DNA from: an uncultured Eubacterium sp.
GTDB lineage: Bacteria > Bacillota > Clostridia > Lachnospirales > Lachnospiraceae
Length of the DNA: 58,599 nt
Reading direction: 5' to 3'
Assembly (NCBI GenBank): GCA_945910225.1
Contig: CAMDYG010000014.1
Span: 1 to 58,599, forward strand
A program made the position numbers and the translations under genes. Each line of letters opens with the position of its first letter. Positions within the stretch are counted from its first letter, which is position 1. The notes beneath the pieces were generated by a model. The model searched no databases. It was not told the origin of the DNA and was given only the letters and a program-made list of their open reading frames with translations. This document shows positions 1-58,599 of the stretch, piece by piece.

Positions 1-2
1 TA

Positions 3-497
3 TTGAAAGATAGAAAAGCTAATGCATTATTTCGTTCACATACAAAACATAACAGAAAAGATGCCGGTCTTTCTTCCGCTGTATCCAGCAGATATATGGA
101 CACAGTTATTAATGGGCTTCCATCAAGTGAACAGACAGGCATGGACACTTCTGAATATAACAACCTGCTTTCTGATATCCAGAATTCTATCCAGAATTCT
201 CCTGCCATAGACAGCATTGCAAGAAAATACACAGATACCCTTACGAGAGGACTGCGTGATGGCAAAACATTTGACGAAATAAATATTGATATAGATGAAG
301 AACTTACAACTCTGGCAGCAATCGCATATAACAGTATCACTGATAACCAGGACTACTCTGACACCCTGAAAAATATGATAACTTTATCCCTGGTTCTTGA
401 TAAAGAATCCGTACAAATAGACATTAATAATTATGCTTTGGGATATATACAGAATTATCATATCACGCAGCAGGTCTTGCAGAAATATATCAGATAA
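3..497 (+). CDS. Unknown protein, 5'-truncated by the window edge
   Basis: The reading frame is open from the left edge to a TAA at 495-497. The first codon in view is a TTG with no visible ribosome binding site, so the true start is probably outside the window. The 164 visible residues are hydrophilic and helix-forming (motifs such as NLLSDIQNSIQNSP and TFDEINIDIDEELT), with no membrane segment and no domain I recognise. It reads like the cytoplasmic or periplasm-facing tail of a larger protein. A small membrane protein follows in another frame after 26 bp, so the two may be co-transcribed. Function unknown. Confidence 0.55.
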   Translation: MKDRKANALFRSHTKHNRKDAGLSSAVSSRYMDTVINGLPSSEQTGMDTSEYNNLLSDIQNSIQNSPAIDSIARKYTDTLTRGLRDGKTFDEINIDIDEELTTLAAIAYNSITDNQDYSDTLKNMITLSLVLDKESVQIDINNYALGYIQNYHITQQVLQKYIR

Positions 498-523
498 TTA
501 CATCTAAGTCTTTTTATATAATA

Positions 524-814
524 ATGTTTTTATTATATGCAGCATCAATTATATTGATATTCTTCTCAGCTCCTTTATCAGTAAGCAGAATCTGTCTGCC
601 ATTATGCTTTATCATATATGCCGGACTGGAATATGTTACATTTAATGTACTGATAAATAAAGCTGCAATACTACTCAGCAACAGATTCCTTGGAAGAACA
701 GCTAATCTTAACCTGACATATGCCAATACAGATTTAATATCTTATGTTTCACTTGGCATTGTGTTTGCATTAATATTGAATATTGCATATATAAAGCTGA
801 AGTGCAGAGCTTAG
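524..814 (+). CDS. Small membrane protein, unknown function
   Basis: This 96-residue ORF has two clear hydrophobic segments, near residues 2-45 (possibly two short spans) and 70-90, and ends with a basic tail (KLKCRA). No good Shine-Dalgarno precedes the ATG. The frame is open back to about 431, overlapping the end of the upstream gene, but holds no alternative ATG, GTG or TTG there, so translation may depend on coupling to the preceding gene. I do not recognise the family. The opposite-strand frame over the first two thirds is less protein-like. Moderate to low confidence that it is expressed. Confidence 0.4.
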   Translation: MFLLYAASIILIFFSAPLSVSRICLPLCFIIYAGLEYVTFNVLINKAAILLSNRFLGRTANLNLTYANTDLISYVSLGIVFALILNIAYIKLKCRA

Positions 815-875
815 CTCACATTCTCCTTGCCAATCCCCACCCCATATGTTACAATTTATTCGCATTTGCTTTATC

Positions 876-900
876 AATTTAAAGCGTTACACTTTAAATT
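876..900. promoter_or_regulatory. Dyad in front of the symporter gene
   Basis: A perfect 9-bp inverted repeat, AATTTAAAG (876-884) and CTTTAAATT (892-900), with a 7-nt centre, lies 38 bp before the symporter start. It could be an operator or a weak hairpin. The arms are AT-rich, so chance is possible. Confidence 0.35.
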
Positions 901-938
901 CATGAAGTAAATGTAATTCAATTATTATGGGGGTTTTT

Positions 939-2474
939 ATGTTAAAACTTGTTATTCTTATTATCTACTTTGCAGTGCTTATAGGCATTGGTCTTTACTG
1001 CCGCAAGCATGCAACTGATGTTAATGGTTTCGTTCTCGGTGGAAGAAGCGTTGGTCCGTGGCTTACTGCATTTGCGTACGGAACATCTTATTTCTCGGCT
1101 GTAGTATTTGTCGGATATGCAGGCCAGTTCGGCTGGAAATACGGAATTGCAGCAACATGGGCTGGTATCGGCAACGCAATTATAGGTTCGCTTCTTGCAT
1201 GGGTTGTACTCGGCAGAAGAACAAGAATTATGAGCCAGCATCTTGATTCAGCAACCATGCCTCAGTTTTTCGGAAAGAGATTTGGAAGCAATCCATTAAA
1301 AATCGGTGCTTCCGTTATTATATTTATCTTCCTGATTCCATACACAGCTTCGCTCTACAACGGACTTTCAAGACTTTTCGGTATGGCTTTCAACATTGAT
1401 TACAGCGTCTGTATCATAATCATGGCAACACTTACCGCAATCTATGTAATTGCCGGCGGTTACATGGCTACTGCAATCAACGATTTCATTCAGGGAATTA
1501 TCATGCTGTTCGGTATCATTGCAGTAATCGTTGCTGTAATCCACTCTAAAGGCGGATTCATGTCAGCATTACAGGGACTTGCAAATGTGTCTGATCCGGC
1601 TGTAAGCGATACTCCCGGCATATTTGCTTCATTTTTCGGACCTGATCCATTCAACCTTTTATGTGTTGTAATTCTTACATCACTTGGAACATGGGGACTT
1701 CCTCAGATGGTTCAGAAATTCTATGCCATTGATAATGAGGCTTCTATCCAGAAGGGTACTGTAATATCAACAATATTTGCACTTGTAGTTTCAGGCGGAT
1801 GTTATTTCCTTGGAGGTTTCGGAAGATTATTCTCTGACCAGATAGATGTCAAAGCCAATGGATTTGACTCAATAATTCCAACAATGCTTTCTAACTTAAG
1901 CCCTGCGCTTATTGCATTGGTTGTAATTCTCGTGTTGTCAGCTTCAATGTCTACACTTTCATCACTTGTAATAGCTTCAAGCTCAACACTTACTATTGAC
2001 TTCTTAAAGGACAACTTTATTAAGAACATGAGCGAAAAGAAACAGGTATTATACATAAGAATTCTTGTCGTTGTATTCATTGCAATATCTGCGATACTTG
2101 CACTTATACAGTACAAGAGTTCAGTAACATTTATCGCACAGCTTATGGGAATATCATGGGGCGCGCTTGCAGGTTCATTCCTTGCACCATTCATGTTCTC
2201 ACTTTACTCTAAGAAAGTTTCTAAAGCATCATGCTGGGCTTGCTTTTTATTCAGCTCAGTACTTATGATTGCCAACATTTTCTTCAGAGCAAGCTTCCCA
2301 ACATGGCTTCAGTCACCTATCAACTGTGGTGCATTTGCAATGTTTGCCGGAATGATTATCGTTCCCGTAGTCAGCCTGTTCACACCTAAGCCGGATAAAG
2401 AACTTGTTGACAGCGCATTTGCATGCTACGAAAAAGAAACAGAAGTGCCACAAAAGACTGCACTTGGAAAATAG
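939..2474 (+). CDS. Sodium:solute symporter (SSS family)
   Basis: This is a polytopic inner-membrane transporter of about 511 residues that should couple Na+ influx to uptake of an organic solute. About 13 hydrophobic segments span the whole length. The family pattern is visible near the N-terminus (FVLGGRSVGPWLTAFAYGTSY) and in the middle (YVIAGGYMATAINDFIQGII), as in the PutP/PanF branch; the substrate cannot be read from sequence. I choose the ATG at 939 because a GGGGG run at 929-933 sits 5 nt before it. An in-frame ATG at 927 overlaps that run and has no ribosome binding site of its own. A dyad lies upstream and a bidirectional terminator follows, so it appears monocistronic. Confidence 0.9.
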   Translation: MLKLVILIIYFAVLIGIGLYCRKHATDVNGFVLGGRSVGPWLTAFAYGTSYFSAVVFVGYAGQFGWKYGIAATWAGIGNAIIGSLLAWVVLGRRTRIMSQHLDSATMPQFFGKRFGSNPLKIGASVIIFIFLIPYTASLYNGLSRLFGMAFNIDYSVCIIIMATLTAIYVIAGGYMATAINDFIQGIIMLFGIIAVIVAVIHSKGGFMSALQGLANVSDPAVSDTPGIFASFFGPDPFNLLCVVILTSLGTWGLPQMVQKFYAIDNEASIQKGTVISTIFALVVSGGCYFLGGFGRLFSDQIDVKANGFDSIIPTMLSNLSPALIALVVILVLSASMSTLSSLVIASSSTLTIDFLKDNFIKNMSEKKQVLYIRILVVVFIAISAILALIQYKSSVTFIAQLMGISWGALAGSFLAPFMFSLYSKKVSKASCWACFLFSSVLMIANIFFRASFPTWLQSPINCGAFAMFAGMIIVPVVSLFTPKPDKELVDSAFACYEKETEVPQKTALGK

Positions 2475-2490
2475 TACATATTTTTTATAA

Positions 2491-2559
2491 AATTACCCGC
2501 AGTATATATCTTCATAATGACCATATGCCATTCCTGCATGATATACACTGCGGGTAATT
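2491..2559. terminator. Bidirectional terminator between symporter and HipA-like gene
   Basis: Arms of 20 nt (2491-2510 and 2540-2559) are complementary at 19 positions with one G-T wobble, and T-rich tracts follow on both strands. The site lies between convergent genes. Confidence 0.85.
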
Positions 2560-2594
2560 TTAATTATTCATAAAGTAAATATCCATTCTATATA

Positions 2595-3821
2595 TTAGTA
2601 CGAAGCTGCTATGTCAGCTTTAACATCATCTTTAATAGAATCAACATTTGCTGCAGACTTCCTGTCTGCTATTTCCTGTAGCTTCTTTATTCTTTTTTCC
2701 ACTCCGTTAATAATTGTATTAACTCGCTTCTCATCAATGTAATCAGAAGCGTTACCTGATGAAAAAACATTTTTAATAATATCTGCAGTCCCTGATAATC
2801 TGCTAAAATCAATCCAGCTATAATCAGAAACAAGCTTTATCTGTTCTTCATGATGATTCTTAAATGGCTTACACACAATCTCCTTATCAAGATTCATAAG
2901 CCCTGGTAATTTATCATATCCGAGTGAAGAACCGCTGTCATACACAGGTGCTGGTCCTATCCACTCAAGTGTTTCAGCATTTCTCAATACTCCAAAATTA
3001 TTAAAATGCCGGTCTTCATTGGCTATCAGATAATCTAACACAATCATTCTATCCAGAAATGGTATTACACCAGTTATTCCAAGATTTTCACAGCATTTTA
3101 CAAAATGTGAATACACCGAAACACTGTTATTTCTTTTCTGTGTGAGCATGATTCTCCATGCCGGAACAAGTTCCGTATGCTCATCAATAAAATCTTCACA
3201 GACTGAATAAGGAACACCATTATCCCACATAAGTGAATATGATATATGAGGTATATACAGAAGTTCCATTATACTGCATGCAATAACTTCGTTAAATGGC
3301 TGCTGCCTGAAGGGATTGCTTCCACCTTTTATAAGACAGCGGTTGCCATCAATTATCTTCCAGCGTTTCTTAAGATTACCATCAGAAGTATTATCAGGTG
3401 AACTGAAATTCAATATCTTCTTATCCTTCTTTTCTCCAAAAAGAATATCACCGATATCATATGAAAAATCATTGTTAAAGAAGTTAATATCTTCCCATTT
3501 TAAATCAGCATTTTCAGGACATATCCAGTACTGGTCAGATAAACTGAGTCCAAAGCACCTTGTAAGCAACATTCTTGTATCTTTTATATCAAGTACTTCC
3601 AACGCTTCCCGTACTCCTGAACGGCTTGCAGGTATTGACCTGTCTGTCCACCAGTCATTAAATGCAGCTCTGTCTGCCTGACCATTTCTTACAGATACCC
3701 CAACCGGCAAATGCTCTGCCGCATATATCTCTATAATTCTCGTAATAAATCCCGTACTATCATCAATATCCATCTTAACAACAGGTATTGTTCTGTGCAT
3801 AAAAATACATACCAACTCCAT
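2595..3821 (-). CDS. HipA-like Ser/Thr kinase, orphan
   Basis: A 408-residue protein related to the HipA toxin kinase. The C-terminal half carries the HipA-type catalytic loop LIANEDRHFNNFG (about 265-277, catalytic Asp at 270) and the metal-binding segment APVYDSGSSL (Asp near 295); LIKGGSN near 163 is a candidate nucleotide-binding Lys. The N-terminal 140 residues (SLSDQYWICP, LKWEDINFFNNDFS) are of the type seen in uncharacterised clostridial HipA-domain proteins. The start at 3821 follows an AGTAAGGTGGTG ribosome binding site; a GTG at 3836 is the longer alternative. No HipB-like HTH antitoxin gene adjoins it, which is unusual for the family. It may regulate a target by phosphorylation rather than act as a classical toxin. 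Confidence 0.8.
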   Translation of the reverse strand: MELVCIFMHRTIPVVKMDIDDSTGFITRIIEIYAAEHLPVGVSVRNGQADRAAFNDWWTDRSIPASRSGVREALEVLDIKDTRMLLTRCFGLSLSDQYWICPENADLKWEDINFFNNDFSYDIGDILFGEKKDKKILNFSSPDNTSDGNLKKRWKIIDGNRCLIKGGSNPFRQQPFNEVIACSIMELLYIPHISYSLMWDNGVPYSVCEDFIDEHTELVPAWRIMLTQKRNNSVSVYSHFVKCCENLGITGVIPFLDRMIVLDYLIANEDRHFNNFGVLRNAETLEWIGPAPVYDSGSSLGYDKLPGLMNLDKEIVCKPFKNHHEEQIKLVSDYSWIDFSRLSGTADIIKNVFSSGNASDYIDEKRVNTIINGVEKRIKKLQEIADRKSAANVDSIKDDVKADIAASY

Positions 3822-3896
3822 CACCACCTTACTCACATGTATTTATATTATAGGCTTATAAACACATTATTTGTCAACCATATATTAATATGTTGT

Positions 3897-3953
3897 GTTA
3901 CCAGCCAGCTGTAGAATTATCTGCTGCCAGATAATCCTACGGCGTATGGTAAC
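3897..3953. promoter_or_regulatory. Large stem-loop/dyad in the hipA-yoaK divergent region
   Basis: Outer arms GTTACCA (3897-3903) and TGGTAAC (3947-3953) enclose inner arms GTAGAATTATCTG (3911-3923) and CAGATAATCCTAC (3928-3940), complementary at 12 of 13 positions with a 4-nt loop. It lies between divergent genes, so it could be an operator dyad or part of the leader RNA of the rightward gene. Confidence 0.6.
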
Positions 3954-3992
3954 TACCAACATATCTAATATTTATATACCCTTTACAACAGC

Positions 3993-4037
3993 ACCTCCTT
4001 GTGCTATAACAACCACAATCATTATACACAAGGAGGT
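3993..4037 (+). promoter_or_regulatory. Hairpin that buries the ribosome binding site of the YoaK-like gene
   Basis: ACCTCCTTGTG (3993-4003) is perfectly complementary over 11 bp to CACAAGGAGGT (4027-4037), with a 23-nt loop. The right arm contains the whole AGGAGG Shine-Dalgarno, 6 nt before the ATG at 4043. Folding would block translation, so this is a candidate translational switch. Confidence 0.7.
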
Positions 4038-4042
4038 TATTT

Positions 4043-4741
4043 ATGGCATCAAAGCTTCACAATGCCCTCGCTAAGAAGCTGCCGGATATACAGATGTCCG
4101 AAGCCTTCATAAACAGCGTATTCCTTGCCATGTCTGGTGGACTTCAGGACGCATATACATACTTTACGAGAAATGAAGTATTTTCCAACGCCCAGACTGG
4201 TAATGTGGTTCTTATGAGTACACATTTTATGATGGGCGAATGGTATCAGGGAGTTAAATATCTTCTGCCATTCTTAGCATTTGGTCTTGGTGTATTCGTA
4301 ACAGAACGAATTCAGGGCAGATACAAAAATGCCACCAGACTTCACTGGCGGCAGGCTATATTACTTATAGAGATCGTAATCTTAATTGCTGTTGGATTCA
4401 TGCCTCATTCAATGGACATGTTTGCAACAATAATCGTATCTTTCTCATGTGCGATGCAGGTACAGGCATTCAGAAAAGTCAATGGCTATTCCTATGCAAG
4501 CACCATGTGCATCGGCAACTTAAGAAGCGGTACAGACGCACTTTCAGTATTTGTGCGCACAGGCAATAAAGCTTCTCTTAGAAAAGCCGGTTATTACTTC
4601 GGCATAATATTATTCTTTGCAATCGGTGCAGGTATCGGTGGAAACCTTTCCATGATGTTCGGAATCCACACTATCTGGATTTCAAGTGCACTGCTTTCAG
4701 TCAGCGTACTTCTTATGTTTGCAGAGAAATTAAAAATGTAA
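4043..4741 (+). CDS. YoaK/DUF1275 family membrane protein
   Basis: A 232-residue integral membrane protein with about six hydrophobic spans. It shows the family signatures GGLQDAYTYF followed by VFSNAQTGNVV (residues about 32-57) and the later IGNLRSGTDAL motif. The family is common in bacteria and its transport or other role is not established. The start is set by a strong AGGAGG at 4031-4036, which lies inside a perfect hairpin (3993-4037), so translation may be controlled by RNA folding. It is divergent from the HipA-like gene and convergent with the MoxR-type ATPase gene; no operon partner. Confidence 0.88.
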   Translation: MASKLHNALAKKLPDIQMSEAFINSVFLAMSGGLQDAYTYFTRNEVFSNAQTGNVVLMSTHFMMGEWYQGVKYLLPFLAFGLGVFVTERIQGRYKNATRLHWRQAILLIEIVILIAVGFMPHSMDMFATIIVSFSCAMQVQAFRKVNGYSYASTMCIGNLRSGTDALSVFVRTGNKASLRKAGYYFGIILFFAIGAGIGGNLSMMFGIHTIWISSALLSVSVLLMFAEKLKM

Positions 4742-4765
4742 TGTCCGATTCTTTCAATCGTATCT

Positions 4766-6115
4766 TTATTCTATTTCCTTAAGGAGCTGGTTTCTTCTGC
4801 CGCCCTTTAAGTACATGGCACTATATGACTTGTATCTGTCACACGGATTTACAAGCAGGAATTCAGAAGATTCCTTTCCAGTCGTAAGTCCTGTGACAAA
4901 TATAAGCATTTCCTGGTCAAGCTTTCCAATATCTTCCTTCGCTATTTCCTGTTTAGAACCTTCTAAGAAATCAAATGCATTCTCTAACTTAGCAAGAGTC
5001 TGCTCCTGTGTTTTTTCCAGTCTGTCAGCCTGTTCGTAAAATTCCATTTTTTCTTTATCAATAGCAGATGTATCTTCCCCTGCCTTTATCTTTTCCTTGA
5101 TGGACTTATACCAATTATCAGTATCTTCCTTTAATTCCTGCACATTTTTAAAATGCTTATTCAAAGAATCCAGCAACAGATTTACCACAGTCAGTCTCTC
5201 ATCATAATCAGCATTAATCATTCTCCTGTATATATCAGGCGTCGCATTTCCAGCAAGGATATTATTAATTGCATAATCATCTCTGTACTTATTGTAAAGA
5301 TCATAATATGCTGCAAAATCCTCTGCGATATCCCCATAATGAATAAACTCGCCAACAAATGCAGCATTTATGCTGATTCCAAGTTCCTCATACACATACA
5401 TAAGACTGCTGAGATCCTCCCAGCCACGCGCCGTAACGAACTTAAGTCCGTCAACATCAGCCACGACACTGTAAAAATTCTGTGGTCTCAGATCAAGATA
5501 TGAAAGAATTGAATTATGAATCCCATGTTCCTTAGCATATTCCCGCCACACCTCAATGTCTGCATCAATATTAATCACTCTCAGACGATCATATGTAACC
5601 ATATCAAACTCACGTACTGAACGATTGAATTCAGGTGGATTGCCGGCTGCAACAATTATCCAGCCATCAGGCACTTTCTGATTGCCAAATGTTTTGCACT
5701 GTAAGAACTGTAACATAGTAGGAATCAGTGTCTCCGAAACGCAGTTAATCTCATCAATAAAAAGAATTCCTTCCCTGTGTCCCTGCTCCTTAATTGCCTT
5801 GTATACCCCGGCAATTATCTCACTCATTGTATACTCAGTAACAGAATATTCCTTTCCCTCAAACTCCTCCGTCCTAATCATTGGAAGTCCGACAGCACTC
5901 TGTCTTGTATGATGTGTAATAGTATATGAAACCAGACCAATCTCACATTCCGCAGCAATCTGCTCCATAATCTGTGTTTTTCCTATTCCCGGAGGTCCCA
6001 TAAGAAGCACCGGACGCTGCCGTATCGCTGGAATCGTATATTCTCCCTTCGCATTTTTACAAAGATATGCTTTTACTGTATTAACAATCTCCTGTTTTGC
6101 CTCTTTAATATTCAT
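4766..6115 (-). CDS. MoxR-type AAA+ ATPase
   Basis: A 449-residue AAA+ ATPase with Walker A GPPGIGKT (about 41-48), Walker B ILFIDEIN (about 117-124) and a sensor-1 segment VAAGNPPEF. MoxR-type ATPases work with VWA-domain partners as chaperones that remodel or insert metal into client complexes. Here the VWA gene lies just upstream, 13 bp away, and an LRR gene precedes that, so the three are very likely one operon. The C-terminal third is helical and charged (KEKIKAGEDTSAIDKEKMEF) with no second ATPase domain. I prefer the ATG at 6115, 7 nt after AAGGA; the ATG at 6121 is too close to that site. Confidence 0.85.
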   Translation of the reverse strand: MNIKEAKQEIVNTVKAYLCKNAKGEYTIPAIRQRPVLLMGPPGIGKTQIMEQIAAECEIGLVSYTITHHTRQSAVGLPMIRTEEFEGKEYSVTEYTMSEIIAGVYKAIKEQGHREGILFIDEINCVSETLIPTMLQFLQCKTFGNQKVPDGWIIVAAGNPPEFNRSVREFDMVTYDRLRVINIDADIEVWREYAKEHGIHNSILSYLDLRPQNFYSVVADVDGLKFVTARGWEDLSSLMYVYEELGISINAAFVGEFIHYGDIAEDFAAYYDLYNKYRDDYAINNILAGNATPDIYRRMINADYDERLTVVNLLLDSLNKHFKNVQELKEDTDNWYKSIKEKIKAGEDTSAIDKEKMEFYEQADRLEKTQEQTLAKLENAFDFLEGSKQEIAKEDIGKLDQEMLIFVTGLTTGKESSEFLLVNPCDRYKSYSAMYLKGGRRNQLLKEIE

Positions 6116-6128
6116 AGCCATGTCCTTT

Positions 6129-7424
6129 CTATCTGTCCGATTTGTCCAGTCTTATTCTCATTGCCCATGCCGGCACTTTTGTCTCATCATAATCTTTCAT
6201 GAATACAAATGCTGTCCTGTAACCCGGCTTTTTCTTAGGATATGTGCCCTCTCCATCTGTAAAATACAACATTCCTCCCGGATTTTTAATCTTTCCTTCT
6301 TCTATAAGAGTGTCTATATATTTAAACGGAGGTCTGAAATCCGTATTGCCGCCTCCCTTTATTTCAAATGTATTGAAAAATCCTTCCAGCTGCTCTCTAT
6401 CTTTAATCACATCATCACTCTGGATTACATCATCGCACTGGATAATGTGGATGCAGCCCACCTTGAAAAATGCCCTGTCGTCCATAAGTATGTCAAATGT
6501 TTCCTGTAAGAACCTCCTCACAAGCTCCCCACTTGTTGAATAACTTGTATCGATAACAACAATGAATTCCCTTATCTTATCAATCTCTCTTGTCTCAAGT
6601 GGCTCAATAAGCGGCATATTTTTATAAACAGACAATCCGTAAGCATAATATCCAAGATCAAATTCATCATCATTAATCTTTAACTCCTCATGATACTCAG
6701 CAAATTTCTTAAGAAAGTCTCTATAGCTTCTGCGTCTCTTTTCCACCTTCATAAGCTCATTTAACGAATTGCTGTCCTGCCCGCTCTCACCATCACTTTT
6801 CTGCTTCTCCATATTCATCTGACGTGCCCGCTGCTCCCACTGCTGCTGCACTTTATTCGGCTGCTGTAATATATTTTTATGGTCATTCCTATACTGCCAC
6901 AATGTATGATCGTCCGTGTAGAACTCCTGCCACAGCTTCACAAACTCGTCATGATTTACTTCAAGCAGATACTCATATATCTGCGCCGCTGAAACACATT
7001 TATTATCATCAAGTTTCTTATATATATCCTGCCTTCTCCATGTAAGTATTCTTTTCACACATGGTTTATCAAGCCTGTCAATTATGCGTTCCACTGCAAT
7101 ATCACATGCAAGATTCCAAAGATTATTATCCCTTCCGTCACACAGCCAAAGATGACAGTATACACAATGAAGCACTGTATGCAGATATGCCCTTAAAAGA
7201 AATCTGTCATTCTTCTTAAACACATCTATTGTATGTGTAGTATTCATATACAGATACACTCCATCTGTTGCAAATGTGGACAATCCCATGTTGGCTCTTG
7301 GCACTAACACATTAAGGATCGGCTGAAAGAATCTCATATCAACCAGAATTTCTCCTGCTGCATAATTAATAATCTTTCCACACATTTCAAGTTCCCATTC
7401 ACTCTGTGTCGTAACATGTGCCAT
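6129..7424 (-). CDS. VWA-domain protein with degenerate DUF2201-type metallopeptidase-like domain
   Basis: A 431-residue cytoplasmic protein. The N-terminal part resembles the putative metallopeptidase domain found next to VWA domains (HxxxH followed by a NLWNLACDIAVERIIDRL helix), but the expected HExxH is HTVLH at about 82-86, so the general-base Glu is missing. A charged linker (about 190-240) leads to a VWA domain with an intact MIDAS: DTSYS at about 292-296, GGGNTDFRPP, and YFTDGEGTYP. It probably acts as adaptor for the MoxR-type ATPase encoded 13 bp downstream. Start: ATG at 7424 behind AAAGGAG. A 16-bp tandem repeat separates it from the upstream LRR gene. Confidence 0.82.
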   Translation of the reverse strand: MAHVTTQSEWELEMCGKIINYAAGEILVDMRFFQPILNVLVPRANMGLSTFATDGVYLYMNTTHTIDVFKKNDRFLLRAYLHTVLHCVYCHLWLCDGRDNNLWNLACDIAVERIIDRLDKPCVKRILTWRRQDIYKKLDDNKCVSAAQIYEYLLEVNHDEFVKLWQEFYTDDHTLWQYRNDHKNILQQPNKVQQQWEQRARQMNMEKQKSDGESGQDSNSLNELMKVEKRRRSYRDFLKKFAEYHEELKINDDEFDLGYYAYGLSVYKNMPLIEPLETREIDKIREFIVVIDTSYSTSGELVRRFLQETFDILMDDRAFFKVGCIHIIQCDDVIQSDDVIKDREQLEGFFNTFEIKGGGNTDFRPPFKYIDTLIEEGKIKNPGGMLYFTDGEGTYPKKKPGYRTAFVFMKDYDETKVPAWAMRIRLDKSDR

Positions 7425-7479
7425 GCCATCATTCTCCTTTCTGATATGTCGTCTGCCGTTTAATCAATACCCGGCTTGC

Positions 7480-7549
7480 TCGATGTCCAATTTATTCAAT
7501 GTCCGATTTATTCAATATCTGATTCATTCAATGTCTGATTCGTTCAATT
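7480..7549. repeat. Tandem 16-bp repeat, 4 copies plus a partial
   Basis: Units at 7480-7495, 7496-7511, 7512-7527 and 7528-7543, then TCAATT, follow the consensus TCAATGTCYGATTYRT on the plus strand. The array starts at the stop codon of the LRR gene and fills much of the gap to the VWA gene. Similar single copies (GTCCGATT) appear at 4742-4749 and 6135-6142, at the ends of the other two genes of the cassette. Confidence 0.8.
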
Positions 7550-8584
7550 TCAAAATTCATATCTGTTTTTCTTAAATCTTCCTGACAGTCTGTTTCCAAT
7601 ATCAATAATTGCTGTTATGCCTGTCGTCCAGCCACTCTGCTTTGCCAGTTCCAGAGCTTTCTTAAGACTGCTCTCGTCAAGAATATCATTTGATGAAAGG
7701 AATTCTATTATATCAAGTCTGTGTTCTTTAACTGCCCATGACATAACATCCCCTGCATTACTTTTTATGAATTCAATATATGTTTCTTTCGCTGTATCTG
7801 TAAGATTTACCGGATACAGAAGTCTTCCTGCCGCCATCCTGGATAATGTATATCTACTCTCCAGAGCCCTTGAAGCTTCAAATATAGAATCATATCTTAC
7901 AATATCTATTACTCCATTATCAAAAAGCTGCCTTGCCCTGTATCCTTCTCCCTGAACATCCAGCTGGAATATATGTGCAGGTCCGATTTCTTCATAACTT
8001 TCAGTATATTCTGAATAATAGAAACAGCCGCATATCCTTACATCTGCATCAGTATTGTCTGCAAATTGCAGTTCTACTTCCTTATTAAGCTGTTTCAGGA
8101 AATACTGTGCCCCAGTCGGCTTATCTGCCTGTCCCCTAACCTGCAATATTGCCAGGCCCCTGCAATTCATAAATGCATCGTTATCAACCTGCTTTAACTC
8201 CTTGCCAAATGCTATCTTCTTAAGATTCCTGCAATTGTAAAAGGCATAGCTTTCCAGCCTCACTACATTATCAGGTAATACTATGTCAAGAATATAATCA
8301 CCACACAATTCACGCAATCCTTTTTCCTTCGCTATATTTTCAAGTTCTTTCCATTCTCCATCTGGTATCCGCATTTTACAATTATTTCTTGCTGAGAAAC
8401 AATATTCTCCCACAGACACGACACGATAACCATCTATATAATCAGGAATTACAACCTCTGCCGTCTGTCCCATAACTCTTAACAGACGGATTGCATTTGC
8501 ACCAGAATCTTCTGTATACATATCACATAACACAGCATAATGTATATCAATTTCCTGCTGGATAATATCATATTCCAATATCAT
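7550..8584 (-). CDS. BspA-type leucine-rich repeat protein, first gene of the MoxR/VWA cassette
   Basis: A 344-residue protein without signal peptide. Residues about 30-160 hold BspA/LRR_5-like repeats (VVRLESYAFYNCRNLKKIAF; VDNDAFMNCRGLAILQV), and the C-terminal 90 residues look ankyrin-like (MSWAVKEHRLDIIEFLSS, ALELAKQSGW). It probably provides a protein-binding module to the MoxR-VWA pair encoded downstream in the same direction. The ATG at 8584 is chosen because AAGGAG lies 7 nt before it; an upstream in-frame ATG at 8617 lacks a ribosome binding site. It is divergent from spoIIID. The client of the system cannot be inferred from this window. Confidence 0.75.
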   Translation of the reverse strand: MILEYDIIQQEIDIHYAVLCDMYTEDSGANAIRLLRVMGQTAEVVIPDYIDGYRVVSVGEYCFSARNNCKMRIPDGEWKELENIAKEKGLRELCGDYILDIVLPDNVVRLESYAFYNCRNLKKIAFGKELKQVDNDAFMNCRGLAILQVRGQADKPTGAQYFLKQLNKEVELQFADNTDADVRICGCFYYSEYTESYEEIGPAHIFQLDVQGEGYRARQLFDNGVIDIVRYDSIFEASRALESRYTLSRMAAGRLLYPVNLTDTAKETYIEFIKSNAGDVMSWAVKEHRLDIIEFLSSNDILDESSLKKALELAKQSGWTTGITAIIDIGNRLSGRFKKNRYEF

Positions 8585-8636
8585 TCTGACTCTCCTTGTA
8601 TTACCTCTTCTAACCATTTGTGATAATCATATTCTA

Positions 8637-8665
8637 ACATAAAACCTTGTTTACCGGCATAGATT
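8637..8665 (+). promoter_or_regulatory. Possible sigma-E-type promoter of spoIIID
   Basis: CATAGATT (8658-8665) fits the sigma-E -10 consensus CATACANT at all but one position, and ACATAAA lies 14 bp upstream as a weak -35. spoIIID is sigma-E dependent in Bacillus. The match is by eye. Confidence 0.35.
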
Positions 8666-8693
8666 GTATAAATGAAACATCCGGAGTCCCGAC

Positions 8694-8954
8694 ATGCGAG
8701 ACTATATTGAAGAACGCGCCATTCAACTGGCATATTACATAATTGAACACAAAGCAACTGTAAGACAGACTGCTAAAGCATTTAACGTAAGCAAAAGCAC
8801 CGCTCACAAAGATGTTACTACAAGACTTATGGAAATCAACCCTGAGCTGGCAAAAGAAGCTAGAAAAATTCTTGATGTGAACAAACAGGAAAGACACATC
8901 CGTGGAGGTATGGCCACTAAAGAGAAATACCTCCACAGTGCATGTGCTAAATAA
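8694..8954 (+). CDS. spoIIID: Sporulation transcription factor SpoIIID
   Basis: An 86-residue DNA-binding protein that regulates many genes in the mother cell during endospore formation. The sequence is nearly family consensus: an N-terminal MRDYIEERAIQLAYYIIE, an HTH (ATVRQTAKAFNVSKSTAHKDV, about 24-44) and the C-terminal basic region HIRGGMATKEKY. GGAG lies 7 nt before the ATG. The end of the gene overlaps the end of the convergent HD-GYP gene by 8 bp, so there is no room for an intergenic terminator. Its presence supports a spore-forming organism. Confidence 0.95.
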   Translation: MRDYIEERAIQLAYYIIEHKATVRQTAKAFNVSKSTAHKDVTTRLMEINPELAKEARKILDVNKQERHIRGGMATKEKYLHSACAK

Positions 8955-10041
8955 CTGCTGAAACTGATAATCCGTGTGCTTTAGAAAGATCTACAAACTC
9001 ATCACCACACTGGACAACTGGAAGATGTAGTGCTGTATCATTAATAAGAATAACTTTTCCTATTCTTCCATCTGATAACCGCACATCATTATGAATATAT
9101 GAAGAAGCAACGTTCTTTAAAAATGGTAATATATAATGTGGATCAAACTTTGTAAACGCATCATTATACATTATCTTGATAACTTCAAATGGGCACATGG
9201 CTCCTCTATACACTCTGGCTGCTGTCATTGCATCATATACATCTGCAACAGCTATTATCTTGGCAACAGCTGGTATACTGTCACCCTTTATCTTGAAAGG
9301 ATATCCTGTTCCATCACATTTTTCATGATGGAGCAGGCATGCTTCCTTAATACGCATATCTATATTCTGATTCTTTAACTTTTCATATCCCAGATTAACA
9401 TGCTTCTTCATTATTGTGAATTCATCATCTGTAAGCTTTCCCGGCTTGGTAATTATTTCGTTGGGAATCATTAACTTTCCTATATCATGAAGAAGTCCGC
9501 TTATTATAAGGATCTTAACATAATCATCCCCATAGCCAAGCCACTTGCCTATAATAGATGATATAAGTGCCACATTAACACAATGAACATAAGTAAGATC
9601 ATCAAACTGCCTCATGCTGTGAAGCATATCAAATATCTGCAGGCTGTTCTTATTATCCTCCAGTATCTGCTGTGTTCCCTCTATCAGCTTATCTGTATCA
9701 ATAGGGCTATTATTAGTAACAACATCATTAAGTCCATCTTTTATATCAATAATATTCTCATCATAGGACGCCTTGAACTTCTTAAACTGTTCACTATGCC
9801 TTATCTTATCAAAATATTTTTCATTCTCATTGTCCTTATCATAAGCAGGACTCTCTATTTCCGGTTCATCTTGTTTCTCATACACCTTTACTTCTAGTAC
9901 ATGATGGTTAGAAATATTGGATATTATATCATAATTAAGTCTAGTATCTTTCTTTGCTATAATCTTACCATCTGATGCATGTACATCTTCCGAAAGTCTG
10001 TCTCCCTCTTCTGCATCAAATATAAATATTGTCTTATCCAT
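8947..10041 (-). CDS. HD-GYP domain protein, probable cyclic-di-GMP phosphodiesterase
   Basis: A 364-residue cytoplasmic protein. The N-terminal 130 residues are a DUF3391-like or linker region of unknown role. The HD-GYP domain follows, with the HD pair in LLHDIGKLMIP (about 183-193) and the signature HHEKCDGTGYP (about 238-248) plus ADVYDAMTAARVYR, so all residues expected for metal binding and c-di-GMP or cGAMP hydrolysis seem present. No receiver or membrane segment is visible. A G-rich stretch (GGGGGGA) lies about 12 nt before the ATG. It overlaps spoIIID tail to tail by 8 bp. Upstream is the promoter region of the metK riboswitch. Confidence 0.88.
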   Translation of the reverse strand: MDKTIFIFDAEEGDRLSEDVHASDGKIIAKKDTRLNYDIISNISNHHVLEVKVYEKQDEPEIESPAYDKDNENEKYFDKIRHSEQFKKFKASYDENIIDIKDGLNDVVTNNSPIDTDKLIEGTQQILEDNKNSLQIFDMLHSMRQFDDLTYVHCVNVALISSIIGKWLGYGDDYVKILIISGLLHDIGKLMIPNEIITKPGKLTDDEFTIMKKHVNLGYEKLKNQNIDMRIKEACLLHHEKCDGTGYPFKIKGDSIPAVAKIIAVADVYDAMTAARVYRGAMCPFEVIKIMYNDAFTKFDPHYILPFLKNVASSYIHNDVRLSDGRIGKVILINDTALHLPVVQCGDEFVDLSKAHGLSVSAVI

Positions 10042-10128
10042 AATCCGTTCATCCCCCCGATGTATATATTTATCTGCGACATATTTATGTTAATTATAAA
10101 ATTTACCATATAAAAAGTCAATTTTCAC

Positions 10129-10157
10129 TTGACGAATGATTATATATTGTGTAGTAT
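10129..10157 (+). promoter_or_regulatory. Probable sigma-A promoter of the metK leader
   Basis: TTGACG (10129-10134) and TAGTAT (10152-10157) are separated by 17 bp and lie about 30 bp before the SAM riboswitch aptamer. Confidence 0.6.
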
Positions 10158-10192
10158 CTTATGCGGAAACATTAATTGAATATATTATATCC

Positions 10193-10335
10193 CTTATTAA
10201 GAGCGGTGGAGATACATAGGATCTATGAAGCCCGGCAACCCCTTTTTAGGAAGGTGCCAACCTGAGCGATATTAATCGAACAATAAGAGGATTTCGATAC
10301 AGTCTATCGGGTCCCCTTAGCGGGGACCTTTTTTT
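10193..10335 (+). promoter_or_regulatory. SAM-I (S-box) riboswitch controlling metK
   Basis: The aptamer shows the S-box hallmarks in order: CTTATTAAGAGCGGTGGAG at the 5' side of P1/P2, then GAAGCCCGGCAACC, AAGGTGCCAACCTG and closing AATAAGAGG (about 10282-10290). An intrinsic terminator follows within 20 nt. In this class, SAM binding stabilises the aptamer and permits termination, so metK is expressed when SAM is low. Confidence 0.95.
10309..10335 (+). terminator. Riboswitch-linked intrinsic terminator
   Basis: GGTCCCC (10310-10316) pairs with GGGGACC (10322-10328) and is followed by seven T residues. It is the expression platform of the SAM-I riboswitch. Confidence 0.92.
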
Positions 10336-10486
10336 GCGCGAGTAGCGATGAGAAGACAAATGTATATGGTTCAATCATGCTTGCATGATTTGAGACATAT
10401 ATGTTTGGATTCGAGGAGCACCGCGACAACGCCAGAACTGCGTTCTGGCGTTTGAGCTACGAGCGCGAGTAGTGATGAGAAGACAA
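10336..10486. repeat. 24-bp direct repeats bracketing two hairpins in the metK leader
   Basis: Copies at 10336-10359 and 10463-10486 (GCGCGAGTAG, then C or T, then GATGAGAAGACAA) match at 23 of 24 positions. Between them lie an 8-bp hairpin (AATCATGC 10373-10380 with GCATGATT 10383-10390), a 10-bp palindrome (ACATATATGT, 10395-10404) and an 11-bp perfect hairpin (AACGCCAGAAC 10428-10438 with GTTCTGGCGTT 10442-10452). The purpose is unknown. It fills the space between the riboswitch terminator and the metK ribosome binding site. Confidence 0.8.
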
Positions 10487-10553
10487 GCGGACTCAGTCAG
10501 CAAAGAGAAGGTTATGGGATAGACATATTCACAACAAATAAAAAGGAGACAAT

Positions 10554-11735
10554 ATGGAAAAAAGATTATTTACTTCAGAATCAGTAACAGAAGGACATCC
10601 TGACAAAATCTGTGATCAGATTTCAGATGCAGTACTTGACGCTCTCTATGAGCAGGATCCATACTCAAGAGTTGCCTGCGAAACTCTTACTAACACAGGT
10701 TTCGTTATGGTAATGGGTGAGATCACAACTAAAGCTAACATTGATATTCCTTCTATCGTAAGAAAGACTGTTACAGAAATCGGTTATGACAGCTCTGATA
10801 AAGGATTTGATGGTAACACTTGTGCAGTTATGGTTGCATTAGACAAGCAGTCTGCCGACATCGCTATGGGTGTTGATAAGGCTCTTGAAGCTAAAGATGG
10901 CGAAATTGATGATTCAGAGGGTGGTGCTGGTGACCAGGGTATGATGTTTGGTTACGCAACTAATGAGACTCCTGAATTCATGCCTTACTCTGCTGCTCTT
11001 GCACAGAAGCTTTCTATGCAGCTTACAAAGGTTCGTAAAGATGGTACTCTTTCTTACTTAAGACCAGATGGAAAGACTCAGGTAACAGTAGAATACGATG
11101 AAAACAAGAAGCCAGTAAGACTTGATGCTATCGTTGTTTCATCACAGCATGCTCCAGAAGTATCTCAGGAACAGATTCATGAAGACATTAAGAAATATGT
11201 TATCGACGCTATCGTTGACCCAGCTATGATTGATGCTGACACTAAGATATATATTAACCCAACTGGACGTTTCGTAATTGGCGGACCTAACGGAGATTCA
11301 GGTCTTACAGGACGTAAGATTATCGTTGATACTTATGGTGGAGCTGCAAGACATGGTGGTGGTGCTTTCTCTGGTAAGGACTGCACTAAAGTTGATCGTT
11401 CTGCTGCATACGCTGCAAGATATGTAGCTAAGAACATTGTTGCTGCCGGACTTGCTGACAAATGCGAAATCCAGCTTTCATATGCAATCGGTGTTGCAAG
11501 ACCAACATCTATCATGGTTGATACATTTGGTACAGGAAGGCTTCATGAAGATAAAATCGTTGAGATCATTCGTGAAAACTTCGATTTAAGACCTAACGGA
11601 ATCATTAAGATGCTCGACTTAAGAAGACCTATCTACAAGCAGACAGCTGCTTATGGTCACTTTGGCCGTACAGACCTTAACCTTCCTTGGGAGAAGCTTG
11701 ACAAGGTAGATGTACTTGCTAAGTATCTTGGTTAA
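10554..11735 (+). CDS. metK: S-adenosylmethionine synthetase
   Basis: A 393-residue cytosolic enzyme making SAM from methionine and ATP. Family motifs are complete: [15 protein letters not shown] (about 12-26), [12 protein letters not shown] (about 124-135) and the phosphate-binding GGGAFSGKD loop near residue 266. The length is normal. Start: ATG preceded by AAAAAGGAG. Codon choice is visibly biased, with strong use of GCT, GTT, AAG and CGT, as expected of a highly expressed gene. It is preceded by a SAM-I riboswitch with terminator and by a duplicated leader element, and followed by its own terminator, so it is monocistronic and feedback-controlled by SAM. Confidence 0.98.
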
Positions 11736-11780
11736 TAAGATTTTGTTTATGTATAATTAAATACTTTGTTGAATTTTAAA

Positions 11781-11807
11781 AGCCTGCTCGAAAGAGCAGG
11801 CTTTTTT
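11781..11807 (+). terminator. metK terminator
   Basis: AGCCTGCTC (11781-11789) pairs with GAGCAGGCT (11794-11802), followed by a T run. Confidence 0.92.
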
Positions 11808-11897
11808 GAATTTAACTTACCGATGTACCTTATATATTACATTCATATATATTTGATAATTATGCATCTTATTTAGCCTGTAAAAATTCACAAGCAT

Positions 11898-12166
11898 ACC
11901 TACTAATAACTTATTAATTTCCAATCTAGTAGGTTTATTCTTCCACTTTGCAATCTCATTGCTGTCAGCAAACCTACTAACTCAACAATTTTACACAGTT
12001 TAGTAGGTCATTTGCATGAAAATTTCTAATATTATAATTGTCATTACACAAAAAGACCTACTAAGTCTTACTTATCAGCTTACTTAGTAGGTCTTCTCTG
12101 TTAAAATTTTTTATTTACAAGTAATAATGACCTACTAAAATCTTAATAGGCACTATATTCGTAGGC
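11898..12166. repeat. Array of four 37-bp dyads (cluster 1), ACCTACTAA-N19-TTAGTAGGT type
   Basis: Units lie at 11898-11934, 11972-12008, 12056-12092 and 12130-12166. Each is exactly 37 bp: a left 9-mer ACCTACTAA (identical in all four), 19 variable bases, and a right 9-mer (CTAGTAGGT, TTAGTAGGT, TTAGTAGGT, TTCGTAGGC). Spacers are 37, 47 and 37 bp and do not resemble each other. In the third unit the stem extends to 14 bp (12053-12066 with 12082-12095). The array fills the gap between the convergent metK and MATE genes and has no plausible ORF. A second cluster is at 18845-19124. Confidence 0.88.
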
Positions 12167-12278
12167 TTTTAGATAATCTCACTCAAAAATCTGCTCTTTA
12201 ATATCCAAATCTGCGCTTCAATGTGCACTTGAAAATCCCCCATGTAGAAAAGACGAGAGACTTTCCCAATTTTTCTTT

Positions 12279-13655
12279 TCACACCTTCTTCAGCCACTTC
12301 TTCCGCTCCATCCGCACAAGGAATATCGCACCCCTGAAGCAAAGCTCCGCAGCCATCGCAATCCACACACCGACAAGTCCATATCTGCCAACAAGCAGGA
12401 ATGAAAGTACAACGCGCACCGCCCACAGACTGAAGAAATTCATAAGACTTGAAACAAGCGTATCACCTGCTCCACGAAGCACACCAGTTACTACAATTGA
12501 CGCACCATACAAAGGTTCTGCAAATGCCTCAATTCTAAGTATTGTTATGCCAAGTTCTTTTACTGCCGGATCTGGCGTAAGAATTCCAATCATAAAAGGT
12601 GCAAATATAAACATCAGAAGCCCGGTAAATGCCATGATTCCCATTCCGAAAGCAACTGAAATCCTTCCGAAAGATAATGCCAGCTTGCCTCTTCCTGCAC
12701 CGATACTCTGTCCTACAAGTGCAGTCGCCGCTTCCTCAATTCCGTAAGCTGGCATATAACACAGGCTTTCCGCAGTTATTGCAAATGAATTGGCAGCCAC
12801 AGCCACAACTCCTAATGGTGCAACAATTCTTGTTATTGTAATCATCGCCCCGAACATAACCACATTTTCAAAAGTAACAGGAAGTGATAATACAAATGAC
12901 TTCTTTATAGTCGCAAGACCTGCCTTCTCATCAGAATCCGTTCCATAACCTTTTGAAAGCATAGGTGTCCTGAACATCAGTACATATAACATAATAATTG
13001 TAGTGAAAATCTCTGCAGCTGTTGTTCCAAGTGCCGCACCCATAACGCCAAGTCCGAAGCCAAAGCCATGCCATCTGAATATAAATATAAAATTAAATAT
13101 AACATCAAGAAAACAATTCATAGAATTAAGTATTCCCGGTGTTCTTGTGTTACCGCAGCTCTGTAACATTCTTGTCCCAAGGCGGTTGAACCCAAGTGCC
13201 GGCATAGACAATGATGTTATAAGAAAATACTTTGTTGCATCCTTCTGTATGGACTCTTCTCCTCCTAGCCATGCCGGAAGTCCCCAGCTTATCATGGCTC
13301 CGGCAGCTCCAATAATAACCGATATAAGAAGCACAATTCCAAAAGACTGCAGGAATACCCTTCTTGCCCGGTTAAACTTCTTAGCGCCTACAAGCTGTGC
13401 AACCTGAATAGAAAATCCAAGCGACGGCGCAGAAGCAAGGCTTCCAAGCAGCCATGTCGTTGTCGATACAAGACCTATTGAGGCTGAACATCCTGCTCCC
13501 AGTCTTCCAACCATAGACGCATCAATATACTGCATGATAATTGATGACACCTGTGCCAGAATCGTAGGCAGACTCAGCATAATTACAAGTCTTATCTTCT
13601 GTTCAAATGTAATCTCTTTATTATCTCTTATATAGGAAAGTGTATCTTCCTTCAT
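12279..13655 (-). CDS. MATE family multidrug/solute efflux protein
   Basis: A 458-residue membrane protein with about twelve hydrophobic spans arranged as two six-span halves, typical in length and pattern for MATE antiporters (SLPTILAQVSSIIMQYIDASMVG near the N-terminus; SLPVTFENVVMFGAMITITRIV opening the second half). It should export cationic drugs or metabolites using a Na+ or H+ gradient; the substrate is unknown. The gene starts 6 bp after the stop of the SulP gene and in the same direction, so the two are probably co-transcribed. The C-terminus ends in a basic stretch (RMERKKWLKKV). The downstream gap toward metK holds the 37-bp dyad array. Confidence 0.88.
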   Translation of the reverse strand: MKEDTLSYIRDNKEITFEQKIRLVIMLSLPTILAQVSSIIMQYIDASMVGRLGAGCSASIGLVSTTTWLLGSLASAPSLGFSIQVAQLVGAKKFNRARRVFLQSFGIVLLISVIIGAAGAMISWGLPAWLGGEESIQKDATKYFLITSLSMPALGFNRLGTRMLQSCGNTRTPGILNSMNCFLDVIFNFIFIFRWHGFGFGLGVMGAALGTTAAEIFTTIIMLYVLMFRTPMLSKGYGTDSDEKAGLATIKKSFVLSLPVTFENVVMFGAMITITRIVAPLGVVAVAANSFAITAESLCYMPAYGIEEAATALVGQSIGAGRGKLALSFGRISVAFGMGIMAFTGLLMFIFAPFMIGILTPDPAVKELGITILRIEAFAEPLYGASIVVTGVLRGAGDTLVSSLMNFFSLWAVRVVLSFLLVGRYGLVGVWIAMAAELCFRGAIFLVRMERKKWLKKV

Positions 13656-13661
13656 TAAAAA

Positions 13662-15326
13662 TTACCCTTCTACAATATTTTTAGCATGCTCAAGGGCTGC
13701 ATCAATATTGGCGCAGAAATTATCTCTTCCAATTTCATCAGCAAATCCTGCATGCTCCATAACAGACATAGGCTGCTCATTAACATGAGAAAGAACCATA
13801 ACGGCACCATGTCTTTTACATACCGCATGAATATTTCTTAAAGATCTGAGTGCAGTAACATCCATTGCAGGAACGCCTCTCATTCTTACAATAACTGCCT
13901 TAGAACCTGATACAGTCTGGATATCAAGGAACTTGTCTGCAGCAGCAAAGAACATTGGTCCATTAATCTCATACACAAGTGTGTTCTTAGGAACCTGTTT
14001 AAGATTAATACTGTCAGGATCATTATTCTCATCTATGTGATCACCAATATATTTCCAGCTCTTAACTTCAGTAACATCAGCCATTCTCTTGAGGAACAGA
14101 AGTGCTGTAAGCACAACACCAACCTCAATTGCAACAACAAGGTCAAATACAATAGTAAGCACTGCTGTTGTAAGAAGCACAAGAATATCACTCTTAGGTG
14201 AAGTTTTGCAAAGAGAAATCATTTCTCTCCATCCACTCATGTTGTAAGCTACCATGAAAAGAATCGCTGCAATGGCTGGCATAGGAATCCATGCTGCATA
14301 TGGCATAAGCACTACAAGAATAAGAAGAAGTGTTACAGAATGAACCATACCTGCAATTGGTGTACGTCCGCCATTCTTAACATTAGCTGCAGTTCTTGCA
14401 ATCGCACCTGTTGCCGGAATTCCCCCAAATAAAGCTGACACAAGGTTACCTGCCCCCTGTGCAACAAGTTCCATATTAGGCTTATGTCTGCTTCCAATCA
14501 TACCATCAGAAACAACACATGATAAAAGTGACTCAATACCCGCAAGTACGGCAATTGTAAATGCGTCTGGTAAAAGTTCTCTTATCATTGCAAAATTAAC
14601 ATGTGGAACACTTACTCCTGGAAGCTTGCTTGAAATAGTATATAAATCCCCAATAGTCTTCGCCTGCATACCAAGTTTAACCATAATTACAGAAACTATA
14701 ACAGCAATTAAAGATGCCGGAATCTTCTCCAGCTTCTTAAACTTAGGCCATATAATAAGAATTGCAAGCGATACGATACCTACAACAAGTGCCTGCCAGT
14801 TAAATGTGTTGATACATGTGAATACTGCCTTTAACTTATCAATCGTTTCAATAGTCTGACCATTATATGCTGAAAGGTCAAGTCCTATGAAATCTTTAAT
14901 CTGGCCTACAAGAATAGTAACAGCTATACCAAATGTAAATCCAGTTGTAATTGTATAAGGAATAAATCTGATAAGATTACCAAATTTAAGAAATCCCATA
15001 ATAATAAGGATAATACCTGCCATAATTGTTGCGACAATAAGACCATCCATTCCATTCTGAGCCACAATTCCTGCAACGATAGTTGCAAATGCAGCTGTTG
15101 GCCCGGCAATCTGAACCCTGCTTCCGCCAAGGAATGAAATAACAAAACCAGCAAATATAGCTGTATAGATACCCTGCTCAGGTCCTACACCTGATGCAAG
15201 CGCAAGTGCGATAGATAATGGTAACGCGATTATTGCAACAATAATACCCGCAATAACATCATTAAAAAACTGTTTCTTAGAATATCCCTTCATTACGTCG
15301 AAGAGCTTTGGTACGAATTGATTCAT
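13662..15326 (-). CDS. SulP family anion transporter with STAS domain
   Basis: A 554-residue inner-membrane protein. The transmembrane part (about residues 20-430) begins with the conserved NDVIAGIIVAIIALPLSIAL and contains GPTAAFATIVAG, the family's sulfate-transporter signature region. A C-terminal cytoplasmic STAS domain (about 455-550) includes AMDVTALRSLRNI, with Thr in place of the Ser often phosphorylated in anti-sigma antagonist STAS proteins. Likely substrates are sulfate, bicarbonate or dicarboxylates. Start: ATG at 15326 behind AAGGGG. A 15-bp palindrome of the FadR/GntR half-site type (15342-15356) sits right upstream of the ribosome binding site and may be an operator. Confidence 0.9.
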   Translation of the reverse strand: MNQFVPKLFDVMKGYSKKQFFNDVIAGIIVAIIALPLSIALALASGVGPEQGIYTAIFAGFVISFLGGSRVQIAGPTAAFATIVAGIVAQNGMDGLIVATIMAGIILIIMGFLKFGNLIRFIPYTITTGFTFGIAVTILVGQIKDFIGLDLSAYNGQTIETIDKLKAVFTCINTFNWQALVVGIVSLAILIIWPKFKKLEKIPASLIAVIVSVIMVKLGMQAKTIGDLYTISSKLPGVSVPHVNFAMIRELLPDAFTIAVLAGIESLLSCVVSDGMIGSRHKPNMELVAQGAGNLVSALFGGIPATGAIARTAANVKNGGRTPIAGMVHSVTLLLILVVLMPYAAWIPMPAIAAILFMVAYNMSGWREMISLCKTSPKSDILVLLTTAVLTIVFDLVVAIEVGVVLTALLFLKRMADVTEVKSWKYIGDHIDENNDPDSINLKQVPKNTLVYEINGPMFFAAADKFLDIQTVSGSKAVIVRMRGVPAMDVTALRSLRNIHAVCKRHGAVMVLSHVNEQPMSVMEHAGFADEIGRDNFCANIDAALEHAKNIVEG

Positions 15327-15341
15327 TGTTTTCCCCTTGTT

Positions 15342-15356
15342 GTGGTATTACCACAT
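15342..15356. promoter_or_regulatory. Palindromic operator candidate in front of sulP
   Basis: TGTGGTATTACCACA is a perfect 15-bp palindrome containing TGGT-N3-ACCA, the half-site arrangement of FadR-subfamily GntR regulators. It lies 16-30 bp before the SulP start codon. Confidence 0.55.
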
Positions 15357-15378
15357 TCCTCATATTTTAAAAGTGAAT

Positions 15379-15412
15379 AAGGCTGCACACCCATTATTAG
15401 CTGTGCAACCTT
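15379..15412 (-). terminator. Stem-loop after the lipoprotein foldase gene
   Basis: AAGGCTGCACA (15379-15389) and TGTGCAACCTT (15402-15412) pair at 10 of 11 positions, downstream of the stop at 15447. The T tract on the minus strand is weak, so termination may be inefficient. Confidence 0.55.
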
Positions 15413-15446
15413 AGTTATGTCAAACATTTATTATACTATTCACGGA

Positions 15447-16655
15447 TTACTGTGCTGATGTTGTTGATTCTGTGCTGTCTGATGATGTGTCATTAACTGT
15501 TACATTATCACTTACAAACTCAACTACCTTCTGATAAAGGACCTGATATCCTATCTCTGAATTCATCTCTTCTCCATAAGTATCAAGAATCTCCTGATAA
15601 TCATTATATCCATAATAAGAAGCAAGCTCTTCACCTGTTGAAGTAATATCATCAGCTGCAACTTCAATGTCATTATCTGCTGCTATTATAGTAACAATCA
15701 TCTTCTGTAAAAGATACTGCTTAGCATAGTTTTCTGCATATTCATTAAATGCATCTAACGAATCAAATTGATATGCACTCTTAAGATACTCTTCCTTAGA
15801 AGAATATGATGAGCTGTATGACTCATACTCAGCATCAACGTTACTGTTAAGTGTATTAAGCAGATCTTCAAGTTCTTCACTTGGATAATCAGATACATCA
15901 AGTCCATCTGTCATAGCTGCATAGGCACTGTCAAATATCGTACTCTGTCTGCTTGATGAAGCCTGTGATTCAAGATATGTCTTCACATAATCTCTTAAAT
16001 CATCTACTGTTGTTAATGTTACATCATCTACACCGAGCTTAGATGCATTCTCTGCAACCCATTCATCTGTAAGTTCTGGTGTTGTTGAAACTTCTATTGA
16101 CTTAACTGTTACAGTGAATACTACATCTTTTCCTGCAAGATCAGAATTAGAATAACTCTCTGGGAATGTACATGGAATATCTGTCTCAACTCCAACTGTA
16201 AGTCCCTCAAGTCCCTTATCAAGATCATCAATGAATCTTCCTGATCCTATAGTATATGATGCATCTGTTGCTGTTCCACCTGAAAATGCTGTTCCATCAA
16301 GCTTTCCACTATAATCAAGCTTAATTGTATCTCCTGACTTAGTAGTTCCACTTGTAACAGATTCAGTTGTCGCAAATGACTGTAAAATACTCTGTATATA
16401 ATCTTCTACATCTGAATCAAGCACTGTATAATCAGATTCATTACAATCTACAGACATCCCCTTCCAGTCTGTTAAAGTAACATACTTCTTGTAAATATCT
16501 GCATTAGACACTACTGTTCCTGCATACTCTTCTGCACTTATTGCTGTGTTGGCTGTTGATGGAGTCTTATCAGATGTCTTCTTTTTAGAATCACATGCTG
16601 TTAAAGATGCTGCCATAGCTGCTACAAGCAACACGCTGAACAATTTCTTTTTCAT
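15447..16655 (-). CDS. Lipoprotein with FKBP-type isomerase and trigger-factor-like domains
   Basis: A predicted extracytoplasmic lipoprotein of about 402 residues. The signal MKKKLFSVLLVAAMAASLTAC ends in a lipobox (LTAC). After a Thr/Ser-rich linker comes an FKBP-like domain (about 85-185: GDTIKLDYSGKLDGTAFSGG, FPESYSNSDLAGKDVVF), then a helical trigger-factor C-terminal-like region (about 190-385: VDDLRDYVKTYLESQ, LDAFNEYAENYAKQYLLQKM) and a Ser/Thr-rich tail. It probably folds secreted proteins on the outer face of the membrane. The ATG at 16655 gives the cleaner signal peptide; an upstream in-frame ATG at 16667 directly abuts GGAAAGG and remains possible. Confidence 0.85.
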   Translation of the reverse strand: MKKKLFSVLLVAAMAASLTACDSKKKTSDKTPSTANTAISAEEYAGTVVSNADIYKKYVTLTDWKGMSVDCNESDYTVLDSDVEDYIQSILQSFATTESVTSGTTKSGDTIKLDYSGKLDGTAFSGGTATDASYTIGSGRFIDDLDKGLEGLTVGVETDIPCTFPESYSNSDLAGKDVVFTVTVKSIEVSTTPELTDEWVAENASKLGVDDVTLTTVDDLRDYVKTYLESQASSSRQSTIFDSAYAAMTDGLDVSDYPSEELEDLLNTLNSNVDAEYESYSSSYSSKEEYLKSAYQFDSLDAFNEYAENYAKQYLLQKMIVTIIAADNDIEVAADDITSTGEELASYYGYNDYQEILDTYGEEMNSEIGYQVLYQKVVEFVSDNVTVNDTSSDSTESTTSAQ

Positions 16656-16871
16656 ATAAATAACCATGCCTTTCCATTGCCTGCAAACCTTAAGCCACAG
16701 GCACTAATTTGCGTGTGAAGATTTATTTTCACACTATCATTCTTTCTATTATTAAATAAATATATAAAGATTAGCTGCTGTTCAAAACAGCAAGCCTTAT
16801 ATTTATAGCACATTTACCCATAAAATAAAAGTAATTTCACATTAATTTCACTTTTTTATATCCTCATTAAC

Positions 16872-16880
16872 TGCTATAAT
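16872..16880 (+). promoter_or_regulatory. Extended -10 promoter element of apbE
   Basis: TGCTATAAT is a perfect extended -10 motif 60 bp before the apbE start. No good -35 is visible, which extended -10 promoters tolerate. The rest of the 16656-16939 gap holds only a small dyad (GTGTGAA 16713-16719 with TTCACAC 16728-16734). Confidence 0.55.
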
Positions 16881-16900
16881 CTCTAATAGCGAATTTAATA

Positions 16901-16930
16901 GGAGGATATATCCATACCAGTATATGGATA
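16901..16930 (+). promoter_or_regulatory. apbE leader: distant GGAGG and intervening hairpin
   Basis: GGAGG (16901-16905) lies 34 bp before the only sensible start codon (16940), too far for normal initiation. Between them TATCCATA (16909-16916) pairs with TATGGATA (16923-16930), which would shorten the effective distance to about 12 nt. Confidence 0.5.
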
Positions 16931-16939
16931 AACATAATA

Positions 16940-17974
16940 ATGCGGTCACATTTATTGCGAAAAATATGTGGTGCAGCTACATTATTGGCTACCAGTGTCA
17001 GTCTTTTTTTCACTTCCGGCTGCTCTGGTCCGAAGGTAACTATATCCACACCAGAAACTGTCAGTGGTTTCAAACTTAACACATTTGTACAGATTGACTC
17101 TTACACAAGTATATCCCAGGATGTACTCGATAATGCATTGAATCTGTGTGACTATTATGAAAACATTTTTTCAAGAACAAAAGAAGACAGTGAACTGTAC
17201 AAAGTCAACTCTGAATCTTCTGCCAGTATATCTAAAGACCTGTTTGAGCTTATCAGCACCAGCCTTAAGTACTGTGAATTAAGCAATGGCAGTTTTGATA
17301 TAACAATAGGAAGCGTGTCTGGTCTGTGGGATTTCACTTCTGATAATCCAAAAGTTCCGGATGCCTCGCTGATTAATGAAGCTCTTCCTCTCGTTGACTA
17401 TAAAAAAGTCAGCGTTACTGATAACGGCAATGATACATACACACTCACTAAACCGGCGGATGTAATTATCGATCTTGGAGCCGTTGCCAAGGGTTATATT
17501 GCTGACAGAATCAAAGAATATCTTGAATCCCAGGGAGTCAGCCGTGCTATAATTAATCTTGGAGGAAATGTACTATGCATAGGCAGGAAATCATCATCTG
17601 ATAATTTTGCTATTGGCGTAAGAAAACCATTTGCTGCCAACAATGAAATTTTATTTGCGTTATCTGTTGATGACACTTCTGTTGTATCGTCTGGAAATTA
17701 CGAAAGGTATTTCTATGCAGATGATGGAACTTTCTATCATCACATACTTAATCCTCGAACCGGTTATTCTTATGATAATAACTTGTCAGATGTTACCATA
17801 CTATCTGATGATTCTCTTTCAGGCGACTGCCTGAGCACAACATGTTTCTGTCTTGGTCTTGATGAAGGCATGAAGCTGATAGAAAGCCTTGATAATACAG
17901 AGGCTGTATTCGTAACTAATGATGGAGACATATACTACACCTCTGGTGCAAGTTCACATGTCATATCTAATTAA
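16940..17974 (+). CDS. apbE: FAD:protein FMN transferase (ApbE family lipoprotein)
   Basis: A 344-residue extracytoplasmic lipoprotein that attaches FMN covalently to Thr or Ser of target flavoproteins, for example Rnf or NQR subunits and secreted flavoproteins. The signal and lipobox (FFTSGC, Cys near 28) are followed by the ApbE fold: VIIDLGAVAKGYIADRI (about 174-190), IINLGGNV, HHILNPRTGYSYDNNLS and the metal-binding SGDCLSTTCFCLG. No target flavoprotein gene is in the window. The start lacks a properly spaced ribosome binding site (see the leader at 16901-16930), but no alternative start exists in frame. plsC follows after 17 bp, probably in the same transcript. Confidence 0.9.
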   Translation: MRSHLLRKICGAATLLATSVSLFFTSGCSGPKVTISTPETVSGFKLNTFVQIDSYTSISQDVLDNALNLCDYYENIFSRTKEDSELYKVNSESSASISKDLFELISTSLKYCELSNGSFDITIGSVSGLWDFTSDNPKVPDASLINEALPLVDYKKVSVTDNGNDTYTLTKPADVIIDLGAVAKGYIADRIKEYLESQGVSRAIINLGGNVLCIGRKSSSDNFAIGVRKPFAANNEILFALSVDDTSVVSSGNYERYFYADDGTFYHHILNPRTGYSYDNNLSDVTILSDDSLSGDCLSTTCFCLGLDEGMKLIESLDNTEAVFVTNDGDIYYTSGASSHVISN

Positions 17975-17991
17975 CAGATTGGAGAATTGAA

Positions 17992-18729
17992 ATGATACGA
18001 CTAATATTAATAGTTATATTTGCGATTATAATATTTATCTTAAGTTTGATAATGCTGCCAGTTTTCTGGCTTATAGGAAAGTTTAACAAAGATGCCCAGG
18101 ATCGTGGCAGCCTCCGGTTCGTTCAGGGAGTATTCAGAATAGTTCTCTTCTTATCAGGTGTAACTACAACTGTTAAAGGTCTTGAAAATCTGCCTGATGA
18201 CAATGAAGCTGTTCTTTTCGTCGGAAACCATCATGGTTTCTTCGACACCATCATATCATACACATATATGAAGCCAAGAACCGGCTTTGTAGCTAAGAAA
18301 GAAATCGAAAAAGTACCTTTGCTTAATATATGGATGCGCTATCTCTACTGCCTGTTCCTTGACCGTAATAACATGAAAGAAGGACTTAAGACAATTCTTA
18401 CAGGAATTGACATGTTAAAATCAGGAACTTCCATTGTAATCTTCCCAGAAGGTACAAGAAATAAAAGCACGGATGGTGTTCTGCCTTTCCATGCAGGAAG
18501 CTTTAAACTTGCTGAAAAGTCTGGTTGCAGAATAATCCCTATGGTTCAGAATAATACTGCCGCTGTATTAGAAGATCATCTTCCTTTCTTCAAGAAGACT
18601 CATACTGTTCTTGAATTCGGAAAGCCTATCGATGTAGCTTCTATGGAACGCGAGCAGAAGAAGACTCTTGCTAAAGATGTACAGGATCTGATTGAAAAGA
18701 TGTATGAGGAAAACAAGTCTTTAGTGTAG
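17992..18729 (+). CDS. plsC: 1-acyl-glycerol-3-phosphate acyltransferase
   Basis: A 245-residue membrane-associated enzyme that acylates lysophosphatidate to phosphatidate in phospholipid synthesis. One N-terminal membrane segment (about 3-30) precedes the acyltransferase domain with the H-x4-D motif in NHHGFFDT (about 79-86) and the substrate-binding FPEGTRN motif (about 151-157). Length and motif spacing are typical of PlsC. GGAG lies 7 nt before the ATG. It follows apbE by 17 bp and ends at a strong terminator. Related lysophospholipid acyltransferases cannot be excluded. Confidence 0.9.
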   Translation: MIRLILIVIFAIIIFILSLIMLPVFWLIGKFNKDAQDRGSLRFVQGVFRIVLFLSGVTTTVKGLENLPDDNEAVLFVGNHHGFFDTIISYTYMKPRTGFVAKKEIEKVPLLNIWMRYLYCLFLDRNNMKEGLKTILTGIDMLKSGTSIVIFPEGTRNKSTDGVLPFHAGSFKLAEKSGCRIIPMVQNNTAAVLEDHLPFFKKTHTVLEFGKPIDVASMEREQKKTLAKDVQDLIEKMYEENKSLV

Positions 18730-18744
18730 CTTACTTAGATTATT

Positions 18745-18803
18745 AAAGAGGGAGTGTATCTTAATGAATGTGTACTACATCATAAGACGCACTCCCTCTT
18801 TTA
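18745..18803 (+). terminator. plsC terminator
   Basis: AAAGAGGGAGTG (18745-18756) pairs perfectly with CACTCCCTCTTT (18790-18801), followed by T residues. Confidence 0.85.
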
Positions 18804-18844
18804 TTCATGTATTCAATAAACAAGCAGGTAATTCTTTGTCAAAA

Positions 18845-19124
18845 GCCTACTAACTTTCTATATTTCATCTCTTTAGTACGTCAATTTCACATCATAAGTT
18901 ATCAAATCAATTTCAACTACCTACTAATCATACGAACAACTTGAATTTCGTAGGTATTTTCATATACACAGGTATATATTCAGGCTCTGAGCACATATTA
19001 TCCCGCTCCCAATTTCCAAAAAATACATACGAAAATGTATTATTCTGCAAAATTAGTATGAAGACAGCCTCTCTTCTCGCCAAAAGATACCTACGAACTC
19101 AAATAAAACACACTTTTCGTCCGT
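18845..19124. repeat. Array of four 37-bp dyads (cluster 2), same family as 11898-12166
   Basis: Units lie at 18845-18881 (GCCTACTAA...TTAGTACGT), 18919-18955 (ACCTACTAA...TTCGTAGGT), 19025-19061 (ACATACGAA...TTAGTATGA) and 19089-19124 (ACCTACGAA...TTCGTCCGT). Three are exactly 37 bp and the last is 36. Spacers are 37, 69 and 27 bp. The copies are more diverged than in cluster 1, and mismatches between the two arms of one unit are not compensated. The array fills the gap between convergent genes, and I see no ORF in it worth calling. Confidence 0.8.
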
Positions 19125-19211
19125 AATTTCGATTTTTCAAAATAAAATTAGTGGCTCAATCAGACCAGCATCTAGCCTGTTCAACATGCCAGCATCCCTT
19201 CCTTGCCATAC

Positions 19212-19246
19212 AAAAAAGCTGCACCAGCATTATTGCTGGTGCAGCC
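19212..19246 (-). terminator. Terminator of the leftward 146-residue protein gene
   Basis: GCTGCACCAGCA (19218-19229) pairs perfectly with TGCTGGTGCAGC (19234-19245); six A residues at 19212-19217 give a U tract on the leftward transcript. Confidence 0.9.
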
Positions 19247-19260
19247 TTGAATTCAAATTC

Positions 19261-19701
19261 TTACTTTTTCTTCTTGAAAAGTCCCTTCTTTTTCTTCTCT
19301 GGAACCAATATCTTTCCGCCTCTTACTGACTTGATACCTACAATATAGATACCACTTACTTCTGCCTTAATCTCTGCTTTAACAGGAATCTGTTCGAATA
19401 CTTTAGGTTCACACATAAGTGACATAACCTTTGGTCCTATCTTAGCCTTAACTATTGGCATCTTACGTCCTCTCAAAGCCTTAGGTGTCTGTTCAAGCAC
19501 TATCTTAGGAAGTCCTGCATCTTTCAGTTTCATCATCTTCTTATCAATGACAAGCATTGACATAACCTGCTTTGCAGCTTCTAACTGTGCATTGTTAGCT
19601 TCCTGCTTCTTCTGAAGCTTTCTGCCAACTATAGTAAGGGCAACAAGTGCAGCAATCAGGACTGCAATAACTATTAATAAAACAATACTCCAAACTGGCA
19701 T
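19261..19701 (-). CDS. Single-span membrane protein, unknown function
   Basis: A 146-residue protein with an N-terminal membrane anchor (about 4-26, SIVLLIVIAVLIAALVAL), a short charged helix (LQKKQEANNAQLEAAKQVMSML) and a beta-rich cytoplasmic domain (about 65-130: PIVKAKIGPKVMSLMCEPK, VKAEIKAEVSGIYIVGIKS) ending in a Lys-rich tail (EKKKKGLFKKKK). The pattern recalls conserved uncharacterised Lachnospiraceae proteins; no enzymatic motif is visible. The ribosome binding site GAAGGAG lies 8 nt before the ATG. It ends at a strong terminator and stands alone, with nicotinate phosphoribosyltransferase upstream in the same direction. Confidence 0.75.
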   Translation of the reverse strand: MPVWSIVLLIVIAVLIAALVALTIVGRKLQKKQEANNAQLEAAKQVMSMLVIDKKMMKLKDAGLPKIVLEQTPKALRGRKMPIVKAKIGPKVMSLMCEPKVFEQIPVKAEIKAEVSGIYIVGIKSVRGGKILVPEKKKKGLFKKKK

Positions 19702-19815
19702 ATTTACTACTCCTTCGTTAACTTTTCATATACTAGTCAATTATATCAGACCAATCAGTAATTGCAAGTATTTTGTAGAAAACTCGTTTCTCCATCCACC
19801 TGCCAATTCCCATAC

Positions 19816-21267
19816 TTAGTCTGTCATTTTGTGCAAAAGAGACATCTTCATATCATAATATGCAGGGCTCATATCAAGATAATGGTTGTGAGGATTCTCG
19901 AATCTCTGTTCCTCTTCCCATATATTATTATTAAGCTGATCCTGAACATACTGCTTAATATCATCAATAGAAACGCTTTCCTTAACACGTTTGCCATTCT
20001 TTACAACAAGCTGCTGCAGCTCTTTAGCTGTACAATTCTCAAAATATCTGTTCTTCCAAGGCTTGACAGGATCAACATATCTGTATGGCTTTGAAAGATC
20101 CACTTCCTCATCTGCACCTGCAATCAGATCAGCAATTGCCTTCATATTCTCATCATAGATTCTATACACCTTTTTAAGTCCAGGATTAGTAATCTTCTCA
20201 ACATTCTCAGAAATCTTAATTCTTGGCTGGAATACTCCATCTTCTTCTACTGCCGCAATCTTATATACTGCTCCAAAAACAGGATCAGACTTTGCTGTAA
20301 TCAGTCTTTCTCCTACTCCAAAGCTGTCAATACAGCCTCCCTGTTCAAGAATAGACATAATAGTCCACTCATCAAGACTGTTAGAAACTACTATTTTACA
20401 GTCTGTAAGACCTGCATCGTCAAGCATCTTTCTTACCTTCTTTGACAGGTATGCAAGATCCCCACTATCAAGCCTGATTCCCTTAAGCCTCTTACCCATT
20501 GGCTCAAGAACCTCCTTAGCACAACGTATGGCATTAGGAATTCCCGACTTAACAACATCATATGTATCAACAAGAAGAACTGTAGCATCCGGATAATTCT
20601 CCGCATAATGTCTGAATGCTTCAAATTCATCCTTATAGAACATAACCCAGCTGTGTGCCATAGTTCCACTAATAGGAATGTCAAACATCTGACCGGCAAG
20701 AACTGTAGCTGTTCCAACAGCACCACCTATATATGCTGCTCTTGCGCCATACACAGCAGCATCCATATTATGTGCCCTTCTTGCGCCAAAATCAGATACT
20801 GCCCTGCCCTTTGCAGCTCGTACAATCCTTCTTGTCTTAGTTGCAATGAGTGACTGATGGTTAACCTGCAAAAGAATAGCTGTTTCTACAAGCTGTGCAT
20901 CAAGAAGTGGCGCTACAACTGTAATAACAGGTTCATTAGGATACATTATCGTTCCTTCCGGGAAAGAATAGATATCTCCTGTAAACTTAAAATCTGCAAG
21001 ATACTTCAGGAAATCTTCTCCAAAAAGTTTCTGGCTTCTTAAATATTCTATATCATCCTCATCAAAATGCAGATTCTCAATATATTCAATTATCTGTTCA
21101 AGTCCGGCAAATATAGCGTATCCTGCATTGTCCGGATTTTTTCTGTAAAAAACATCGAATGCAACATTTCTTTCTTTGTCTTCATCATTAAAATATCCAT
21201 TAGCCATTGTAAGCTCATAGAAATCCATTACCATTGTAAGATTTCTTTCATCAAACTGTCTCTTCAT
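19816..21267 (-). CDS. pncB: Nicotinate phosphoribosyltransferase
   Basis: A 483-residue cytosolic enzyme of NAD salvage that makes nicotinate mononucleotide from nicotinate, PRPP and ATP. Recognisable blocks are LTMVMDFYELTMANGYF near the N-terminus, SDFGARRAHNMDAAVYGARA, ISGTMAHSWVMFYKDE and GIRLDSGDLAYLSKKVRKML, all typical of the bacterial NAPRTase of about 480-490 residues. The ATG at 21267 follows GAGG by 6 nt; an in-frame ATG at 21294 has no ribosome binding site. No NAD-regulator site was recognised upstream. Confidence 0.93.
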   Translation of the reverse strand: MKRQFDERNLTMVMDFYELTMANGYFNDEDKERNVAFDVFYRKNPDNAGYAIFAGLEQIIEYIENLHFDEDDIEYLRSQKLFGEDFLKYLADFKFTGDIYSFPEGTIMYPNEPVITVVAPLLDAQLVETAILLQVNHQSLIATKTRRIVRAAKGRAVSDFGARRAHNMDAAVYGARAAYIGGAVGTATVLAGQMFDIPISGTMAHSWVMFYKDEFEAFRHYAENYPDATVLLVDTYDVVKSGIPNAIRCAKEVLEPMGKRLKGIRLDSGDLAYLSKKVRKMLDDAGLTDCKIVVSNSLDEWTIMSILEQGGCIDSFGVGERLITAKSDPVFGAVYKIAAVEEDGVFQPRIKISENVEKITNPGLKKVYRIYDENMKAIADLIAGADEEVDLSKPYRYVDPVKPWKNRYFENCTAKELQQLVVKNGKRVKESVSIDDIKQYVQDQLNNNIWEEEQRFENPHNHYLDMSPAYYDMKMSLLHKMTD

Positions 21268-21345
21268 AATTAACCTCATCTTTCTTTCATACAAATTAGT
21301 TATTCATATAAACCAGTTCTATATAGAAGGTTAGTTCCATATCAA

Positions 21346-21837
21346 TTATTCAGCTATATTTAACTCTTCTGTAGTTACAGTTATCCGCAAATCGCAATCA
21401 GACAAATGCTCATAATTAAGTTCCATCCCATACACAAGATATATTTCTATCTTATTATCTGTTCTGTCGATATCAAGCTGTTTGGTCGTTATTCCAAGGC
21501 TCATTGCTCCATATGGAGTATTATAGAAAGTCATCGTTTTATCACCTGGTTTGAAAATCATTTTGGTGGTAACAGCGCCCTTCTTAGAAACCTCTACACA
21601 ATTGTCATATATCTTAATCATACTTGTAGAACTTTCTTTGGATTCATCATATACCTCCTCATATCTGATGTATTCCTTCCCATTAACAACTGAATATGTG
21701 CCAACATTGATAATCTCTACAGTTTCATCTTCTTTAGTTTCAACATCTATCTCTTCTTCCGGCATCTCGTACTGGCTGTCCATTGCTCCAGTATATAATC
21801 CCCTTATCTTAATAAAGACCTTATCCTTATTGTTCAA
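21346..21837 (-). CDS. DUF1934 (YwiB-like) protein
   Basis: A protein of about 163 residues, predicted to be a calycin-like beta barrel (TKMIFKPGDKTMTFYNTPYGAMSLGITTKQLDI is the recognisable core, here given only as a region near residues 95-128). Small cytosolic DUF1934 proteins are widespread in Firmicutes and uncharacterised. GGAGG at the start of the gene lies 8 nt before a TTG at 21837, which I take as the start; a TTG at 21852 is the longer option. It follows spoIIR with almost no gap, so the two probably share a transcript. Confidence 0.78.
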   Translation of the reverse strand: MNNKDKVFIKIRGLYTGAMDSQYEMPEEEIDVETKEDETVEIINVGTYSVVNGKEYIRYEEVYDESKESSTSMIKIYDNCVEVSKKGAVTTKMIFKPGDKTMTFYNTPYGAMSLGITTKQLDIDRTDNKIEIYLVYGMELNYEHLSDCDLRITVTTEELNIAE

Positions 21838-21855
21838 ATACTCATCCTCCAAAAA

Positions 21856-22503
21856 CTATAATCCCAGCAATTCATTCATAAATGTAAGATATTTAAACTT
21901 AATCCTGCACTCCTTCTGTGTTACTGTCTGATATTCTTTCTCCGTCAGCACTCCTTCCAGCTTCTGCTTTGATTCATCTGGAACAACTCCGTATACAGCA
22001 TCCACAAAACATAAAGGCGGATAGAGGACACACCACCAGTTCTTCCCCTCAGCAGCCCCTATATCAACTCTGAAAGCCTCATAATATCCTGCCGGAAATG
22101 TGACATCCCCATATGATTTAACCGGGAAATAACTATTTTCAAAATATACATTTACACTATCGTCATGTCCTTCAGATCTTAAAGTATTAATCGCTACTTC
22201 TTTAATATTATCTGATTGTTCCATCAATATATTTCTTGATTCATCTATCGATTGTGAATCAGCAAGCAGTGGTTCTATGTAATCAACAACAGCCTGCTTA
22301 ACCTTTAACTTAACTTCCTGGTCTTCCTCTGAGTCACTATTAGCTCTTACATGAAATCTTATTATGCTGTCAGCAATTCCTTCTGTTACAGCATCCAAGT
22401 TTCCTGTATAATTCACTCTATAGTAACCTACCATAAGTGAAATTACAATAACCATTATCAGCAGTACGGCAAGTCTTCTCTTAGTTCTATGCATTTTCTT
22501 CAT
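21856..22503 (-). CDS. spoIIR: Stage II sporulation protein R
   Basis: A secreted or membrane-tethered signalling protein made in the forespore that activates SpoIIGA and so pro-sigma-E processing in the mother cell. It has an N-terminal signal-anchor (about 8-30), DSIIRFHVRANSDSEEDQ and the highly characteristic C-terminal block EGKNWWCVLYPPLCFVDA. At 215 residues it is normal length. The ATG at 22503 is 5 nt after GGAGG; the in-frame ATG at 22536 lacks one. DUF1934 follows closely. A SpoIIR gene, with spoIIID in the same window, supports genuine endospore formation. Confidence 0.95.
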   Translation of the reverse strand: MKKMHRTKRRLAVLLIMVIVISLMVGYYRVNYTGNLDAVTEGIADSIIRFHVRANSDSEEDQEVKLKVKQAVVDYIEPLLADSQSIDESRNILMEQSDNIKEVAINTLRSEGHDDSVNVYFENSYFPVKSYGDVTFPAGYYEAFRVDIGAAEGKNWWCVLYPPLCFVDAVYGVVPDESKQKLEGVLTEKEYQTVTQKECRIKFKYLTFMNELLGL

Positions 22504-22573
22504 AATAACCTCCATATATTCATGTCTGTAAAACATTTATGTATGGAGTATATCCAGAATACTTTATAATAAA

Positions 22574-22600
22574 CAAAAGACTGGCTAAAAATTGCCAGTC
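22574..22600 (-). terminator. Terminator of the GntR/FCD regulator gene
   Basis: GACTGGC (22579-22585) pairs with GCCAGTC (22594-22600); the A tract before it gives a U run on the leftward transcript. Confidence 0.82.
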
Positions 22601-22615
22601 CTTTAATCAGTATAA

Positions 22616-23284
22616 TTACTTGTTAAGAAGACGGATAATTCCTTTTTCCTGATTCGTTATATGCTGTCTTATAACTGTTTTCGTATGTTCCTCATCTTTA
22701 TTAGAAAGCTTATCGATTATATCGTTATGTTCGCTTATAAGTATAGAATGTGCTCTTGCATCCTTAACATATTCAAGTCTGTATCTGTACATCTGCTCTC
22801 TAAGGTTGTTGATAATCTGTATAAGTCTCTGATTATCAGTCATCGCATATATAATATCATGGAAATTAACATCCGCATCTACAATTGCCACTACATCCTT
22901 TGATATGATAGCCGCTTCAAATCTCTTGTTAGCCTGCTTAAGTTCCTCAATTCTCTCAGGAGTAACATTACGGCATGCAAGTGAAGCTGCCAGTTCTTCA
23001 AGAGCTGCTCTTACTTCAAGAACATCTCTCATATCCTTCTCTGTAATATGTGCAACCTCTGCTCCCTTTCTTGGGATCATAATAACAAGTCCCTCAAGCT
23101 CCAGCTTTCTGATTGCCTCTCTGATTGGAGTTCTGCTCACACCAAGCTTCTGTGCAAGCTGTATCTCCATAAGTCTCTCTCCCGGCTCCATCTCGCCTCT
23201 TAATATAGCCTGTCTTAAAGTGTTAAAAACTACATCTCTTAATGGGAGGTAGTCATTAGCATCCATCTTAAGTTCACCCTTCAT
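22616..23284 (-). CDS. GntR family regulator, FadR/FCD subfamily
   Basis: A 222-residue transcription factor. The N-terminal winged HTH (about 18-80) shows LRQAILRGEMEPGERLMEIQLA and VSRTPIREAIRKLELEGLV; the C-terminal all-helical FCD ligand-binding domain (about 90-215) carries the metal-binding His residues (NFHDIIYA, ISEHNDII, RQHITNQ). FCD regulators typically bind small organic acids. It lies 64 bp downstream of ispE in the same direction. A FadR-type palindrome exists in this window upstream of sulP (15342-15356), but linking the two is only a guess. The ATG at 23266 is a possible shorter start. Confidence 0.9.
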   Translation of the reverse strand: MKGELKMDANDYLPLRDVVFNTLRQAILRGEMEPGERLMEIQLAQKLGVSRTPIREAIRKLELEGLVIMIPRKGAEVAHITEKDMRDVLEVRAALEELAASLACRNVTPERIEELKQANKRFEAAIISKDVVAIVDADVNFHDIIYAMTDNQRLIQIINNLREQMYRYRLEYVKDARAHSILISEHNDIIDKLSNKDEEHTKTVIRQHITNQEKGIIRLLNK

Positions 23285-23348
23285 CTTATACCAGCCTTTC
23301 TGTAACTCTTACAATTCATTAATATATTAGTCATATGTCTCTGTTGTC

Positions 23349-24215
23349 TTAAGGATTAAATACCTCTGTTGTGTATACCTGTCTTGCTTCACCTTTAGCT
23401 CTTAAAAACTTCTGACACTCAATCATGGATTCTTCATCCCTGAATATTCCAAATACTGTCGGACCACTTCCACTCATCATGGCATTAATTGCCCCACAAT
23501 TCATCATATCCTTCTTAATACTATCTATAACCGGATATAACGGAATAGTAACTGATTCAAGTACATTGCCCATTCTTGAAGCCATAAGCTCTATATCAGC
23601 TGCCTTTATCGCCTCAATTATCCCGTCAATATCTGGATGGTTAACAACCTCTGTTGAATCAAGGCTTTCATATACTGTTCTTGTGGACACATTTACCGCC
23701 GGCTTAGCTATCAGTATATTACAATCCGGCATATCTGGAAGTCTTGTAAGTTTCTCTCCAATTCCCTCTGCCAGTGCAGTTCCCCGCATAATACAATACG
23801 GAACATCTGCTCCTATCTCAACACCTATCTTCATAAGTTCTCTTTCTGGAACATTAAGTCCATATAGTCTGCTCATTCCAACCAATGTACTTGCAGCATC
23901 ACTTGATCCTCCAGCCATACCTGCTGCTACAGGAATGAACTTGTTAAGATCAACCTCAACACCTCCAGACAATCCATATCTGTTCTTCATAAGCATAGCA
24001 GCCTTATATATAAGGTTATTCTCATTAACTGGCAGAAATCCTATGTTAGTTCTGATCCGGATATCATCCTCTTTTATCTTCGTCATAATAAGCCTGTCAT
24101 ACAGACCAACTGTCTGCATAACCATCCTTACATCATGATACCCATTCTCTCTTCTTCCTATAACATCCAGTCCAAGATTAATCTTAGCTCTGGCTTTCAA
24201 TCTAATACTATCCAT
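23349..24215 (-). CDS. ispE: 4-diphosphocytidyl-2-C-methyl-D-erythritol kinase
   Basis: A 288-residue GHMP-family kinase of the MEP isoprenoid pathway, phosphorylating CDP-methylerythritol. Motifs seen: the N-terminal ARAKINLGLDVIGRRENGYH, the ATP-binding PVAAGMAGGSSDAAST (about 92-107) and the C-terminal MSGSGPTVFGIF. Length fits the family. The ATG at 24215 is 6 nt after AGGTTAGG; a TTG at 24245 would be the longer start. The GntR/FCD gene follows it, an arrangement that suggests a shared transcript. Confidence 0.93.
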   Translation of the reverse strand: MDSIRLKARAKINLGLDVIGRRENGYHDVRMVMQTVGLYDRLIMTKIKEDDIRIRTNIGFLPVNENNLIYKAAMLMKNRYGLSGGVEVDLNKFIPVAAGMAGGSSDAASTLVGMSRLYGLNVPERELMKIGVEIGADVPYCIMRGTALAEGIGEKLTRLPDMPDCNILIAKPAVNVSTRTVYESLDSTEVVNHPDIDGIIEAIKAADIELMASRMGNVLESVTIPLYPVIDSIKKDMMNCGAINAMMSGSGPTVFGIFRDEESMIECQKFLRAKGEARQVYTTEVFNP

Positions 24216-24317
24216 ATCCAACCTAACCTTGTATACAAAATCCAATCTTATATCTCATTATATTAAAGAAATTGTATAAAATCAAGTACAATGTAATACT
24301 GTTATTATGCTGCTGCC

Positions 24318-25151
24318 CTAAAATGTTTCGTTTTTTCTATACTTATGAGGCGATACACCCTTTGCCTTTCTGAATGCATCTCCAAAATAATTACTGTCAT
24401 TAAATCCACATTCAAATGCAATATCTGTTATCGACTTGTTAGTCTCCAACAACATCCTGCATGCATTCTGAATCCTTACATTAATTATGTATTCCTTAAA
24501 GCCAAAACCCGTAGCCGTCTTAAACTTCTTGGAAAGATATGAACGGCTCAGATTAAACTTATCTGATACACTTTCAAGTGACAGATGCTCTGAAAAATGT
24601 TCATATATATATGTTGCTACCTCCTGAATAATTCTGTTATCTACATCAATTTCCTTAATAACATTCTCTTCATAATTCTTACATCTTATAGTGAAAAGCA
24701 GTAATTCTATGAGTCCCACCTTGATAAATGCAGGTGATAATGCATCTGGCGTATCATTCTCAAACATAAGCTTATCTAACAGAGAAGTAACATATTCCCT
24801 TCTTTTATCTGGAATATTAACAACTCCCGGCTTCATGCAATTCTCCACCAAATCATTGCCAATCTGGTTCTTAATCCACTCTGTCACTTCATTACGGAAA
24901 CTGATTACAATTCTTTCATGAATTCCTGTACCATTGTATGTTGTTCTATGAAGGCATCCACTTGGAACAATTACGAGATCTCCCCTTCTGAATCTGTAAA
25001 TATTATGATCTATAAAACTCGTACATTCTCCGCTCGAAAGATAAAATATCTCATGGAAAGGATGCACATGTGCCTCTCTTCCTATATCACTACTGACATT
25101 ACTTCTCTTTATTTTCTTAATATCAAATTCTCTTGTCATATCCTGAAACAT
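24318..25151 (-). CDS. AraC family regulator with cupin sensor domain
   Basis: A 277-residue regulator. The N-terminal cupin part (about 20-110: HVHPFHEIFYLSSGECT, FRRGDLVIVPSGCLHRT) likely binds a sugar-like or other small ligand. The C-terminal AraC domain (about 170-275) has two HTHs (LSLESVSDKFNLSRSYLSKKF and SITDIAFECGFNDSNYFGDA) and ends with KGVSPHKYR. A GGGGG stretch lies 7 nt before the ATG. It is divergent from the MATE gene at 25308, and the 156-bp gap between them suggests it controls that exporter. A direct ligand cannot be inferred. Confidence 0.9.
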   Translation of the reverse strand: MFQDMTREFDIKKIKRSNVSSDIGREAHVHPFHEIFYLSSGECTSFIDHNIYRFRRGDLVIVPSGCLHRTTYNGTGIHERIVISFRNEVTEWIKNQIGNDLVENCMKPGVVNIPDKRREYVTSLLDKLMFENDTPDALSPAFIKVGLIELLLFTIRCKNYEENVIKEIDVDNRIIQEVATYIYEHFSEHLSLESVSDKFNLSRSYLSKKFKTATGFGFKEYIINVRIQNACRMLLETNKSITDIAFECGFNDSNYFGDAFRKAKGVSPHKYRKNETF

Positions 25152-25307
25152 ATTCTTACCCCCGTATTACGAACACATAATGACTAACATAATAACATTT
25201 CTGTAATAATATCTGAATTAATTGATTAAATTGTAGAAATCACTGTTTTTTACGCTTATATTATGTATAAAGAATACGAAAATGTCAATAATGAAAGAAG
25301 GTCTATT

Positions 25308-26699
25308 ATGTCAAAACCAATAAGTGAAGATAAGCGTAATATGATTCTTAATGGCAATCTGTTTCATGCAATTCTTATGCTTGCTATTCCTGTCATGATC
25401 AACAGCTTTATACAGTCAATGTACAATCTTACGGACACATTCTGGCTTGGAAGGATTGGCACAGAAAACCAGTCTGCTATTACTCTTGTATCACCTTTCC
25501 AGAATATACTTATTAACTTCGGTAACGGAATAACAACTGCAGGAGCAATTCTTATTTCCCAATATCTTGGAGCAAGAGAAGACGAGCAGGCTGATTCCAT
25601 GGCTAACCATATATGCCTTACATCTTTACTATTCTCTGTAATATGTGCCCTTATATGCTGGCTTGTATCACCTGGTCTTGTAAGATGGCTTGGCGCCGAA
25701 GGCAGTATATACAATTATGGTCTTACATATATAAGAATCGTTGTCCTTGATCTTCCATTCTTATTCACAATCAATCTGTTCACATCAATAAAGCAGTCTC
25801 AGGGAGACACTGTAAGACCGATGCTTCTTAATCTTTTTGGTGTAATAATCAATCTCATACTTGATCCGTTATTTCTCATCGTATTTAAGTGGGGAATTGG
25901 CGGTGCTGCTCTCGCGACTCTTCTTGCAAAAGTTCCGTGTGCCGCAATTGCCATATATATATTAACAAGACCTTCCCAGCTGATACGGATACATTTTAAT
26001 GATTTTCACTTTGACAGACACAAGATGGGTTCTATTGTAAAAATCGGACTTCCTACTGCCATCGGTGGAAGCACCATGCAGCTAGGCTTCCTTCTCATGA
26101 CTAAAAATGTTAATGCATATGGATTCATAGCAACAAGTGCTTACGGCATTGGCAATAAAATCAACAGTATTATTACAATGCCCGCAAATGGTATAGGTTC
26201 TGCAATCTCTACAATTGTCGGTCAGAATATGGGTGCTAATCAGAAAGAACGTGCAGATAAAGCTTACCATTATGCCCTCCGAATGGGAGCGCTGTTCCTG
26301 CTTTTCTTCGGACTCATCCTTTCAAGAAGATTCATATCGCAGGCAATGGTTACATTCTTTTCTACAGATGATAGGGTAATTCCTCTTGCAACAGATTTCT
26401 TGTCACTTATGGCCTTCTGGTGCTGGAGCAATGCATTTTACAATGTAACCCAAGGGTTGTTTCAGGGAAGTGGCCACACACTTATTACTATGGTAGTTGA
26501 TGCTTCCAGAATATGGATATTCCGTCTTCTCACCTTGTGGGTATGTGCTAACGTCCTTAATATGGGCGTTGAATCTGTATGGTACGCTGTTGTAATAAGT
26601 AATGGAACCTCTGCTGCCATACTTTATGCACTATACTGGACAGGAATATGGAAGAAATCCACAATCAGAATAGAAAAGACAGAAAAATCTGGTTCATAG
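25308..26699 (+). CDS. MATE family efflux transporter
   Basis: A 463-residue membrane protein with about twelve spans. It belongs to the MATE branch with SIYNLTDTFWLG-like features (here MINSFIQSMYNLTDTFWLGR near residue 35) and a typical second half starting KIGLPTAIGGSTMQLGFLL. It likely exports drugs or metabolites. The ATG at 25308 is 6 nt after AAGAAGG; the in-frame ATG at 25263 has no ribosome binding site. The divergent AraC regulator gene is the likely controller. No terminator is obvious before the next promoter. Confidence 0.88.
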   Translation: MSKPISEDKRNMILNGNLFHAILMLAIPVMINSFIQSMYNLTDTFWLGRIGTENQSAITLVSPFQNILINFGNGITTAGAILISQYLGAREDEQADSMANHICLTSLLFSVICALICWLVSPGLVRWLGAEGSIYNYGLTYIRIVVLDLPFLFTINLFTSIKQSQGDTVRPMLLNLFGVIINLILDPLFLIVFKWGIGGAALATLLAKVPCAAIAIYILTRPSQLIRIHFNDFHFDRHKMGSIVKIGLPTAIGGSTMQLGFLLMTKNVNAYGFIATSAYGIGNKINSIITMPANGIGSAISTIVGQNMGANQKERADKAYHYALRMGALFLLFFGLILSRRFISQAMVTFFSTDDRVIPLATDFLSLMAFWCWSNAFYNVTQGLFQGSGHTLITMVVDASRIWIFRLLTLWVCANVLNMGVESVWYAVVISNGTSAAILYALYWTGIWKKSTIRIEKTEKSGS

Positions 26700-26701
26700 T
26701 G

Positions 26702-26729
26702 TTAATAAAATGTTGACTACTGCCGATAT
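26702..26729 (+). promoter_or_regulatory. Sigma-28 (sigma-D) type promoter
   Basis: GCCGATAT (26722-26729) is an exact match to the sigma-D/sigma-28 -10 consensus, with TTAA (26702-26705) 16 bp upstream as the -35. It lies 47 bp before the next gene's ATG. A TTGACT in between could also serve a weak sigma-A promoter. Confidence 0.6.
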
Positions 26730-26776
26730 AAGTATTAGATTTAAACTATACTTATAGAAACCAAGGAGGGATTCTA

Positions 26777-27394
26777 ATGTCATTAAATGGAGTTAATACG
26801 GGTTATTCAACCTACGAAACAAGTAATGTTACAGCATCAGGAAGTAAGACTTCCGGAAGAACTGATAAAACATCAGTATCAGATAAAACATCTTCTTATA
26901 ATGATGTTGCTGCAACTTACGAACATTCAGCTGATAATAATAACACTTCAGCTGTTAACAGGAAAGCCTCTAACGCTGCTGTTGTTGCACAGTTAAAAGC
27001 TGATCAGGAAACACGCATGGCACAGATGCAGAGTCTCGTTACCAAAATGTTTTCTAAGCAGGGAATTACAATAGGAACTGCTGACGATATGTGGAAAGCT
27101 CTTGCTGGTGGTAACTTTACTGCTGATGCAGATACAATTGCCCAGGCAAAAGAAGATATCTCAGAAGATGGTTACTGGGGTGTCAAGCAGACATCAGAAC
27201 GAATCTTTTCATTTGCACAGGCTCTTGCAGGTGATGACGAAGAAAAGATGACCAAGATGAAAGAAGCTTTTGAAAAAGGCTTCAAAGAAGCAACCAAGAC
27301 ATGGGGTAAGACATTACCTGACATATCTCAGAACACAAGAGATGCCGTTCTTAAGAAGTTCGACGATTATTTCTCAGGAAAGACAGAGTCATAG
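26777..27394 (+). CDS. Unknown protein behind a sigma-28-like promoter
   Basis: A 205-residue hydrophilic protein with no signal peptide. The first 65 residues are disordered and rich in Ser, Thr and Asn; the rest is helical (VVAQLKADQETRMAQMQSLV; TIAQAKEDISEDGYWGVKQT; KMTKMKEAFEKGFKEATKTW). The C-terminal region resembles conserved uncharacterised proteins of motile clostridia, but I cannot name a family with certainty. A perfect ribosome binding site (AAGGAGG) precedes the ATG. The exact GCCGATAT motif upstream suggests control with flagellar or chemotaxis genes. It is a single gene ending at a strong terminator. Confidence 0.75.
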   Translation: MSLNGVNTGYSTYETSNVTASGSKTSGRTDKTSVSDKTSSYNDVAATYEHSADNNNTSAVNRKASNAAVVAQLKADQETRMAQMQSLVTKMFSKQGITIGTADDMWKALAGGNFTADADTIAQAKEDISEDGYWGVKQTSERIFSFAQALAGDDEEKMTKMKEAFEKGFKEATKTWGKTLPDISQNTRDAVLKKFDDYFSGKTES

Positions 27395-27407
27395 ATACTA
27401 TGAACGT

Positions 27408-27463
27408 GGCTGTCGCTTTAACGATTTTCAATTATGAAAACCAATAAGGCGACAGCCTTTTTT
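27408..27463 (+). terminator. Terminator after the sigma-28-linked gene
   Basis: GGCTGTCGC (27408-27416) pairs with GCGACAGCC (27449-27457), followed by six T residues. Confidence 0.9.
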
Positions 27464-27467
27464 CAAC

Positions 27468-29057
27468 CTAACACTTTCTGACAAGCAGCAGTTTGGTTCC
27501 TCTTGGAATAACTGACATATCCGTCATATCTTCCATAACCGCATGATTACTGTTCTTAACAGATTCCGTTGTAGTATGATATCTCTTTGCCACATCCCAC
27601 AATGTATGTCTTCCATCTGCTATATAACCTGTCATAGATGGTTCATTGGATATATCAATTCTTTCCTCTGACAATACCGCATCTTTTATTCCCATATATT
27701 CAAAGCATTTGAAACATATTATGTCGAGTGAAACCATTGCCTTGACCTCTATTAATCCAGCACTGTTAATCGTTGCTGATAACTGTTCTATAACCGGATT
27801 AATATTATATTCGAGTTCCCCAGGTTCTATATCCCCTGTAATTTTAATCGTATTTTCAAATGGAATTACTGTATGGACACTTCCCAATGGATGTTCATCA
27901 TTGGATGTTATATAGAACACATTTGCACTTACAACCCCCTGAGCAGATATTTCTCCATCATTATAGCTGCAATCATCCAGCTGCACTGCAGCAGTGCAAT
28001 TACATATCTGCATAAGATCTGCATAATTTTCTAATTGAAGGCTGCCAGACACACGACACGAAACATTATTCCTTACAACCAGTTTCTTAAGCATAGTTGG
28101 GGTCTGTGTCAGCTCCAGTTCATGCATTGGTGAGTACATATCAGCGATAACATCTTTTTTTCGTTCTTCATACGCTTTAATATCCATATCAAGAACCACT
28201 TCTATTGACACATCTCTGTTTTCTCCATCCATATCTGGGCGGTCCTCTATTGTCCTGCCAATTATCCGGTAACTGACATATGGTATCATGTCTGCACTGC
28301 ATCCGCTTATATCAAGGCTTCCCTCAAATGCTACTGTTGTTTCATACCATTGGATATTGCGTGAATCATCAGTTCCAACATACATTACAAATACATCCAG
28401 CTGTCCTGTAAGTTTCAGTCCATCATCAGCAAGCCGTGTGTTTACATTTCTGACATCCACATCATTCCATATTATTTCCTGTATATCCGGCTTTCCTGCC
28501 GGAAGCGATATATTTTCCCTTATCCTGTAATTATCCCTCTGGTTAACCGATAACTGTACGAATTCCAGCTCATTTTTCAACTGTGCCATATCTGCATTAT
28601 CAGCTTCATCTATTCCTGTTACCATCTGAATATCAACCAGATTCTCACATACTATTTTAAGTGTAACTATTGCTTTAACACTTATTTTTCTTGAATTGAT
28701 TGCTTTAATGCTCAGGTCTTCTATCGTTGCCTGACATGTCACATAATCTCCTGTCGCATCCCCGGAAAGATTCACATTCTCGCTAAATGACATTTTTCCC
28801 TCCATCTTTACAGGCATGAATCTTTCATTTCCTGATGTACTGCCTATGTATAAAAGCGCAAATCTTAATTCTCCTTCAACGCACGCTTTGTCCTTGTTAA
28901 CTTTAACAGAGTCAGTAACTGCATCTCCCCATTCCTTTACTATCAGTTCAATATCAGCTTTACTGTCTGGCACGTTAAAATCATCATCCAGCGTTATCTG
29001 CGCAATACTGCTGCATTTAGTTCTGTATTCATGGATATTTTCTGTTCTAAGTCTCAT
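27468..29057 (-). CDS. sipL: SipL-like spore morphogenesis protein (DUF3794 repeats plus LysM)
   Basis: A 529-residue cytoplasmic protein. Three DUF3794-type beta-rich repeats (about 25-140, 175-290 and 315-435, each with a PDSKADI or PAGKPDIQEI-like entry) are followed by a LysM domain (about 475-527: DGRHTLWDVAKRYHTTTE, IPRGTKLLLV). This layout is that of SipL, which in Clostridioides binds SpoIVA and anchors coat assembly on the forespore. GGAGG lies 5 nt before the ATG. The PrcB-like lipoprotein gene lies 15 bp upstream in the same direction, so both probably share a transcript. Assignment to SipL is by architecture; other DUF3794-LysM proteins exist. Confidence 0.8.
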   Translation of the reverse strand: MRLRTENIHEYRTKCSSIAQITLDDDFNVPDSKADIELIVKEWGDAVTDSVKVNKDKACVEGELRFALLYIGSTSGNERFMPVKMEGKMSFSENVNLSGDATGDYVTCQATIEDLSIKAINSRKISVKAIVTLKIVCENLVDIQMVTGIDEADNADMAQLKNELEFVQLSVNQRDNYRIRENISLPAGKPDIQEIIWNDVDVRNVNTRLADDGLKLTGQLDVFVMYVGTDDSRNIQWYETTVAFEGSLDISGCSADMIPYVSYRIIGRTIEDRPDMDGENRDVSIEVVLDMDIKAYEERKKDVIADMYSPMHELELTQTPTMLKKLVVRNNVSCRVSGSLQLENYADLMQICNCTAAVQLDDCSYNDGEISAQGVVSANVFYITSNDEHPLGSVHTVIPFENTIKITGDIEPGELEYNINPVIEQLSATINSAGLIEVKAMVSLDIICFKCFEYMGIKDAVLSEERIDISNEPSMTGYIADGRHTLWDVAKRYHTTTESVKNSNHAVMEDMTDMSVIPRGTKLLLVRKC

Positions 29058-29072
29058 TTTCCCTCCTAAAAT

Positions 29073-29501
29073 CTACATTTTAAATACTACACTTTCATCC
29101 CTGCGCTCCATTTTAAGTACAATATATGGATATGTATCCACCTCATTTACTGCCTCATCCTGTGCCGGACCTATAAGGGTAGTATCTACATACAAAGAAT
29201 TATCCCCTGTATAAACATCATTTACTTTAATCGAATAACCGCTGCTGTCCCGGGTTCCGTAGCCAGCTACCACATATGTGTAATCTTTCGTTGTATATGT
29301 AAGTCTGATGGCTTTGTCTTTCTTGTTATCAATTATTTTCTTTAATTCCTGCGGCAGATCCCCATCCTCAACTACTGTATAATCAACGCTGGTCTTGTTC
29401 TTTGGTTCATCTTTTCCTCCACACCCTGAAAATCCTGCCCCTGCTATCATAAGAACTGCTAACATTATAGCGATCCACCTTACACACCTGTTTTTCGGCA
29501 T
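29073..29501 (-). CDS. PrcB-like lipoprotein
   Basis: A small lipoprotein of about 142 residues. The signal peptide ends in the lipobox FSGC (Cys near 27). The mature part has the PrcB C-terminal-like pattern (YVVAGYGTRDSSGYSIKVND, then PAQDEAVNEVDTYPYIVLKM), a beta-rich domain seen in protease-associated or adhesion proteins. The ATG at 29501 follows GGGGG by 9 nt. That ribosome binding site lies inside the right arm of a terminator hairpin whose U tract runs up to the start codon, an odd arrangement. sipL follows after 15 bp, hinting at a sporulation role. Confidence 0.75.
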   Translation of the reverse strand: MPKNRCVRWIAIMLAVLMIAGAGFSGCGGKDEPKNKTSVDYTVVEDGDLPQELKKIIDNKKDKAIRLTYTTKDYTYVVAGYGTRDSSGYSIKVNDVYTGDNSLYVDTTLIGPAQDEAVNEVDTYPYIVLKMERRDESVVFKM

Positions 29502-29550
29502 AAAAAAACACCCCCACAATAAGACCTAATAAATCTTATGTGAAGGTGTT
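29502..29550 (-). terminator. Terminator hairpin overlapping the prcB-like ribosome binding site
   Basis: On the leftward strand, a stem formed by bases 29550-29534 and 29524-29507 (17 pairs including two G-U, one bulge) is followed by seven T residues ending at the ATG at 29501. The stem's right arm holds the GGGGG used as ribosome binding site. It may terminate glmM-side transcripts or act as an attenuator. Confidence 0.75.
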
Positions 29551-29682
29551 AAAAATATTCGTATAAAGTTATTGTTTATGTTCATTCACCATATAAACAC
29601 AAAATCCATGTGTCCGCCTGTGGCATATGCTTTCAGTATTCCTTCGCTTAGCAGGAGTATATGTCGCTATCTACAAAGCTTA

Positions 29683-31035
29683 TTACAGTGCGTATCCCTT
29701 ACTCTTTATAACTTCTATAACCTGGTCGACATATTTCTCGCACTCTTCTGTGCTTCCTGCCTCAACCATTACACGGACAACTGGTTCTGTGCCGCTTTCT
29801 CTTACAAGAATACGTCCATCTGTGCCAAGTGCCTCTGCAACCGATGCAACAGCTGCCTTAACATCTGCATCATCCTGTGCTTTAGTCTTGTCAGTAACTC
29901 TTATATTCTTAAGAACCTGTGGATATATTACAAGTGGTACCGCAAGCTCAGACATAGTCTTTTTCTTTGCGATCATAACTTCCATCATCTTAAGCGCTGT
30001 TATAATACCATCACCTGTTGTAGCATATTTAGAGAATATAATATGTCCTGACTGTTCGCCACCTATTCTGTATCCATTCTCTGACATACATTCATAGACA
30101 TATTTGTCTCCTACCTTTGTCTTCTCATATTCAATTCCAACTGCGTCAAATGCTTTGTAAAGGCCAAAGTTAGACATAACAGTAGTAACAACCTTATTAC
30201 CTGCAAGCTTATCCCTGTCTTTCATATAGCAGCCATAAATGTACAGAATATGGTCTCCTGTAATAACCTCGCCCTTTTCATCTACGCACAGACATCTGTC
30301 TGCATCTCCATCAAATGCAAATCCAACGTCAAGATGTTCTCTCTTAACAAGATCCTGAAGTCCCTCAATATGGGTAGAACCACAATTTTCATTAATATTA
30401 GTACCATCCGGATTAGCATTAATAACATAAGTCTTGGCTCCAAGTGCGTCAAATACTGACTTTGCAAGAGTCCATGCACTTCCGTTAGACGCATCAAGAC
30501 CAACTCTTATTCCCTTGAATGAATAAATTGCAAGGCTCATAAGATATCCCATATATCTGTTTCTTCCTGCCGCATAATCCACTGTACAACCAATCTTTTC
30601 TCTTGTAGCATAAGGAACTTCTCCCATCTCGCCATCAAGATATTTCTCAATATCAGCTATAACATCTTCCTTCATCTTCTCGCCTGCTGAATTAATAAGC
30701 TTAATTCCATTATCATAGAATGGATTGTGGCTCGCTGAAATCATTATTCCACAGTCAAAATCTTCGGTCCTTGCCACATAAGAAACACTAGGTGTAGTTG
30801 TAACATGAAGAAGATAAGCATCTGCTCCTGATGCAGTAAGTCCTGCAACTAAAGAATACTCAAACATATAACTGCTTCTTCTTGTATCTTTTCCTATTAC
30901 TATCTTAGCCTTTCCATCTTCATGGTTCTTTCCATAATACCAGCCTAAGAATCTTCCAACCTTAAATGCATGGTCAACAGTAAGAGTTACATTAGCCTCT
31001 CCCCTGAATCCATCTGTTCCAAAATATTTACCCAT
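29683..31035 (-). CDS. glmM: Phosphoglucosamine mutase
   Basis: A 450-residue cytosolic enzyme converting glucosamine-6-phosphate to glucosamine-1-phosphate for UDP-GlcNAc and peptidoglycan. All family sites are present: KYFGTDGFRGEAN at the N-terminus, the phospho-serine loop ISASHNP (Ser at about 102), the metal-binding DGDADRC and the C-terminal phosphate-binding RESGTEPVVRVM. The length is exact for GlmM. GGAG lies 7 nt before the ATG. galE is 26 bp upstream in the same direction, so the two form an operon feeding nucleotide-sugar synthesis. Confidence 0.96.
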   Translation of the reverse strand: MGKYFGTDGFRGEANVTLTVDHAFKVGRFLGWYYGKNHEDGKAKIVIGKDTRRSSYMFEYSLVAGLTASGADAYLLHVTTTPSVSYVARTEDFDCGIMISASHNPFYDNGIKLINSAGEKMKEDVIADIEKYLDGEMGEVPYATREKIGCTVDYAAGRNRYMGYLMSLAIYSFKGIRVGLDASNGSAWTLAKSVFDALGAKTYVINANPDGTNINENCGSTHIEGLQDLVKREHLDVGFAFDGDADRCLCVDEKGEVITGDHILYIYGCYMKDRDKLAGNKVVTTVMSNFGLYKAFDAVGIEYEKTKVGDKYVYECMSENGYRIGGEQSGHIIFSKYATTGDGIITALKMMEVMIAKKKTMSELAVPLVIYPQVLKNIRVTDKTKAQDDADVKAAVASVAEALGTDGRILVRESGTEPVVRVMVEAGSTEECEKYVDQVIEVIKSKGYAL

Positions 31036-31061
31036 ATCAATTCTCCATTCTTATGATTTCT

Positions 31062-32078
31062 TTAATCATCATATCCATTAGGATTATTCTTCTGCCATCT
31101 CCATGAATCAGCGCACATAGCCTTAAGATCCCTCTCTGCCTTCCAGTGAAGCTCTCTTTCTGCCTTGCTGGCATCACAATAACATGTTGCAATATCTCCT
31201 GGTCTTCTGTCCTTAATAACATATGGAATATGAATACCTGTAGCAGCCTCAAAATTCTTAACAATATCAAGAACCGAATAGCCATTGCCTGTTCCCAGAT
31301 TATATATTACAAGTCCTGGTCTGTCAGCCAGCTTCTCAATCGCTTTAACGTGACCTGTTGCAAGATCAACAACATGTATGTAATCTCTCACACCCGTACC
31401 ATCATGTGTATCATAATCATTACCAAACACACCAAGTTCCTTTAGCTTTCCAACAGCAACCTGTGTGATATATGGCATAAGATTATTAGGTATTCCATTA
31501 GGGTTCTCTCCTATTGTTCCGCTCTCATGTGCGCCAATAGGATTAAAATATCTTAACAGAATAACATTCCACTCCGGGTCAGCCTTCTGGATATCTGTAA
31601 GGATCTCCTCAAGCATCCCTTTAGTCTTTCCATAAGGGTTAGTAATCTCTCCCTTAGGGCACTCCTCTGTAATTGGCACAAATGCCGGATCTCCATAAAC
31701 AGTTGCTGATGAAGAGAATATAATATCCTTAACATTGTGCTTTCTCATTACATCAAAAAGAGTAAGTGAACCTGAAATATTATTCATATAATACTCAAGC
31801 GGCTTGGCAACAGATTCCCCAACTGCTTTAAGTCCTGCGAAATGAATAACACTGTCTATATTTTCTTTTTCAAATATGGCATTTAATGCATCTGCATCAT
31901 TAATATCTGCCTCATAAAAAGCTGCCTGCTTTCCTGTAATCTTAGCAACCCTTTCCAAAGACTTTCTGCTCGAATTAACAAGATTATCTACAACAACTAC
32001 ATCATATCCGGCATTCTGAAGTTCAACAACTGTATGACTTCCAATATATCCTGCACCACCTGTAACTAATATTGCCAT
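31062..32078 (-). CDS. galE: UDP-glucose 4-epimerase
   Basis: A 338-residue short-chain dehydrogenase-type enzyme interconverting UDP-glucose and UDP-galactose (possibly also the GlcNAc forms). The NAD-binding GGAGYIGS (about 6-13) and catalytic SSSATVYG plus the YGKTK motif (Tyr near 149) are present, as is [12 protein letters not shown]. Length is standard. It lies between glmM and a GT2 gene, and a UDP-galactopyranose mutase gene (glf) lies 13 kb away in the same envelope region, so UDP-Gal made here could feed galactofuranose. Confidence 0.95.
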
Positions 32079-32159
32079 AACTTCCTCCTATATCATTCTT
32101 TATACATATAAAGCCACAGAACCACAAACATGTAGTCCTGCAGCTTATAAATACCACTG

Positions 32160-32912
32160 TTACTGGTCCTTGTCACCCTTTAACATACGCTCCTCAGACC
32201 ATATTTCAACTTCATATCTGTTCTTCTTATTGTATCTTTTGCGAAGATTCTTTAACTGCTTAAGATACTCAAGTGTAACCTTACCTGAAAGCTTAGATTC
32301 TCCCTCTGTTCTCTGCTGGAACTTGTAAGGAATCTCAACAACTTTGCTGTATGTTCCCATGGCAAGAACCTCAACCATAATCTTCCATCCGATTGGCTGA
32401 AGATCTGCATTCTCAATAACCTCACGTCTGAACATAAACAAACCACTTGTCGGATCAGATATCTTTCTAAGACATGGTAGCATAACCTGTCCGATCTTTC
32501 TCGCTGTTCCAGATACGAACTTTCTGTACCAGTTAAGACCACCATCATCTCCTCCTGGAATAAGTCTGCTTGGTATACAGAAATCTGCACCGCTTAACAT
32601 TGCCTTATACATATACTTAAGTACGATTGGTGGATGCTGAAGATCCGCATCCATACACGCCATATATTCTCCCTTGGCAAGCTTGAAACCATCAAGAACT
32701 GCAGTGGCAAGTCCTGTACCATTCTTTCTATGCTCCATTCTTACCTGCGGATAATCCTTAGCCACTTCATTAATTACATCTGGTGTATTATCCTTACTAT
32801 CATCAACAAATACAATCTCATACTCAACACCCTGTAAAGCAATATCAATCTGTGCTACAAGCTTTCTGATGTTCTTGCTTTCATTATATGTTGGAATTAC
32901 TACTGATAACAT
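32160..32912 (-). CDS. GT2 glycosyltransferase, polyprenol-phosphate mannosyl/glucosyltransferase type
   Basis: A 250-residue GT-A enzyme without membrane segments. The N-terminus MLSVVIPTYNESKNI, the VFVDDSKDNTPDV loop and the DADLQHPP motif (metal-binding DxD) follow dolichol-phosphate-mannose-synthase-like proteins. It probably moves a sugar from GDP-mannose or UDP-glucose to a polyprenyl phosphate, giving the lipid-linked donor for an outside-acting transferase. The YfhO gene upstream and the ManC/ManA gene beyond support a mannose or similar sugar route. The C-terminal 40 residues are basic and charged. Confidence 0.85.
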   Translation of the reverse strand: MLSVVIPTYNESKNIRKLVAQIDIALQGVEYEIVFVDDSKDNTPDVINEVAKDYPQVRMEHRKNGTGLATAVLDGFKLAKGEYMACMDADLQHPPIVLKYMYKAMLSGADFCIPSRLIPGGDDGGLNWYRKFVSGTARKIGQVMLPCLRKISDPTSGLFMFRREVIENADLQPIGWKIMVEVLAMGTYSKVVEIPYKFQQRTEGESKLSGKVTLEYLKQLKNLRKRYNKKNRYEVEIWSEERMLKGDKDQ

Positions 32913-33016
32913 TGTTAATATCTCCTTTTAGAATAAAAATCTTTCGTTATTATACAACAAAAACTGACATGTTAAAACATTTTTTACAATTTCATGCCAC
33001 ACTGTGTGAAATATTG

Positions 33017-35809
33017 CTAATATAACCCGAATATCTGTAATATATCAACACCAAATGAACATATAAGAGGCACTGCAAACATAAATATACATCCGGCAAA
33101 GAAAAGTACCTTGTATATGCATCCTGCTATATTATTACATACTGCAGGTGCCTTAAATGCTTTAATATGTCCTGCTATAACTCCTGCTATTGTAAGAGCC
33201 AGGGCGATAAGAGTTATAACAAGCCCTATATCCGTTCCCTTTGCTTTGAATGTCATCTTAATTGTATGTTCACCAGCATCTACGTTGACACATGTAAACA
33301 TTCCGGCAACATTTTTTACGTCAGCCTCTTTACCATCGACTGTCACTGTCCAGTTGTCCTCAAAGTATATAACCGGAAGAATTACTGAGGACTGTGCATT
33401 GCTGCCGCTTACTGTAACTGTTACAGAAGAATTGTCATTAGTAACATTACTTGTAACTTTATTATTATACACATCACATAACATTTCCAGCTTATCAAGA
33501 CTTAAGCCTGCTATTGTAAGATCATTCTTCTGGACAAAATTAGGTTTCTTTTCACCGGTAGATGATGGCTTAGGCTCTTTATAGTGAATCTCAATAGTAA
33601 CCTGTTCATCTTCAAATGTTCCAAGATAAACAGTATTATTATTGTAGAATGTACTATACAGTTCATTATCAAGATCTCCAAGCGTAGGAATCTTAACAAA
33701 TCTTCCGTTAACCTTTATTCTTGCTTGCTGATAATTATCGCATATGCCATCATTATCATCTTCTCCGTCCTTATAACTGTCAAATGCGTCTGCACTAAGG
33801 TATAAAGCCTCCCTGCCTTCTACATCAAACTTATAAGTTGTAAGATAATATGAAGGTTCACCGAAATCACCTGCTGTACCGCCATTATATCTGGTAATTA
33901 ACTGGCTCTTATTATCAAGGCCTGCCCATTCTTCCATATATGAATACAGTTCATTCTGAACATCAACCCAGTCTTTGCCTTCCGTATCCATATCAGCAAT
34001 ATCATTAGCTGCATACATTGCAAATGGTAACTGATAGTTAGCTGAATAAAGCTTATAGTCGCCAAGTGTTCCACCTGTTGTCTCAAGCGTATATAATGAC
34101 TTATCCAGCTCATTCTGGTTAACAGCCTCTGTAACATGAAGCATTGCATCAGAAAATACTGTTCCACCAGAATCCAGCAGCCATAAGAAATATCTTGAAT
34201 ACCCAAGTTTAACTGAACTATCCTGTGTATCTGCAAGAAGTGCTGCGGTAAAACTACTCTGTGCTCCTCTTCTTAATACAAGAGGATAATTAGCATTCAG
34301 GCTAATGTCAGGATTAATTATTCTGTCCGTAACAGACTCATTTATATTGAGGCTTTCCTTTGCATCATTAGCATATTCAACATAATCGCCATACTGATAT
34401 GCCTCTAAAGTATAGAACTTAGGTGGTCCTATAAATGAATATGCACCTATGAACAGCTCAATAACAATAATACCTGTTATTGCCCATGGATTAACCTTCC
34501 ATTTGTTCACAATAAAATATACGAGATAAACAATCAAAAAGGCGAAAAACAGTCCTAAAAAGAACCACATTGCAATCTTTTCGTTATTATCAGGAATAAT
34601 ATTATATCCTGCCACATACGCTGCGCACGCAGCAATTCCACATATAACCTGGACTACAATACATTTGCGCGGTACCATCTTAGTAACAAGAACGTTCTGT
34701 CCAAGCTCTGCAGCCAGACATATCAGTGTAAATGCAATTACATATCCCATTCTCAACGTGTAACCATTATATGATCCAAAATGCCACATAAGGTTAGTGC
34801 CTTCACTTATCACTGGAATTACAACAAGTGCAAGCATTCCACACACATATCCAAGTTCTTCGATATTCTTTTTGCATTGTCTGATTCCAGCCACAATAAC
34901 AAGAATGACAAATGCCATTCCATATACCATTATAAATCTTTCTATGAGAGCAAGGTACCTGCCATTAAATGCCTTAGACGTAATCCATCCTATATACTGT
35001 GATAGAATACCACCTGTACTTCCTGCACTTCTCTGCGATGTAGAAAGCTGCAATATAACCGGTATAAGCACAAAAGCTGACAGCGCCATGCCGGCAACAG
35101 TTCCTATGCCTATATTCCACGCCGCACTCTTTCTTTTATCTTTATCCATTCGTGTAAACATCTGTATTCCACACGCAAAAAAGATATATACAAGAGACAT
35201 TGCTGCAAGATAATAATTAATTATAAAAACAAGTCCCAGCATAAGGATATATGGGAGCTTTCTGCCTGTCTTAATGAGATAATCACATGACATCATAAGA
35301 AGCGGAAACAGAGCCACTATATCCATCCATGGAGTAAAACATGAACCATACACAATCACATATCCACAGAATGCATACATAACTGCATACATGGTCTTTA
35401 ATCCATTATTTAATCTTGTATATCTGTATTCAAGCAATGCATACATGGCAACTGCCATAAATACAGTCTTAACAATTGTTAATACTGAAATAAATTCCAG
35501 AATATAACTTCTTGGAACAAGATACAAAAGCAGGTTGAAAGGACTAAGCATTGAAAATGCTGAAATACTCATGGATACATTAGTTCCAAGTCCTGTATAC
35601 CAGTCAAACCATATAGATGCTTTTCCATGCATCCAGTCCCAAAGATGACAATATAGCGGAGCTACCTGCTGCATATTGTCAAAAAGGTCTATTCTGTTAC
35701 TTCCAAACGGCCATATGCCTTTTAATATCAGAATCAGAACCATTCCAAAAAGGGTTATCAATCCCGGCAGAGCATACCTTTTAATCCGGGTAAATATACT
35801 GTCTTTCAT
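33017..35809 (-). CDS. YfhO family membrane protein (GT-C-like)
   Basis: A 930-residue protein with about twelve membrane spans in the first half (about 12-460), a large extracytoplasmic domain (about 470-865) and a final pair of spans (about 870-925). The N-terminal loop FGSNRIDLFDNMQQVAPLY holds the acidic pair typical of GT-C enzymes. YfhO proteins use polyprenyl-phosphate sugars to glycosylate lipoteichoic or wall polymers on the outside. The neighbouring GT2 gene would make that donor. It is leftward, 32 bp downstream of the ManC-ManA gene, so the three probably act in one route. Confidence 0.88.
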   Translation of the reverse strand: MKDSIFTRIKRYALPGLITLFGMVLILILKGIWPFGSNRIDLFDNMQQVAPLYCHLWDWMHGKASIWFDWYTGLGTNVSMSISAFSMLSPFNLLLYLVPRSYILEFISVLTIVKTVFMAVAMYALLEYRYTRLNNGLKTMYAVMYAFCGYVIVYGSCFTPWMDIVALFPLLMMSCDYLIKTGRKLPYILMLGLVFIINYYLAAMSLVYIFFACGIQMFTRMDKDKRKSAAWNIGIGTVAGMALSAFVLIPVILQLSTSQRSAGSTGGILSQYIGWITSKAFNGRYLALIERFIMVYGMAFVILVIVAGIRQCKKNIEELGYVCGMLALVVIPVISEGTNLMWHFGSYNGYTLRMGYVIAFTLICLAAELGQNVLVTKMVPRKCIVVQVICGIAACAAYVAGYNIIPDNNEKIAMWFFLGLFFAFLIVYLVYFIVNKWKVNPWAITGIIVIELFIGAYSFIGPPKFYTLEAYQYGDYVEYANDAKESLNINESVTDRIINPDISLNANYPLVLRRGAQSSFTAALLADTQDSSVKLGYSRYFLWLLDSGGTVFSDAMLHVTEAVNQNELDKSLYTLETTGGTLGDYKLYSANYQLPFAMYAANDIADMDTEGKDWVDVQNELYSYMEEWAGLDNKSQLITRYNGGTAGDFGEPSYYLTTYKFDVEGREALYLSADAFDSYKDGEDDNDGICDNYQQARIKVNGRFVKIPTLGDLDNELYSTFYNNNTVYLGTFEDEQVTIEIHYKEPKPSSTGEKKPNFVQKNDLTIAGLSLDKLEMLCDVYNNKVTSNVTNDNSSVTVTVSGSNAQSSVILPVIYFEDNWTVTVDGKEADVKNVAGMFTCVNVDAGEHTIKMTFKAKGTDIGLVITLIALALTIAGVIAGHIKAFKAPAVCNNIAGCIYKVLFFAGCIFMFAVPLICSFGVDILQIFGLY

Positions 35810-35841
35810 TCAAAATCCTCATTATATAATCATTCAATATC

Positions 35842-38214
35842 TTAAACTCTGGTAATAATCATTCTGGCCTGTCCTTTAACAACAACTGACCTTTGTCCTG
35901 CGCTTATAAAGAAACTGTCTCCGGCTTTGAAAGGCATTACCTTTTCATAATCATCCGTTTCGATAGTTCCGCTTCCGTCAATAAACAGCACTGATACAAA
36001 TGATGCCTCATCTACCGAAATCTTTGCCTCATCAGTTACATCGTACTTAAACACCTCAAAATACTTACACTGAACAAGTCTTTCCTCTGTAAAATGTTCA
36101 TTTCTTGCAATAACAATCTCCGTCTTGTTATCTTTCTCAAACTTATGTGTATCAACAACATCAAGTGCTTTCTTAACATGCAGTTCTCTCGGATTGCCGA
36201 ACTTATCACGTCTGTCATAATCGTACATTCTGTATGTACAGTTAGAATTCTGCTGTATCTCACAGATGAACACGCCTGCGCCTATGGCATGTATTGTTCC
36301 GGCTTTGACCATAACTACATCACCTGGCTTAACTTCTATCTTATTAAGTATATCAGTTATAGTATTATCTGCTATTCGTTTCTCAATCTCTTCCTTAGAT
36401 GCATCCCTTGATAAACCACAGTACAGGTATGCTCCCGGCTCACTGTCAACAACATACCACATCTCATTCTTTCCATACTCATTCTCATTCTCAAGAGCAT
36501 ATTCATCATCTGGATGAATCTGTATAGAAAGTGCCTGTTTGGCATCAATGAACTTAATAAGTATTGGGAATCTGTCCTGACACTGGCATTTCCATCCAAG
36601 AGCATCCTTCCCTATAATATTAAGATACTCATTGAATAACATTCCCTTATATCTGCCTTCAGCTATACGGCTCTGTCCATCCGGATGTGCTGAAAGTTCC
36701 CAGCTTTCACCTATAACATCATAATCACATTTCTTGCCATAAACATCACGGATCTTCGTTCCGCCCCATATATTATCCTTAAATGCAGGCTCAAGCTTGA
36801 CAATAGGGCTCTTATCAAGTCTTACATAATTACCTGTGACAGGCTGTCCATCCTGGTTGTATATCTTGACAAGATCTGTATCAGATATATTGTCACCTAT
36901 GCCAACCTCAATAACTACAACATTCTTATCTGTCTTATTAGCAATCTTGTGTCTTGCTCCAACCGGAATAAAAACACTCTCATACTTACTGTAATCTCTT
37001 GTATAATCATCAAGTGTTATAGTAGCTACACCTTCAACAACAGACCAGTGTTCCGTTCTTTTCTCATGCTGATGCAGAGTCATTGACATTCCCGGGAACA
37101 CTGTAAGCTTTCTAACTTTATATCCCTGGGAATAACTAAGAATTTCCTGCATACCCCATTCCTTGTACGAAGTCCTGTTGTAGTCAAAAAATGCTTCATA
37201 TGTATCCATGTTATCTTTCATTATCTGCTTAATATTATCAGCAGTTTTCTTTGAAGATATATATGTAGCATCATCCGTATTAACAACAACCAGATCCCTT
37301 ACGTCATTGGCAACAACAAGCTGTCTTGACGCATTATTAATAATATTGACATTATCGCAGTCATTCTTGATTATACACTCTGACTTAATATTATCTCCAA
37401 ACTCAACAAGATCACTGGCATTACCTACATCCAGCCACTCAAAACTGACCTCTACAACCTTAATGGAATCACTCTTTTCCAGAAGAAGGGTTTCAATACT
37501 TCCATGTGGGATATTATTCATAACGCTTTCTGAAAAACGTACTGATCTTCTTATTGCCGGAACCTTTCTCTTAGCAGTTCTGCATGCACTATATAATTCC
37601 GGTGCAAGTCTCCTTGCTGCATTAGTCATGTCTCCTGCTCTGAATGCAAGAATACCGCTGTTCCACAGATAACCCTCATCATATCCATAATCAAGAAGTC
37701 CTTCTGTTTCATTCTCATCAAAATTTATTCTTGCGATAAACTTCTTAACATTCTCATTATCTCTTAATATATAGCCAAATGTTGATGACTGATACTGTGG
37801 CTTAACCCCAAGCACAGCAAGGCATCCTTCCTTGGCATATTCTTTTGCTGCAAGAACAGACTCCTTATAGCCTTCACCTTCAATAAGATTATCTGAATTA
37901 ACAACGAGTACAAGCTCTGACGGGTTAGCAAACATTGTTCCTAATAACACCGCTGCTGCTGTTCCCTTAGGTGTACCTTCAAGAATAACCCTGTACTTAA
38001 GGCTCTGGAATGCCTTCATCTGTCCATTAACTATGTTCTTGTAATTCTCATTGGTTACAATAATGAACTCATCACAGAAAGGTATATTTCTTACTACAGT
38101 CTCCTGTAATAATGAACGTCCTTCCTTAATCCTCATAAACTGCTTTGGAAACTGCCTTCTGGACAGCGGCCATAAACTATCTCCGCTTCCTCCGGCTAAA
38201 ACTATACATTTCAT
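35842..38214 (-). CDS. ManC-like / type II PMI / type I mannose-6-phosphate isomerase fusion
   Basis: A 790-residue three-part protein. Residues 1-340 are a mannose-1-phosphate guanylyltransferase-like domain, 350-455 a cupin of the type II isomerase kind (LHQHEKRTEHW, IPVGARHKIAN), and 465-790 a zinc-dependent type I isomerase (QIHPDDEYA, GKNEMWYVVD, VKAGTIHAIGAG, EIQQNSNCTYRMYDYDR). The usual GSGTRLWP loop reads GSGDSLWP and the F-x-EKP motif reads FIARI, so the nucleotidyltransferase site has lost its Arg and Lys. The isomerase motifs are intact. It would link fructose-6-phosphate to mannose and, if still active, to GDP-mannose. It sits in the envelope gene run. Confidence 0.85.
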   Translation of the reverse strand: MKCIVLAGGSGDSLWPLSRRQFPKQFMRIKEGRSLLQETVVRNIPFCDEFIIVTNENYKNIVNGQMKAFQSLKYRVILEGTPKGTAAAVLLGTMFANPSELVLVVNSDNLIEGEGYKESVLAAKEYAKEGCLAVLGVKPQYQSSTFGYILRDNENVKKFIARINFDENETEGLLDYGYDEGYLWNSGILAFRAGDMTNAARRLAPELYSACRTAKRKVPAIRRSVRFSESVMNNIPHGSIETLLLEKSDSIKVVEVSFEWLDVGNASDLVEFGDNIKSECIIKNDCDNVNIINNASRQLVVANDVRDLVVVNTDDATYISSKKTADNIKQIMKDNMDTYEAFFDYNRTSYKEWGMQEILSYSQGYKVRKLTVFPGMSMTLHQHEKRTEHWSVVEGVATITLDDYTRDYSKYESVFIPVGARHKIANKTDKNVVVIEVGIGDNISDTDLVKIYNQDGQPVTGNYVRLDKSPIVKLEPAFKDNIWGGTKIRDVYGKKCDYDVIGESWELSAHPDGQSRIAEGRYKGMLFNEYLNIIGKDALGWKCQCQDRFPILIKFIDAKQALSIQIHPDDEYALENENEYGKNEMWYVVDSEPGAYLYCGLSRDASKEEIEKRIADNTITDILNKIEVKPGDVVMVKAGTIHAIGAGVFICEIQQNSNCTYRMYDYDRRDKFGNPRELHVKKALDVVDTHKFEKDNKTEIVIARNEHFTEERLVQCKYFEVFKYDVTDEAKISVDEASFVSVLFIDGSGTIETDDYEKVMPFKAGDSFFISAGQRSVVVKGQARMIITRV

Positions 38215-38253
38215 AGCAATCCTTTCTTTATCTCTCCAACAATATATTTATCA

Positions 38254-39648
38254 CTAGTTAAGCTTGTTACCGCCATTCTCTTTAACAGAATCCGTACCAT
38301 TACCTGCTCCGCCATTATTAGTGTCAGCCTTAGAATCAGAATCCGTATTATTTGACTGGGATTGTGTCTCTGTCTGTGTTTCTGACGGTGTCTCTGCCTT
38401 GGATTGTGTCTCTGTCTGTGTTTCTGACTGTGACTCTGTCTCTTTCTGGGATGATTCTTCCTCTGTGGTCTCTTCTTGCTTTGCCTCTTCTGTCTCCTCT
38501 GTCTCTTCTTCCTCTTCTTCAGATTCTTCTTCCTTGTCGTTATCTTTCCTATTGTCTGAATTATTACGATTACTGTTATTGCTGTTATTATTATCATTAT
38601 TACCAGCATTATTATCATTGCCAGTATCCGTCTTCGGCTTCTTAGTAGTCTTTTCCTTAGTTGCATTCTCCTTGGAAGAAGAGGTCTCTGCCATTGTTAT
38701 CTTAAAGTTCCCTGCGTTATTCCTCTTGGCACTTGTAAATGAAGTTGAGAGAATAACAGATAAGAAAATACTAAGAACAATAGCAAACATTACAACTCCG
38801 CCTGCCACATATACAACAATTCTTCTTGCTGTCTGCGAAAGATCCGGAAATAACTTTCCTATAACTCCTGCCAGTGCTTTGACAACCGGATTAGCTGCGT
38901 CAGATCTTCTGATTGCATCAGCCTCCTCCTGCTTCGTCCTCTTCCTGAAAGGATTCTCATCGCTTCTGTCATCAAAATCTATATCATCATCTACAAAATA
39001 AGCCTCTTCATCTGTGATTTGCTCTTCTTCAGCGTTGTGCTCTTCTTCAGTTTCCTGCTCGTCTTCCGGCTGCACATCCACTGAATCTTCAAGGTTCATT
39101 CCAAAAAGCGCTGCCTTGGTTCTTGCAAGCATTCCACTTACAAATGTATCCTCAACATTAAGCATATCACTTATTTCCTGAACTGAATGCATCTCATATC
39201 CATACAGTTCCAGAAGAATTGTCTGAACTCTTGATAAATCCTGTATAGATTCATCTGCATCATCATAAGCCTTAGTATTTCTGAATATTCTGACATTATT
39301 CTTAATCAGTTCATATAACTGCTCATCTTCCTTAATGCGGTTATATTCATATGAAGTATCTGTTCCGGCTTTCTTAATTGTTCTTGTATCAATTAATCCA
39401 AACATAAACACAGACACCTCTGTTGCTATCTGTCTGTGTATGTTCTTACCAGTATTAATCTTATCTATATTACCACATAAATATATAAGTGCCCTGTTAG
39501 TTACCTTCTTGCTGTTCTCTGTTCCAAACACAGGATAAACAAGGGCATACACTTCATCAAAGAATTCTTTACAGAACTGTTCTTTATCAGATGCACCTGA
39601 TATTACATCCTTAACCAGCTTCACTAACTGTTCTTCGTTCTTACTCAT
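38254..39648 (-). CDS. Membrane-anchored sigma-factor-like protein with acidic low-complexity exterior
   Basis: A 464-residue protein with an unusual layout. Residues 1-180 resemble an ECF-like sigma factor in outline: a helical region that could be region 2 and a region-4-like HTH near 140-182 (LLELYGYEMHSVQEISDML, VSGMLARTKAALFG). An acidic linker follows, then one membrane span (about 276-301, VVYVAGGVVMFAIVLSIFL) and an outside tail rich in Asn, Glu, Ser, Thr and Gln repeats (SETQTETQSKAETPSETQ). The ATG at 39648 is 6 nt after GAGG. It lies between the ManC-ManA gene and two GH25 lysozyme genes. It may be a transmembrane regulator of wall genes; the sigma resemblance is by eye. Confidence 0.65.
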   Translation of the reverse strand: MSKNEEQLVKLVKDVISGASDKEQFCKEFFDEVYALVYPVFGTENSKKVTNRALIYLCGNIDKINTGKNIHRQIATEVSVFMFGLIDTRTIKKAGTDTSYEYNRIKEDEQLYELIKNNVRIFRNTKAYDDADESIQDLSRVQTILLELYGYEMHSVQEISDMLNVEDTFVSGMLARTKAALFGMNLEDSVDVQPEDEQETEEEHNAEEEQITDEEAYFVDDDIDFDDRSDENPFRKRTKQEEADAIRRSDAANPVVKALAGVIGKLFPDLSQTARRIVVYVAGGVVMFAIVLSIFLSVILSTSFTSAKRNNAGNFKITMAETSSSKENATKEKTTKKPKTDTGNDNNAGNNDNNNSNNSNRNNSDNRKDNDKEEESEEEEEETEETEEAKQEETTEEESSQKETESQSETQTETQSKAETPSETQTETQSQSNNTDSDSKADTNNGGAGNGTDSVKENGGNKLN

Positions 39649-39732
39649 ACTTGTCCTCATTTCTGCGTATATCCGCCTCATGAATAAACATTCCGTACAA
39701 TTATATCACTATGTGAAAGAATTGTCATCTTT

Positions 39733-41886
39733 TTAATGTTTCCATGCACTTATATCAACATTATATGATATTCCTGGTATAGAACCTGATTCTGTAAACT
39801 GCCACATAAGGAAGCTTCCACCATAAGTACATGTGCTGTTATATTGTGCCAGCCATACCGGACAGCTGACACTTCCTGCATTAATGTAACTGCTCATCCA
39901 GTTCTTGTTAGCATATACCATTGGTGAATAGCCTGCACTCTGTACAGTCTGTGCAAATGCATTGATTACCGCAGTTCTCTCCGATGCCGAAATCTTATCT
40001 CCTCTTCCTGCACCACCACCTGCACTCTCAACATCAATAGCAAGTGGAAGTGATATATTGTAGCCCCTGCATGCAGATATAATAAAACTTGCTTCCTCTA
40101 CAGCTTCACTTGTATTGACAGCCTGAGTAACTATATACGCACCGACCTTAACTCCTGCAGCTGTTGCATTGCTCATATTAGTATCAAATCTCTTGTCTTT
40201 TACAAGACGTGCTGTTTCATAACCACGATAACCAACTCTTATAATTGCATAATCAATTCCAGATGCCTTTACACTATTCCAGTCAATGTCCCCATTATAT
40301 GTTGATACATCTATAACCAGGCTTGAACCAAGGGATCCGTCACTGTTGAAATAATACTGTAAACCATCTATCTTTCTCCATCCTGTTACAGCCTTAGAAT
40401 CCTGGAAATAATATTTCTTGCCGCCAATATTCTGCCATCCATTTGCATATACACTCTCAGTTTCTGCCTCAACATTAAGAAGAACGAACTTCTTCTTCGC
40501 AGCTGTGCTCTCTGTAGGCTTAGTTGTAGCCGACTCAGATGGATGTGTTGCAGTCTGGCTTTTACTTTCTCCTGTTGTGCTTTCTTTCTGACCTGAAGAT
40601 TCTGCTGGACTCGTTTCACTCACTGTATCTGCAGCTACTGCAATTCCCGAATCTGCATTAGCTGTGTCAGCAAGAAGGACAATTCCTTCGTTGCCTGTGT
40701 TAACATCTGCGCTCATATATACATTTTCTGGCACAAGGAACTTAGTAATAACCTTCTGCTCCCCTTCTGTTACCTTAACTGTACCTGTTTCATATATATA
40801 TCCTGAATATGATGAATTGTTTCCATCCTTGTCTATAAGAATAGAGCCTGATGTCAGCCCGCTTATTTCCTGATCTGTCAGTGAAACATTACTGCTGTCC
40901 TTCACTTTATATACAATACTGTCTCCTGACTTTTTAAGAACTGTAACCCCGACACTGCCCTGGCTCGCAGTTGTCTCTGGAACAACACCTGCTGTGCTCC
41001 TGCTTCCTCTTCTTCTTGATGGATCTTCTTTCTGTGTTTCTGCAGAATCCTGTACAACCTTTTCCATAATATTATCCATCACTTCAAATGTTTCTATAGT
41101 AGCCTCCGTCGCGTCAGGCGTCTTATATCCTTTTTCTGCCTGCACGACAAGAGTGTATGTTCCTGTCTCAAGATCTGGCATAAGAACTGTTCCGTCTTTA
41201 TCATCATCATCATACTTGTCAGCTTCAACATCATCAATATCCTGACCTGCGTATGTATTCTTAATCTTCTCTATCTGTGCCTGATTCTCTTCCTTGCTTC
41301 CCTTAAGAAGATTAAATACCAGTTCATGTCCAGTAAGCACCTGTCCATCTTCGTCATAAACCTTTGCTGTTATGGTATTCTCATCAGCAACCGCTTCAAG
41401 ATAAAGACTTAACGTAGGAGCTTTAACCTCCCCAAGCGTTTCAGTCTGGTCTATTGCTGCAACTTCTTTGGCTGCGTGCTTCTTTCCACCAGTTATTCCA
41501 GTCACAATGATAACTCCTGTAGCTATAAAGATTACCGATGCCACTGACACGCCTATTGTCATTTCTGTATGATCCCCGCCAAATATTTTAATCAGCTTAT
41601 GACCAAATCCCGGCAGTTTTTCTTTAAACAGGCTGTTATTAAATATCCTGCATGCCAATAATTTTTTCTTTATCTTTGCAACACGTGATAAAGATTGTTC
41701 TTCCTCTGATATATCAATCAGCTCTATCTCAACTATCTCCTCCTGAGCTGACTGTTCCAGATTCTGTTCATCTGGCACTTCAGTTATCTCAAGAAGTTCA
41801 ATTTCTTCCAATTCTTCATTATTGGTATCTGCCTGTGTTTCAACATTTATTTTTGATTTATTCTTCCGAAACTTATCAAAAAACAT
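39733..41886 (-). CDS. GH25 lysozyme with choline-binding-type repeats and membrane anchor
   Basis: A 717-residue protein with a long acidic cytoplasmic N-terminus (about 1-105), one membrane span (about 108-132) and a large outside part. Outside are prealbumin/SpaA-like regions, a Thr/Ser-rich linker, two choline-binding-type repeats (GWQNIGGKKYYFQDSKAV and GWRKIDGLQYYFNSDGSL, about 485-522) and a C-terminal GH25 domain (about 527-717) with IDVSTYNGDIDW and the catalytic LAIDVESAGG. It should cut peptidoglycan between MurNAc and GlcNAc. The repeats suggest binding to choline-bearing polymer, which fits a LicD gene in this window. A second GH25 gene lies 73 bp upstream. Confidence 0.85.
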   Translation of the reverse strand: MFFDKFRKNKSKINVETQADTNNEELEEIELLEITEVPDEQNLEQSAQEEIVEIELIDISEEEQSLSRVAKIKKKLLACRIFNNSLFKEKLPGFGHKLIKIFGGDHTEMTIGVSVASVIFIATGVIIVTGITGGKKHAAKEVAAIDQTETLGEVKAPTLSLYLEAVADENTITAKVYDEDGQVLTGHELVFNLLKGSKEENQAQIEKIKNTYAGQDIDDVEADKYDDDDKDGTVLMPDLETGTYTLVVQAEKGYKTPDATEATIETFEVMDNIMEKVVQDSAETQKEDPSRRRGSRSTAGVVPETTASQGSVGVTVLKKSGDSIVYKVKDSSNVSLTDQEISGLTSGSILIDKDGNNSSYSGYIYETGTVKVTEGEQKVITKFLVPENVYMSADVNTGNEGIVLLADTANADSGIAVAADTVSETSPAESSGQKESTTGESKSQTATHPSESATTKPTESTAAKKKFVLLNVEAETESVYANGWQNIGGKKYYFQDSKAVTGWRKIDGLQYYFNSDGSLGSSLVIDVSTYNGDIDWNSVKASGIDYAIIRVGYRGYETARLVKDKRFDTNMSNATAAGVKVGAYIVTQAVNTSEAVEEASFIISACRGYNISLPLAIDVESAGGGAGRGDKISASERTAVINAFAQTVQSAGYSPMVYANKNWMSSYINAGSVSCPVWLAQYNSTCTYGGSFLMWQFTESGSIPGISYNVDISAWKH

Positions 41887-41920
41887 TCTTATCCCACCCT
41901 GTAATCTCTATAATCTCAAC

Positions 41921-41951
41921 AACGGCGCCACCCTCTGGTGATAGCGCCGTT
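41921..41951 (-). terminator. Stem-loop between the two GH25 genes
   Basis: AACGGCGC (41921-41928) pairs with GCGCCGTT (41944-41951), with inner pairs CACC/GGTG. The U tract after it is weak, so it may only partly terminate. Confidence 0.6.
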
Positions 41952-41959
41952 AAAAATGC

Positions 41960-43774
41960 TTAATTATTGGCAGTTGCTGCCTGTGTTGATGCCTGTGAAC
42001 CTGATGTTGATTCATTCTCACTGCCCGATTCAGACTCTGTCTCCTTCTCTGTATCAAGACTCTTAGGAGACTTTGTTATCTTAGCAGTCTTAGACACATT
42101 ACCATCCTTAGGAACACTGAATGTATATACTATAGAATATGTATAATTATCAAAATCATATTCCTCTGCTAAAGCCTTATTAGCATCAAGATTCTGTGTT
42201 TCTCCTCCTGATATGCTCTGCTTAACCACAGTATATCCGGTAAGAGCTGCAGCCTCTGAAAGGCTGTTACTTCCAGACACTCCAGCAGTAAAGCTGAATC
42301 CGGCCTGAATCTTTTTATCCTTTCCAAGCACAAGCTGGATATCAGGTGTCACAAGCTTAGCTGTAACCTCAATAACATTAAGTGTTGCCTCATTAGTTAT
42401 CTTTCCCGACTTAGGATCTTTAAACGAATACCTGACAGTGTACTTACCAGGTCTGTCTAAAGCATCATCCTCATCAATCCATTCACCTGACGAATCATAT
42501 ACATAATAATCAACGTTGGCACTATATCCGATAGAATTAGTACCCTTTACTCCAGCCATGAAATCAACACCTTCATTGATCTTACCCGTATCATGTCCGT
42601 AGTATCTTGTTATATTCTTATTCTGGACTGTGATAGAAGCTTCCTGCTGTCCATTTACAGTATAATTGGCATATCCGAAAAATGCGATATTCATATCTAC
42701 ATATCCATTTATTCCTGAAACAGTTCCTTTAGATGTATACTGCCACATGTCATATCTGTTCTCATAATTAGAAAGAACATCTCCATATTCCCATCTTCTT
42801 GCATATCCATCATCAGGATAGAAATCATAATAATACTGGGCAACCCATATTTTATACTTTTCTCCAAGCTTTGCCCCATCAAGCATATTATAGAATCTGT
42901 TCTTATTAGAATATACCATAGGTGTATATCCATAGCTTGACACTACATTACAGAATGTCTCACATGCCTGTGTAACTGAATCATAATCTCCATAATTAAG
43001 TTCCCAGTCATATGCTACAGGATATGTAATCTGATACTTGTTAATAAGATTAATACAGAAGCTGGCCTCCTCATATGCTGAAGCTGCATCTGTAGCACCT
43101 GCATAGAAATATATACCAACCTGGATTCCGTTAGCTAAAGCTCCCTGGATATTCTCTTCAAACTTAACATCTTCATAAAGATGTCCGATTTCTCCACCGC
43201 CACATTTGATCATGGCAAATGTTATTCCATCAGCTGCAACTGCTGTCCAGTCTATTCCACCAGCATCATTATTCCAATGAGATACATCTATACCATATGC
43301 AAGCTGGTTAACCTCATATACTCCTTCTGAACTTGACGCACTTGAACTGTCTTCAACAGGAGTTTCTTCTCGTGCCGGCTCAGATGATGTATCTTCTCCT
43401 ACATCAAGCTGATCCATATCTAATATAGGAATTGGCTCTTCGCTTTCTGCCACCGCCTCTTCTATAGCTTCAAAAAGCTCCTGATTATCAGGTTCTTCAT
43501 CAGCTCCGTCATACTGTGAATCATCCTTGTTGATTCCCATCTGTCCGACAAGCTTATTAAGCTTATCCTTATTATCTGTCTGTTCTTCTGTCTCTTGTGC
43601 CTGAACAACATCTTTCTTCTGCACATGCTTCACTACCTCAACAGCAGTAATAGTTCCTGCTGTTCCTGATACAGCTACCGCTCCGGCAATAATGCACACT
43701 TTCGCATGCGCAACAAAAACAGACTTCCATAATAAAGACGTCTTGTTAAGTAAACCAACAAAAAAATTCTTCAT
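41960..43774 (-). CDS. GH25 lysozyme with bacterial Ig-like tandem domains
   Basis: A 604-residue protein with an N-terminal signal-anchor (about 25-50, AKVCIIAGAVAVSGTAGTITA), an acidic, probably flexible linker (about 55-150), a GH25 domain (about 155-375: YGIDVSHWNNDAGGIDW, catalytic VAYDWELNYGD) and two beta-rich repeats of about 95 residues each (YYGHDTGKINEGVDFMAGVKG; KDKKIQAGFSFTAGVSGSNS) that look Ig-like. The C-terminal tail is rich in Ser, Glu and Thr. It should be a peptidoglycan muramidase acting at the cell surface. It shares direction with the neighbouring GH25 gene but has no choline-binding-type repeats. A GT2 gene lies 98 bp upstream. Confidence 0.87.
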   Translation of the reverse strand: MKNFFVGLLNKTSLLWKSVFVAHAKVCIIAGAVAVSGTAGTITAVEVVKHVQKKDVVQAQETEEQTDNKDKLNKLVGQMGINKDDSQYDGADEEPDNQELFEAIEEAVAESEEPIPILDMDQLDVGEDTSSEPAREETPVEDSSSASSSEGVYEVNQLAYGIDVSHWNNDAGGIDWTAVAADGITFAMIKCGGGEIGHLYEDVKFEENIQGALANGIQVGIYFYAGATDAASAYEEASFCINLINKYQITYPVAYDWELNYGDYDSVTQACETFCNVVSSYGYTPMVYSNKNRFYNMLDGAKLGEKYKIWVAQYYYDFYPDDGYARRWEYGDVLSNYENRYDMWQYTSKGTVSGINGYVDMNIAFFGYANYTVNGQQEASITVQNKNITRYYGHDTGKINEGVDFMAGVKGTNSIGYSANVDYYVYDSSGEWIDEDDALDRPGKYTVRYSFKDPKSGKITNEATLNVIEVTAKLVTPDIQLVLGKDKKIQAGFSFTAGVSGSNSLSEAAALTGYTVVKQSISGGETQNLDANKALAEEYDFDNYTYSIVYTFSVPKDGNVSKTAKITKSPKSLDTEKETESESGSENESTSGSQASTQAATANN

Positions 43775-43872
43775 CCTTATAGTATCTCCTAATTTCCTAA
43801 AACCATATTATATTCGCTCGTTACAAATCGTTGTTAAATATACCCCCAAAATGAGGAGATGTCAACAAATTA

Positions 43873-44613
43873 TTAGTCATAATAATGTTTAAAATATACT
43901 CTCCCAAATATCGCCCATGTATCACAAAATGCCTGCCATATATCTTTCATTCCGATTCTTTTAGTACCTGAATCTCTTACATATACAACTTCAACGGGCA
44001 TCTGTGCTATGCTGAAGCCTCTTCTGTGAACAGCCACAAGTAGCTCAATATCATATGCGAATCCGGATGTTCTTACAAGATGCGCAACCGGCTTAATTGC
44101 TTCAACACGGAACACTTTAAGTCCTGTCTGAGTATCCTTCACGTTAAGATGAAATAGTACCAGAAGCATTATATAATAACCCATGCTGATAACTTTTCTC
44201 TTAAACGGATAATCAAGCTTGGAATCTTTATGGAACTTGCATCCAATGACAACATCTTTATTATCATCAAGCATCTTCTTCAGATACCCTTCCAGCTGTG
44301 AAGGATTAAGTTCCAGGTCAGCATCAACAAATGCTACATACTTTCCTTCCACCTGTGATACTCCGGCAATAATAGCATTTCCTTTTCCTCTGTTCTTATC
44401 AGAGCTTATCATCCTTACCCTGCTATCCTGCCTTGCAGCTCTCTCAATCTCTGCTTTGGTATTATCCTTGCTGCCATCATTGACAGCTATTATCTCAAGC
44501 TTTGGAACAAACTTTTCAACAATTCTTAATGTCTCCATTATGCTGTGATATATAAGTTTTTCCTCATTATACGCTGGCATTACAATTGACAGCATTCCAT
44601 CCAGTTCCAACAT
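43873..44613 (-). CDS. GT2 glycosyltransferase, dolichol-phosphate-mannose-synthase type
   Basis: A 246-residue GT-A enzyme with IVMPAYNEEKLIYHS at the N-terminus, VNDGSKDNTKAEI, the VDADLELNP motif (DxD) and a DTQTGLKVFR acceptor-binding segment. It is most like enzymes that make polyprenyl-phosphate mannose or glucose, with one weakly hydrophobic stretch near residue 145 but no anchored spans. It is a second enzyme of this class next to the GH25 genes; the first lies at 32160. The two may use different sugars. GGGAG lies 7 nt before the ATG; an internal ATG 18 bp later is also possible. Confidence 0.85.
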   Translation of the reverse strand: MLELDGMLSIVMPAYNEEKLIYHSIMETLRIVEKFVPKLEIIAVNDGSKDNTKAEIERAARQDSRVRMISSDKNRGKGNAIIAGVSQVEGKYVAFVDADLELNPSQLEGYLKKMLDDNKDVVIGCKFHKDSKLDYPFKRKVISMGYYIMLLVLFHLNVKDTQTGLKVFRVEAIKPVAHLVRTSGFAYDIELLVAVHRRGFSIAQMPVEVVYVRDSGTKRIGMKDIWQAFCDTWAIFGRVYFKHYYD

Positions 44614-44722
44614 TTGCCTTCTCCCTTATGTATGATACACATACTCTTTAATATTACAATGCTATGCATGTATTTTCAAGTATAGTACACGCATAAATAC
44701 ATATATAACTGCAGATAATATT

Positions 44723-44781
44723 TGCGCCGGAGTTATGTTTCCTTCCCATTATCAAAGAAGGCACAAAATGTTCGCAGAAAC
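44723..44781 (+). promoter_or_regulatory. Possibly structured leader of the 92-residue protein gene
   Basis: TGCG (44723-44726) can pair with CGCA (44773-44776), CCTTC (44741-44745) with GAAGG (44757-44761), and GTTTC (44737-44741) with GAAAC (44777-44781); the first and third cross, as in a pseudoknot. Helices are short, so confidence is low. Confidence 0.25.
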
Positions 44782-44796
44782 GAGGAATAAAATAAT

Positions 44797-45075
44797 ATGA
44801 ATAAATCAACCAATAACTCAATGAATTCCAATGAGAATCTTCCTACTGTCAACAATAATAATTCTATAAAAAAGGGACACACAATGTATAACTGGGAAAC
44901 TCATGATGACCAGGATAAAGTAATTCACGACAGCATCAATGCAATTAACAGAAAACGTGATCAGATGTCTGAAGAACAGATTAAAAAAGCGTACTCAGAA
45001 ATGCAGATGGGACTGGGTCCTGATATATACAGCCAGCTATGTGACCGCAAAGCATCAGATAGTTTTCAGGGATAA
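44797..45075 (+). CDS. Small hydrophilic protein, unknown function
   Basis: A 92-residue protein with an Asn/Ser-rich N-terminus (NNSMNSNENLPTVNNNNS) and a charged helical remainder (DKVIHDSINAINRKRDQMSE; LGPDIYSQLCDRK). There is no signal peptide, membrane span or recognised motif. GAGG lies 9 nt before the ATG, and a terminator follows closely, so it looks like a real single gene. A second in-frame ATG at 44884 (MYNWETHDDQ) would give a compact 63-residue form. It is the only rightward gene in this leftward region. Confidence 0.55.
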   Translation: MNKSTNNSMNSNENLPTVNNNNSIKKGHTMYNWETHDDQDKVIHDSINAINRKRDQMSEEQIKKAYSEMQMGLGPDIYSQLCDRKASDSFQG

Positions 45076-45083
45076 ATTAATTG

Positions 45084-45134
45084 AGGCGTATCCTTGCCTG
45101 CACAGACATTCATTCATGCAGGCGAATACGCCTT
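45084..45134. terminator. Bidirectional terminator between small gene and glf
   Basis: AGGCGTA (45084-45090) pairs with TACGCCT (45127-45133) and inner GCCTGCA with TGCAGGC. It lies between convergent genes. Confidence 0.8.
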
Positions 45135-45148
45135 AAAATATAATATTC

Positions 45149-46291
45149 CTAATCTATATTCGTTCTGGCACAATCAAGTGCTGCTGCCACAACAGCATCC
45201 ATATCATAATACTTGTACTCACCAAGACGTCCACCGAATATAACCTTGCCTTCAGCATCAGCAAGCTCCTTATACTGTGCATAGAGAGCGCCGTTCTTCT
45301 CATCATTTACAGGATAGTATGGCTCATCACCCGGCTTCCACTCAGAGCTGTATTCACGGCTGATAACAGTCTTAGGAAGATCATTGCCATTCTCATCCTT
45401 ACCGAATTCAAACCATTTGTGCTCAATAATTCTTGTCCACGGAGTATCAGCATCGGTATAATTAACAGCTGCATTGCCCTGATAATTAGGGAAATCATAC
45501 GTCTCCGTTTCAAATCTTACTGAACGATATTCAAGATTTCCAAGCTTATAATCAAAGTACGCATCAATTGCACCTGTGTATACAACCTTTTCAGCCTGAT
45601 TATCTAATTCTGCCTTAGCATCAGCAGATGCAAGATAATCAACACCAAGTCTTACCTCAATGCTTCCAGAAAGGCTGCTGTCATCAAGCATATTGGCAAC
45701 CATCTTAGTATATCCACCCTCTGGGATTCCCTGATAAAGCGCGTTAAAATAATTGTTATCAAATGTAAGTCTTACAGGAAGTCTCTTGATAATGAATGAT
45801 GGGAGCTCATTGCATGGTCTGCCCCACTGCTTCTGTGTGTATCCCTTAATCAGCTTCTCATATATATCAGTTCCTACAAGGCTTATAGCCTGCTCCTCAA
45901 GGTTCTTTGGCTCTGTGATTCCTGCTTCTTCTCTTTGCTGCTCAATTCTTTCTGCAGCCTCCTGTGGTGTCACAACACCCCACATCTTATTAAATGTGTA
46001 CATATTAAATGGCAGTGAATACAGCTCACCCTTATAATTAGCAACAGGTGAATTAGTAAATCTGTTAAAAGTGGTAAATTGTGAAAGGTACTCCCACACC
46101 TTCATATTATTAGTATGAAAAATGTGTGCGCCATACACATGCACATTTATCCCTTCCATCTTCTCAGTATACACATTACCAGCTATATTATTTCTTTTGT
46201 CTATTACAAGAACCTTCTTTCCTGCTTTGGCAGCTTCATGTGCAAATACTGAACCAAAAAGTCCTGCTCCTACTATCAGATAATCATACAT
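45149..46291 (-). CDS. glf: UDP-galactopyranose mutase
   Basis: A 380-residue flavoenzyme converting UDP-galactopyranose to UDP-galactofuranose for surface polysaccharides. The N-terminal FAD-binding loop YLIVGAGLFGSVFAHEAAK, the GINVHVYGAHIFHTNN segment and the GYTQKQWGRPCNELP motif are all characteristic; length is normal. The ATG at 46291 is preceded by AGAGGA; an in-frame ATG at 46339 lies inside an upstream hairpin and is unlikely. galE in the same window can supply its substrate. Confidence 0.95.
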   Translation of the reverse strand: MYDYLIVGAGLFGSVFAHEAAKAGKKVLVIDKRNNIAGNVYTEKMEGINVHVYGAHIFHTNNMKVWEYLSQFTTFNRFTNSPVANYKGELYSLPFNMYTFNKMWGVVTPQEAAERIEQQREEAGITEPKNLEEQAISLVGTDIYEKLIKGYTQKQWGRPCNELPSFIIKRLPVRLTFDNNYFNALYQGIPEGGYTKMVANMLDDSSLSGSIEVRLGVDYLASADAKAELDNQAEKVVYTGAIDAYFDYKLGNLEYRSVRFETETYDFPNYQGNAAVNYTDADTPWTRIIEHKWFEFGKDENGNDLPKTVISREYSSEWKPGDEPYYPVNDEKNGALYAQYKELADAEGKVIFGGRLGEYKYYDMDAVVAAALDCARTNID

Positions 46292-46317
46292 AATATTTCC
46301 TCTTCCTGACATAATAA

Positions 46318-46343
46318 TGGGATGACGCATACGCATCATCCCA
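46318..46343 (-). terminator. Stem-loop between the ABC permease gene and glf
   Basis: TGGGATGA (46318-46325) pairs perfectly with TCATCCCA (46336-46343). It is downstream of the permease gene on the leftward strand and before glf; the U tract is weak. Confidence 0.55.
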
Positions 46344-46387
46344 CTAATTATACTTGTTAAAATATATTAATTCAACACTGTAAAATA

Positions 46388-48535
46388 TTAATAATTGCTG
46401 CTGTCTGTAATATAATCTGAAACCTTAGTATATCCATCCAGCTGGATAATAATATCTGTCTGTATTACACTTTCAACATATGTGTCTGTTACCGAATCTG
46501 ATGCATTATATTGTACATCTGCATTATTATATTTCTCATAATTCAATACAACAACCGGTTTATCTGCATTTACAGCTTTATTAAAATCTTTCTTAGCTGC
46601 AGATTCTGCCAATAACTCTAACACATCATGAGCTTTCTGGTTATCATCTCTTACATATGAATACAGATCAACATATTCTCTTTCGTCATTATATACAATC
46701 ACTGCCGACAGGTTTTCGTCACTCTTTGCCAGATCCTTTCCTGCTTTATTGGCATCATCTGCATACATTTTTAATATCTCACTTATACGTTCTATATCTG
46801 TGGCTTTATTCTTAATTGCATATGCATTTCTTACACTGATATACTTGTTATAAGTCTTAGGCATATCCTTACTTATAGGAAGAATCATATCATAAGTAAC
46901 ACCCTTTCTTGAAAACTGTACAATCATTACAAATCCTTTGGTATCCGAATTAATTATCTTGTACCATTTTTCAAAACCAATCTCTTTAACTTCACTGACA
47001 AGTGTTTCATATACATCTATGCTGTCTGATTCTTCCATGTCACCTGCCATCGATGTAATAGATATCTTATCACTGTCCGGAAGATCCATATATGAATTGA
47101 CAAAATTCTCATCTTTCTTTAACATGGCAGCCAGCTTTTCTGCGTCAGAACCATTAAGGCTTACTTTCCTGTAATGTGTTACTCCATTCTGTCTGAAGCC
47201 AACCACATAATTATTCTCTGCATCCCTGCTTGAATGAATATAATTGTGCACTCCTCTCGAAATACATTTGTCTTTATATGCCATGAATTTCTCAGATACA
47301 TATTTCAGAATTTCATCATCTGTAAACTGTATCTTTGATGATATCATACTAAAGTAGTCATCATCTGACATGCTGTAGTTATCCTCCGACTGGATTGACA
47401 CATATGAAAGCTTAGATGAGTCCGGTTCATAAGATGCCTCATATCTGCCAAATGAATTGGCCGCTGTTCCAACCACTACTGCAAGCACATATCCAAGAAG
47501 AATTGATGGAATACACTGCTTTATAACATTCATTTTCTTGCTTACTATACATTCATAAACAAATACAACCAGTGCACTTACAATGAATAATACAACAACA
47601 GATACTGTCACATCATATTCTTCATTAGTATAAGCCATCATTACTGCAATAAATGCAATTGTAAAGCCGATAAGCGTTCTGATAATCATAGGAAGCACCC
47701 TGCCATTAGCAGCTTTGCCTGATGTCTCACTTTTTCTTTTCACAAAAAGAACTGCACCAATCACAATGTATATAAGGGCAAGAATCAATGTATACAGATT
47801 ACTTGACAAACTAAGTACCATATCTGTAATTCCTGACGAACCATTAGATATACCAAGCACTGAAAACACCCATCCAATAATCATATTATTGGAAGAATCC
47901 AGAAGTCCTACCCCGCTGTTTCTTATCATATAGGTCTCACCATGATATACAGTCATCTCTGTGATCATTACTCCAAGGAATCTTGGAAGGAACATTATAA
48001 GTCCTGTTACACATATGTTGCTTAATATGTTACCGGTTATTGATGCCGCAACATTTATAATCGCCATACATAAAAGACTACATATAAATATTGAGAGATA
48101 CATACTGAACATTGTCCCATAATCAACATTAAAATACTTCTTATTAGCAATAAATAAAACAGCCTGTGATACATAAGAAACCACAAGTATTCCAACAATC
48201 CATGTAAGTATTGCTGCTGTTTTGCTAAAGTATATGCACAATCTTGTATATGGTATTGAATGGTAAAAATCACTGCTGCTTCTCTTATTAAGGAAACTCC
48301 ATATTATAAATGATATAACAGGAACAACCAGTACAAACACCATTACCAGAAAATAATTACCTGAAACCCCGCTTACATTGCTTACCTGATTATATTCCCT
48401 GATGTAGTTTAACGATGAAATAATCGGAACAACAGATATAAGCGTTATGACTACCATCATTATAAATCCTGCAAGTCTCGTCTGCTTTAATGTCTGCAGG
48501 AACATATGAAAGCTGAACATTTTCTTATTATTCAT
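46388..48535 (-). CDS. ABC transporter permease, ABC-2 type with extracytoplasmic domain (DUF6449-like)
   Basis: A 715-residue membrane protein. The first 365 residues hold about ten spans and the KRSSSDFYHSIPYTR motif common to ABC-2 permeases of Gram-positive bacteria. Residues about 375-715 form a large hydrophilic domain (KISITSMAGDMEESDSIDVY region) whose location is uncertain. It overlaps the ATPase gene by 8 bp at its start. With the GntR and ATPase genes upstream it forms a YtrA-type cassette, usually induced by cell-wall-active antibiotics or lipid stress; the substrate is unknown. Confidence 0.8.
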   Translation of the reverse strand: MNNKKMFSFHMFLQTLKQTRLAGFIMMVVITLISVVPIISSLNYIREYNQVSNVSGVSGNYFLVMVFVLVVPVISFIIWSFLNKRSSSDFYHSIPYTRLCIYFSKTAAILTWIVGILVVSYVSQAVLFIANKKYFNVDYGTMFSMYLSIFICSLLCMAIINVAASITGNILSNICVTGLIMFLPRFLGVMITEMTVYHGETYMIRNSGVGLLDSSNNMIIGWVFSVLGISNGSSGITDMVLSLSSNLYTLILALIYIVIGAVLFVKRKSETSGKAANGRVLPMIIRTLIGFTIAFIAVMMAYTNEEYDVTVSVVVLFIVSALVVFVYECIVSKKMNVIKQCIPSILLGYVLAVVVGTAANSFGRYEASYEPDSSKLSYVSIQSEDNYSMSDDDYFSMISSKIQFTDDEILKYVSEKFMAYKDKCISRGVHNYIHSSRDAENNYVVGFRQNGVTHYRKVSLNGSDAEKLAAMLKKDENFVNSYMDLPDSDKISITSMAGDMEESDSIDVYETLVSEVKEIGFEKWYKIINSDTKGFVMIVQFSRKGVTYDMILPISKDMPKTYNKYISVRNAYAIKNKATDIERISEILKMYADDANKAGKDLAKSDENLSAVIVYNDEREYVDLYSYVRDDNQKAHDVLELLAESAAKKDFNKAVNADKPVVVLNYEKYNNADVQYNASDSVTDTYVESVIQTDIIIQLDGYTKVSDYITDSSNY

Positions 48536-49439
48536 GTGCCTTTTCCCCCTTCACATCAAAAGTATAGCCAAGCGCCTCCATTTCGTAAGTAAATACTTCT
48601 TCAAGTGTAAGTGGAAGGACATCAAAAACAACAGGATTCATGGCATTAATAATATCCATAGTCTGTTCCTTGTCGCCATTAACTATCATGTTGGCAACCG
48701 AACCTTCCTGACGATATCTTGTAATTCTGATGCCCTCAAACTTACTCTCATCGAACTCATCCTTAAAAGCTACCTGTACCTTGAACTGACTCGTCTTTAG
48801 TTCAAATACATCGCTGTCAAGTACCAGTCCGCCTTTATGAAGGAGTGACAAATGATCGCATACATCTTCCAGCTCTCTTAATGAATGCGATGTTACTATT
48901 ACAGTAGCATTGTTTTCAGCAACATCTCCACAGATTAACTTCTTGACAAGATTACGCATTACCGGATCAAGTCCGTCAAATGTCTCATCAAAAAACATAT
49001 ATTTAGCTCTTGTTGACAAAGCAAGAATTATAGCTGCCTGTCTTTTCATTCCCTTTGAAAAGCTTGATATACTCTTTCCCGGGTCGAGTCCAAATGTTTT
49101 CGTAAGCTCCGTGAATCTGTCCATATCAAAGTTATCATATATAGACTTGTAGAACTTCGCCATATTCTTCATATTTGCTCCAGCAAGAAAGAACAGTTCA
49201 TCTCCTACAAATACAAGCTTATTCTTCATATATGTGTTCTCATACACATTAATTCCATCAATGATGACTTCTCCTTTATCAGCTTTATATATTCCTGATA
49301 AAACTCTTAATAATGTTGACTTTCCTGCACCATTAGAACCAACCATGCCATATATACAGCCTTCTGCTATATTGCATGTAACATTATCCAGTGCAGTAAA
49401 ATCATCAAAAGATTTCGTAACACCTTTTACCTCAATCAT
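48528..49439 (-). CDS. ABC transporter ATP-binding protein
   Basis: A 303-residue ABC ATPase. Walker A is GSNGAGKST (about 34-42), the signature is the variant SFSKGMKRQ (about 134-142) and Walker B is YMFFDETFDGLDP; the switch His is in TSHSLRELEDV. The Q-loop region is short. It overlaps the downstream permease gene by 8 bp, indicating translational coupling. The C-terminal 80 residues are an accessory domain usual in YtrB-like transporters. It forms one operon with the YtrA-type regulator 36 bp upstream. Confidence 0.93.
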   Translation of the reverse strand: MIEVKGVTKSFDDFTALDNVTCNIAEGCIYGMVGSNGAGKSTLLRVLSGIYKADKGEVIIDGINVYENTYMKNKLVFVGDELFFLAGANMKNMAKFYKSIYDNFDMDRFTELTKTFGLDPGKSISSFSKGMKRQAAIILALSTRAKYMFFDETFDGLDPVMRNLVKKLICGDVAENNATVIVTSHSLRELEDVCDHLSLLHKGGLVLDSDVFELKTSQFKVQVAFKDEFDESKFEGIRITRYRQEGSVANMIVNGDKEQTMDIINAMNPVVFDVLPLTLEEVFTYEMEALGYTFDVKGEKAHE

Positions 49440-49475
49440 AATTCCTCCTCATTAACATTAACTTTAATATGCCTG

Positions 49476-49838
49476 TTAATCATATATCTCATCTACTATA
49501 GCAATTATCTCTTCTCTGCTTACTCCTGCATATGACAGCTGCTTAACAAGCTCTTTAAGTTCTCCAAGCTTTCCCTTGGACTTCTTCTCTACAATTCTTA
49601 CAGCCTCCCCAGATATAAATGACCCCTTACCCGGAACACTTACTATAATTCCTCTGCGGTCAAGTTCTGTATACGCTTTCTGAATCGTATTGGGGTTGGT
49701 AGACAATTTCATAGACAGTGACCTGACTGATGGCATCTTATCCCCTTCTTTCATAATTCCTATAAGGACATTATCCTCTACCTGCTTAATGAGTTGTTCA
49801 TAGACTGGCACTCGCGACATGACATCTATTGTGAACAT
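49476..49838 (-). CDS. GntR family regulator, YtrA subfamily
   Basis: A 120-residue regulator with an N-terminal winged HTH (about 8-76: VPVYEQLIKQVEDNVLIG, PSVRSLSMKLSTNPNTIQKAY, GIIVSVPGKGSFIS) and a short helical C-terminal part for dimerisation. This is the YtrA layout, in which the regulator heads and represses an ABC operon, as the two genes downstream suggest. The promoter region upstream (49839-49990) is AT-rich, and I did not recognise an inverted operator in it. No ribosome binding site is strong; GAAATGAAGAGG lies near the ATG. Confidence 0.92.
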   Translation of the reverse strand: MFTIDVMSRVPVYEQLIKQVEDNVLIGIMKEGDKMPSVRSLSMKLSTNPNTIQKAYTELDRRGIIVSVPGKGSFISGEAVRIVEKKSKGKLGELKELVKQLSYAGVSREEIIAIVDEIYD

Positions 49839-49996
49839 ATTAACCTCTTCATTTCCTTTCCATAAAATTCATAAAATCATCTGCATGCTTTGTGTATCAA
49901 CTGTACTATTCTATGTAGTACAGTTATAAATTATCATTTCTTTTTAAAGCTGTCAACATAATATTTTTAATAATTTTAAATTCGCTGCGCTTAAAG

Positions 49997-50040
49997 CAAC
50001 AGCCCTGGCGTGTAGGTAATCCTACTCGCCAGGGCTGTTG
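49997..50040 (-). terminator. Strong hairpin terminator after the DUF6512 gene
   Basis: CAACAGCCCTGGCG (49997-50010) pairs perfectly with CGCCAGGGCTGTTG (50027-50040), with an inner GTAGG/CCTAC hairpin. Confidence 0.82.
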
Positions 50041-50051
50041 TTAGTCATTCC

Positions 50052-50570
50052 CTATGGTTCTAAAAACATTCCAAGTGATGGTGCATTATATGAACATGCA
50101 ACAAATGCTGCAGCCATTACAAAATCCACTATTGCAAATACCCATGTTCCCAGAATAAATTCATTGTGTCCTGCTCTCCTAAGAATATGATATTCTATAG
50201 CATATCCTATTAACACAGATACAAAAAAAGTGCCTATATCCAGCCACATTTTTGAAAATCCAAGTACTCCCATATATGTGTAATATAAAAATGGTATTGC
50301 CCACGTTCCTGCAACTATGCCCACAAACACCGCCATTCCTGTTGCTGCATACCGGTCTTTTAATATATACCATGTTACTAATCCATATATGTTCATAGGA
50401 AGAAATACCAGTTTCATATGTTCCCATGTAGATTCACTAGTTGGAAAGAACAGTCCAATTAATGTATTATGCCCTGTCCAGTCATACACAAAATGAAACA
50501 GGGTACCAGCCACCCATACAGCAAGAATTCCTATAATAATCGTCCTGTTCAATTCTTTCTTCCTGTTCAT
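50052..50570 (-). CDS. DUF6512-like small membrane protein
   Basis: A 172-residue membrane protein with five to six spans and the conserved segment FFPTSESTWEHMKLVFLPM (about 42-60) seen in uncharacterised Firmicutes proteins. A function is not known. The ATG at 50570 is 5 nt after GGAGG; the in-frame ATG at 50582 overlaps that site. It stands alone between two terminators. Confidence 0.8.
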   Translation of the reverse strand: MNRKKELNRTIIIGILAVWVAGTLFHFVYDWTGHNTLIGLFFPTSESTWEHMKLVFLPMNIYGLVTWYILKDRYAATGMAVFVGIVAGTWAIPFLYYTYMGVLGFSKMWLDIGTFFVSVLIGYAIEYHILRRAGHNEFILGTWVFAIVDFVMAAAFVACSYNAPSLGMFLEP

Positions 50571-50734
50571 ACACACCTCCATTATCCCCCGATAGATAAT
50601 AGAAGTTTATGCAAAAATCGGTAATATATTCTAACTGGTCTGTGACTTGTAAATGCTTACATTAAAAAATAGAGCAAACATTGTTAATTACAATGCTGCT
50701 CTGTAGAAGTCGATTTTACTTTATAAAACATGTT

Positions 50735-50767
50735 AAAAGGCGGCTGCTTTAAATCGCAACCGCCTTC
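50735..50767 (-). terminator. Terminator at the edge of the AT-rich accessory patch
   Basis: AAGGCGG (50737-50743) pairs with CCGCCTT (50760-50766), with GC/GC pairs inside and T residues following on the leftward strand. The rest of the 50571-50880 gap holds nothing I can identify. Confidence 0.7.
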
Positions 50768-50880
50768 ACGTTAAAAATATAAATTAAAATTCTGTATCTC
50801 CTGAATATAACTGTGCCATAATATTATACCTCCTTCGCATTTATATTATTCTAATTCAATAAAATAAAAATGTAAATAGA

Positions 50881-51147
50881 TTACGATGTTTTTTTAATAT
50901 ACATTGTCACATAGCCGGAACCAGGAAACATCCAACTATCACTTTTTATTTTTATAGAATCACCTACCACCTGTTCGACTCTTACTTTATCATCTATATT
51001 CTTCTGACTAATATAATATGCCGAAAAGGCTGTCGCCTCCAATTTCCATTCAGCCTTAGAATCTGACTTATCTTGTAATAAATATATCTTATGCTCTAAT
51101 TGTTGACATGGATTTGTTACTTTATATGACTGTCGAATATCGAACAA
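50881..51147 (-). pseudogene. Possible gene remnant next to the unknown coiled-coil gene
   Basis: An 88-residue frame (DKSDSKAEWKLEATAFSAYY, VRVEQVVGDSIKIKSDSWMF) that begins with TTG directly after an in-frame TAA codon, has no ribosome binding site and no ATG before residue 73. The C-terminus (PGSGYVTMYIKK) reads like a real beta-rich domain end. It is most likely the surviving tail of a disrupted gene, or a poorly translated small gene. It lies 45 bp downstream of the unknown 474-residue protein gene in the same AT-rich patch. Confidence 0.4.
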
Positions 51148-51192
51148 CTTTTATAATTGTTATCTTATTATAATTGTCACTTACCAGTCTTT

Positions 51193-52617
51193 TTATAGCA
51201 TCTCTTTGCAAATTGTACTGGCAGAATTCTCGCCAGTTCTATGGTCACTTGCCGTTTTAGATATTGTAGCTAAAAATCTTGTGTCATTGTTATATCTCAC
51301 TTTATAATGTTTACCATCCTCCGTAATAGTAAATCCTAGTTCTGTAAGCCTCTGTCTAATTCCTGTTGTCATATTCGTATAACCTCTGAACAATTTCTTA
51401 ATTTCACGTTTTCTTTCATCTAATAAATGTTCATAATCATTTGCCTCTAACACATCATTAAGAACTTTTTCTCTCCGCGATCCTTTTGTAACATTCGATA
51501 ATTCATCAGCTATTACGGATAAAATCATATCCTTTATTTCCCCTGGAAACTTTTCCTGCTCTTCTCCTTGCATAATAATTGGCACACCATCTGCCTGTGA
51601 AAGCTTTGCTCTGAGCCCCTGTATTTCATACGTTTGAATTTCATTTGTACGTGTCAACTCTTCCACTTGACGTTGAAGCGTATTAAGTTCTTCATCCACA
51701 GCTTCATATACATCATTTACTTCATTCTTAGCTTTATCACGAGCCTGTTCTGCTTCTAAACGTTCTTTTCTCTGTGCTGCTAATCTATCATATAATAACG
51801 AATTACTTACTCCCTGCCATGTATACAATTTATCAATTGTTTGCAAAATGCTATATTTTAATACATGCGAAACAACTTTTTCCATTAAATTTTTTTCATT
51901 TCCATCTTTACAAACACAACGTTTATGTCCCAATACATCATTTGGATAGTAAACACCTATCGCTCCATTATATTCATTATTCCCACCACATGCTTCTCTA
52001 ATGCAAAGATTTGATTTCTTATCAGACTGTACTAACACATGAGCTGTACCTTTTAACCTACTGCATAACCAATCAATTGATAATGGATTCTTATTATAAA
52101 TATTCTTAGACACGTAAACAACTGGAAGCTGATACTTTACTTTTCCTGTAACAATATCTGATAATATAGATGCATTATCTTCATTTATTGACAATGCATT
52201 TCTTTCAAACTTTAACTCTCCATCAGGTTTAATGTAATCCTTCTGCATTAGAAGAGAAATAAAGTGTGGAGTAGAGAACTCTGCATTTGTTACAATTGCC
52301 CTTTCCTGATAACTTCTATCAAGCCTAATAGCCATACGCATTTCGTCAAAATTCATTATGTAATCAGTATCCCATATAACTCCATCTTCTGTAATCTTTT
52401 CATAACGAACAGCAATAATATTTTTATTTCTATATTCAATAATCTCTAACCATAAATTATCATCTCCAAATCGAATACTTTTTTCTCCATTCCATTTTAT
52501 TCCTGGAATTATATTTTCCTGATATGGACTTCCCTGATTCCATTCAATAACAAGTTCAATAAATGCTTCTTTTGACATGCTTTCTTTGATATCCAATATA
52601 GTTGAATATAAAACCAT
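51193..52617 (-). CDS. Unknown coiled-coil protein, accessory region
   Basis: A 474-residue soluble protein I do not recognise. Residues about 1-150 look beta-rich (WNGEKSIRFGDDNLWLEIIE), about 150-235 hold an alternating alpha/beta segment (LPVVYVSKNIYNKNPLSIDW, GTAHVLVQSD, GAIGVYYPND), about 280-340 form a coiled coil (RLAAQRKERLEAEQARDKAK; EELNTLQRQVEELTRTNEIQ) and the C-terminal 110 residues are a basic module ending GFTITEDGKHYKVRY...ATISKTASDHRTGENS, reminiscent of HicA-like or nucleic-acid-binding tails. A perfect AGGAGG lies 7 nt before the ATG at 52617. It sits in a visibly AT-richer patch than its neighbours, suggesting acquisition. A defence or regulatory role is only a guess. Confidence 0.75.
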   Translation of the reverse strand: MVLYSTILDIKESMSKEAFIELVIEWNQGSPYQENIIPGIKWNGEKSIRFGDDNLWLEIIEYRNKNIIAVRYEKITEDGVIWDTDYIMNFDEMRMAIRLDRSYQERAIVTNAEFSTPHFISLLMQKDYIKPDGELKFERNALSINEDNASILSDIVTGKVKYQLPVVYVSKNIYNKNPLSIDWLCSRLKGTAHVLVQSDKKSNLCIREACGGNNEYNGAIGVYYPNDVLGHKRCVCKDGNEKNLMEKVVSHVLKYSILQTIDKLYTWQGVSNSLLYDRLAAQRKERLEAEQARDKAKNEVNDVYEAVDEELNTLQRQVEELTRTNEIQTYEIQGLRAKLSQADGVPIIMQGEEQEKFPGEIKDMILSVIADELSNVTKGSRREKVLNDVLEANDYEHLLDERKREIKKLFRGYTNMTTGIRQRLTELGFTITEDGKHYKVRYNNDTRFLATISKTASDHRTGENSASTICKEML

Positions 52618-52799
52618 AATTGTACCTCCTGTTTTAATCGGTTGAACTATTAAATTTTTCACAGTTATATCTTCTGATGATATAATAGCATTTTCTAAAT
52701 CGTTTTGCAATTAATTTTATAGTTAATCTGTTTTCACGATATATTCAGCTGATTAATATAATCCAATGTTCACAGGATTTACCTATTATTTTATAACAT

Positions 52800-52835
52800 A
52801 AAAAACTGGGACTGAGTACTATGACTCAATCCCAG
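52800..52835 (-). terminator. Terminator of the DUF4012 gene
   Basis: CTGGGACTGAGT (52806-52817) pairs with ACTCAATCCCAG (52824-52835) with one mismatch; six A residues at 52800-52805 give a U run on the leftward transcript. Confidence 0.85.
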
Positions 52836-52879
52836 CTTTTCACATCATCCAACTAATTATATTCCATAAAACTTACTAA

Positions 52880-54640
52880 CTACCTATAGTCCTGTAAAGT
52901 AGGTGTCTGGCTTATTCCCAATGGAGTTGTAACTCCTGGTGCAGTTGTAACCTTATAAGTCACAACAAAATCACTTCCTGGATTAACAACTATACCATGT
53001 TTATACGCAATATCATGCTCTTTTATTGTTCCAAAAGACATTGCACCATATCTATTAGTTTCAAAATCACTAATTGTGCCTCCCGCTGGAGCAATAATAT
53101 AAAGATATCCTATTATTCCTCCATTATATTCTCCAAGAATATACCAGTTAGCCTTATTTATCTCATCATTTGTAACAATATTACTAAGTGTTACCTTCAT
53201 TTCATATGTAAGAGAACCATCCTCATTAAGCACAGGATCACTTATCTCATTGTCAATATTAAGATACCATCCCATCTTACATGAATCACTCATACTGAAA
53301 TATACGCCAACTTCTGGATTATTCTCATCTGAATTCAATCCGCCGGAACAACCAGCAGCTCTTACCAGCTCCTGTTCCTCTTCGTTAGCCATCCACATCA
53401 TTATGGTTCTATCTTTTGCTCCTGAAGTAAATATATCCATATATGCAGCAACTCTGTCTAATGAAAAATCTTTAACCAATAAACTCATTGTTGTCTTGGC
53501 AGTTTCTTCAAATAATGCGTCCGTCATATCATTAGAAGCAAAGAAGTCATCATTAGTCATATACTTATAATACAAATCATGTTCCAGGACTCTTGTAGCA
53601 TTATCACCATCAAGTTCAGTTCCATCAGATAAAGTAATGGTACCAATATACTGTAATAACTGTTGAATAATTGTAGGTGTAAGTGACACAATTCCGTCAA
53701 CTTCCGCCTTGCTCTCTTCTCTATATGCAACAGACCATATATATGCGACTCTTTCAAAGTCGGGTGAAAAACATGCATCTCTTGGATAATACATCCAGCT
53801 TCCAAAGATATTAGCCTCTTCATCTGTTATGCCTGTATCTTTTGATGAACGTTTCGACATAACATTAAAAACAGTTTCAAAATTACCAATTGAAAGAATT
53901 CCATCACTTATCTGTATTGTACCTATGGCTCCCGGAAATCCTCCACTAGCTCTTATTTCAGATGAATTCTGGGCAGCAAGAAGATACAGCTTGTCAGAAC
54001 CATCTCCAATAAACGCCTTAAGAAGAGGTATAAACTCTTCAGAATTCTTATATGTCTGTGTTAATGATGTAAGTTTTCCCATATACTCATCAACCATACC
54101 ATTCATGCTAGAAGGAAGATATATACCATTTAATGAAACAGCAATCTGATCAATCGCAGGATCTAATTGTTCTGCCAAGTTAACATATGCACGAATAACG
54201 TCAACATCAAACATACCATCTCCTGCTTTAAGATTGTCTAACGGATAATCACTCATTACATTAACAGCCGGTTTTAATATCTGATCTGAAGTTACATTTA
54301 ATATCTCAACTATATTAAAAGCAGAATCAACATAATCACCAACTACCGGTATATGCGACGTTACCTTCCATGCAAAAGTATCAAATGTTTTCTGCATCTT
54401 TTGAGATGTAGTTTCCATCTTATCAGTTGCCACAATTGCACCTTCATAGTCTTTCGCTTTCACGCATGTAACAACTTCCTGTAAATTATCTTTCAACTCA
54501 AAAGCAGAATCCTTAATTACAAACAAATCCCCTATCATAGTAATCATGTTAAATGCTATGAAAATAACAAATACCGATAAAAATGTAGCCAGCGTCATTC
54601 TAAATATATATGCATAACTGCTTTCTTTTCTCGATTTCAT
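52880..54640 (-). CDS. DUF4012 domain-containing membrane protein
   Basis: A 586-residue protein with one N-terminal membrane span (about 14-40) and a large extracytoplasmic part. The first 180 residues outside are helical; the central region has the DUF4012 features (LYLLAAQNSSEIRASGGFPG near 215-235; LTPTIIQQLLQYIGTITL). DUF4012 proteins are frequently encoded with exopolysaccharide genes, and their role is not established. It is the downstream end of the leftward polysaccharide locus, 41 bp after an acetyltransferase gene, and is followed by a strong terminator. Confidence 0.85.
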   Translation of the reverse strand: MKSRKESSYAYIFRMTLATFLSVFVIFIAFNMITMIGDLFVIKDSAFELKDNLQEVVTCVKAKDYEGAIVATDKMETTSQKMQKTFDTFAWKVTSHIPVVGDYVDSAFNIVEILNVTSDQILKPAVNVMSDYPLDNLKAGDGMFDVDVIRAYVNLAEQLDPAIDQIAVSLNGIYLPSSMNGMVDEYMGKLTSLTQTYKNSEEFIPLLKAFIGDGSDKLYLLAAQNSSEIRASGGFPGAIGTIQISDGILSIGNFETVFNVMSKRSSKDTGITDEEANIFGSWMYYPRDACFSPDFERVAYIWSVAYREESKAEVDGIVSLTPTIIQQLLQYIGTITLSDGTELDGDNATRVLEHDLYYKYMTNDDFFASNDMTDALFEETAKTTMSLLVKDFSLDRVAAYMDIFTSGAKDRTIMMWMANEEEQELVRAAGCSGGLNSDENNPEVGVYFSMSDSCKMGWYLNIDNEISDPVLNEDGSLTYEMKVTLSNIVTNDEINKANWYILGEYNGGIIGYLYIIAPAGGTISDFETNRYGAMSFGTIKEHDIAYKHGIVVNPGSDFVVTYKVTTAPGVTTPLGISQTPTLQDYR

Positions 54641-54681
54641 GTTCTCACCTTCACTTTCATCATATTGTTTGTAATTCTACT

Positions 54682-55296
54682 CTAAACTTTTGTATATATT
54701 TCCTCTATATGGTTCTCTATATATTGCTTATCTATTGCAGAATAATCAACATTCAACATCTTTCTGATAGTATCTTCTCCAAATCTGTATTTTATGACAC
54801 CTGCAGGTACCCCGCCAACTATTGCATATGGTGGAACATCCTTTGTTACAACTGCTCCAGCTGCAATCACTGCACCCTGTCCAATATGGACTCCTGACAT
54901 AATAGTTGCCCTGTACCCTATCCATACATCATCTTCTACAATTATATCTCCTTTTGATACAACTTCTGGATTGTTAATTCCCAAAACCATTGATTTGAAT
55001 GGAAAAGTCGACATAGTATCGATATTATGTTCTGAATCTAACACAAATGTAACTTCTGGTGCAATTGATACAAAATCCCCTATGTGCAACTCGGATTTAG
55101 AATCCGATCTGATTACCTTTAGATCTCCATAGCTGTATCTCCCAACATTAATATTATTAATTCCATCCCAAAATATATTTACAGCCCTAGTCGAATTATG
55201 TTGGTTAGATTTACGCCATAATCTTTTGAACTTATTAAGTTTTGCACATCGAATAACATCCCCCAAAAAAGACCATTTAATAATATTCCTATTCAT
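54682..55296 (-). CDS. CatB-like O-acetyltransferase (left-handed beta-helix)
   Basis: A 204-residue acyltransferase. The hexapeptide-repeat region (about 70-165) includes LHIGDFVSIAPEVTFVLDS, IIVEDDVWIGYRATIMSGVH and GAVVTKDVPPYAIVGGVPA, with the catalytic His in DSEHNID, as in xenobiotic or sugar O-acetyltransferases. It probably acetylates a sugar of the surface polymer. It starts 1 bp after the stop of the next acyltransferase gene, which points to coupled translation. Confidence 0.88.
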   Translation of the reverse strand: MNRNIIKWSFLGDVIRCAKLNKFKRLWRKSNQHNSTRAVNIFWDGINNINVGRYSYGDLKVIRSDSKSELHIGDFVSIAPEVTFVLDSEHNIDTMSTFPFKSMVLGINNPEVVSKGDIIVEDDVWIGYRATIMSGVHIGQGAVIAAGAVVTKDVPPYAIVGGVPAGVIKYRFGEDTIRKMLNVDYSAIDKQYIENHIEEIYTKV

Positions 55297-55297
55297 T

Positions 55298-55876
55298 TCA
55301 TTCCATCTTTCTTATTATTTTTGCCGGATTTCCAGCTATAACAACATTATCAGGAAAAACCCCTGCAACTACTGCACCCGCGCCAACAACACATCCATCA
55401 CCTAATACCGTCCCCTTTAATATTATACTGTTACATCCGATAAAACAATTTTTCCCTATCAATATCGGTTTTGATGGAATAAGATCATTACAATCTCCAC
55501 CATGAACATTATTTAATAAATCTATTCTAGAATCAGCATTCAGTGGATGAAAATCATTATCCAAAATCTTACAGTTGCCACCTATACAAGTATTATCACC
55601 TATTATTATCTTATTACGTGCATATATCGTAGCTCCAGACATCCCAACATTATTTCCAATTGATATTTCTGCCTTGGGTGATCTTGTTACAATAATTGTC
55701 CTTGAATATAGTCCCACTAGATTAGATAGAAAGCTTGACTTAATTATAACGTCACTTCCAATCTCTAACTTAGCACCTTTTTTATTAAAAATAACTGGAA
55801 CACCTTTCAATAACAATTTCTTTCCGTATTTGATGTTCATAACTTTCAAAATCAATTTGTACCAATTAGAATTCAT
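55298..55876 (-). CDS. Hexapeptide-repeat acyltransferase, maltose/galactoside type
   Basis: A 192-residue left-handed beta-helix acyltransferase (IGNNVGMSGATIYARNKII, IGDNTCIGGNCKILDNDFHP, IGKNCFIGCNSIILKGTVLG, GAGAVVAGVFPDNVVIAGNP). The DFHP segment supplies the catalytic His. The length is short for WbbJ-like proteins but normal for this class. It is adjacent to a second acyltransferase gene and to licD, so it probably acetylates a repeat-unit sugar. Confidence 0.87.
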   Translation of the reverse strand: MNSNWYKLILKVMNIKYGKKLLLKGVPVIFNKKGAKLEIGSDVIIKSSFLSNLVGLYSRTIIVTRSPKAEISIGNNVGMSGATIYARNKIIIGDNTCIGGNCKILDNDFHPLNADSRIDLLNNVHGGDCNDLIPSKPILIGKNCFIGCNSIILKGTVLGDGCVVGAGAVVAGVFPDNVVIAGNPAKIIRKME

Positions 55877-55910
55877 TATATTTCTCCGCTGACATTGTTA
55901 ATTACTCTTT

Positions 55911-56810
55911 TTAGGATTTATACTCTAAATACGAAACATCTGGATCAAGAATGGTTCCACCATGTACTGATGGTGCTTTAGACATAACCATATATTCTCC
56001 ATACTCTCTTCTAAGACGACCATCATATCCATTAGGAATGTTTATAGTCATGAATTCAAATGGCACTTCCTGACCAGAAATATACCAATCTCTCTGCCAT
56101 ATATTCTTTTCTCTTCCTTTAGCATATTGAATATCACTAACAAGCTTTGTCCTCTTATTTTTATATTTTGCACAATATTTCTCATATTTTCTAAAGCAAT
56201 GCGCAAATCCAAATATTTTAAAATACGTTGACATTATCGTATTAGCAAATAAACCAATAAACTTTCTATCTGATGTTTTACCTCTTTTTCTTTCACATAT
56301 CAATTTCCATTTAAAATTGATTCTCTTTATATATATTTTCAACAAAGTCTTATTATCTGGCAAATTATCTATCGGAAAGATATCTATAAATAATCCTCTG
56401 TTAAATTTTTCAGTCTCCTCACCCTCAAGATATCCTGTAGTCTCTGAGTTCCTTAACTGAGCATGTTCTCTAACATAATATGGATCAGAATAGCATGTCT
56501 GCATAAATAACGGATGCGCAAACTCCTTATCTGCAACTTCTATTAATTTATCGTAATCTTTTCTTGGCATAACAAGATCTATATCGTCATCCCACGGAAT
56601 AAACCCTTTATGTCTGATTGCTCCAAGAAGCGTTCCTGAATCTGCAAAATATGTAAGATTGTATTTCTTGCACACTCTCTGTATCTGTGCCAACATATCC
56701 ATCTCTACAACCCATACTTTTTTCATCTTATTTGTAACAAGGTATCCACACCTTTCTTCTTCTTTCAAGAAATCTTCTGGTATCTCTATCGTCGTATTCT
56801 TTAATATCAT
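55911..56810 (-). CDS. licD: LicD family phosphotransferase
   Basis: A 299-residue cytosolic protein with the LicD signature YFADSGTLLGAIRHKG followed by FIPWDDDIDLVMPRKDYDKL (about 58-92), which holds the metal-binding Asp residues. LicD enzymes transfer phosphocholine or related phospho-alcohols to polysaccharide sugars. A CTP-type nucleotidyltransferase gene lies 5 bp upstream and would supply the activated donor. Whether choline or another alcohol is used cannot be read here. Codon use is AT-rich like its neighbours. Confidence 0.88.
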   Translation of the reverse strand: MILKNTTIEIPEDFLKEEERCGYLVTNKMKKVWVVEMDMLAQIQRVCKKYNLTYFADSGTLLGAIRHKGFIPWDDDIDLVMPRKDYDKLIEVADKEFAHPLFMQTCYSDPYYVREHAQLRNSETTGYLEGEETEKFNRGLFIDIFPIDNLPDNKTLLKIYIKRINFKWKLICERKRGKTSDRKFIGLFANTIMSTYFKIFGFAHCFRKYEKYCAKYKNKRTKLVSDIQYAKGREKNIWQRDWYISGQEVPFEFMTINIPNGYDGRLRREYGEYMVMSKAPSVHGGTILDPDVSYLEYKS

Positions 56811-56815
56811 TTTAT

Positions 56816-57223
56816 TTATCCCTTTGATAACTGTTTTTTTATATCAGATGAGCAAATTCCCTGAGTTCTCTTTAAGCGAACTACTTTCTTGCCATGTTCT
56901 TCACACCACTTTGTTACAACATCGAATCTTCCACCTACATGATCTTCTCCCAATGCCAATATATCAAAATCAATCTTTTCAAGAGCTTCTACCCCAACAG
57001 TATCATATACAATAACCTCATCAACTACTCTAAGAGCCCGAATAATTTCTACTCTCTCCTCGGTTGAATATAATACATTAGCATCAGGCTTAAATTTCAA
57101 TATATAATCTCCGTTCTGAACTGCAACTATCAAATAATCTCCATATTTTTTGCACTGTTCAAAAAGCCTTAAATGTCCAATATGGAAATAATCATATACT
57201 CCAAAAGTTAATATTTTATTCAT
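56816..57223 (-). CDS. TagD/CCT-like cytidylyltransferase
   Basis: A 135-residue nucleotidyltransferase with FGVYDYFHIGHLRLFEQCKK (HxGH near 14-17) and RTQGICSSDIKK, the variant of the RTxGISTT motif near the C-terminus. It would activate glycerol-3-phosphate, phosphocholine or a similar phospho-alcohol with CTP. Next to licD it most likely makes the LicD donor. I take the ATG at 57223; an ATG at 57229 also has an AGGAGG in reach. It overlaps the racemase gene by 8 bp (or 14 bp), so translation is coupled. Confidence 0.88.
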   Translation of the reverse strand: MNKILTFGVYDYFHIGHLRLFEQCKKYGDYLIVAVQNGDYILKFKPDANVLYSTEERVEIIRALRVVDEVIVYDTVGVEALEKIDFDILALGEDHVGGRFDVVTKWCEEHGKKVVRLKRTQGICSSDIKKQLSKG

Positions 57224-57917
57224 TATCATACTCCTCCTTCAGTTTTTCAATTCCAATTAATAACGGATCATATATATTACCACTTTTTATTCCATCCTTA
57301 TATTTTTCATATAAAATAGGCAACTCTGTACATCCTAATATACATGTCTCATATCTATTAACTAACTCGCAGAATACCTGTCTTGTTTCATCTGTATATT
57401 TATTCTGTTTTACCGCTTCTATACATAGCCTCAGCTTAGAATACTCATCTTTTTCTGGAACAACACACTCAATATTCTTTTTTCCTAATGCATCCTGATA
57501 AATTCCAGAATCAATTGTTCCCTCTGAGCCAAGTAATAACACCCTTTGAACCCCATCTGCCTCCAGTCTCTCAACGCAGTTCTCTATAATATGAACTACT
57601 TTTCCCTGTAATTCAGGTACTTTTTCATATATCTTAGGTAAAAATAAATGTGAAGTATTGCAAGCCAATATAATTCTATTAGCACCAGAATTTACAAGTG
57701 AATTCATAGAATCTGCCATTTCCTTTACAAGCAAATCTACATTTTCATTATATAAAAAAGCTCTTACTCTGCTAGGCATGGTACACCTGTTATCTATAAT
57801 AATACGAGGTCTATCCCACTCTTTTTCTGCCGGAAATACCTCTGCATACTGTTCAAACAAATGAATAGTTGCATATGTTCCCATTCCTCCTAATACACCA
57901 ATTGTAAAATCTTTCAT
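57216..57917 (-). CDS. Aspartate/glutamate racemase family protein
   Basis: A 233-residue cofactor-independent racemase-like protein. The N-terminus IGVLGGMGTYATIHLFEQY is family-typical; both catalytic Cys segments are present (ACNTSHLFLP, Cys near 88; LGCTELPILY, Cys near 196). It may produce a D-amino acid found as a substituent on the surface polymer, or epimerise another acid. It begins directly after the flippase stop codon (TAG then ATG) and overlaps the cytidylyltransferase gene, so all three are coupled. Confidence 0.85.
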   Translation of the reverse strand: MKDFTIGVLGGMGTYATIHLFEQYAEVFPAEKEWDRPRIIIDNRCTMPSRVRAFLYNENVDLLVKEMADSMNSLVNSGANRIILACNTSHLFLPKIYEKVPELQGKVVHIIENCVERLEADGVQRVLLLGSEGTIDSGIYQDALGKKNIECVVPEKDEYSKLRLCIEAVKQNKYTDETRQVFCELVNRYETCILGCTELPILYEKYKDGIKSGNIYDPLLIGIEKLKEEYDNE

Positions 57918-58598
57918 CTAATTTCTCCTTTTCATAAAAGTATCAATTATATAATTCAAAAAAGAATCTTTCATAATCAAAAGCACTATAAAATATACTA
58001 CTATTCCCCCTATAACTTCACATATAATAGCACCTATCCCCGTAATGAAATAGTCGACTCCTAATATAAAAATCAACATAATAATTCCGGCAATAAGCTT
58101 TTTCCATGTACGCTGCAATAACCAACTTACTTTGAAATAATCTCTCGCATTACTAGTATACAAAATAGTGATTACCAATTCCGCAACAATAGTCGCTAGC
58201 ACCGCACCCACACTTTTATAATGTGGAATAAGAATTATATTCATTATAAGATTCACAATTGAACCAACAATTAAGAATTTTGCACTCTTCGCCCTTAATC
58301 CAGCTGGTGTATAATATAAACTACCAATACAATTACTAATACCAATTATAAGAATAACAGGACTTAACAGCTGCATAATTATAATAGTTTTATCGTATCC
58401 AGGTCCAAAAAACAAAGGGACAAATTCTCTTGCTACACCTATTATTCCAAAGCACATTCCAATGCCCATAAACATAATATAATCTATTGATTTTTTTATT
58501 CTTTGTCGAATCTCTTCATATTCACCTTCAGCAAAAAGAAACGCCGTTCTAGCTCCCATTACAGTGTTAAGTGCTGTAAATGTGACTGATTTTGCCAT
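57918..58598 (-). CDS. Wzx-type polysaccharide flippase, C-terminal part, truncated by the window edge
   Basis: The visible 226 residues hold about six to seven membrane spans and the typical MOP-superfamily pattern (ARTAFLFAEGEYEEIRQRIK; YYTPAGLRAKSAKF; IPHYKSVGAVLATIVAELV). The rest of the gene lies beyond position 58599. It would flip a lipid-linked oligosaccharide across the membrane. Its stop codon abuts the start of the racemase gene, tying the flippase to the LicD locus. Confidence 0.87.
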   Translation of the reverse strand: MAKSVTFTALNTVMGARTAFLFAEGEYEEIRQRIKKSIDYIMFMGIGMCFGIIGVAREFVPLFFGPGYDKTIIIMQLLSPVILIIGISNCIGSLYYTPAGLRAKSAKFLIVGSIVNLIMNIILIPHYKSVGAVLATIVAELVITILYTSNARDYFKVSWLLQRTWKKLIAGIIMLIFILGVDYFITGIGAIICEVIGGIVVYFIVLLIMKDSFLNYIIDTFMKRRN

Positions 58599-58599
58599 A

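Follow-up and report, generated by a model that had tools for sequence, protein, structure and literature searches.

When DNA-bound dimers cooperate, as those of lambda CI and the Lac repressor do, contact between them favours a spacing of whole helical turns, and such cooperation needs a near-fixed gap inside each dyad and an outer gap that is fixed modulo the helix turn. Dyad symmetry combined with cooperative whole-turn spacing is typical of operators, and in ParB-parS systems and plasmid centromeres arrays of dyads are bound by a self-associating protein. Among intergenic repeats, one account (PMC3733652) gives REP families common stems of 5-13 bp with loops of 2-3 bp in many of them and of 2-20 bp overall, and another (PMC3898611) describes neisserial dRS3 as ATTCCC-N8-GGGAAT, with inverted half-sites, a free middle and an arrangement in intergenic arrays. 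Here we describe arrays of inverted half-sites starting from a window of 58,599 nucleotides (the whole stretch of DNA that was analysed, contig CAMDYG010000014.1 of an uncultured Eubacterium sp.); among the literature matches listed, judged by title and the opening of the abstract, we met no description of such arrays.

Arrays in the window and across the genome

The first array (array A, 11898-12166) consists of four dyads of the pattern ACCTACTAA-N19-TTAGTAGGT, to which, as to those of array B below, no strand is assigned. Dyad 1 (11898..11934) reads ACCTACTAA-N19-CTAGTAGGT and has 1 mismatch to the pattern; dyads 2 (11972..12008) and 3 (12056..12092) have 0 mismatches and start 74 and 84 bp after the start of the dyad before them; and dyad 4 (12130..12166), with TTCGTAGGC as its right half-site, starts 74 bp after dyad 3. 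An earlier note on the window had reported four units at these coordinates, with N19 inside and spacers of 37, 47 and 37 bp, and all of this was found as described. Its right half-site is exact in dyads 2 and 3 and varied in the outer two as given above, and the left half-site, which it had called invariant, is so within array A but not genome-wide, where the consensus of the dyads from the weight-matrix scan described below is RCVTACKAA, preceded by an A-rich flank. The array lies, as the note had it, between two convergent genes (ORF calls by custom scripts, Pfam), with metK, coding for S-adenosylmethionine synthetase (10554..11735, + strand), adjoining it on the left and a MATE transporter gene (12279..13655, - strand) on the right. 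By folding, a strong terminator-like hairpin was located 3' of metK at 11778..11805 (+ strand), distinct from array A. The note had also denied that the array is a CRISPR, in agreement with the sequence: the half-sites are 9 bp long and inverted, the loops are unrelated, the spacers measure 37 and 47 bp, and array A does not show identical direct repeats with even-length spacers.

A second place, 18845-19124, mentioned in the note as a further place of the pattern, proved to be a true array (array B) of three dyads and a degenerate fourth. Dyads 1 (18845..18881, 2 mismatches) and 2 (18919..18955, 1 mismatch) start 74 bp apart, dyad 3 (19025..19061), of the ACATACGAA class, starts 106 bp after dyad 2, and the degenerate dyad 4, ACCTACGAA-N18-TTCGTCCGT, was recognised by eye from the sequence at 19089..19124, with 63.5 bp between its centre and the centre of dyad 3. 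Array B is likewise flanked by convergent genes, an acyltransferase gene on the left (17992..18729, + strand) and, on the right, a gene (19261..19701, - strand) for a 146-aa protein with a hydrophobic N terminus and a weak Pilin_N match below the Pilin_N cut-off.

At up to 3 mismatches the pattern matches the window 6 times, whereas 100 dinucleotide shuffles give 0.02 matches on average; since none of them reaches 6 matches, the array exceeds chance. In the window's own draft genome (G000; 2.41 Mb in 100 contigs, genus of [Eubacterium] eligens), 64 sites were found at up to 2 mismatches versus 1 for a reversed control pattern, and the scan proposed in the note showed the pattern to recur across the genome and in relatives, with clean controls. 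Chance or local duplication is ruled out by the shuffles, the genome-wide recurrence and the occurrence in relatives. Strict half-sites number 135 in 257,892 bases, whereas 20 sequences from a first-order Markov model averaged 16.45 and held at most 24. When 20 stretches of this genome and the window were scanned with a weight matrix, 70 dyads emerged; they fall into 23 groups, of which 19 have at least two dyads and 4 have one, and a model search added one place, on contig C69, outside the 23 groups. When loops within 6/19 mismatches of a kept one were dropped, 52 of the 70 dyads stayed. Five arrays of this genome (L111, L116, L119, L121 and L122), three of them of tandem type, run to contig ends, so that their true length may exceed the assembled one.

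Helical phasing of dyads and pairing of half-sites

The half-sites are paired across a nearly fixed inner gap. Of 51 close inward pairs of strict half-sites (up to 60 bp), 49 have a distance of 28 bp, and the outward distances centre on 36, 46, 56, 67, 78 and 88 bp. With looser half-sites, an inward distance of 28 was found for 70/81 pairs in G000, 15/18 in G002, 20/20 in G012, 10/10 in G018, 19/30 in G009 and 4/5 in G013, and the other inward distances in these six genomes are mostly 27. The constant geometry claimed in the note thus stands for most dyads, which have N19, but not for a minority with N18 (7/81 inward pairs in G000 and 11/30 in G009); N18 dyads at the right phase fill or lengthen several arrays, such as L107, L108 and L115.

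Spacings between adjacent dyads are quantised in helical turns. In G000 they measure 64, 73-75, 84-85, 94-95 and 106 bp, with one of 158 bp (n=47), and give a vector strength of 0.955 at 10.5 bp with a phase that departs from 0 by no more than about half a base pair; the value is 0.952 when tandem-type arrays are left out (32 spacings) and 0.919 at 10.5 bp in the other genomes, with orthologous arrays counted (39 spacings). Random spacings, 500 sets each, reached maxima of 0.408, 0.538 and 0.449 for 47, 32 and 39 spacings, respectively. The spacing ladder and the vector strength together indicate that dyads sit whole helical turns apart, their centres being separated by 6 to 10 turns, mostly by 7 and 8. 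The note had described the spacers as unrelated in sequence, which they are, and had missed this quantisation of their lengths.

We considered whether the half-sites could instead act in RNA, as bidirectional terminators or as hairpins at mRNA 3' ends. The A-rich 5' and T-rich 3' flanks and the location of most arrays by gene 3' ends are in keeping with such a role, and in the window three of the four units fold as half-site hairpins (-7.2 to -12.4 kcal/mol, with long loops) and three of the four fold better than their own shuffles. Weak covariation at two half-site positions in G000 (permutation p 0.024 and 0.012), which independent half-sites would not predict, points the same way, as do some long near-perfect palindromes in G009; furthermore, 46 dyads from other genomes show a pairing excess in one loop and one flank column (p 0.014 and 0.003; 26 columns). 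However, the stem would have about 9 AT-rich pairs and a 19-nt loop, and the units of array A, with folding energies of -4.1 to -12.4 kcal/mol across all four, do not show the stable GC-rich stem, short loop and U-run of an intrinsic terminator; unit 4 gives no half-site hairpin at all. Moreover, metK has its own strong terminator-like hairpin (-20.3 kcal/mol, 11775-11812), and the 22 Rfam matches listed for 11700-12300 at E up to 5 include none at the family gathering score. Among 52 non-redundant G000 dyads 22 have no Watson-Crick pair at half-site position 2 and 15 have none at position 6, and a permutation test on these dyads detected no pairing excess inside the loops; helical dyad spacing, too, has no obvious meaning for RNA. 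Because pairing between half-sites is often broken, we regard an RNA hairpin as unlikely. Helical quantisation and broken pairing together favour protein-bound double-stranded DNA, which supports the preference of the earlier note for a dimeric or multimeric DNA-binding protein, or a recombinase, over RNA structure.

Distribution, turnover and genomic place

To follow the family in the genus, we searched both strands with a sequence model from the 70 dyads, keeping matches with E of 0.1 or less and scoring at most 150 candidates per genome. Across 22 genus genomes it gave 122 matches in G000, 76 in G009, 52 in G012, 42 in G002, 30 in G018 and 18 in G013, and in the other 16 genomes 2 (G003), 1 each (G001, G007, G016) or 0 (12 genomes), these absences and those of the wider searches being soft because the number of candidates scored was capped and the filters beyond the genus were stricter. 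G000, G009, G012, G002 and G018 form one MetK clade; G013 sits on a long branch and carries its own half-site variant, TACCYACYAA by reading. G002, whose MetK is 97% identical to that of G000, matches the [Eubacterium] eligens plasmid record NC_012780.1 (626,744 bp) at 100% over 3501 bases, and its arrays occur on chromosome and megaplasmid alike. A search for other half-sites in the array-less relative G008 (365,921 bases) found two-dyad clusters and none of three. In that genome repeated CGCCTAA half-sites stand directly upstream of an ORF start (L181:1120-1235), a pair that is probably an operator of the adjoining gene.

In the wider searches, with 15 or 16 candidates per genome and stricter filters than in the genus, a match with E of 0.001 or less was found in 1/397 genomes of the family, 5/391 of the class and 4/392 of the order, G000 being counted each time. 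Apart from G541 and G013, the class and order matches yielded no arrays: those of G709, G717 and G782 are single dyads without arrays in the stretches examined, and G045 and G835 have one model match each. An exact dyad scan of an 84,980-species collection returned 54 stretches, those with several dyads coming from three genus genomes and Clostridiales bacterium Firm_13 only, the latter listed at NCBI as unclassified Eubacteriales. Of the genomes with one exact dyad, Firmicutes and others, 19 were searched with the model: 18 have 0 to 2 matches, and only Firm_13 has more, namely 40 (both strands, E up to 0.01). Its arrays have N18 or N19, with one N20; their dyads are spaced by 64-66 bp, apart from one case each of 56, 91 and 98. 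This near-constant spacing is uninformative on phase. In the stretches of Firm_13 examined (L293-L298) the half-site is the same, the loops are partly conserved and the GC content, at 0.50-0.56, is higher than in the genus. A phage collection gave no match to array A; ten viral contigs hold one exact dyad each.

In G541, of another family in the same class, the architecture recurs: five stretches hold 19 dyads, of which 13 have N16 and 6 have N17, and the reversed control pattern gave 0 matches. Their centres are 74-74.5 (ten cases, tandem copies in L314 accounting for some), 64, 59 and 181 bp (two cases) apart. Support for phasing is weaker here than in the genus, with a vector strength of 0.78 at 10.5 bp over 14 spacings, tandem copies included, and the 59 and 181 bp distances are out of phase. 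G541 has a second dyad family, ACCGTCCCAA-N15-TTGGGACGGT, with five dyads in two stretches (L314:4958-5056 and L315:505-676); these extend ACCTACTAA arrays at distances of 63, 64 and 73 bp, and the two families are separated by 40.5 and 41.5 bp.

Alignments were made for eight groups of orthologous arrays. Over nine row pairs, in which some loci were used twice, identity amounted to 357/396 in half-sites, 273/418 in loops and 1242/1882 in spacers and flanks, the half-site figure being inflated, since only dyads that scored as such in both rows were counted. Half-sites are thus conserved relative to drifting interiors; in the pair L105 and L124, half-sites (45/54) and loops (47/57) are equally conserved. 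Whole dyads turn over, with four in L128 versus one in its orthologue L140. The spacing of 106 in array B is 95 in the orthologue L129, a difference of about one turn, and spacings of 74, 95 and 64 in L116 stand against 74, 85 and 74 in L138, where the second dyad is degenerate. The metK-MATE neighbourhood is present in G002, G012 and G009 with no dyad there, and the G018 contig stops too early to show the gap; most simply, array A would have been gained in the G000 line. Some arrays of G009 (L055, L066 and L078) have 113-289 bp in common at 85-88%, a sign of copying between places as well.

The filled gap in G000 beside the empty ones in its three relatives, the four dyads of L128 facing one in L140 and the common stretches in G009 could likewise be read as traces of recombinase target sites or of a mobile intergenic element, comparable to Neisseria dRS3/NIME, that would spread and be trimmed by recombination at half-sites. 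We consider this improbable. Loops and spacers are unrelated among most of the sampled arrays, none of the sampled other arrays resembles array A in blastn, a helical phase between dyads is unexpected in a recombination product, and Y1 transposases, the type searched for, were not found in G012 and gave a partial match in G000.

Dyads lie mainly in intergenic gaps. The 51 dyad groups (23 from G000 and 28 from other genomes, orthologues counted) occupy 21 convergent, 20 tandem and 4 divergent gaps, with 6 more next to a 3' end where the contig stops; in these stretches the background of gaps measuring 150 bp or more, which also counts those with arrays, comprises 30 convergent, 62 tandem and 28 divergent ones. 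Divergent gaps thus account for 4/45 arrays with both neighbours known versus 28/120 gaps (Fisher p 0.046), a modest bias against them. ORFs of at least 100 aa contain 0/67 dyads in the other genomes and 11/70 in G000, the latter being consistent with ORFs that overlap tandem-type arrays. The flanking genes are diverse and, by reading of translations and by Pfam for those scanned, mainly housekeeping; no recurrent neighbour was recognised except at orthologous loci and among common transporter and regulator families, and in G541 the neighbours have mixed Pfam names, 3/10 proteins being without a match. A MarR-like gene, called by eye in Firm_13, and two ABC transporter genes stand near an array both in Firm_13 (L293:2103-6266) and in G000 (L118:1716-5782), a common neighbourhood that may be due to chance. 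Dyad symmetry and cooperative whole-turn spacing would fit operators of an ordinary transcription factor regulon, but with neighbours so diverse and mainly housekeeping, and with divergent gaps under-represented, we think this very unlikely.

A putative protein row and its relation to known systems

We infer that protein binds the dyads as a homodimer and that the bound complexes self-associate: judged from the DNA sequence, the dyads are probably sites for a dimeric protein that associates with itself along one face of the DNA. Each dyad would hold two copies of one sequence-specific DNA-binding protein, with the two DNA-reading parts kept about 27-28 bp (2.6 turns) apart, and complexes on adjacent dyads would touch, which is possible only if they share one face of the helix. 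Because touching complexes would need the same face, dyad centres would lie whole turns apart and the sequence between them would be free. This would produce a short row of nucleoprotein between genes, usually by the 3' end of one of them. The position of the arrays suggests that such rows could serve local chromosome architecture, for instance insulation from read-through or supercoiling, rather than act as promoter operators. Going further, we tentatively propose, as something possible rather than probable, a hitherto undescribed class of chromosome architecture in Clostridia, in which a self-associating protein would form same-face rows on phased arrays at gene ends and serve as an intergenic insulator; co-evolution of the protein and its sites could then have led to lineage-specific gaps (N16/17, N18/19) and half-sites, with one genome mixing two half-site families. 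If the protein does line up in this way, gut Clostridia would possess sequence-defined rows of protein on one DNA face at gene borders, and the spacing ladder would directly measure a helical phase under selection in natural DNA. To our knowledge, few sequence-defined boundary elements have been described in bacteria, and the arrays offer a testable case of them; G541 and Firm_13, with their other gaps, are natural variants that could aid in finding the protein.

Compared with known systems, the arrays resemble REP/BIME elements (GTAG REPs with RAYT) in being intergenic palindromic units that are clustered at many loci and often lie 3' of coding regions, and the half-site happens to contain GTAG, as in GTAG REPs. 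However, half-sites alone are common to them, the interiors are mostly unrelated, the spacing is quantised and Y1_Tnp does not track the arrays; loop redundancy and, among the sampled arrays, blastn revealed no stem-loop conserved across loci. Among the six carriers of arrays, Y1_Tnp (RAYT) is absent from G012, partial in G000 (44/121 positions), fragmentary in G009, matched with an internal stop in G002 and G018 and matched in full in G013, and full matches also occur in array-less genomes such as G003, G017 and G020; its presence is thus unlinked to arrays, and RAYT/Y1_Tnp was rejected as their partner. To dRS3/NIME they are akin in having short inverted half-sites with a free middle in intergenic arrays; here, in contrast, the half-sites are 9 bp long, the gap is N19, interiors are mostly unshared among the sampled arrays and the spacing is helically quantised, so that half-site and gap differ from the ATTCCC-N8-GGGAAT units that flank RS repeat families in NIMEs. 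From ParB-parS they differ in dyad geometry and, in G002, in occupying both the chromosome and the megaplasmid. HTH_ParB gives a strong match in 5/6 carriers (weak in G018) and in 12/16 other genus genomes; being present with and without arrays, it was rejected as the binder. No binding protein was found, the two families tested, Y1_Tnp and HTH_ParB, both failing to track the arrays. With the operators of lambda CI and the Lac repressor, finally, the arrays have in common that dyad centres lie whole helical turns apart, but in those systems there are few operators, placed at promoters, whereas here there are 19 multi-dyad groups in one genome, G000, mostly at gene ends.
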